A stretch of 29,090 bases of DNA, from the IMG/VR virus record IMGVR_UViG_3300006802_000383, positions 1-29,090 of that record, one strand, 5' to 3'. Position numbers and translations under genes: made by a program. This stretch comes from a virus. The notes beneath the pieces were generated by a model. The model had not been told where the DNA came from and did not search any database. It worked only from the letters and a program-made list of their open reading frames with translations. Shown here piece after piece: positions 1 through 29,090 of the stretch (position 1 is the stretch's first letter; each line of letters begins with the position of its first letter).

Positions 1-10
1 GTCAATCCAC
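1..10. repeat. 10-base terminal identity (left copy)
   Basis: The first ten bases, GTCAATCCAC, are identical to the last ten (29081-29090). This is seen directly. It suggests a circular assembly in which a short overlap was not trimmed, or a very short terminal redundancy. If circular, the methyltransferase gene ending at position 2 is followed, reading leftward, by a run of six T at the far end of the record, as a weak terminator would be. Confidence 0.7.
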
Positions 11-571
11 CTCACCCCCCTTCGAAAAAATATCACACAAGTCCGAATCGACTTCATTCCCCCAAACGTCCCAACCTTCAAACGATTGACGCGCGAACAA
101 TTCGATCTTGTTTTGAGTCGGAAACATTTGTTCGATACGTGTTCGAACCTCGACAGGTTTTTCCGAATGTTTGGTTCGCAATACCGAAAGGAATTGACGG
201 ACGTTCCTCGCGCCACGTGGGCGGGGGATTTTTCCCTTTTTACCGATCAAACATATTTCGACCTGACTCATTGTGTAATGACTAGGATTGACCCGTTGTT
301 TGTCCCATACGAAACCAATCGTCGCATACTTGAAACCCCAATGTTTCAACAATTCTATCGATTGATCTAAATGTGGGGATGACGTCCACATGAACAACAA
401 ACAATCATCATTCGCGATTCGATTGATCATCGGCTTCATTTCCTTCAATTCTTTCAATGTCATCGTCGGATAATGTTCGATAGCACCGCCCGACGTTTTC
501 CCGTCCTTCCCTGTTTGCGATTGTCCCCCGTAATCCCATGGAGGATCGCAATAAATGATTTCATATTTCAT
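2..571 (-). CDS. MT-A70 family DNA adenine N6-methyltransferase, copy 1
   Basis: Predicted SAM-dependent N6-adenine methyltransferase that would methylate phage DNA, probably as protection from host restriction. The 189-aa product opens with the MT-A70 catalytic motif DPPW (residues 9-12 in YEIIYCDPPW), followed by a conserved HYPTM segment and a C-terminal EKP...IELFAR..EGWDVWGNE block typical of phage MT-A70 enzymes. I chose the ATG at 571 over one 8 codons upstream because it is preceded by AAGGGGATCGAA and leaves only an 11-bp overlap with the upstream cytosine methyltransferase gene. It is the last gene of the early operon. A clear paralogue lies at 8522-9097. The recognition sequence cannot be read from the protein. 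The family assignment is firm; the anti-restriction role is inference. Confidence 0.93.
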   Translation of the reverse strand: MKYEIIYCDPPWDYGGQSQTGKDGKTSGGAIEHYPTMTLKELKEMKPMINRIANDDCLLFMWTSSPHLDQSIELLKHWGFKYATIGFVWDKQRVNPSHYTMSQVEICLIGKKGKIPRPRGARNVRQFLSVLRTKHSEKPVEVRTRIEQMFPTQNKIELFARQSFEGWDVWGNEVDSDLCDIFSKGGEVD

Positions 572-1283
572 TTCGATCCCCTTCAATCCTGTCAATCATA
601 TCAAACAAATCGCCAAATGATTCAGATTGTTTGACAATATGTTGCCCCCATTGAGTCGCCATGGCGCGCGCGATTCCTTCAAATGTTTTTGATCTTAGTT
701 TTCGCCTTTCCTCGTATGACCGCGCGTTTTTGACCGCGTCATAATACCAAAGGGGCATGACATATCCCGAACCATCGGGGCGACGTGTATCGCGAAATTC
801 ACCCGCGTCAACAATGTCCGTCGGAATCAATTTCGGAAGGTTTTTCAACCATAAACATGTCGTTTTTTTTGCACGATCCCCGAAATGATAAGGTTGAATT
901 ATTTGATCGGGTTTCCGAATTTGCGATGAAATAACCGAAACAGGATTTTCAATTGCGATATAGTCAATCGGGGCGTTCATCAGTTTTCGGACAAATTCCA
1001 GAGCAACATGACGACGTTCCCATCGATCCGCGTTTTTCGATCCGTCTTTATTGTACAAATGACGATTCCCACTCGTAGACAAATAGGTACAAGGGGGAAA
1101 CGCAATCATCATTTCATATTCGCCCGAATACGCCTGTTGAATCGCGTCGCCTTGAATATGAAATTCGGGATGTCCCCCCGATGGACTTTGTATGTCGCAT
1201 GAATACGCGTCAAAACCCAAACGTCGGAATTCCTTCGCGACTGTTTGAGATTCTTCGCATGCTATTAAAATTTTATTTGTCAT
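561..1283 (-). CDS. Phage C5-cytosine DNA methyltransferase-like protein
   Basis: Likely SAM-dependent DNA cytosine C5-methyltransferase of the compact phage type, 240 aa. Seen in the sequence: an N-terminal Rossmann start (KILIACEESQTVAKEF, motif I-like), AFPPCTYLS with the Pro-Cys catalytic motif at about 63-65, and IAIENPVS at about 111-116 corresponding to the ENV motif IV. The C-terminal part is short compared with classical Dcm enzymes, and the target-recognition region is reduced, as is common in phage versions annotated as DNA cytosine methylases. The start has AGGGA upstream and overlaps the preceding small gene by 11 bp. Its stop overlaps the MT-A70 gene, so both methyltransferases are probably co-translated. 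It could instead be an inactive relative; the motifs make activity plausible. Confidence 0.85.
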   Translation of the reverse strand: MTNKILIACEESQTVAKEFRRLGFDAYSCDIQSPSGGHPEFHIQGDAIQQAYSGEYEMMIAFPPCTYLSTSGNRHLYNKDGSKNADRWERRHVALEFVRKLMNAPIDYIAIENPVSVISSQIRKPDQIIQPYHFGDRAKKTTCLWLKNLPKLIPTDIVDAGEFRDTRRPDGSGYVMPLWYYDAVKNARSYEERRKLRSKTFEGIARAMATQWGQHIVKQSESFGDLFDMIDRIEGDRNEI

Positions 1284-1482
1284 CGCAATCCCTGATCAAA
1301 AGGCCATGATAATGAATCAAAGGTTCAATATTGCGGTCATACCATTCAAGCGCCTCGATATAGTCCCATTCATAATCAATCATCATAACGTTGATAATCA
1401 ACTCATAATCATAAACAACACAATCATCGGTTTCGATGATAATCGCCTTGTCAAACGTTGATCGCGGTTCCAAATAGATCAT
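1273..1482 (-). CDS. Small acidic hypothetical protein
   Basis: A 69-aa protein of unknown function, rich in Asp, Glu, Tyr and Ile, with a central EWDYIEALEWYDRN segment likely to be helical. No signal peptide or membrane segment. I start it at the ATG at 1482 because AAAGGGATCGAA precedes it, nearly the same leader as the MT-A70 gene start at 571. A longer form from 1524 lacks such a site. It overlaps the upstream gene by 4 bp and the downstream cytosine methyltransferase by 11 bp, so it is embedded in the operon. I do not recognise the family. Confidence 0.7.
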   Translation of the reverse strand: MIYLEPRSTFDKAIIIETDDCVVYDYELIINVMMIDYEWDYIEALEWYDRNIEPLIHYHGLLIRDCDDK

Positions 1483-1763
1483 TTCGATCCCTTTCGTTTT
1501 TTCCAAAGGGATTCGCATGCCCAATAACGGGGCGACAGTTTGGAAGGTTTGTCCGTATCACATCGCATTCGCGCGCGGAAATTTTCATTCGCTCGAGCTG
1601 AATAATTGTGTTTGTATCCTACCGACCCAAATTTCAATAGTTTTTCTTTTCCATTTTCACACGCGAGGACAACGCGTTTTTTCTTTCCGTATCCCGCCTC
1701 ACCACGTTTCAACGGGCGGGGCGTATTGCATTTCATTTTGGATTTGTCTATGTATCGCGGCAT
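1479..1763 (-). CDS. Small basic cysteine-containing phage protein
   Basis: A 94-aa, strongly basic protein with four cysteines (residues about 12, 34, 68, 83) and a C-terminal block FRARMRCDT...LSPRYWACESLW. This pattern resembles small uncharacterised proteins I recall from marine podoviruses and other environmental phages, but I cannot check that here. The spaced cysteines could bind a metal, and the basic charge suggests nucleic-acid contact; both are inference. The start at 1763 has a good AGGAAGGAA ribosome site. It overlaps its neighbours on both sides (16 bp upstream, 4 bp downstream), so it belongs to the same transcript. Confidence 0.75.
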   Translation of the reverse strand: MPRYIDKSKMKCNTPRPLKRGEAGYGKKKRVVLACENGKEKLLKFGSVGYKHNYSARANENFRARMRCDTDKPSKLSPRYWACESLWKKRKGSK

Positions 1764-2065
1764 GGGTTCCTTCCTATATCGACAATTTTATTCGTCAATT
1801 CCTTCATACACGATTTTGAATCATACAGTATTGATTCAGACAATTCCATGGCCGCGAACGATACCGCGTCGAAATGATACGCGACATATGATTTTTGATG
1901 AATGGTGATGGAAACCTTCAATAAATCATACAAAATCGATTCATCAGCATTTTGAACCGCTTGACGTTTATATTCTTTGAATCGTTCCCATATCGTGGAC
2001 AGGTCTTTCAATTCAAGGGGGATTTGTTTCAATTCATCCGACATTTGTTTCAATTCGTTTTTCAT
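1748..2065 (-). CDS. Hypothetical protein, helical
   Basis: A 105-aa protein of unknown function. The first 40 residues (MKNELKQMSDELKQIPLELK and on) carry heptad-like Leu/Ile spacing and probably form an amphipathic helix or short coiled coil. The rest is mixed helix. There is no signal peptide or membrane span. The ATG at 2065 overlaps the stop of the upstream HTH gene in an ATGA arrangement, which supports this start and translational coupling. No family recognised. Confidence 0.65.
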   Translation of the reverse strand: MKNELKQMSDELKQIPLELKDLSTIWERFKEYKRQAVQNADESILYDLLKVSITIHQKSYVAYHFDAVSFAAMELSESILYDSKSCMKELTNKIVDIGRNPCRDT

Positions 2066-2427
2066 GAGGACACCGCGATTTCATTGATGATTTCTTTCAA
2101 TTGTTTCCACTGTTCACGATCCACATTCAACGGGATCGATTCATTTTGAATCGGGTTCCGTCGATTGTATCTTTCCACCGCGAATCGGTACTCGTCAAAA
2201 CACATGATCACCTGTTTCAATACCTTTTCGGGATGTTCGTTCGATTCCATGGACAACGAATCGATCAACAGAATCAAATTCATAGTCGACGGGGATGTTC
2301 GATCCGATAACCAATGATTGACACTTGATTCCGATAATCCTGTTTGTTTACAAAATCGCGAAAATGATTTTCCAGAAGATGACAGTTTTTTCCGAATCAA
2401 AGTCCGAAGGCGATTCCCATTTCCCAT
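2062..2427 (-). CDS. XRE/Cro-type HTH DNA-binding protein
   Basis: A 121-aa protein with an N-terminal helix-turn-helix at about residues 17-50: FSRFCKQTGLSESSVNHWLS, then RTSPSTMNLILLIDSL. The SESSVNHWLSDRTSPS segment matches the recognition helix and following turn of lambda Cro/XRE repressors. The C-terminal 60 residues are helical and may mediate oligomerisation. It probably regulates phage transcription or replication. The start has GGGGACATC just upstream. It is one of four small HTH proteins here (see also 3527, 6120 and 28057); no peptidase domain of the CI type is present. Confidence 0.8.
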   Translation of the reverse strand: MGNGNRLRTLIRKKLSSSGKSFSRFCKQTGLSESSVNHWLSDRTSPSTMNLILLIDSLSMESNEHPEKVLKQVIMCFDEYRFAVERYNRRNPIQNESIPLNVDREQWKQLKEIINEIAVSS

Positions 2428-2448
2428 GATGTCCCCGTTTGCGAAATG

Positions 2449-2799
2449 TTAAATTGATTGTATTGTGATTGTATATTCAAATTTATTTTTAATATAACAT
2501 TTTTCAGCGATAAGCTCAATAATTTGTGAATCATCGTCATAAACTATTTTATTCAGAGCGTCGCAAACCGACCCGAAATAATTTTGTAAGTCCCTTCGAC
2601 GTTTGTCGCCTTCGGTCACTGATAAAACAAGACGCACATCCCCAACAATCGGGGAACGTCCTTTCATTTCCACACGCGCCAATTCAGACAATCGCAATTC
2701 GAAATCCCGAACCGTTTTGTGTTTGTACATTCGGTTTTTATAGATTTTCATCATATTCTTTTTTGACGGGATTTTCCCGTCGCCACAAATCACAATCAT
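2449..2799 (-). CDS. RusA-like Holliday junction resolvase
   Basis: A 116-aa protein matching the RusA endonuclease family, which cuts four-way DNA junctions formed during recombination or replication. The N-terminal GDGKIPSKKN matches the family's G.P.pK.R start. The catalytic region KRRRDLQNYFGSVCDALNKIVYDDD.. (about 66-90) matches the usual D.DN..K...D.L.....DD pattern. Asp70 and the Asp pair at 89-90 are kept, but the second position of the usual DLDN is Gln (DLQN), so activity should be confirmed. Length is typical (RusA is 120 aa). The start overlaps the upstream gene by ATGA. It probably resolves branched replication products before packaging. Confidence 0.88.
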   Translation of the reverse strand: MIVICGDGKIPSKKNMMKIYKNRMYKHKTVRDFELRLSELARVEMKGRSPIVGDVRLVLSVTEGDKRRRDLQNYFGSVCDALNKIVYDDDSQIIELIAEKCYIKNKFEYTITIQSI

Positions 2800-3164
2800 T
2801 TGAGTCCCTTCGGTTTTCGTTTGGTTCGTTCGATTTTTCGACGCGCGTCGAACGCACTCGAAACGATAAATTCCTCGCCTTCGCGATATACTGTTCTTGA
2901 TGGTTCACGTTGTTTCATCATGCGACGGGAGATTTCACCAATGAACGCGGGTGGAATCGGTTGACCACGTGGAACATCTTTCGGACGGGGCGCGGGCGTC
3001 CCATCTAGTTTCAATTGTCCGATAGATTCCAAACGAATCGCGACCGCGGTCGCCTGTTCTTCAGACATTCCGAATTTTCTCTCAAAGATTGGAATCGCCT
3101 TTTCAATTCTATTGTGAGCTGCACGATCATCACTCGGAATATAAATGTTTTGTTTTTTAGCCAT
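2796..3164 (-). CDS. Hypothetical protein upstream of rusA-like gene
   Basis: A 122-aa basic protein of unknown function. Residues 15-50 (AAHNRIEKAIPIFERKFGMSEEQATAVAIRLESIGQL) look like a helical domain. The middle is Pro-rich (GTPAPRPKDVPRGQPIPP) and the C-terminus is strongly basic (RRKIERTKRKPKGLK), suggesting nucleic-acid binding. The start has a very good AAGGGGGCGAA site. It is the first gene after the repeat-rich non-coding region at 3165-3526, so it probably heads the transcript that runs through the resolvase and methyltransferases. Confidence 0.72.
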   Translation of the reverse strand: MAKKQNIYIPSDDRAAHNRIEKAIPIFERKFGMSEEQATAVAIRLESIGQLKLDGTPAPRPKDVPRGQPIPPAFIGEISRRMMKQREPSRTVYREGEEFIVSSAFDARRKIERTKRKPKGLK

Positions 3165-3259
3165 TTCGCCCCCTTAATGTTGTCCCATACCCCATGACAA
3201 AATGATAACACACAAATGACCCGATTTCGTCGACATATTTCAACAATTTGAATCACACT

Positions 3260-3273
3260 GTCCCAAACGGGAC
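3260..3273. promoter_or_regulatory. GGGAC palindrome
   Basis: GTCCCAAACGGGAC is a perfect inverted repeat with five-base arms and a four-base spacer. Its half-site GGGAC is the word repeated in the 3422-3463 array, suggesting one binding protein recognises both. The neighbouring HTH proteins (3527, 2062 or 6120) are candidates. Confidence 0.4.
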
Positions 3274-3421
3274 GCCCATTTTCCTATATAGTCATGAATT
3301 GTCGAAAATCACCTTCCGACACCAAACATGTTTTTTTTCTCTTTTTACATGGGACAATAGGGACAGAATAAAAAAGAACAATGTTTTCAATGATTTGTGA
3401 TGTCCTAGACCTTTCGAAATA

Positions 3422-3463
3422 GTTTGGGACGGGTTCGGGACAGTTTGGGACAGGTTCGGGACA
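3422..3463. repeat. Two tandem 21-bp repeats with phased GGGAC words
   Basis: Positions 3422-3442 and 3443-3463 are the same 21 bases with one difference (G at 3431, A at 3452). Each unit holds GGGAC twice, so the word begins at 3426, 3437, 3447 and 3458, intervals of 11, 10 and 11. That is about one site per helical turn, which puts all four on the same DNA face, as for cooperative protein binding. Confidence 0.85.
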
Positions 3464-3466
3464 AAC

Positions 3467-3499
3467 AAAAAAAAACGAATCCCCCTTTCGAGGAATTCG
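3467..3499 (-). terminator. Strong leftward intrinsic terminator
   Basis: Read leftward, CGAATTCCTC, loop GAAA, then GGGGGATTCG forms a 10-bp stem (two G-U pairs) capped by a GNRA tetraloop and followed directly by nine T. It lies 27 bp past the stop of the HTH gene at 3527 and should end, or attenuate, the transcript carrying the primase gene. Confidence 0.88.
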
Positions 3500-3526
3500 C
3501 CTTTCTATCAATCAAACCATACTAAA

Positions 3527-3784
3527 TCAATCATCCGTATTGAAATATAATTTCGCTACCTCGACAATCATGTCTATTTTATCACGTTTAGTCAAATCGG
3601 ACAAACATTCGACCAACCACATCATGTCAAAATCCGTCAATTTGGAATCACCATTTAGAATTCTCATCAATTTCCGAACATGGATCCCGCTATATTCAGC
3701 AATTTCAACGGGGGAAATTTCATGCTTATTTGCTAGATTCGCCACCCATTGACCGAATTTCGTTTTGTTGTTTAGTTTATACAT
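3527..3784 (-). CDS. XRE/Cro-type HTH protein downstream of primase
   Basis: An 85-aa protein with an HTH at about residues 22-55: ISPVEIAEYSGIHVRKLMRILNGDSKLTDFDMMWL. The opening FGQWVANLANKH resembles those of the HTH proteins at 6120 and 28057 (FENWLKEN, FGEWVASRL). I start it at 3784 because that ATG overlaps the primase stop in an eight-base overlap (ATGTATAA), a typical coupled arrangement; the longer form from 3820 would run 44 bp into the primase gene. It is the last gene before a strong terminator and a repeat array, so autoregulation or origin binding is plausible but unproven. Confidence 0.78.
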   Translation of the reverse strand: MYKLNNKTKFGQWVANLANKHEISPVEIAEYSGIHVRKLMRILNGDSKLTDFDMMWLVECLSDLTKRDKIDMIVEVAKLYFNTDD

Positions 3785-6059
3785 CGGGGAACCACCTATA
3801 GACGCGCACACCATCAACACGAACGCGCCTTTTTTCCCATTTTAACCCGTTCAAAATACTCGACAACCTCATTTCATGGGATCGTTGAATTTTGTCAATA
3901 TCCAAACCAATCGCATTTTTCAAAATGTTCAAATGAGAAATTCCAGAAAGATAAATTTTTGACATGACATCAACATCCAAATCGTTGAACCAATTGTCAA
4001 CCGCCTCAACCCATGAATCAATTTGTTGATACTTTTCACAATAGTCATCAAAAACAATTTGATCTTCTTTAGACAACCAATGATTTTCGTTAGTCGTTTT
4101 GTAAACGTGTACAGCTTCAGACCATATCAAATCGATGTCGCCCTTCAATTTGTTCAAATCGATGTCATTCAATTCAACAACCCAAAATCGACGCGATCCC
4201 GTCGGGTCTTTCAAAATTTCAATGTTGTTTGATGTACCACCGAAAACCACTTGACGCGGAACATCGATGTCATAGCGTGCATACGCGGGACGATACGAAT
4301 CATGCGTTGACGTGATGAATTGTTTGACCGCCTCGTTTTCACGTCCTCGCGTCGCGTTCAATTCGGGGAATTCATAAATCCACACACCCGACAGAAGGGA
4401 ATAAGCGTCCCGACCCCCGTTGACATTGATCGCACTGTCACGAAACCATTCGTCGCGACGTGCTAACATTCGAAACAATGTCGATTTCCCGATTCCCTGT
4501 TTTCCTGTCAAAATCAACATCGAATCAACCTTGCACCCCGCATGATAAATTCTAGCTACACACGACAAAAGGAATTTTCGTCCAAATTGGGAAATCAAAT
4601 GTCGATACGTTTCGGGGTCATCCGATGGAAGGACGACGTCACAATAATCAAACAACCACGTATCAAGGCGGGAACCCTTTGAGGGATCGAACGTCAATGA
4701 ATCCAAATAATCGCGAACAGGATGAATCGGGTTTTCCCTTGCGATGAATTCGATTTCCTCATTCATTTGATCACGTCCAAATTCCAAACCATAAGACCGC
4801 GAAATTTCATGCCTTAACATTTTCCCATGTACATCCTCGATTTTGCGAAAATCACGACGGGCGATTGTTGTCGGTTGAAAACTGATTTCAATTCGATTTT
4901 TGAATTCGTTGAATCGTATTCCACCCGCAAAATTGGAATCCAATGTCAAAATTCGATGTAAATTCAAACAAGTCAATTTCGGGAACCCGCGTTTCGATTG
5001 ATCGCGATGATTGTCGGGGTATTTTTCCAATTCGACCAGAACATCAGGATTCCCACGAACAACGGAATTCGGGGTCACATCGATGGGATTGTTTTTCATT
5101 TGTTCAACAATGGCCACCGCCCGCGCGACTGTCCTCAAAATGTACGAATTCCCCTTTCGTTTCCCACGAACCGAAATCCGATACGCGACCGCGTCACAAA
5201 CCATGTCAACGGGCGCGCCCAACCATATCGCCTCCTTCGCGAAGGCGAAATCGTATCCCGTCCCCGATACGTCGCCCCCTGTTTTCCCGATACCTTCAAA
5301 CAAATCATTCAAACGGGGATGTTCTGACATCATTTCCCGAATCAAATTGGGAATCATCGATTTCGGCATGTGCAAAATCTTTTCTGTTTTGATGATTTTC
5401 GTATTTTCAACAGGGGGAAACACAAGGGACAAATCGTCAATCGTGTATTCGATTTCGGTTTCCATTTTGACGAATTTGACGAATTTGACCTGTTCGGGAT
5501 TTTTTTGATGATAGGACGTGGGCAATCTCAAAACACGCGCACGATCATGACAGGAATCGCCCCCACACTGTTTCGCGATTCGTTCGTTCATTTCAACAAT
5601 GTCATCCGCGGGCGTTTCCTCGCGAAGAAAATAATAAAGATGTAAACCACCGCCCGATTCAACAATGACCGAAGGTTCCAATTTTAAGCTGTTCACTAAA
5701 TTCCACACCGCGTCACGTCCCCCATGATCCTTGTCATCAATATCCGCCCAACAAACACCGCCCGATTCAACCGCGTCGCCCGTTCCGCGTCCTTTTTCGG
5801 TGCGTGGCAATACCCCAACAAAACACCCCAATCGATTTCGTCGACAATAGTCAACAATCATTTCATATTTTGCCATGAATTCATCCACATCGAACCATCG
5901 TCGCGCGGAATTGTCGATTCCCCCTTTGCCATCATAGCACGGGCGCAACTCAATAAATCCTTGAACATCGCGATGTTTGCGACGCATGAATTCCTCGAAT
6001 ATGGATTTTTGCATGTCAACATTATTCATGTTATCATTTGTTATAATATTTTTACTCAT
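3777..6059 (-). CDS. Replicative primase-helicase (RepB-like primase plus VirE-type ATPase)
   Basis: A 760-aa two-domain replication protein. The N-terminal third resembles archaeo-eukaryotic-type RepB primases: WADIDDKD at about 105-111 (metal-binding Asp residues), VIVESGGGLHLYYFL at about 131-145 with the conserved His, and RVLRLPTSYHQKN at about 175-187. The C-terminal part is a VirE-family P-loop ATPase/helicase: Walker A GKQGIGKST (519-527), Walker B-like VWIYEFPEL (559-567), FGGTSNN (606-612) and GSRRFW (621-626). It would unwind and prime phage DNA. No DNA polymerase gene is present, so the host polymerase is probably used. The start is preceded by GAGGTCAAA, the same leader seen before three ORFans upstream, and by a GC-rich hairpin. 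Confidence 0.92.
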   Translation of the reverse strand: MSKNIITNDNMNNVDMQKSIFEEFMRRKHRDVQGFIELRPCYDGKGGIDNSARRWFDVDEFMAKYEMIVDYCRRNRLGCFVGVLPRTEKGRGTGDAVESGGVCWADIDDKDHGGRDAVWNLVNSLKLEPSVIVESGGGLHLYYFLREETPADDIVEMNERIAKQCGGDSCHDRARVLRLPTSYHQKNPEQVKFVKFVKMETEIEYTIDDLSLVFPPVENTKIIKTEKILHMPKSMIPNLIREMMSEHPRLNDLFEGIGKTGGDVSGTGYDFAFAKEAIWLGAPVDMVCDAVAYRISVRGKRKGNSYILRTVARAVAIVEQMKNNPIDVTPNSVVRGNPDVLVELEKYPDNHRDQSKRGFPKLTCLNLHRILTLDSNFAGGIRFNEFKNRIEISFQPTTIARRDFRKIEDVHGKMLRHEISRSYGLEFGRDQMNEEIEFIARENPIHPVRDYLDSLTFDPSKGSRLDTWLFDYCDVVLPSDDPETYRHLISQFGRKFLLSCVARIYHAGCKVDSMLILTGKQGIGKSTLFRMLARRDEWFRDSAINVNGGRDAYSLLSGVWIYEFPELNATRGRENEAVKQFITSTHDSYRPAYARYDIDVPRQVVFGGTSNNIEILKDPTGSRRFWVVELNDIDLNKLKGDIDLIWSEAVHVYKTTNENHWLSKEDQIVFDDYCEKYQQIDSWVEAVDNWFNDLDVDVMSKIYLSGISHLNILKNAIGLDIDKIQRSHEMRLSSILNGLKWEKRRVRVDGVRVYRWFPDV

Positions 6060-6074
6060 TTTGACCTCAGACTT

Positions 6075-6110
6075 TGACGGGGGGATTCCATGCGACGATT
6101 CCCCCCGTCA
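6075..6110. terminator. GC-rich hairpin before the primase gene
   Basis: TGACGGGGGGA (6075-6085) pairs perfectly with TCCCCCCGTCA (6100-6110) around a 14-base loop. Read rightward it is followed by eight T and looks like an intrinsic terminator for plus-strand transcripts. Read leftward, the direction of the genes, it has no T tract and ends a few bases before the primase ribosome site. There it may act as an mRNA stability, processing or translation-control element. Confidence 0.65.
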
Positions 6111-6119
6111 TTTTTTTTA

Positions 6120-6332
6120 TTATGTTAGCTTATACATTTCAACCAATACGTCGGACAATTCCCGCCCCTGTTCATCGGATACCCATTTCGCGATTTTATT
6201 CCAAACTTGAACGTGAGGGAATGACCGCCCGTTCAACCATGCGGAAACCGACGGACGGGAAACCCCGACCGCCTTCGCGAATTCATCCGTTGTAATACTC
6301 ATATTTTCTTTCAACCAGTTTTCAAATTTCAT
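6120..6332 (-). CDS. Small XRE/Cro-type HTH regulator
   Basis: A 70-aa Cro-like protein. The helix-turn-helix spans residues 13-35: ITTDEFAKAVGVSRPSVSAW, then LNGRSFPHVQVW, a textbook XRE pattern. It has no other domain, so it should act as a dimeric repressor or activator of phage promoters. I use the ATG at 6332 because its ATGA overlaps the upstream stop and GGGGGA stands just before it; an ATG four codons upstream is less well placed. It precedes the primase gene with only a hairpin between. Confidence 0.85.
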   Translation of the reverse strand: MKFENWLKENMSITTDEFAKAVGVSRPSVSAWLNGRSFPHVQVWNKIAKWVSDEQGRELSDVLVEMYKLT

Positions 6333-6670
6333 ACTGTCCCCCATGATTTTTTCATCGCATGATTCAACGCGAACGCATGAATCGGTTGATCGGTTTCATT
6401 ATACCATTCGATCATTTTTTCAATCGTTCGTCGGGTAGCCATGCGACCTGTGTTTCGGGTACGCGAACGAACAAACCATCGGTATTCGATATAGTTTTCG
6501 CGCCCCTGTTTGACGATTTCAATGAATTTTTCTTTCGTTTTGACATCAAAAGCATGTTCGGGGAACAACTTGATGAAATCCGATCTCCAATAATTTTCGA
6601 TGGATTTGTTTTCCTCGATAATTGCGGCCTTTCTTTCAATCATAAAGATCACTTTTTCAATTAATTTCAT
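6329..6670 (-). CDS. Hypothetical protein, early region
   Basis: A 113-aa basic, mostly helical protein of unknown function. The middle is Arg-rich (EYRWFVRSRTRNTGRMATRRTIEKMIEWYN), which could contact nucleic acid. It has no membrane segment. The ATG at 6670 has AGAGG upstream and overlaps the previous stop by 14 bp; an internal ATG at codon 10 is possible. It is coupled to the HTH gene downstream by an ATGA overlap. Confidence 0.68.
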   Translation of the reverse strand: MKLIEKVIFMIERKAAIIEENKSIENYWRSDFIKLFPEHAFDVKTKEKFIEIVKQGRENYIEYRWFVRSRTRNTGRMATRRTIEKMIEWYNETDQPIHAFALNHAMKKSWGTV

Positions 6671-6845
6671 TTTTGCCTCTTATTATTGAATTCAAAGTTG
6701 ATTGAGATACAATTTCAAAATCCTCTCTAGTCCTAGTTTGTCCTTCACATACCCAGTAATTGAACATGTAGGCCCACAAACGGCCATGTTCATCAAATAA
6801 ACAATTCGCAAATGTTACACACGCGTAAATTTTAGTCAACTTCAT
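6657..6845 (-). CDS. Hypothetical small protein, early region
   Basis: A 62-aa protein of unknown function, rich in aromatic residues and Cys (YACVTFANCLF, LWAYMFNYWVCEG). The start has GAGGTG before it and an ATGA overlap with the upstream gene. Its first four residues (MKLT) and leader resemble those of the next gene (MKLI), a hint of shared start cassettes. It could be a small inhibitor of a host function, as early ORFans often are, but nothing in the sequence shows this. Confidence 0.62.
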   Translation of the reverse strand: MKLTKIYACVTFANCLFDEHGRLWAYMFNYWVCEGQTRTREDFEIVSQSTLNSIIRGKNEIN

Positions 6846-7180
6846 TTTTTCACCTCATTTTTGAACCCGACAATTCGGAATTCGATTTTATAGCTATGAC
6901 AAGGAAGTCCAAAACGAACAGACCCCCAGAACAAAACATCTTCAACATCCAAATGACGAACGTCATCATTGAATTGATTCCACACGTCGCCACGGGTAAA
7001 CGGAACCCATTTCCCATCGGGGGACGTTTCACCCTTTGAATAATTTTTGTAATAGATACCCTTGCATGGGTCAATCCAAACATCAGACACACCCCAAATC
7101 GATTCGATTCGGGATGATATATCCGACCATGTGACGTCGGGGTTTTCACGTCCCCAACTTAATAATTGATTTATGTTCAT
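6842..7180 (-). CDS. Hypothetical protein, early region
   Basis: A 112-aa protein of unknown function, Trp-rich (nine Trp), with segments VWIDPCKGIYYKNY and VRFGLPCHSYKIEFRIVGF that look like beta strands. It is probably a soluble early protein. I start at 7180, four codons inside the longest reading frame, because GGGGGTG stands at the right distance and only 2 bp separate it from the upstream stop. No recognisable family. Confidence 0.65.
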   Translation of the reverse strand: MNINQLLSWGRENPDVTWSDISSRIESIWGVSDVWIDPCKGIYYKNYSKGETSPDGKWVPFTRGDVWNQFNDDVRHLDVEDVLFWGSVRFGLPCHSYKIEFRIVGFKNEVKK

Positions 7181-7182
7181 TT

Positions 7183-7290
7183 TCACCCCCAAACCATAAC
7201 CGCAACGAACGCGGCCATTTTGAAAAATACATACATCGCGATGGGGAAAACCACCGCGATTTGATTCATTGTTTTTTGATTCATTTTCAT
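7183..7290 (-). CDS. Very small membrane protein
   Basis: A 35-aa peptide whose residues 9-34 (NQIAVVFPIAMYVFFKMAAF and on) form one hydrophobic transmembrane helix. I start it at 7290, not at the far upstream ATG at 7404, because GTGAGGTCAAA precedes that codon and the same leader precedes the genes at 7522 and 7794. The upstream extension would also overlap the neighbouring gene by about 100 bp. Function unknown; small early phage membrane peptides can affect superinfection or host membrane processes, but that is speculation here. Confidence 0.6.
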   Translation of the reverse strand: MKMNQKTMNQIAVVFPIAMYVFFKMAAFVAVMVWG

Positions 7291-7306
7291 TTTGACCTCA
7301 CTTATT

Positions 7307-7522
7307 TTAGATTGATTCCAAATCACCATAATATTTTTCAGCACTATCCAAAAAATCAGATAACGCAACGATGAAACGGGCTTTTTCAATGATTTCGCCT
7401 TCATACCCTTTCGGGGAATGGCGTTGTATGTTTTGAATCGCTAATTTTAACATTTTTTGAGCTGATTCAACGGCCTTTCGAGCCTCGTCACGATTCATGT
7501 TTTCGATTTTATTAAATTTCAT
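7307..7522 (-). CDS. Hypothetical helical protein, early region
   Basis: A 71-aa protein predicted to be almost wholly alpha-helical (NRDEARKAVESAQKMLKLAI), soluble and of unknown function. The start at 7522 carries the shared GTGAGGTCAAA leader; a longer frame to 7555 would overlap the upstream gene. It stands between the small membrane peptide and the first early gene, each separated by about 15 bp. Confidence 0.63.
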   Translation of the reverse strand: MKFNKIENMNRDEARKAVESAQKMLKLAIQNIQRHSPKGYEGEIIEKARFIVALSDFLDSAEKYYGDLESI

Positions 7523-7536
7523 TTTGACCTCACTTT

Positions 7537-7794
7537 TTATTTTGATAATTCCCATTCAATCCACTTGTATTCGACAACAACCTCAAATTTTTCCCCGTTT
7601 GACCCTTCAATCAAACGAAACCAATCGAACACACAACAATTATATTTTGATTCAATTTGTTCAATCAATTGATCAACCATGGAATCATATTTTGCATGCG
7701 TTTCAACTGTACATGTCAAATACTTTATATAGACGTTTGCGAAATTGTATATTTCATTAAATACATTTTGTAATTGACTTTCATTCATTTTCAT
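7537..7794 (-). CDS. First gene of the leftward early operon, hypothetical
   Basis: An 85-aa acidic protein of unknown function. The first half is helical (NVFNEIYNFANVYIKYL) and the C-terminus looks like beta strands (EKFEVVVEYKWIEWEL). The leader GTGAGGTCAAA and the first 8 bases after the ATG are identical to those of the 7290 gene, a 24-base match in all, so the two starts may have been duplicated. It lies about 45 bp from the predicted early promoter, so it should be among the first and most strongly made early proteins. Confidence 0.65.
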   Translation of the reverse strand: MKMNESQLQNVFNEIYNFANVYIKYLTCTVETHAKYDSMVDQLIEQIESKYNCCVFDWFRLIEGSNGEKFEVVVEYKWIEWELSK

Positions 7795-7839
7795 TTTGAC
7801 CTCACTTTGACAAAAGATTTATTTCTTTATCTGTAAACT

Positions 7840-7867
7840 ATTGTATCAAACTATTTTGATATGTAAA
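7840..7867 (-). promoter_or_regulatory. Leftward early promoter (sigma70-like)
   Basis: Read leftward, TTTACA (7867-7862) and TACAAT (7845-7840) are separated by 16 bp, a good host sigma70-type promoter just upstream of the first early gene. The word AAACTATT occurs twice, at 7835-7842 and 7848-7855, 13 bp apart and overlapping the -10 and spacer, so a regulator could bind here. The 7851-7870 stretch is nearly repeated at 29020-29038. Confidence 0.72.
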
Positions 7868-7883
7868 GTTATTTATCGACGTT

Positions 7884-7911
7884 TTGAAAAAAAAATAATT
7901 TGTGTTATATT
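7884..7911 (+). promoter_or_regulatory. Rightward promoter for the exonuclease gene
   Basis: TTGAAA (7884-7889), a 16-bp A/T-rich spacer and TATATT (7906-7911) form a sigma70-like promoter about 43 bp upstream of the exonuclease start. It is back-to-back with the leftward early promoter, so the two could be controlled together. Confidence 0.65.
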
Positions 7912-7953
7912 GGAACCAACAAAAAACATCGTCAAAATCGGGACAAAATCACC

Positions 7954-8532
7954 ATGCATAAAAATAATTATCCCCTTCTCTTTGTGGACATTGAAACGAC
8001 ACACCTCGCGTCAACAACGGGCGAAATCATAGAAATCGCAATCATTCGCGAATCACACGACGGGAAAATTGAAACATTTTATTCCAAAATCAAACCCGCC
8101 CATATCCACACCGCGTCAAAACGTGCACTTGAAATCAATCACTATAACGCGCACGAATGGAAGGACGCTCCGACATGGAAGGAAATCGCCCCCGTTGTTG
8201 TAAAATGGTTAAATTGGGGGACCATTGTCGCCCACAATGTCGCGTTCGATTGGAATTATATCGATCACCATGTCAGAATGGCCAAAATCGACCACAAAAT
8301 ATCATGGCGAAAAATCGATACTCAATCACTCGCATGGGAACACCTACCCATGACATCCGCGTCAATGGACAACATTCGCGATTTCTTTGGAATGTCTAAA
8401 GATAAAGCACACACCGCCATGAAAGATGTTGAGGATTGTCGATTCGTGTATCACAAATTGATTCGGTCAAATATATTCATGCGATTGTATTGGAAATTAA
8501 AATTCCAGATTATAACCATTTTTAAAAAATGA
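7954..8532 (+). CDS. DEDDh 3'-5' exonuclease (DnaQ/RNase T-like)
   Basis: A 192-aa exonuclease of the DnaQ-like DEDDh fold, which removes nucleotides from 3' ends using two metal ions. All three motifs are visible: ExoI FVDIETT (Asp12, Glu14), ExoII HNVAFDWNYI (Asp99) and ExoIII HTAMKDVEDC (His153, Asp158). The length equals that of a stand-alone proofreading or RNase T-like nuclease. No phage polymerase is encoded, so it may process DNA ends, degrade host nucleic acid or assist the host polymerase; which one is unknown. I start at 7954 since an upstream start at 7900 would overlap the promoter's -10. It is one of only two plus-strand genes, and its end overlaps the convergent MT-A70 gene by 11 bp. 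Confidence 0.9.
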   Translation: MHKNNYPLLFVDIETTHLASTTGEIIEIAIIRESHDGKIETFYSKIKPAHIHTASKRALEINHYNAHEWKDAPTWKEIAPVVVKWLNWGTIVAHNVAFDWNYIDHHVRMAKIDHKISWRKIDTQSLAWEHLPMTSASMDNIRDFFGMSKDKAHTAMKDVEDCRFVYHKLIRSNIFMRLYWKLKFQIITIFKK

Positions 8533-9097
8533 TTTCATTCCCCCATGAATCCCACCCGTCATCGGTTTGACGCGCGAACAATTCAATCCTCGGAACGTCA
8601 CCAAACAATTGAACAATCCGGTCACGTATTTCGGCCGGTTTTTTTGAATGTTTGTCAATCGGGGAATTGATCGCACTTGAAACGGAATGAGATTTGACGA
8701 ACAATTTGTCATCGGATTGTTTGATTCCCACGTTCCCGCGCGTCGCCAATAGACAAACCTCACAATTTGATTTTGTATAGCTACCGACCCCGAAAAACAG
8801 TCCCCCCGATTTTGTGGTTTTATGCCATGAAAATCCTAGTGTTTTATATTTGAATCCCCATGACGCGATGACGTCCAATGATTCAACCAATTTCGGGAAC
8901 GTCACCCACATGAACAGAACACAATTATCATCTGCGATTTCGTGGACGGGCATGGCCTTAATTTCGTCAATCGTCATCGTCGGATAATGTCCCATAGCAC
9001 CGCCCCCGAATTTTGTTTTCGGATTTGATCGTTTGTTGTACGACCATGGGGGATCGCAATATATAATTTGATATTTTTTATCGGGAAATGGAATCAT
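8522..9097 (-). CDS. MT-A70 family DNA adenine N6-methyltransferase, copy 2
   Basis: A 191-aa paralogue of the methyltransferase at 2-571: both have YxIIYCDPPW, GGAxxHYPTMT, LFMW, WGFKY.T.GF.W, SEKP/SKKP, IELFARQ and GWD.WGNE. The catalytic DPPW is at residues 15-18. Differences lie mainly in the central 110-140 region (SDDKLFVKSHSVSSAINSPI here), which may alter target choice. It is the last gene of late operon B, after the lysis genes, so it would be made late while copy 1 is made early. Its end overlaps the convergent exonuclease gene by 11 bp with no terminator visible between them. Family certain; specificity unknown. Confidence 0.93.
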   Translation of the reverse strand: MIPFPDKKYQIIYCDPPWSYNKRSNPKTKFGGGAMGHYPTMTIDEIKAMPVHEIADDNCVLFMWVTFPKLVESLDVIASWGFKYKTLGFSWHKTTKSGGLFFGVGSYTKSNCEVCLLATRGNVGIKQSDDKLFVKSHSVSSAINSPIDKHSKKPAEIRDRIVQLFGDVPRIELFARQTDDGWDSWGNEIIF

Positions 9098-9401
9098 TTA
9101 TTTTCTTTTCGATTCTTTCTAATTTCTGTCCATGATCAATAATTCGATCCTCCATGATGTCAAATTGTTTCAAAATTCGAATCATCGATTCATGATAGAT
9201 TTTTCGATCTTCTTTCGACTCACAAATGATTTGATCAATTTGTTCAAGATGACGTTCAACCCAAATTTTCAAACTACTCGCAAACCACACAATGATTTTT
9301 TCGAGTCCCTTGTAAACCATATATAAAACAGTCACCGACAAAACAAGCGCGCCCGCCTTGCCTGTAATCAAATCGATGAAATCCACGAAACCGAAATCCA
9401 T
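9078..9401 (-). CDS. Membrane-anchored coiled-coil protein, holin candidate
   Basis: A 107-aa protein with one hydrophobic stretch at about residues 9-40 (ITGKAGALVLSVTVLYMVYK, then IIVWFASS), enough for one or perhaps two short membrane spans. A charged helical tail with heptad-like spacing follows (ILKQFDIMEDRIIDHGQKLE). The size, topology and place two genes after the amidase make a holin or other lysis accessory likely, but single-span proteins with a coiled-coil tail also occur as spanin-like or immunity proteins. The start has AGAGGTCGAC before it. It overlaps the downstream methyltransferase by 20 bp. Confidence 0.65.
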   Translation of the reverse strand: MDFGFVDFIDLITGKAGALVLSVTVLYMVYKGLEKIIVWFASSLKIWVERHLEQIDQIICESKEDRKIYHESMIRILKQFDIMEDRIIDHGQKLERIEKKINDSISR

Positions 9402-9409
9402 GTCGACCT

Positions 9410-9613
9410 CTATGAATTAATTATGATTGTAATGATTTGAGGAATGTCCATCACATGATCAACAATGATTTTTTCAATTTCTTGTTTGGTGACTTTTCGT
9501 CCCCCGTCACTGTCCAATTGTTTCGCCTGTTCGACATCGTCGACCAATTTGAAAATTATCGGGGTTATGGCCTTGACGATTTTCGCAAAGTAAGCAATTC
9601 TATCGAAATTCAT
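9410..9613 (-). CDS. Small lysis-region protein of unknown function
   Basis: A 67-aa protein between the amidase and the putative holin. The first 25 residues are hydrophobic-amphipathic (RIAYFAKIVKAITPIIFKLV), then an EF-hand-like acidic stretch DSDGGRKVTKQE and a hydrophobic C-terminus (IPQIITIIINS). Similar small proteins with an acidic calcium-loop-like stretch sit near phage lysis genes, which makes a holin or antiholin role possible. I start at 9613, where ATGA overlaps the amidase stop and GGAGCG lies upstream; a longer frame would extend 57 bp into the amidase gene. Confidence 0.58.
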   Translation of the reverse strand: MNFDRIAYFAKIVKAITPIIFKLVDDVEQAKQLDSDGGRKVTKQEIEKIIVDHVMDIPQIITIIINS

Positions 9614-10203
9614 GATTCGCTCCAAAATTTTTCGACCGCGTTCGCGATCCAATATCCAATATTTTGACATCCAATTGTTGTCTTATATATATCATGTTCG
9701 GGATGGTCTATAAAGTAAGGTTCCAAACAAATCGCGACGGGCGACACATTTCGAATCGTGTAAAACGCGTTTTTCGTCCAATCAGACAATTGACAAGATA
9801 TGACTTTTCGTTTCAATGGTTCAAACGTTTTGAATTCATCCGCCAGAAGGCGCGCCAATTTCAAACCCGATGACGAACGATAATCCCAAAAAAACGAACA
9901 ATAGTCCCCGCGCCCCGCGTTGATATGGCATGCGAAATAAATCACATCATTAGACGGATACAATGATTTGTATTCATTGACGCGGGCATGTCTATCGGGA
10001 TATGTCCCGTCAGAAATTACAATGACGTCATGTCCTCGTTTCCTCAATTCGATTTCACATTCCATGATATATCGAGCTGTTAGAATTCCTTCCATTTCAT
10101 CGGGTTCAATTTTCCCGTCATTGTTTTTATCGTTCACCGCTCCGACCGATTTGATTTTTTTCGGGTTCCCGACATGTTGTCTATCAAAAATAACTAGTCC
10201 CAT
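9610..10203 (-). CDS. N-acetylmuramoyl-L-alanine amidase (Amidase_3), endolysin
   Basis: A 197-aa zinc amidase that would cut the bond between N-acetylmuramic acid and L-Ala in peptidoglycan to release phage. Seen motifs: FDRQHVG with His10, MEGILTARY with Glu38, FACHINAG with His93 (the family's H..NA box) and CLEPYFIDHP with Glu161, the likely catalytic acid. There is no signal peptide or cell-wall-binding domain, so a holin should be needed. Odd: a canonical EF-hand calcium loop, DKNNDGKIEPDE, lies at 25-36 just before the second zinc ligand. I start at 10203 because AGAGGATGAC precedes it and the upstream gene ends 1 bp before; a longer frame begins deep inside that gene. Confidence 0.87.
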   Translation of the reverse strand: MGLVIFDRQHVGNPKKIKSVGAVNDKNNDGKIEPDEMEGILTARYIMECEIELRKRGHDVIVISDGTYPDRHARVNEYKSLYPSNDVIYFACHINAGRGDYCSFFWDYRSSSGLKLARLLADEFKTFEPLKRKVISCQLSDWTKNAFYTIRNVSPVAICLEPYFIDHPEHDIYKTTIGCQNIGYWIANAVEKFWSES

Positions 10204-10204
10204 G

Positions 10205-11872
10205 TCATCCTCTATTGATGTATTTATTGATTTCAATGTTGACGATAAATTTCCAATTTCCCCCGTTCCATTGTTTCGCGACGATTTGACAAATCGCATC
10301 CACCAGAACCAAACGATCCGACGTCAATGTCACAACGTCCCCAATTTCCAAATAACCATAAACGGGGACGGCCTCAATTTCTAACCCGATAGGATTGATC
10401 GCGCGAATTCGTACCCTGTCACGAATGATTTTTGAGGCGGTGATATAGTCATAAACATAATACATTTCAATCGTTTCCTGTTTCACACCATAGCGATCAG
10501 ACGAAATTCGACAAATCGGATCGTCCAAATGTAAACCATTCGAACCCGATTCCCCCGAAATCCGAATTGATGTTTGGAAATTTTCAAATCGTCCCGACCA
10601 TGCGAACCGCGCGGTCAAATCATTGACAATTTTGTCGGGTTTTGAAATTGGGTTGAGGGGCGAAACAATTTGGAAATCACTCGAATCCGTCAAATGATAC
10701 AAGGGATCAAAATTTTGTGTGTAATGATACAACGACACAACGGGACGAATCCCGTTCGAACCATTGACGATTTCAATCGGTAGGAATTCAATGATGTTAT
10801 CTTTTAGCCAGTCCAAACAATTGACATCGGGGTCATTGATATAACCCGAAAATTTATATCGGTTCAACAATGACGCGACCCCGTTCCATGCGTCCCAATC
10901 GATTTCGAGTTTTGATTTTTCCAAAAAGAATCGACAAACATCCCCACCACCTTCGAGAAACCCTTCCCCGTATGGATTTAACATCCCGCCCCCGTCGAGG
11001 ATTTTCCCATAGTATTTCAAATCGTCAAATGTTTTCCCGACAGTCGCGTCACTAGCAACACCGCCCGTCGACGAACCCGATCCCGTAATGTCGCATGACG
11101 CGATGACAAGTCCATCATTTCGGACGATATGTCCGATGTTAAATGTATCCTCATATCCGCGCCCCTCGACTAGTGTAATTCGTCCCGCGGTGACCTCATG
11201 ATTCGCAATTCCAATTATAGCTTGACCCGTCGGATTTTGTTTTTGTATCAAATACGCGGGGACGTCAAGTCCGGATTGAAAATACACACGACCCGACGAA
11301 TCGATGACGGGGTAATTGTGAACCGCCCCGAAAACCAATGGAAGAATTTTCCCGACTGCATTGTCAAAAATAAACGGGAAATTTTGAGTCGTCATTTCAA
11401 AAAATTGGGGATCAAGTATTTTTGTATTGACCCCATTCAAATTGTTTTCAATCGAAAACGCGACATAATCAACATCGCGAAGGGGGTCACCAATTATCGG
11501 ATCGATGATTCGTCCCCGAAACATTTTGATTCGTTGATCGTATGTTTGCAACGGGACACCATCGCGTATCGTGTAATATGCTATTTCAGCATGGGAACCA
11601 TCGAGGAAACGCCCCGTCAAAAACATTTCGATCAAATTAATCCCTTGAAAATTTAATTCCAATGAAACGGAATCCGATTCGATGTTGAATCCCATGATTT
11701 CTGTTTGTTCGGTTATGTTGGGTTCCGACATCGTTCCAACATATTGAATCAAATCATCGTCGTTTTCAACGAAAATCGGTTTTGTCGAAAAAAAGTATTT
11801 TACATCGTCAAAATCAATTTCCAGAACAAACACGATTTCAGAATTGAAATAATCGTCATAATTTCCAATCAT
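10205..11872 (-). CDS. Tail tip/baseplate hub-like structural protein
   Basis: A 555-aa protein with no signal peptide, mostly beta-rich. The N-terminal 130 residues (FFSTKPIFVEN and on) and a C-terminal EIGDVVTLTSDRLVLVDA resemble hub or tip proteins of siphovirus tails. Position supports this: it follows the tape measure and the large sialidase-like protein and precedes the endolysin, where tip and baseplate genes lie. It would sit at the tail end and help in attachment or DNA release. A Gly-rich segment (GSGSSTGG) may be a linker. The start is ATGA-coupled to the upstream gene with GGGGGTCGA before it. Exact role is inference. Confidence 0.6.
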   Translation of the reverse strand: MIGNYDDYFNSEIVFVLEIDFDDVKYFFSTKPIFVENDDDLIQYVGTMSEPNITEQTEIMGFNIESDSVSLELNFQGINLIEMFLTGRFLDGSHAEIAYYTIRDGVPLQTYDQRIKMFRGRIIDPIIGDPLRDVDYVAFSIENNLNGVNTKILDPQFFEMTTQNFPFIFDNAVGKILPLVFGAVHNYPVIDSSGRVYFQSGLDVPAYLIQKQNPTGQAIIGIANHEVTAGRITLVEGRGYEDTFNIGHIVRNDGLVIASCDITGSGSSTGGVASDATVGKTFDDLKYYGKILDGGGMLNPYGEGFLEGGGDVCRFFLEKSKLEIDWDAWNGVASLLNRYKFSGYINDPDVNCLDWLKDNIIEFLPIEIVNGSNGIRPVVSLYHYTQNFDPLYHLTDSSDFQIVSPLNPISKPDKIVNDLTARFAWSGRFENFQTSIRISGESGSNGLHLDDPICRISSDRYGVKQETIEMYYVYDYITASKIIRDRVRIRAINPIGLEIEAVPVYGYLEIGDVVTLTSDRLVLVDAICQIVAKQWNGGNWKFIVNIEINKYINRG

Positions 11873-14800
11873 TCGACCCCCTGTAAAATCACATTCGCGA
11901 TCCGGAATACCTCGCCTTGATTGTCGCCCGTCAATTCGTCCCCGATGACATGGTCGATTGATATGTCACCCATGATTCGACTATACAGTTGTTCATGGTA
12001 TCGATTCAACAGAATAAAATTTGACGATGTCATTTTTTCAAACGATGGCAAATAAACAAGGGGATGAACACCGCCCGACAAATAACGAGAAATTCCCATC
12101 ATCATGAAAGGCGCGTCGCCCCAATTCGCAACGGGATCGGAACCCGTTTTTGATACCCAATAATTCGGATCGGGGTCGTTCCCATAAACGGACGAAGTGT
12201 CAACCCCATCAGTCCATGAAATCGTTGTTGTTCGACGTCCCTTTGATCGTTCGATTCCGAATGTTGTTCCATCGATGGATTCAAACATTTCAAAATTCGG
12301 TTCGTATGAAATCGAACGTCCCCTTCCGTAAGCGGGCGCGAGAACCCCAACAGAACCAAACACCACCGCGCCAATTTGGAAACATTTATCAATCGTTTCT
12401 TGAGAATCGATTTCAATGGCCCATGCCGCCCCCGCGGTTCCTTCGACATCGATCAAAACAGTCACATCGCGAGGGATGAATCGCACTGTCCCCGATGTCG
12501 GTTCGGTATTTGTCACCCCGTCCAATTCGATGATTGCCTTTTTCGCGGTGTTTGTATTGAAAACACCACCGGAATTCGTCCGAACACGTCTGAAAATCGC
12601 GGGATCGTTTCCAATTTGGACAATCCAATCGCGACACTCGTCAAATTGCAAATAAAAATTATCGGTTCCCACACCCGAAACGTATAGTTTGTTTCCATCG
12701 CGTTGAAATGAACCAGTCAATCCCGATGATGTATCCACATTCGCGACAGTCGTCCATGACGCGGTTCCCACATCATATCGACGGATTGAAAATTGACGAA
12801 AATTGATGTTTTCCAAATGAAACCCGATCAAACCATTCAATAACGGGGATACACTCAAATTTTTGACATCCTTGTCAACATAAAACGCGATTCTGTTCGA
12901 TGGTATGTTTCCCGATGTCACTGATTCAGATTTCCACACAACGCGCGGGGACGGGGAAACAGTCGGAAACAATCGATCAATCGGATAGTCATATCGCGGT
13001 TCAATGGTGTATTGATCGCCTTCATACGCGGGCGATTCACGCGTCGAAATGGATACACCGCCCCCAATATAAAGATAATCGCCAAACGTCGGATATTGTC
13101 GATATTGGATGACGGGATCGATGATTTGAACACCCGTCGAATCATCAGAGGACACATGGAATTCGCCCCATGTGGATTGTCCCGTCGATAAGGACAAATG
13201 ACCCCAACGAACAAAACCACCCGCGCCCCCGCCACCATTGACGAAATTAAGGATTTGTATTTTATTGAATACCCGTTCATTTTTTGATTTGTAGTCCCGA
13301 TAATTGATCGTGACATCATTTCCCGAAATCGCAACGATGAATTCCTTTTCGATTGACATTGTTGTCGATTCGGTGTGTTTGTTTGTTGCTCCGTTGTTGT
13401 CCCGTACAACAAAACCACCGCCCGCGAAACGAATTGAAAGATCGTAATCGTTCGACGTTGTATCGTCCACACGTACACGAACCGCGATTTCATCCGATAC
13501 CAATGAACCGCCCGTTTGAACACGAACCCGAAAACGGATGACATGTCCACCTTCAATCGTTGTTGTTGGGGACGCGGTCATGTATATTTGATTTGATGAC
13601 GTGGAAAAAACCACACCCGACGACGAAAGGGATTCAGACCCCGCCCCGACCGATGTCCAAAATGAGGACGCGGAAGGATTTTCCAGAGGAACCCAATTCG
13701 AATCAAATCGCCCCGAATCATAGTATTTCGGGACTTCATTCAACATGGGCAAATTAGAATTCGCATATCCACCACAAATCAAACGGGGGATCGAAAGTCC
13801 ATGAACACCCATGACAATGGAACGCCCTTCCCATGATGTCGCGGTCAATCGTTCAATTTCTGCGTTGTTGTCATTCGGTTGAAAAATTCTCATGTCTGTC
13901 AGACTTGCACTTTCGCCACCCGACATGCGGAACCAATAAACACCATCATCCGAGGACGAAAACATTGAAATCGATTTGTCTGTCACATTTCCAATTATCG
14001 CATACAAAACCGAATCGGAATCAACCCACATCGAAAGACGTCCCCCCGTCAATGTATTCCCCGCGGGATTTGTCGCGGTGAAATAAGAACCCGAATCCGT
14101 CACGTCGGTTTCATAAATTGAATACAATGAATTCGTAATGTTGAAACGGGCATGGGGTAGTCGAAAAAATACAACTTTTTGAGTTGATTTGATCGCCATG
14201 ATTCCGAATGACCCGTCGGACAATGTCACAATGTCGGGGTCATGCCAATAATCCCCCGACGTCGACGATTTCCCGACCAATTGAAACGACGCGCCCCGAT
14301 CAATCGATGAATACTGAAATAAAATGTTTCGCGTGTTTGTGGAATTTTTTATAGCTTCAATTATCAACAAAATGGAATTGTTGTTTGATGTCATTCGCAT
14401 TTTTCGGATGACATGTCCATTTGTCCCCGAATTCAAATCGACATACACATCGAACGCACCTGTCGAAACCTGTTCCCACGAATCACCATCATCCGAGGAC
14501 AACCAAACAACCAATTGACCCCGATCCGAATTATCGTATTTGATCGCCCCGACCAAAATGTCCCCGTTTGACAACGTACAAACACATGGGAAACCATAGG
14601 AAACGGGCGACACCGCGAACACTTGCGAAAACAATGTTGTCGCGGTTTCGGGGTTGTCCCTTAATTGTTTTACTGCTACAATTGAACGTCGTCCCGATGT
14701 ATCCGATGATTCATAAACAGATATCAACAAACCATTCGATTTCGATGTTGAATCCACATACTGAAAACGATTCGTCGCGGGATTCGAGGAATAACGAAAA

Positions 14801-15105
14801 TAATCAAAACCAGTCACATAATTCAACGCGTCCCGTCCATAATAATCGACATCAGTTTGAAATTTCCACTTGAAACCCGCCCCGCCCCCTTGCGTCCCGC
14901 CTTTCGTGGTTTCGATTTGGATCGGGGATGTTTGATCGCCCGTCGCGGTCAAAATCAATCCGTTTCGGGATGACAACGAAACAGGAATTCCCGCCCTCGA
15001 TCTTTGTTGGGTAAACGTTGATTCATTTTCCCAGATATATTCGGATGTTAATTTTTTAGGCAATAAAAACCCGCGTAATTTCTTCGGTGTGATGTCATTT
15101 CCCAT
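11869..15105 (-). CDS. Large tail tip protein with sialidase-like beta-propeller
   Basis: A 1078-aa protein carrying three Asp-box motifs (SxDxGxxW): SSDDGDSW at about 203-210, SSIDRGASF at about 266-274 and SSSDDGVYW at about 383-391. These mark a sialidase/neuraminidase-type beta-propeller, so the protein probably binds or cleaves surface glycans of the host. The C-terminal half has beta-sandwich-like parts and several Gly/Ser-rich links; residues from about 900 (the FEMFESIDGTTFG region) look like a separate tail-attached domain. I start at 15105, 22 codons inside the longest frame, because GGGGGA precedes it and the tape measure stop lies 1 bp upstream. It fits a tail-tip receptor-binding or central fibre protein; catalytic residues were not verified. 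Confidence 0.68.
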   Translation of the reverse strand: MGNDITPKKLRGFLLPKKLTSEYIWENESTFTQQRSRAGIPVSLSSRNGLILTATGDQTSPIQIETTKGGTQGGGAGFKWKFQTDVDYYGRDALNYVTGFDYFRYSSNPATNRFQYVDSTSKSNGLLISVYESSDTSGRRSIVAVKQLRDNPETATTLFSQVFAVSPVSYGFPCVCTLSNGDILVGAIKYDNSDRGQLVVWLSSDDGDSWEQVSTGAFDVYVDLNSGTNGHVIRKMRMTSNNNSILLIIEAIKNSTNTRNILFQYSSIDRGASFQLVGKSSTSGDYWHDPDIVTLSDGSFGIMAIKSTQKVVFFRLPHARFNITNSLYSIYETDVTDSGSYFTATNPAGNTLTGGRLSMWVDSDSVLYAIIGNVTDKSISMFSSSDDGVYWFRMSGGESASLTDMRIFQPNDNNAEIERLTATSWEGRSIVMGVHGLSIPRLICGGYANSNLPMLNEVPKYYDSGRFDSNWVPLENPSASSFWTSVGAGSESLSSSGVVFSTSSNQIYMTASPTTTIEGGHVIRFRVRVQTGGSLVSDEIAVRVRVDDTTSNDYDLSIRFAGGGFVVRDNNGATNKHTESTTMSIEKEFIVAISGNDVTINYRDYKSKNERVFNKIQILNFVNGGGGAGGFVRWGHLSLSTGQSTWGEFHVSSDDSTGVQIIDPVIQYRQYPTFGDYLYIGGGVSISTRESPAYEGDQYTIEPRYDYPIDRLFPTVSPSPRVVWKSESVTSGNIPSNRIAFYVDKDVKNLSVSPLLNGLIGFHLENINFRQFSIRRYDVGTASWTTVANVDTSSGLTGSFQRDGNKLYVSGVGTDNFYLQFDECRDWIVQIGNDPAIFRRVRTNSGGVFNTNTAKKAIIELDGVTNTEPTSGTVRFIPRDVTVLIDVEGTAGAAWAIEIDSQETIDKCFQIGAVVFGSVGVLAPAYGRGRSISYEPNFEMFESIDGTTFGIERSKGRRTTTISWTDGVDTSSVYGNDPDPNYWVSKTGSDPVANWGDAPFMMMGISRYLSGGVHPLVYLPSFEKMTSSNFILLNRYHEQLYSRIMGDISIDHVIGDELTGDNQGEVFRIANVILQGVE

Positions 15106-15106
15106 G

Positions 15107-17359
15107 TCAGTATCCCCCAATTCCCGATACGCGTTTTCGTTGAATTCCCAATGACCCCGCGAATCGATCAAAATGTTTGAACGGTTGTATGACTATAACA
15201 CGATCCCCCGCGTTTTGTCCCCGTTGTAATCGTTTGACGCCCTGTTCACCCCCGATTCGTTGAACAGTCGCTCGATCTAGTACCGCCTCGCCCTTCAATA
15301 GATTCGCGCGAACTTGATCGGGCGCGTTTTCGGTCGCGTTTCCTACCATACCCCCGACATCAAATTTCGGGGCGGTTTGACTGCGAATCGATACCAATTG
15401 GGCGGCCATTTGTGCACCCGCTAAAGCACTAACCGCCAAACCCGCGGGAAGGCCATAATCAGCAAGCGCGCGAATTGAGGCGACCGCACCTTGAAAAATC
15501 ACATCCGCGATTGCGGTCGCTTGATTCGCTTTGAATTGTCGCTCGCGAAATTTTTGTGTTTTTTCATTGTATTGTTGTTCGATATGTTCACGTTGTAAAC
15601 TTGCCATTTCGGACGATATGACCCCGCGTTTTTCCATTTCTTCAACCTTCGCGATTCTTGCGTCAGCTTGTTCCGTCAATTTCTCGATTTCATGTTCACT
15701 CACGTCCGAAATCGCGGTGGAAATGGAACCCATGGTCGTCAATATATTTTCGCCAAATCCCGAATATAAATCGATTTGTTCTTGTATTTGTCGAATTCGG
15801 TTTTCGTGATTCCGTTGTTGTAATTCCGCGATTTTCTGTTCACTTTCCATGCGTTCGTTATAGTGTTCAATTGCGTTTTTCCTCAAATCCGCGTCGCGTT
15901 TCAATCCTGTCATCGCCTTCAATTCGTCAAGACGTTGAATTTTCAAACCCAATTGAAATAGTTCTTCTTGTTGTTCGACGGACAAACCTTGTTTCGACGC
16001 GATGTCAGTCAACAAAAATGATTGATCTAAATATTGATCATACATTTTATCGATGGATCGAATTTGATTGTCATATTCGCGCGTAATCTTTTCAACAGGG
16101 GACAAAAAGTCCGCGGTCAATGATTGCGAAATTTGCAAAAATGAATCATCTAATTGTTGAATACTTGACGACAAATTTGTCAACGCGGTTTGTTCTAATT
16201 GGTCATTCAATTTTTCGACTGCATTCGTTGTATCATCAATCGACGATTCAAAATTTTTCATTTGTTTTGTTGGGGCGGGTGATGACGATGTTTTGATGTA
16301 TTCGTCGACTCGTTCACTCGCACGATCCCATGTATTCCCCAAATTCATGACCATTTCATGCGTTTCGTTCGATAATTCCCTTTGAACTTGTTTCGCCTGT
16401 TCGAATTTCCCTTCCATGGCCAAACTTGCAATTGTGATAATCCCCGCTAAATTTTCAAACGATTGACCCACAACCCCGACAACGTCCCCCGAAATGGAAC
16501 CGAATCGAATTATTTGACGCGTCACCCAATCCAACGCGCCCGCAATGGCCATGCCCGAATCCTGTCCCGAAATCGCCCCGATCACACGTTGAAAGGTTCC
16601 AATCGCCACCATTTCGAAAGCCGCGATTGATCTTTGGAATTGCCCCATGCCCCCGATGGCCTTTTCATCGATTTGAATTCCGAATTCGCTCGCGAGTTTT
16701 GTCATTTGATCGAGGTTCGTCAACGCGCCCGATTGAATCAATCCCGCCCCCGCGGTTCGTCCGAATAATTGCATGGCGGTCGCGTTCCTTTGCGTTTCAT
16801 TTTCGATTTGTGACAAGGCGGTCATCGTTTCGTTGAATACTGAATTCGAGTCCCTTAAATTTCCATTCAAATCAGTGACATCAACACCCAACATGGCGAA
16901 TTTTTTCGAAACATCATTTGTCCCTTTTGACGCCATGTCCATGGATTGTTGGAAACGAATCAAGCCACCCTCTAACATTGAAAAACCAATTCCAGAACCT
17001 TCAGCGGCAATTCGTAAACCCGCCAACGTATTGACCGCGATCCCCGTCTTTGATGACGCGTCGACCAATTCATTCGTTAAATCGGCTAATTTTTGACCTA
17101 CCGCCACAACGCCCGCGCCCATCGCACCGATTGACGCCCCGACAGTCGCGAAGGCGGTTCCGACTGATTTCATTTTTGACCCGATGGATTTCGCGGTTTT
17201 CCCCGCGCTTTTTTCCATGTCTTTGAAATTCCCGTCCATTTCCTTCACTGCTTTGTTCATTTCCTTGTCAGTGATGTTCGGGATTTTTTTCAATTGTCTT
17301 TCAAGATTTTCCGTCGACGCGGTGTAATTGATCGATACTGTTTTGTTCACATCAGCCAT
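15107..17359 (-). CDS. Tape measure protein
   Basis: A 750-aa tail length-determining protein. Features: heptad-rich helical N-terminus, a Gly/Ala-rich hydrophobic segment at about 66-95 (KSVGTAFATVGASIGAMGAG and on), LAGLRIAAEGSG, a long coiled coil in the last third (about 500-620: HYNERMESEQKIAELQQRNH and on), then a C-terminal FDVGGMVGN..ENAPDQVRANLLKGEAVLDRATVQRIGG, typical of phage tape measures. By the usual rule of about 0.15 nm per residue it predicts a tail of roughly 110 nm, a long siphovirus tail. It follows the tail chaperone genes, as expected, and starts after AGAGGG. Confidence 0.93.
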   Translation of the reverse strand: MADVNKTVSINYTASTENLERQLKKIPNITDKEMNKAVKEMDGNFKDMEKSAGKTAKSIGSKMKSVGTAFATVGASIGAMGAGVVAVGQKLADLTNELVDASSKTGIAVNTLAGLRIAAEGSGIGFSMLEGGLIRFQQSMDMASKGTNDVSKKFAMLGVDVTDLNGNLRDSNSVFNETMTALSQIENETQRNATAMQLFGRTAGAGLIQSGALTNLDQMTKLASEFGIQIDEKAIGGMGQFQRSIAAFEMVAIGTFQRVIGAISGQDSGMAIAGALDWVTRQIIRFGSISGDVVGVVGQSFENLAGIITIASLAMEGKFEQAKQVQRELSNETHEMVMNLGNTWDRASERVDEYIKTSSSPAPTKQMKNFESSIDDTTNAVEKLNDQLEQTALTNLSSSIQQLDDSFLQISQSLTADFLSPVEKITREYDNQIRSIDKMYDQYLDQSFLLTDIASKQGLSVEQQEELFQLGLKIQRLDELKAMTGLKRDADLRKNAIEHYNERMESEQKIAELQQRNHENRIRQIQEQIDLYSGFGENILTTMGSISTAISDVSEHEIEKLTEQADARIAKVEEMEKRGVISSEMASLQREHIEQQYNEKTQKFRERQFKANQATAIADVIFQGAVASIRALADYGLPAGLAVSALAGAQMAAQLVSIRSQTAPKFDVGGMVGNATENAPDQVRANLLKGEAVLDRATVQRIGGEQGVKRLQRGQNAGDRVIVIQPFKHFDRFAGSLGIQRKRVSGIGGY

Positions 17360-17368
17360 GGCGACCCT

Positions 17369-17812
17369 CTATTTGTCATCTTTGATTTTTCGGATGTTTC
17401 GGACTGTTTTTCGCGCGATTTCCCAGACGATATTGTTCGCCTGTTTTCGCGCGGGCGTCCACAACAGGACATCGGCCAATCGACGCCCCTCGGGGATGTT
17501 CGTTTCGGATGTTGACCCGACTTTAATCGCCCATGCATATTCCGCGGTATTTTCGACAAACGCCTCAATTGTGTTCGGGGGAATTACACGAAAGCCCGTT
17601 GAAATTTGTCCCTTCGAATCCTTTGATCGTCCGAATTTGCGTTGACGTACTAACCAATTTTTTTCAGCATTGTTCGCGATTTCCTCGACTACCGATTTCA
17701 AAATGGTTGACATGATCGGTTCCGCGGATCGAATTGTTGATTCAATCAAATCTTTTTGAACACCTGTCATTTCAATCGACCCTTTTCCATGTCCATATTT
17801 AATTCGACCCAT
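17369..17812 (-). CDS. Tail-module protein between chaperones and tape measure
   Basis: A 147-aa basic protein, helical in its first 60 residues and ending in a basic tail (ARKTVRNIRKIKDDK). The central FRVIPPNTIEAFVENTAEYAWAIKVGS resembles the HK97 gp10-like head-tail/tail-completion family (the N.a.YA..ve.G pattern), but that assignment is weak. A gp10-like gene normally lies before the major tail protein, so the place is unusual. The start at 17812 has the best ribosome site of the region (GGAGGAAAC) and overlaps the frameshifted chaperone end by 14 bp. Confidence 0.62.
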   Translation of the reverse strand: MGRIKYGHGKGSIEMTGVQKDLIESTIRSAEPIMSTILKSVVEEIANNAEKNWLVRQRKFGRSKDSKGQISTGFRVIPPNTIEAFVENTAEYAWAIKVGSTSETNIPEGRRLADVLLWTPARKQANNIVWEIARKTVRNIRKIKDDK

Positions 17813-18352
17813 GTTTCCTCCGATTTTTCAAACGATTCCGAACGATTCGATCCTTTGTTTGTTTTTGTGTTTTCGAATCCTCAATTGAAATTCTATAATC
17901 GGCCAAAACGCGAATTTGAACATCACGTTCAAGGGACGCGAACCAATTGGGGGATTGATTCCAAAATCGATCAATCGCAAAACCCAAACGTTCAACGTCC
18001 CCCGCCCGCGTTATTCGGAAAAATTTTCGACTTCTTCGACCTCGCGTTCCGATGGTAGTGATTCCGCGAACCACGTCACCAATTCTAAACCACATTCGAA
18101 AATTTGATTGATCGGAACATCCGCACCGAGTAAAAAATCTAAACATTTTGAACCATAGTCCATCAAATCGAACGATGTTCTTTTTGTTGGGAATTTGGCA
18201 TGGTCGACCGCGAAACAAATCGCCACCGCGCAAATTCGCCCCCGTTGATGTCGCGATTCCATTTCCGAAAACATTGACACCACATCGAAACAAATCGATA
18301 AAGGAGGACGAACACATGTGATTTCACCGAAATTTTGTAATTTGATTTTCAT
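17799..18352 (-). CDS. Frameshifted tail assembly chaperone fusion (G-T type)
   Basis: Predicted 184-aa product made by a -1 ribosomal frameshift at 18020-18026 near the end of the 18011-18352 gene. Ribosomes that slip leave the short frame after ...EVENF and read about 73 more residues in the -1 frame (FRITRAGDVERLGFAIDRFW and on) to the stop at 17799. The -1 frame stays open exactly from the slip site to an end overlapping the next gene, and has no good start of its own. In lambda-like phages the equivalent gpG and gpGT chaperone the tail proteins on the tape measure; place between major tail protein and tape measure matches. Inferred, not shown by experiment. Confidence 0.75.
18011..18352 (-). 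CDS. Tail assembly chaperone (short, G-like form)
   Basis: A 113-aa protein directly after the major tail protein and before the tape measure, the standard site of the lambda gpG-like chaperone. It is soluble with a Cys/Leu-rich core (CFDVVSMFSEM, CAVAICFAVDH) and an acidic C-terminus (REVEEVENFSE). The acidic tail ends right after a slippery heptamer from which the longer fusion is made. The start has CAGGGATAAT upstream. No sequence family is certain; the call rests on position, size and the frameshift site. Confidence 0.72.
   Translation of the reverse strand: MKIKLQNFGEITCVRPPLSICFDVVSMFSEMESRHQRGRICAVAICFAVDHAKFPTKRTSFDLMDYGSKCLDFLLGADVPINQIFECGLELVTWFAESLPSEREVEEVENFSE
18020..18026 (-). 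other. -1 frameshift slippery heptamer A AAT TTT
   Basis: Read leftward in frame GAA-AAT-TTT-TCC, the bases form A_AAT_TTT, an X_XXY_YYZ heptamer. Slipping back by one gives AAA-TTT and continues as TTC-CGA-ATA, exactly the open -1 frame. The zero-frame stop TAA follows only two codons later (18013-18011). A Shine-Dalgarno-like GAGG lies about 14 bases upstream (18043-18040), which can stimulate slipping in bacteria. A downstream pseudoknot is not obvious by eye. Confidence 0.78.
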
Positions 18353-18378
18353 TTTAATTATCCCTGTTTATTGTTTTG

Positions 18379-18873
18379 TTAGGTTTGCGCGTAAACCACA
18401 CCGCCATAACATTCACCCGAAATTTCTAATGAATCACCATCAGCACTTTCAGACATGGACGATAATTCCAGATGACATTTTGAGAACGTCGCGGTGTATA
18501 CCTTACCCGAACCGATTCCACTTGTATCGGCTTTGAATTCAACAGTTTGAAGGAATTGTTCGAATCCGTCGCCACCTGTCCCCGTCAACGATCCCGAATT
18601 GAATCTGCGGTTATAAATTCGATCTAAAAGATTGTCCGCGGTTGTATCGGTCAATGAACGCATGTGAACACTAAAAGAAAATGAAAGAACAGGATCGTCG
18701 CCTTTTCTCAAACCAACAATCGCGCCCCGATCACGAATGACCACTCGATCCGCGTTGGGTTCAGAAAATGAAAAATCGCCCACCTCGAACGATACGACAT
18801 AACTTGACGCGGCTCCGTCGGTAATTGTGATAGTCCCGTCACGTCTAGTAGCTACAACATTTGAATCACTCAT
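18379..18873 (-). CDS. Major tail (tube) protein
   Basis: A 164-aa beta-rich protein resembling phage major tail proteins, which stack as rings to form the tail tube. It opens with TRRDGTITITDG, continues with SYVVSFEVGDFSFS and VLSFSFSVHMRSL, and ends with SLEISGECYGGVVYAQT. Strong TAGGAGATT ribosome site. It lies between the tail terminator and the chaperone genes, the usual order. Sequence-level identity to a named family cannot be checked, but length, strand pattern and position agree. Confidence 0.83.
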   Translation of the reverse strand: MSDSNVVATRRDGTITITDGAASSYVVSFEVGDFSFSEPNADRVVIRDRGAIVGLRKGDDPVLSFSFSVHMRSLTDTTADNLLDRIYNRRFNSGSLTGTGGDGFEQFLQTVEFKADTSGIGSGKVYTATFSKCHLELSSMSESADGDSLEISGECYGGVVYAQT

Positions 18874-18882
18874 GATAATCTC

Positions 18883-19326
18883 CTATAGATTGATATAATG
18901 TAATACTGTAAAATTTAATGTAAAAAAGACATATTCGCCCTTATTGTTTGCTAATTCATTGTCAATCGACAAAAATCGAATTGTCACACTGTCATGCAAC
19001 GGGGACGAACGATCCGTCAATGACTCGATAACAGTTTGCGCAATATCAAAACCATCGTCAAACGATTCCAATTGATCTTTCGGTCGGATTCTATATCCAA
19101 ACCGAACCGCGACATCCGTATTCATCATGATCCCCTGTCCGCGTTTTTGACGATCATCATCGCGCGACGTGGAACCGCGAACAGACACCGCGAAACCATT
19201 GTGAGCGATGGTATTCGGGGAACGTCCCATTCCATCAAACGGGGATCGAATTTCCTTGAATCCCGAAATGGTTTCGATTTGCGTCGCGAATCGTTGACGA
19301 ATTGTGGAATATGAAACAACAGACAT
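18883..19326 (-). CDS. Tail terminator / tail completion protein
   Basis: A 147-aa protein just upstream (in transcription) of the major tail gene. The pattern fits gpU-like tail terminators: an N-terminal helix (YSTIRQRFATQIETI), then SGFKEIR, a strand AVRFGYRI, a helix FDDGFDIAQTVIESL, and a final beta segment VTIRFLSIDN..VFFTLNFTVLHYINL. It would cap the finished tail and make the head-tail interface. It starts 3 bp after the preceding stop, with GTGGTGATCG upstream. Confidence 0.72.
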   Translation of the reverse strand: MSVVSYSTIRQRFATQIETISGFKEIRSPFDGMGRSPNTIAHNGFAVSVRGSTSRDDDRQKRGQGIMMNTDVAVRFGYRIRPKDQLESFDDGFDIAQTVIESLTDRSSPLHDSVTIRFLSIDNELANNKGEYVFFTLNFTVLHYINL

Positions 19327-19329
19327 CGA

Positions 19330-20088
19330 TCACCACACCCGACGAATCCATGTGGGGGATACCGCGGTATAAAACACCCCCAAATTTGATCGACGTTTGT
19401 TCGGATCGTCCGAACGTCCATCCCGATTCAAATCATATTCAAATTTCAATCGCTTGAAATCGAATTCGAATTGTTTTCGATGTTCACGCGCTAAATCCAT
19501 GTATCTTCCTTCACCGAGTCCCGACGAATCCATGTCTTTCCAAATCAAATAATAAGCTAGATTTTTATGACACGACCGAAGGGATGTCGGGGACATGATT
19601 AAGTATTCCATATTGCCCATGTCGCGAATACGTTGAATCAATTGAACCCATGATTCATCGATGTATTTTTGATATGTTGAACCCAAAGATGACGGACGAA
19701 TGTTCGCGAGGTCACTATATTCGGATTCCAAATCCATGTCAGATATGACAGGATAAAGCGAGGACAACGAAATCGCGGTCGGTTTTCGAAACGTGTGAAC
19801 ATGTCCATCGATTGTCAATTCCCATATTTGAACGTATCCTTCAGATAATTCCAATGTCGAAGGCAATTCCCCCGCGGTGATGGAATACGTCGCCACATTC
19901 GCAACGATGGAAACCGCGGTTCGATTGATGACAGGATTTCCGACGGGGTCATTCAATTGAAAATATGCACTTGACGGGGAAACGATTGAATTGTCACGAT
20001 ATATCGGAAGGGAAACAACATAAGCGCGCGCCCGTTCCAATACATCATGGATTCGAATTCGTGGACTGTAAAACATTTCGGTCGACAT
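19330..20088 (-). CDS. Head-tail adaptor candidate
   Basis: A 252-aa virion-assembly protein located between the capsid and tail terminator genes. The first 130 residues are beta-rich (SAYFQLNDPVGNPVINRTAV and on); the rest is helical (STYQKYIDESWVQLIQRIRD, then LAYYLIWKDM, YMDLAREHRKQFEFDFKRLK), the kind of pattern seen in proteins that contact the portal or tail terminator. A calcium-loop-like DLNRDGRSDDPN lies near residue 220. Position makes a head-tail adaptor, stopper or neck protein likely; I do not recognise a definite family. Confidence 0.55.
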   Translation of the reverse strand: MSTEMFYSPRIRIHDVLERARAYVVSLPIYRDNSIVSPSSAYFQLNDPVGNPVINRTAVSIVANVATYSITAGELPSTLELSEGYVQIWELTIDGHVHTFRKPTAISLSSLYPVISDMDLESEYSDLANIRPSSLGSTYQKYIDESWVQLIQRIRDMGNMEYLIMSPTSLRSCHKNLAYYLIWKDMDSSGLGEGRYMDLAREHRKQFEFDFKRLKFEYDLNRDGRSDDPNKRRSNLGVFYTAVSPTWIRRVW

Positions 20089-20092
20089 GAAA

Positions 20093-20413
20093 TTATCCTA
20101 ACACCGCATGCCAATTGGAACCATCGCAAACAAAAATTCCAGATTGATTGTTTCCGATTGTCGCGATTGTATTCGCGGCCGCGTCTTTGATGACGATGTT
20201 TTGATTTCCTTTGTTCGTGATGACATACATCAAACCATCTTTCAACGGGTTGATAATACAATCTAAAGCGGATGTATTATTTGTCAAAATTTGATATGTT
20301 GAGTCACCATTCAAAATCGTTTTGTTTGCGGTGATGGTTTCCACATTGACAAAACCTTTTTGAACGATTTGACGTGGAACTTGAAAATCTTGACTACCAC
20401 TAAATCTAGACAT
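20093..20413 (-). CDS. Small beta-rich structural protein, possible decoration protein
   Basis: A 106-aa beta-strand-rich protein with the pattern GLMYVITNKGNQNIVIKD followed by GIFVCDGSNWHAVLG. The INKG...V.CDG..W motif is common in small phage capsid decoration and fibre-tip proteins. It lies in the head/neck cluster after the capsid gene, so it may bind the outside of the shell. The start has AGGAGATTCCC. Uncertain: it could equally be a neck component. Confidence 0.52.
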   Translation of the reverse strand: MSRFSGSQDFQVPRQIVQKGFVNVETITANKTILNGDSTYQILTNNTSALDCIINPLKDGLMYVITNKGNQNIVIKDAAANTIATIGNNQSGIFVCDGSNWHAVLG

Positions 20414-20422
20414 GGGAATCTC

Positions 20423-20569
20423 CTATTTTGAATTTTTTTTGTTTTCAGAAATTAAAGCTTGACGAACAACCCGTTCCCGAATTTGTTCTCGATTGACTTG
20501 TTTTCCCTGTTTGCGTTGACTGTCGACGATTTGATTTGTCACACGTTCAATTTGTTCGCGGGATGTCAT
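20423..20569 (-). CDS. 48-aa basic helical protein in head cluster
   Basis: A short open frame beginning MTSREQIERVTNQIVDSQRK. It has a very good AAGGGGGCGAA site, and its ATGA overlaps the stop of the upstream 211-aa protein; it ends 9 bp before the next gene's start. The peptide is highly charged and probably one long helix. The spacing and overlap make it a likely real gene; no function can be assigned. Confidence 0.58.
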   Translation of the reverse strand: MTSREQIERVTNQIVDSQRKQGKQVNREQIRERVVRQALISENKKNSK

Positions 20570-21201
20570 TTCGCCCCCTTCTTTTTTGTGGACTTTTCAT
20601 CAACAGGTTCAAACAAAGAATCGAACGCGTCTTTCATTTGTTTTTTCAATTCATATAATTTATCGATCTCTTTTTTGATTTCGGGGATATGTTGATTTTT
20701 CAAACGTCGATCAATCCGTCGATCAATTTGACGGATTTTCAATTCAATGACCTCGGGTTCGGGTCTTTCAATCACACCAGTCAAAACCAAATTTTTTCGG
20801 AATTGGTTATATCCGCTTGAATCATGATTCCAAAAGGTTTGATTCGCGATGATTTTCGGAACATCCCAAATCAAAGAATAATACCATCCCCCATGTCTTG
20901 TTGGGTATCGAGTAATATATCCGAATTCACGATCTAAAATTTGAAATCCCTTTTCCATAAATTTCACACGCGCATGGGATGAATCAACCCCGTTTCGTGT
21001 TTGGACTACACCATTGACGCCCGCGCCTTCATTGAGTTGACTAAAACATGGCAACCATTCAAACCCGTCATCGGTCGCGATCAATTCCCATTGAAGGGGG
21101 TTGTGCATTAAATAAAAAGGTTCGTTTGAGTATTCGGTGATTCGGGGCATGTCATCGTTTTTTTTCGCCCCTGTCCATGATGATGGTGTATATGTATTCA
21201 T
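20566..21201 (-). CDS. Hypothetical head-cluster protein
   Basis: A 211-aa protein downstream of the capsid gene. The first half is Trp/Tyr/Phe-rich (PFYLMHNPLQWELIATDDGFEW) with mixed structure; the last 70 residues are charged helix (ELKIRQIDRRIDRRLKNQHI and on) ending in Lys-rich KSTKKKGAK. I start at 21201 with CAGGGAAAAC before it; a longer frame would extend into the hairpin-rich gap after the capsid gene. Probably a virion or assembly protein; no family recognised. Coupled to the 48-aa gene downstream. Confidence 0.65.
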   Translation of the reverse strand: MNTYTPSSWTGAKKNDDMPRITEYSNEPFYLMHNPLQWELIATDDGFEWLPCFSQLNEGAGVNGVVQTRNGVDSSHARVKFMEKGFQILDREFGYITRYPTRHGGWYYSLIWDVPKIIANQTFWNHDSSGYNQFRKNLVLTGVIERPEPEVIELKIRQIDRRIDRRLKNQHIPEIKKEIDKLYELKKQMKDAFDSLFEPVDEKSTKKKGAK

Positions 21202-21240
21202 TTTCGTTTTCCCTGTTTTTTGAATATAGGTTGAAAGGAA

Positions 21241-21260
21241 TCCCCCCGCGAACGGGGGGA
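21241..21260. terminator. Strong GC hairpin after the capsid gene
   Basis: TCCCCCCG and CGGGGGGA form a perfect 8-bp stem around a four-base loop (CGAA on plus, TTCG on minus). There is no T tract on the leftward side, so full termination is unlikely. Bases 21257-21264 (GGGGAACA) can alternatively pair with 21293-21300 (TGTTCCCC). The pair of structures may protect or process the abundant capsid mRNA. Confidence 0.55.
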
Positions 21261-21307
21261 ACAATAGGAACAACAGGGATGAAATTTCCCAATGTTCCCC
21301 AAAAAAA

Positions 21308-22219
21308 TTAAGCGTCTGTCACGATCTTGACGATTCGTTCATCTTCCGTCAAACTTGCGCCCGCGTACAAATGACCGACAATTTCCGTCAATCCCTTCGA
21401 TTCGTCACGTTGGAAAGCCACAACAACAGGAGTCCCCGCGGGGCGAATTTCAGCACCAGCACCAGCCAACGGGCGAGGGGTTCCGATTGCATAGGCCACC
21501 GCACCACGTGACATCATCGCACCAACACGATCACCACCGACTTGACTCACATAAGACGATTTGAAAATGTCGATTCCCATCAAAGTACCCGCGTATCCTT
21601 GACCCTTGATTTTCAACATTTCCGCGGTCGCGGGATTGAAGGCCATGGCGTTATTGGATTCAGAACGTAAAGAATCTTGTAAGTCGTTTAATTGTTGAGG
21701 ATGTAAAACCGCTACAAAATCACCATCATTTGACTGATTTTGCAAGTAGAACATCGCGTCAAACCAATCGTCAACAGACATATCGACGCCAGTTGTCCCA
21801 ACACTATTCGCGGCACTTGCAAACGTCGCGGTGATAATGGAATTCATGCGGGCCTCAGCACTCAACGCCATTTTTTGAGCAATTGAAAACGGATCGATGT
21901 CAGCACCCAAGCCCGAAAAAACGGCTAAATCGGTCAAATCATATCTTAAAGCGTATCGACCGACAGTCACGTCAACAGTTGATTCGGTGATTGCAGTCGC
22001 GCTAACGTCAGCACCATCGACCGCACTCGCGAAAGGTTGAGCGGCACCCCAATCGGCATAGCGTAAACGAATTGAATCGGAACCAATACCCGCAACATCG
22101 CCCGCAAACATTAAAGCACCAGAATTTCTAATTGAGGCCATATCCGCCAAAATTGCGCGAACCTCGTTTTCGATCATTGCGTCAAGACGCAAATTCCCCA
22201 AATCGGAATAAGTAGTCAT
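21308..22219 (-). CDS. Major capsid protein
   Basis: A 303-aa HK97-fold-like major capsid protein that forms the icosahedral head. It has the typical features: an N-terminal LRLDAMIENEVRAILADMAS helix, repeated Ala/Gly-rich strands, an N-arm-to-core segment VTVGRYALRYDLTDLAVF, and a C-terminal AYAIGTPRPLAGAGAEIRPAGTPVVVAF. The place downstream of portal and scaffold and the hydrophobic, alanine-rich composition agree. GTGGAGATT precedes the ATG. It uses many GCT/GCA and GGT codons, unlike most of the genome (17 AGC/GCT words in 900 bases against 1 at 12001-12900), as expected of a highly expressed gene or one with a different history. Confidence 0.85.
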   Translation of the reverse strand: MTTYSDLGNLRLDAMIENEVRAILADMASIRNSGALMFAGDVAGIGSDSIRLRYADWGAAQPFASAVDGADVSATAITESTVDVTVGRYALRYDLTDLAVFSGLGADIDPFSIAQKMALSAEARMNSIITATFASAANSVGTTGVDMSVDDWFDAMFYLQNQSNDGDFVAVLHPQQLNDLQDSLRSESNNAMAFNPATAEMLKIKGQGYAGTLMGIDIFKSSYVSQVGGDRVGAMMSRGAVAYAIGTPRPLAGAGAEIRPAGTPVVVAFQRDESKGLTEIVGHLYAGASLTEDERIVKIVTDA

Positions 22220-22441
22220 GTAATCTCCACATGTAAAAATTGAAAGTTGAAAAAATGGATTTTCGCTTTTTACGGGCGCGACCCGAATCCAATAAAGAAA
22301 ATAAAAACCAAAAATTCAAACCTTCGAGTTTTACATGGTCGACATGGGCGGTTCGTATAAAATATATCATAATCGAAAAAAAATAATTTTCCGATGTCAA
22401 AAATTGGTAATTGAATTATATTGATAGAAAAGGGGAACACT
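22220..22441. promoter_or_regulatory. Divergent control region between capsid gene and moron-like gene
   Basis: This 222-base, AT-rich gap separates the leftward capsid gene from a rightward gene. A plus-strand candidate promoter is TCGACA (22339-22344), an 18-bp spacer and TATATC (22363-22368). Leftward, TTGACA (22400-22395) and TATGAT (22371-22366) are 23 bp apart, too far for sigma70, so the late promoter may use a phage factor. Neither is certain. Confidence 0.42.
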
Positions 22442-22756
22442 ATGTCAATCACAATAAACACAAATACATATCCAATCACACGACGATTTGAAATACAAAC
22501 CACCGCGACCGAAATCATTTTTCCACGTGATGTCAAAAAAATTACAATTGGGTCATCGGGGGCGTTGAATTATTCCTTCGAAGGAAATGACGGGGATTCA
22601 TTCGGGGACGGACAGGACATCGAACATTTTTCATTTGTTCCCGCGAACAACATGATCGAAATCAGAATCGAAACGGGACGACAGGCCAATCGATCAATTT
22701 TTATAGCTCAACAATCGTCAACGGGATTCGTTTCAATCGTGTTGGAAAAATTCTAA
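22442..22756 (+). CDS. Moron-like plus-strand gene, possible virion protein
   Basis: A 104-aa beta-rich protein (MSITINTNTYPITRRFEIQT; ITIGSSGALNYSFEGND; NRSIFIAQQSSTGFVSIVLE), lacking signal peptide or membrane span. Its strand pattern resembles small virion surface or decoration proteins. It is alone on the plus strand inside the late cluster, with its own candidate promoter upstream and a strong hairpin 20 bp after the stop, the classic layout of a moron. I start at 22442 because AAGGGG precedes it; a start at 22421 is less well placed. Role unknown. Confidence 0.72.
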   Translation: MSITINTNTYPITRRFEIQTTATEIIFPRDVKKITIGSSGALNYSFEGNDGDSFGDGQDIEHFSFVPANNMIEIRIETGRQANRSIFIAQQSSTGFVSIVLEKF

Positions 22757-22776
22757 ATTCCAGAACATGAAATTAA

Positions 22777-22805
22777 AAAAACCCCGACCATTGATCGGGG
22801 TTTTG
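22777..22805. terminator. Bidirectional terminator
   Basis: ACCCCGA and TCGGGGT (with outer A/T pairs) form a stem around the loop CCATTGA between two convergent genes. Leftward it ends in seven T, rightward in four T. It should close both the terminase-to-fibre operon and the small plus-strand gene. Confidence 0.88.
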
Positions 22806-22824
22806 TGCTTGTTAGGTTTACGGA

Positions 22825-24195
22825 TTACAAACTAACCGCAATATCAACACCTGTCAAATTCACAACGGACGTGACTGAAACTTGAGTCGTAGACACGAAA
22901 ACAACCTTCAAATCAATTCGTTCACTGTTTGAATCCATGGCGGTCACGTGAACCAATTTTTCGCTTAAATTGTGGGTCAATGTCAACGCGGTGTTCGCGG
23001 TCAATGATTGATTCATGAACGCTTTTCGCAATTGGGACAATTTCAATGAAAATTCGCCCGCACTGTATGACAACAATTCGCCCGCGTCACTTGAAACACC
23101 GACATCGGCTTGAACGCGCGCGGTTGTATAGTACAAATTCGAAGAACCTTCGGACACCAAATCAGAATTCGCACTCAAAGCAAATTGACCCGTTCCCGAA
23201 TTGTATGACAAACCGGTTCCCGCGCTCAATGCTAAACGAGCTCTTTGATCGGTGAAATATACATTCGTCGCACCGGCCAATTCTTGAATGTCGTCGGTAT
23301 TCGCGTTCAATGAAAATTGTCCCGCACTATATGACAAACCGGTTCCCGCGCTCAAATAAGCGTCAACCAAAGAATCAGAATAGAATTTGTTTGTAGCACC
23401 CGCCAATTGTTGAATGTCGTCGGTATTCGCGTTCAAACTGAATTCACCGCCACCGTCCCATGACAAACCGGTTCCCGCGCTAAATTGACCAAACACATCA
23501 GCCAATTCAACAGAGAAAACACCCGTTCCCGAATTGTATTGCAACAATTGAACGTTCGGGCCTGTCACACTCGCAACACCCAAAGCACCGCGGGCGCGAC
23601 TATCTTGATAGAATAAATTCGACGAACCTTCGGAAATTTGATCCGATGTCGCGTTCAATTGGAATTGTCCCGCACTGTATGACAAACCGGTTCCCGCACT
23701 GAAAAAACCTTGTATTTCGGCTTGATCAGCGGTGAATTCGCCAGTTGATGAATTGTAATTGACACCGCTTGACGCACTCAACATGGCGCGTACTTGCGCG
23801 GTAGACAAACCACTGTTCACCAATTCCCAGTCACCCGCGTCCGCAGCGGTTCCCCCGTTGTGGATATAACATTCGGTAGGGGTCATCGATGTCAAAAATA
23901 CGATATCGCCTTCTTGAAAGTTAGAACCATCATACACATTATCCGCGAAATCGTCCAAATCGGTAGCGGTTGAATTGACTGTCACGTCGGTCACTGTCAA
24001 CGGCTTTAATTTCAATTTGTCGACGCCACCATCGGAAACCACTTCGGCATAATTCGCTGAATCGGGATGAATTCCGTTGATAACATTTCCATGCAAATAG
24101 CCACGTGTAATTAAATGTTCGTCGTGGTTTACTGTTCCTTTTTGTTTGGCTATCCCTTCAAAAATAATTTCGGGAGCTAAAAATCTTTGAGTCAT
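22825..24195 (-). CDS. Repetitive fibre-like structural protein, possible head fibre
   Basis: A 456-aa protein with five related blocks of about 42 residues containing SAGTGLSYSAGQFSLNA, then SDxIxEGSSNLYY or TDDIQELAGATN. This alternation is typical of phage fibre shafts that trimerise. The C-terminal domain (SLTANTALTLTHNLSEKLVH, VTAMDSNSERIDLKV and on) resembles the beta-sandwich tip of many fibres. It lies in the head cluster, between the scaffold and capsid genes, not in the tail cluster, so it may decorate the head or portal vertex, or bind a receptor. The start has TGAGGATAA. The AGC/GCT shortage is relaxed here as in the capsid gene. Confidence 0.7.
   Translation of the reverse strand: MTQRFLAPEIIFEGIAKQKGTVNHDEHLITRGYLHGNVINGIHPDSANYAEVVSDGGVDKLKLKPLTVTDVTVNSTATDLDDFADNVYDGSNFQEGDIVFLTSMTPTECYIHNGGTAADAGDWELVNSGLSTAQVRAMLSASSGVNYNSSTGEFTADQAEIQGFFSAGTGLSYSAGQFQLNATSDQISEGSSNLFYQDSRARGALGVASVTGPNVQLLQYNSGTGVFSVELADVFGQFSAGTGLSWDGGGEFSLNANTDDIQQLAGATNKFYSDSLVDAYLSAGTGLSYSAGQFSLNANTDDIQELAGATNVYFTDQRARLALSAGTGLSYNSGTGQFALSANSDLVSEGSSNLYYTTARVQADVGVSSDAGELLSYSAGEFSLKLSQLRKAFMNQSLTANTALTLTHNLSEKLVHVTAMDSNSERIDLKVVFVSTTQVSVTSVVNLTGVDIAVSL
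23207..23703 (-). repeat. Internal direct repeats of the fibre gene
   Basis: The 20-base word GACAAACCGGTTCCCGCGCT (plus strand; one variant has A for G near the end) starts at 23207, 23333, 23462 and 23681, at spacings of 126, 129 and 219 bases, all multiples of three. The repeats encode the GTGLS-type fibre blocks and could let the shaft change length by recombination. Confidence 0.8.
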
Positions 24196-24223
24196 GTTTT
24201 ATCCTCATATTGGTTGTTAAAAA

Positions 24224-24442
24224 TCATCGATAATATATCACACCCGATTCGGAATTGTTGAATTGGATTGTGAATGTATTGTCGTTGTTGTGTGTTATGT
24301 CACCAAAAACCACCGAACCACCGACGACAATCCACACCGCGGGGGGATACCCGAACCCATGATTGACTGAAATTGTCGTTTTGTTCAAAAATTCATGTGT
24401 GACAGGGACGCCCGCCCCGTCGCCAAATTTGAAAACCGCCAT
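24224..24442 (-). CDS. Small knob-like beta protein
   Basis: A 72-aa protein that looks like a free fibre-tip domain: TTISVNHGFGYPPAVWIVVG and NTFTIQFNNSESGVIYYR match the pattern H.lg..p.v.v.....N...I.F.....g.v. This resembles the C-terminus of the fibre-like protein downstream, so it may bind the same site or be an accessory tip. AAGGGG ribosome site; 9 bp separate it from the scaffold gene. Function is inference. Confidence 0.6.
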   Translation of the reverse strand: MAVFKFGDGAGVPVTHEFLNKTTISVNHGFGYPPAVWIVVGGSVVFGDITHNNDNTFTIQFNNSESGVIYYR

Positions 24443-24451
24443 GGGAACCCC

Positions 24452-25120
24452 TTATTTTTTACGTTGTGAATAAAAGGCCTCGCGAATCGCCTCGCGATTT
24501 TTCGAATAAAAATCGGGATTTGACGCACGTGACAAGATGTCCCCCGTCGGAATTCCAGATTGACGAACCCCGTTGTTTGATTGAATCATTGTCGGGGGTT
24601 GTTGGGGGATTGTTGGGTTCGGTTGTTGGGGAATGGACATCGGGACGTTTTCGGGGACGCCCGATGTCGGGGATTGTTCCGACGATGATGTCGGGGCGGG
24701 ATTGAAGAAAGGACGCAACAAGGCGGGCGCGTTTTCGGGATTCTTTGAAATTGATTCCATCCAGTCATTCAAACTGACTTGATCTTTTTTCGGACGGGAT
24801 GACATTTCGCGATCAAACGTCCATTCCACCGCGTCGCGAATTTGTGGGTCAATGATTCCATATTTTCCGATGGTGGAATGTCTTTCATATTGGGAACGGG
24901 CGGTCGACAATTCCCCCGTCAATTGGTCGATTTGACTGTTCAATTTTTCCACCAAACCCATGGATGATTTCGCCTCGTCAATTTGTTGTTGATACTGTTC
25001 GACACGTGTTTCCAATTCGCGATTTTTATCGGCATATTTTGATAATCGTGATGATATGATTTCGTCGACGGATGATTTTTCAATATATTCAATCCCTTCG
25101 ATCACTTTGATTTTTGACAT
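24452..25120 (-). CDS. Head scaffolding protein
   Basis: A 222-aa scaffold candidate between portal and capsid genes. Residues about 20-90 form a charged coiled coil (ENRELETRVEQ-type: NRELETRVEQYQQQIDEAKS). Residues about 140-190 are Pro/Ser/Gln-rich and disordered (SGVPENVPMSIPQQPNPTIP). The C-terminus is basic and helical (REAIREAFYSQRKK), the kind of tail that binds capsid protein in scaffolds. There is no protease motif, so it would leave the procapsid intact or be lost by host proteases. Strong CAGGGGGAC ribosome site. Confidence 0.72.
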   Translation of the reverse strand: MSKIKVIEGIEYIEKSSVDEIISSRLSKYADKNRELETRVEQYQQQIDEAKSSMGLVEKLNSQIDQLTGELSTARSQYERHSTIGKYGIIDPQIRDAVEWTFDREMSSRPKKDQVSLNDWMESISKNPENAPALLRPFFNPAPTSSSEQSPTSGVPENVPMSIPQQPNPTIPQQPPTMIQSNNGVRQSGIPTGDILSRASNPDFYSKNREAIREAFYSQRKK

Positions 25121-25132
25121 TATGTCCCCCTG

Positions 25133-26575
25133 TTATAGTTGAATGTTAATTTTTTGAATTTTTTGTAGTCGTTCAATTGCTTCGACCTCGTCTAGATCGG
25201 GATGTAAAATTTGTATAGCTTCAATTTTTGACATCAATCCCGCGTTCAATAGTGCGAGGATATGTTCGCGTTGACTTTTTGATTCCTCGGGTGATAATTC
25301 AATCGCATGATACTCGACACGATACCCCGATTCGGGGAAATCAGTATTGAAAAAACGATTCAAAATTTTCGCGCTAATTTCTAAAGTTTCCACATCACCA
25401 CGACGGAACGCGGGCGAATACTTTCTTTGACTTTCGCGAAGGGATGAACGCGAAATCGCGATTGCATATCCCGACCGCGGGTCACCTGTCATTTTCTGTA
25501 CGTCCGCCCCGTTGATTCCACCAGATGACGCGAGGCGTCGTTCGTATATGGTGATTGATTCCAACATTTTTTCGATATCCGCGCCCGCTTGAAATTGTCC
25601 GATTTGCGGTTGTTGTCCCGATTGCAAGTCGGGATCGGGATTGAACAACAAAATCGATGACGGATCGGTCGAAATCGCATTTCGTCGCGATTGCAAATTG
25701 TTATCAAACAAGTCCATCCCCGCGGGCATGGCTCCTAACATGTAGCGTTGAGGATGACTACAATTTTTTGAAAGGAACAGAAAGAACGAATACAATGTCG
25801 CGGCATTCAGCGACCCCGCGATCAATTCAGAATTATGAAACGCGTCAAACAATTCCCCCGTAATTTCCGCATGATAAATTGAATAGGGAATGAACGGGAT
25901 TCCGTTTGAATCAATATAGGGATACATGTCGCCCGATGTCGATTGACCGAGATATTTTTCTGTCACATCGTCAAGGATTTGACCATTTTGATCGATACAA
26001 TGAATTTCATATATTGGAAAATCGGGATCGCGCAAATCAAACGCGTCAATCGTCCATTCGTAATCTTTCGACAAATGACACCACCGAAGGCGGTATTCAT
26101 GCAACAAATGAGGACGGGACGGATCGCCCGCGGGGGATTCCGCATAAATCATATCGGGGGTGACAATTCGATATATCAACCCGTCGAATGTTTCATTGAT
26201 GTCGATCCGAAGAAAACATTCGCGTAATCCCAAAGTAAAAAATTGCACTCTTTGCATTAAAGGCCACAAACCCGCGTCATCGATGAAACCACCGCGACCG
26301 AGTAATTTGTCCGCTTGTCCTTCGTATAATGTTTGAACAGCGACGTCGGGCGGTTCTTGATACAAAGCACACAACGCCCCCGTCACTGATTTAAAAACAT
26401 TCGAGGACATATCGGGGACGCCCCATGTCGCTTGACGATCAATCGTGATATGATTTCCAATTTCCCGAACCAAATCATCATGCCATTGTCCACACAACAT
26501 GCGACGTCTTAGTGACGTATGGTTCCACCTTTTTTCGGTTTCGGTATCGGGGGCGACGGGTTTCATCGGGATCAT
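25133..26575 (-). CDS. Portal protein
   Basis: A 480-aa protein with the pattern of siphovirus portals: an N-terminal RMLCGQWHDDLVREIGNHI, the core VFKSVTGALCALYQEPPDV, and a C-terminal helical section with SGYAIAISRSSLRESQRKYS (the crown or stem region) followed by a charged barrel-like end (SPEESKSQREHILALLNAGL). It forms the dodecameric DNA entry ring, to which terminase docks. It lies directly after the large terminase, as expected, with TAGGAGAACA upstream. Confidence 0.87.
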   Translation of the reverse strand: MIPMKPVAPDTETEKRWNHTSLRRRMLCGQWHDDLVREIGNHITIDRQATWGVPDMSSNVFKSVTGALCALYQEPPDVAVQTLYEGQADKLLGRGGFIDDAGLWPLMQRVQFFTLGLRECFLRIDINETFDGLIYRIVTPDMIYAESPAGDPSRPHLLHEYRLRWCHLSKDYEWTIDAFDLRDPDFPIYEIHCIDQNGQILDDVTEKYLGQSTSGDMYPYIDSNGIPFIPYSIYHAEITGELFDAFHNSELIAGSLNAATLYSFFLFLSKNCSHPQRYMLGAMPAGMDLFDNNLQSRRNAISTDPSSILLFNPDPDLQSGQQPQIGQFQAGADIEKMLESITIYERRLASSGGINGADVQKMTGDPRSGYAIAISRSSLRESQRKYSPAFRRGDVETLEISAKILNRFFNTDFPESGYRVEYHAIELSPEESKSQREHILALLNAGLMSKIEAIQILHPDLDEVEAIERLQKIQKINIQL

Positions 26576-26584
26576 GTTGTTCTC

Positions 26585-27328
26585 CTATTTATTGATAAAT
26601 ACTTTCGATTGTTTGGGGGTTCGGTATTGCACATCGACAATCGGCATGGTCGCATATCGCAACGCGTCGACCGCATGTTTGTATGGTGAATTGGGATCCA
26701 TATAACCCGATTTTTTCATTGTCCACATCGTCAAGGACTTAATTAATCCCTTGCACGACGGAAAAATTTGAAACCTCGAATCGGACATCAATTCATGTAA
26801 AACACGCGTCCCATAATACACTGAATATTTAGGTTTGTAAGCGGTACGAATTCGAAATGGTAGTTTGTCGCGAGGATACCCCAAAACATGCGCGAATGCA
26901 CTTGTCAACATTTGATTCGACATTCGTCCCCCGTTGTTTGAACCACCATGGGCGCGGTCGCCCGTCCATCGATGGACATGCGCAATTTCCAGATCATTTC
27001 GACGCAACATGGCGATGATACCCTTCGCATGGACATCCGCACCAGCACCACTCGCGACATATTCATCAACACAATAAACAAGGGGACGCGATTGATCGGT
27101 GATGTCCACCGCGACCAAAATCGCGACTTGTGACGATACATCATGACCATGGTCAATACCAATCGACCAAACGAATTGACGCGGTTGTTCGACCCCGTTT
27201 TTGTCCCGATATGTCGCGGGCGGTTTCAAGTCTGAAATTAAATCCTTCGTGAAATTCTCAAAAATTCGCCCGTCGGGAATTCCCCCGTCCCAATCACCAT
27301 TAATTCGCGCCTCACGATCTAAAGGCAA
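26585..27328 (-). CDS. Large terminase, C-terminal nuclease part (after in-frame stop)
   Basis: The nuclease half of the packaging motor, an RNase H-like fold that cuts concatemeric DNA. Acidic metal ligands are visible in SIGIDHGHD (about residue 59), CVDEY (about 88), TGDRAHGG (about 124) and the C-terminal HAVDALRYA. This frame is continuous with the ATPase gene at 27344-28060: only a TAA and five codons (LSNSY) separate the two, and the whole would be a 491-aa terminase. The listed start is a TTG without a ribosome site, and no ATG occurs near the front. Probably a nonsense-mutated or readthrough C-terminus, not a free gene. Confidence 0.8.
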   Translation of the reverse strand: MPLDREARINGDWDGGIPDGRIFENFTKDLISDLKPPATYRDKNGVEQPRQFVWSIGIDHGHDVSSQVAILVAVDITDQSRPLVYCVDEYVASGAGADVHAKGIIAMLRRNDLEIAHVHRWTGDRAHGGSNNGGRMSNQMLTSAFAHVLGYPRDKLPFRIRTAYKPKYSVYYGTRVLHELMSDSRFQIFPSCKGLIKSLTMWTMKKSGYMDPNSPYKHAVDALRYATMPIVDVQYRTPKQSKVFINK

Positions 27329-27343
27329 ATAGGAATTCGACAG

Positions 27344-28060
27344 TTAATCAATTTCTTCTTGTGACATCATCGGGGATTTTAAACCAATTGGCCATGTGTT
27401 TTCGACTGTCAGTTTCCCCACGTGTTCCGAAATGACACCATCTTCAACCAATTTTTTGAGATAGTCAACGGGAACCCCGACGGGCGTCATGGTGATTCCG
27501 ATGGAACCTTTCGTTCGGGTCGTTCGTCCTAAAATTTCCCCGAAAATGTTCGCGGGCGGGGGTTCGTCAAGTAAAATCCAATCAACCGAACCACTAGCTA
27601 AACCAATCGTCCCGCGATTTCCCCCCGCTTGATTTGTGGTTTTGAACCTCAGAACCGACCCGTTTTTGAAACGCACAACAGGTGCGCCCGTCGCGCGATA
27701 CCCTTTTCCGTCAACGAATTCAACGTCGGGATGTAATTCGTGTTTGGGAACGTATTCATGAAATTTACACATGATGATTTTTGATTGTTCCCACGAATGA
27801 CAAATTATCCATGCCTCAATCGGTGGCGGGGGGACTTTTTTGAACGGATGTTTTCCCAGAAGGCGATAAACAGTTTCGACCGATCCGACAAGCGTTTTCC
27901 CGATTTGATTTCCTCCACGCAACATGACGATTTTATTCGTATCTTTTAGAAAAGCCAATTGAACGGCCGTCGGACAAAAGAACCGCAACGGATCGCGTTC
28001 AGCTTCGTCAGATAGTCGCATGGTATTTTTCGCGATGGTACGAAGGGACGATAAATTCAT
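27344..28060 (-). CDS. Large terminase, N-terminal ATPase part
   Basis: The ATPase domain (238 aa) that powers DNA packaging. It has Walker A GGNQIGKT at 49-56, Walker B WILLDEP at about 161-167 with catalytic Glu166, and the coupling motif GITMTP at about 188-193. The frame ends in TAA right after ...SQEEID and resumes as LSNSYLPLDREARINGDW, which is how an intact terminase reads at the ATPase-nuclease border. The start overlaps the HTH gene stop by ATGA. Alone, this part could hydrolyse ATP but not cut DNA. Confidence 0.85.
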   Translation of the reverse strand: MNLSSLRTIAKNTMRLSDEAERDPLRFFCPTAVQLAFLKDTNKIVMLRGGNQIGKTLVGSVETVYRLLGKHPFKKVPPPPIEAWIICHSWEQSKIIMCKFHEYVPKHELHPDVEFVDGKGYRATGAPVVRFKNGSVLRFKTTNQAGGNRGTIGLASGSVDWILLDEPPPANIFGEILGRTTRTKGSIGITMTPVGVPVDYLKKLVEDGVISEHVGKLTVENTWPIGLKSPMMSQEEID

Positions 28061-28317
28061 TTCACTAAAATCCTAATGATTTCACACATCACATCGGGAC
28101 GGGGACGTTTTTCAAGTTTGGAAAACAATGTCGCCACCGCAACCAAATAATGATATGACGGGTCGACTTTTCCCGTTAGATAGTTTCGAGTAGTCAAATA
28201 ACCATATCCGATTTTATCATTGAAATGTTTTAGTTTCATGTCATGTTTGATCAAACGGGACGCGACCCATTCACCGAATTCCGTTTTGATATATCGTTCG
28301 ATTGTATATGGTTTCAT
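28057..28317 (-). CDS. Small HTH-like protein between the terminase subunits
   Basis: An 86-aa protein that resembles the Cro-like HTH proteins at 3527 and 6120: FGEWVASRLIKHDMKLKHFN, then a helix-turn-helix-like IGYGYLTTRNYLTGKVDPSYHYL. It overlaps both neighbours by ATGA, so it is made with the terminase subunits. It could bind DNA near the packaging site or regulate late genes; either is inference. AGGGGGAAA ribosome site. Confidence 0.65.
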   Translation of the reverse strand: MKPYTIERYIKTEFGEWVASRLIKHDMKLKHFNDKIGYGYLTTRNYLTGKVDPSYHYLVAVATLFSKLEKRPRPDVMCEIIRILVK

Positions 28318-28862
28318 TTTTCCCCCTGTTTGAATGGAATAACATTAGAGTAATCGACGGACAACACATCGATCAATTTCTCTTTCAAAATCGGGGGTAG
28401 TCCATTAACCGCGATAGCGATTGTTTGAAAGATTTCATCGGGATCGGTCATCCCGTCCATTTCTTCAAGCTCACGACGCATGGCGGTGATTTCGTCATGT
28501 GTTTGGATATGCAATCGATGTAATTGGGGCAATACTTGAACCGATCCACGAAGGCGCGTCGAAATAATATCCCCCGCGATTTCGACCAATTTCGCCCGTC
28601 GGAATTGAAGGGGGTCATCGATGATTGATGTTCCGTTCGTTTGTTCCACATTTGAGGACGGGACAATTCCCCCGCTCGAATCTCTTTGTTCGGGCGGGAT
28701 GTTAATTTTGTTGTCCTCGTTGACGATACGTTTGATCGTTGTGTGACTACATCCAAATTTTTCACCCAATTGACGATAACTATAATTGCCTGTTCGGTAT
28801 AAATTCAACACCTCGGATCGTTCGTTCGGTGACAAGTGTGATTTTTTTTGTGATTTTCCCAT
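28314..28862 (-). CDS. Terminase small subunit candidate
   Basis: A 182-aa protein that probably recognises phage DNA for packaging. The first 50 residues form a helix-turn-helix: SPNERSEVLNLYRTGNYSYR, then QLGEKFGCSHTTIKRIVNE. After a disordered Ser/Asn-rich linker, the second half is helical (AKLVEIAGDIISTRLRGSVQ and on), as expected of an oligomerisation core, and the tail is basic. Position directly upstream of the large terminase genes supports the call. It is the first gene of late operon A. Ribosome site is weak (AAAGAATC). Confidence 0.75.
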   Translation of the reverse strand: MGKSQKKSHLSPNERSEVLNLYRTGNYSYRQLGEKFGCSHTTIKRIVNEDNKINIPPEQRDSSGGIVPSSNVEQTNGTSIIDDPLQFRRAKLVEIAGDIISTRLRGSVQVLPQLHRLHIQTHDEITAMRRELEEMDGMTDPDEIFQTIAIAVNGLPPILKEKLIDVLSVDYSNVIPFKQGEK

Positions 28863-29019
28863 GATTCTTTATGTATCCCCATTTTTTCGGGCTTGTATAC
28901 GTTTTTTTAACCCATAGGACGCGAGGACAAACCGCGCGACGAATTCCGAAAATCGGATCGACGTGAGGGGGTCAAATTTGCGTTTCCTTGCGTTGTAAAG
29001 TTTTGTATATGTCATAACC

Positions 29020-29038
29020 CTATTTTGATTTGAAAGTT
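29020..29038 (-). promoter_or_regulatory. Shared element, copy before the terminase operon
   Basis: Plus-strand CTATTTTGATTTGAAAGTT (19 bases) matches CTATTTTGATATGTAAAGTT at 7851-7870 with one substitution and one missing base. The other copy overlaps the early leftward promoter. Two copies upstream of the two main transcription units suggest a shared regulator site or promoter part. Confidence 0.55.
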
Positions 29039-29080
29039 TATGGAACGAAATATATGACGATTTCGAGAAAAAAGGTTGTG

Positions 29081-29090
29081 GTCAATCCAC
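29081..29090. repeat. 10-base terminal identity (right copy)
   Basis: GTCAATCCAC, identical to bases 1-10. Joined to the left end it gives a continuous circle; the leftward CCTTTTTT just beside it (29067-29074, complement strand) could help end the early methyltransferase transcript. Confidence 0.65.

Follow-up and report, generated by a model that had tools for sequence, protein, structure and literature searches.

The large terminase (TerL) is essential, and both of its domains are thought to be necessary in one chain. Tailed phages encode the two domains in one uninterrupted reading frame. The TerLs of phage D6E (PDB 5oe8), T4 (gp17; 3cpe), and HK97 (6z6d) hold an ATPase and an RNase H-like nuclease together, and in cos phages it is the large terminase that makes the cut at the genome ends (PMC10359639).

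The terL gene described here departs from this arrangement: on the minus strand of a 29-kb uncultured phage genome, its frame is interrupted by a TAA at 27346-27344. The window, by which we mean the whole stretch of DNA analyzed (29,090 nucleotides; IMGVR_UViG_3300006802_000383), has the same gene order as a lineage of uncultured marine/estuarine cos-phages around IMGVR_UViG_3300033183_000214 (L186) and 3300044723_004780 (L093). In that lineage, the capsid protein is 83-85% identical and TerL 75% identical to the window's, but TerL is uninterrupted. Phage DSL-LC06 (OR003941), the sole match to the capsid protein in the phage collection (27.6% identity), has a genome of ~30 kb in which TerL, portal, scaffold, and capsid are ordered as in the window; its annotated TerL is a single 417-codon gene. 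The features around the stop are as follows.

28314..28862, minus strand: terminase small subunit-like HTH protein (PHROG 1206, 8.6e-5; HTH_38), two genes upstream of terL
28060-27344, minus strand: first part of terL, ATPase domain; ATG start, 238 codons, then TAA
27332..27361, minus strand: predicted helix holding the TAA (residues 234-243 of the AlphaFold2 model)
27346-27344, minus strand: in-frame TAA, codon 239, interrupting terL
27343-26585, minus strand: second part of terL, end of the ATPase lid region and RNase H-like nuclease; ends TAG
25133..26575, minus strand: portal protein (PHROG 104), directly downstream of terL, intact, ends TAA

The two parts of terL are one gene in a single frame. 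An earlier note, made from the sequence alone, had claimed that the ATPase and nuclease frames are the same and that only the TAA lies between them; the ORF listing and the sequence bear this out. From 27343 the nuclease frame is open for 252 codons, and the ORF that begins at TTG (27328-26585) encodes 247 amino acids. Read through, the gene yields a 491-amino-acid product that matches the PHROG 2 terminase large subunit (3.4e-17, residues 26-480), with Pfam Terminase_6N above cutoff in the N part and TerL PHROGs 5653, 10250, and 6672 in the C part. The first part carries the Walker A motif GGNQIGKT (near 27919-27893, minus strand), the Walker B motif LLDE with its catalytic E (near 27577-27563, minus strand), and the coupling motif TMTP, all of which are invariant or almost so in TerL alignment A4. 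The acidic residues of the nuclease (D303, D332, D368, and D465) are unchanged across 18 TerLs, and the alignment with 31 relative ORFs runs collinearly through the stop, far beyond chance.

Structure prediction gives the same picture. The AlphaFold2 model of the read-through protein has a mean pLDDT of 84, and in a fold search it aligned over its length with the D6E TerL (E 6e-17) and also matched T4 gp17 and HK97 TerL, with the ATPase and nuclease together as in those proteins. All three share just 11-15% sequence identity with the window's TerL, and the stop at codon 239 is the window's own; a sequence-based search of solved structures with TerL returned no match. The earlier expectation that reading through the stop gives a normal 491-amino-acid TerL thus agrees with the PHROG, Pfam, and fold matches. 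The TAA site is predicted to fall in mid-helix, ~60 residues ahead of the nuclease fold, and not at the border between ATPase and nuclease.

No relative shares the stop. Beyond a second contig of the same phage (L002, below), a profile scan for TerL found 79 new loci, which reduced to 69 distinct TerLs, 42-75% identical, once duplicates were removed. Aligning close relatives, as the earlier note had advised, placed a sense codon opposite 27346-27344 in 69/69 of these, encoding R (19), A (13), D (10), S (9), Q (6), E (5), N (4), T (2), or K (1). Column 239 is likewise sense in the extra relatives recovered through the capsid protein, and none of the 173 full-length TerL loci (189 TerL loci in all) has an interior stop. 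Judged from these alignments, the stop is private to this phage population and sits at a tolerant position. An intron or insertion was rejected, as the relatives align without gaps there. In terL genes reported to carry group I introns the frame is interrupted too, but the window has one codon and no inserted DNA.

One TerL relative, 46% identical, lies on a 14.7-kb alphaproteobacterial contig assigned to a Rhodospirillaceae MAG (PBMU01000001.1). The contig may come from a phage and have been binned with the MAG, or it may hint weakly at the host; a single such hit does not suffice to name Rhodospirillaceae as the host.

Elsewhere in this genome TAA behaves as a terminator. Relatives end at the same place as the TAA-ended portal (40/40), capsid (39/39), scaffold (39/39, 35 of these with TGA or TAG), and tail gene (30/30), and the same holds for other genes that end in TAA, whereas 0/31 end where the ATPase ORF ends. 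These comparisons show that TAA is a genuine terminator here. They uphold the earlier claim that TAA ends other genes and is not generally reassigned, and a genome-wide change of code was rejected: TAA ends conserved genes at homologous positions and interrupts terL only. The body of every other window gene with homologs is free of in-frame stops and frameshifts. Most of the apparent stops in a first comparison came from chance ORFs in other frames of the relatives and were set aside by a stricter test; coding-strand stops near 9419-9509, 17830, and 28871 each stem from one relative's overlapping or N-extended ORF and break no gene. The small subunit-like gene, present in 28 relative loci, and the portal gene flank terL in the usual order.

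Just before the tape measure gene, two minus-strand ORFs (18352-18011 and 18317-17799) overlap in different frames. Both are conserved in 29 relatives, and together they resemble tail assembly chaperones produced by programmed frameshifting. This one 29-kb genome also carries two distinct genes for MT-A70-type adenine methyltransferases (2-595 and 8522-9097, minus strand). An RNase_T/DnaQ-like exonuclease gene with homologs in two relatives lies on the plus strand (7900-8532), where the surrounding gene-like ORFs are all on the minus strand.

Its ends show the window to be a complete cos-type genome of a tailed phage of ~29 kb; these ends, which the earlier note had missed, bear directly on the question of a working terminase. 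A 10-bp direct terminal repeat, GTGGATTGAC in the minus-strand reading, stands at both of its ends, as expected from filled-in 10-base cohesive ends; in gene order, the window starts GTGGATTGACCACAACCTTTTTTCTC and finishes GTGGATTGAC.

29081..29090, minus strand: left cohesive end GTGGATTGAC, the first 10 bases in gene order
1..10, minus strand: right cohesive end GTGGATTGAC, the same 10 bases

Relatives end in the same manner. L186 has CTTGCCTGAC at both ends and shares the window's cos-end motif. Exact end repeats of 8-11 bp are found in G021, G022 (TAGCGACGAC at both ends), G013 (GTGTGTAACCT), and G023, whose 8-base repeat has one additional base after it at the end; the end repeat of G010 matches at 7/8 bases. 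In a scan of 2.9 million contigs, the motif GACCACRAYATTTTTTCTCTC, which neighbors the repeat, lay 5-7 bases from a contig end in 17/17 viral contigs (L218-L233 and L109), and the window carries the variant GACCACAACCTTTTTTCTC at ~29055-29090. The terminal repeat and the motif at contig ends together mean that the sampled DNA was cos-cut. The TAA-bearing population therefore had terminase activity from somewhere.

The TAA is found in a second contig. L002 (IMGVR_UViG_3300025889_016916, 4,037 bp) begins at the same base as the window and is base-identical to window positions 29090-25054, TAA included. When the stop and the cos end were used as search patterns, no other copy of the phage turned up, and its capsid relatives reach 85% identity at most. 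Since one de Bruijn assembly would rarely report an identical 4-kb stretch two times, we treat the window and L002 as separate assemblies and take the TAA to be real in the DNA.

The second half of terL shows no sign of decay. It violates 0 of 51 columns that are 95% conserved, compared with 3 of 50 for the first half, and its dN against L092 is 0.24, compared with 0.21; dS is too saturated for the ratio to be informative. On these two measures we rejected decay of this half. Therefore, either the stop is recent or the full-length protein is still selected.

We consider it most plausible, though still tentatively, that this is the ordinary single-chain TerL of a cos phage with a recent ochre nonsense codon, and that full-length TerL comes from copies supplied in trans. 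The nonsense mutation was among the options raised in the earlier note, and it gains ground here: the stop is absent from all relatives, its column varies, no other gene that can be compared is broken, and TAA terminates elsewhere. An ordinary terL would have acquired one ochre codon recently. With the stop read as a stop, most translation ends after residue 238, and the product would be an ATPase fragment (residues 1-238) lacking the nuclease. Full-length terminase would be supplied by the intact terL of another phage, from this or a related population, that infects the same cell, and the TAA genome would be a young, complemented or leaky defective allele. We infer the recent age of the stop, the failure of the fragment to work, and complementation as the source of TerL. 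Complementation has this standing because the searches recovered no intact copy of this phage: the one other record that spans the site carries TAA as well, and even the closest relatives with an intact TerL reach only 75% protein identity. Against complementation, the nonsense allele is the consensus in two assemblies, whereas a helper-dependent allele would be expected to be rare.

It is conceivable, if on the unlikely side, that the TAA is fixed and that the phage obtains full-length TerL from this gene through ochre suppression or leaky decoding, for example by an unusual host tRNA or by near-cognate insertion of glutamine. A motor needs only about five TerL chains, the C half is fully constrained, and cos-cut ends call for a working terminase. 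Codon 239 tolerates many residues; its column accepts R/A/D/S/Q/E/N/T/K, glutamine among them, and E. coli inserts glutamine at UAA (cited in PMC5289835 and PMC9481147). Directly downstream of the stop stands C rather than U, the base of strong termination (PMC5289835). However, UAA is the stop with the least readthrough (PMC5289835), and in Pseudomonas the basal readthrough rate at UAG is 0.005-0.01% (PMC9481147). Efficient suppression would also lengthen the portal by 226, the scaffold by 75, and the capsid by 51 residues. The phage has no tRNA gene in the window, the RNA structure downstream of the stop is unremarkable (z -0.78, not significant), and features of programmed readthrough are missing, in that the stop is not conserved and no stimulatory structure was found. 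Rather doubtful, in our judgment, is the proposal that TerL is normal and the TAA a sequencing, assembly, or consensus error or a low-coverage minority variant. Its appeal is that the stop occurs in no relative, that the rest of the genome is intact, and that the cos-cut ends imply a working terminase. The window and L002 may also be two assemblies of the same reads; L133 and L134, two other loci of the dataset family, are likewise 100% identical over 8.9 kb. Yet the window and L002, separately assembled, agree on the TAA, which makes a pure assembly error unlikely, and no other error-like break occurs in the 29 kb. The earlier note had held that a sense codon in relatives would make the stop a simple error; the relatives do carry a sense codon, but the repeat of the TAA in L002 goes against that conclusion. 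We give hardly any credence to a ribosome hop over the stop, from the GAT before it to the GAT ten codons on, or to a changed code. The in-frame GAT pair does flank the region, but skipping from one to the other would cost the protein the conserved LP of S-Y-L-P-x-D-R. Many genes in this genome stop at a TAA placed precisely at the end point seen in relatives, and the gap-free alignment with relatives shows no intron or insertion.

A two-part motor by design is unlikely, and we think it very improbable that a separate nuclease chain is made by termination-reinitiation at CTG 27343 or TTG 27328. Each ORF would hold one domain function, the C half is conserved, and CTG lies directly after the stop with TTG five codons on. 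Neither codon has a Shine-Dalgarno (SD) site: the energy upstream of the CTG is -1.6 kcal/mol and that upstream of the TTG is 0, whereas 21 phage genes range from -3 to -11 and the background has a median of -2.4. Nor is there an ATG or GTG close to the stop, and no conserved or useful start for the nuclease half was found. The earlier statement that the second part has neither a ribosome site nor an ATG therefore holds, but the true two-part motor that the same note had listed does not fare well. No natural split is shared by any of the 69 distinct relatives, and the break would fall inside a predicted helix ~60 residues ahead of the nuclease fold. Splitting T4 gp17 at the linker keeps both activities but abolishes translocation (PMC3012670). 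Our literature search found no precedent for split or readthrough terminases.

As a single allele in one population, the interrupted terL says little on terminase design. There is a small chance that a thriving cos phage carries the TAA as a fixed allele, in which case the full-length motor would arise only via low-frequency ochre decoding (or as two separately made chains) and the stop in the motor gene would set packaging. The motif GACCACRAYATTTTTTCTCTC is a cos marker for the whole uncultured lineage, and with so sharply defined a cos end, contigs that reach both ends are complete packaged genomes. A stop in the terL of a genome with terminase-cut ends points to a complemented defective genome or to natural suppression.
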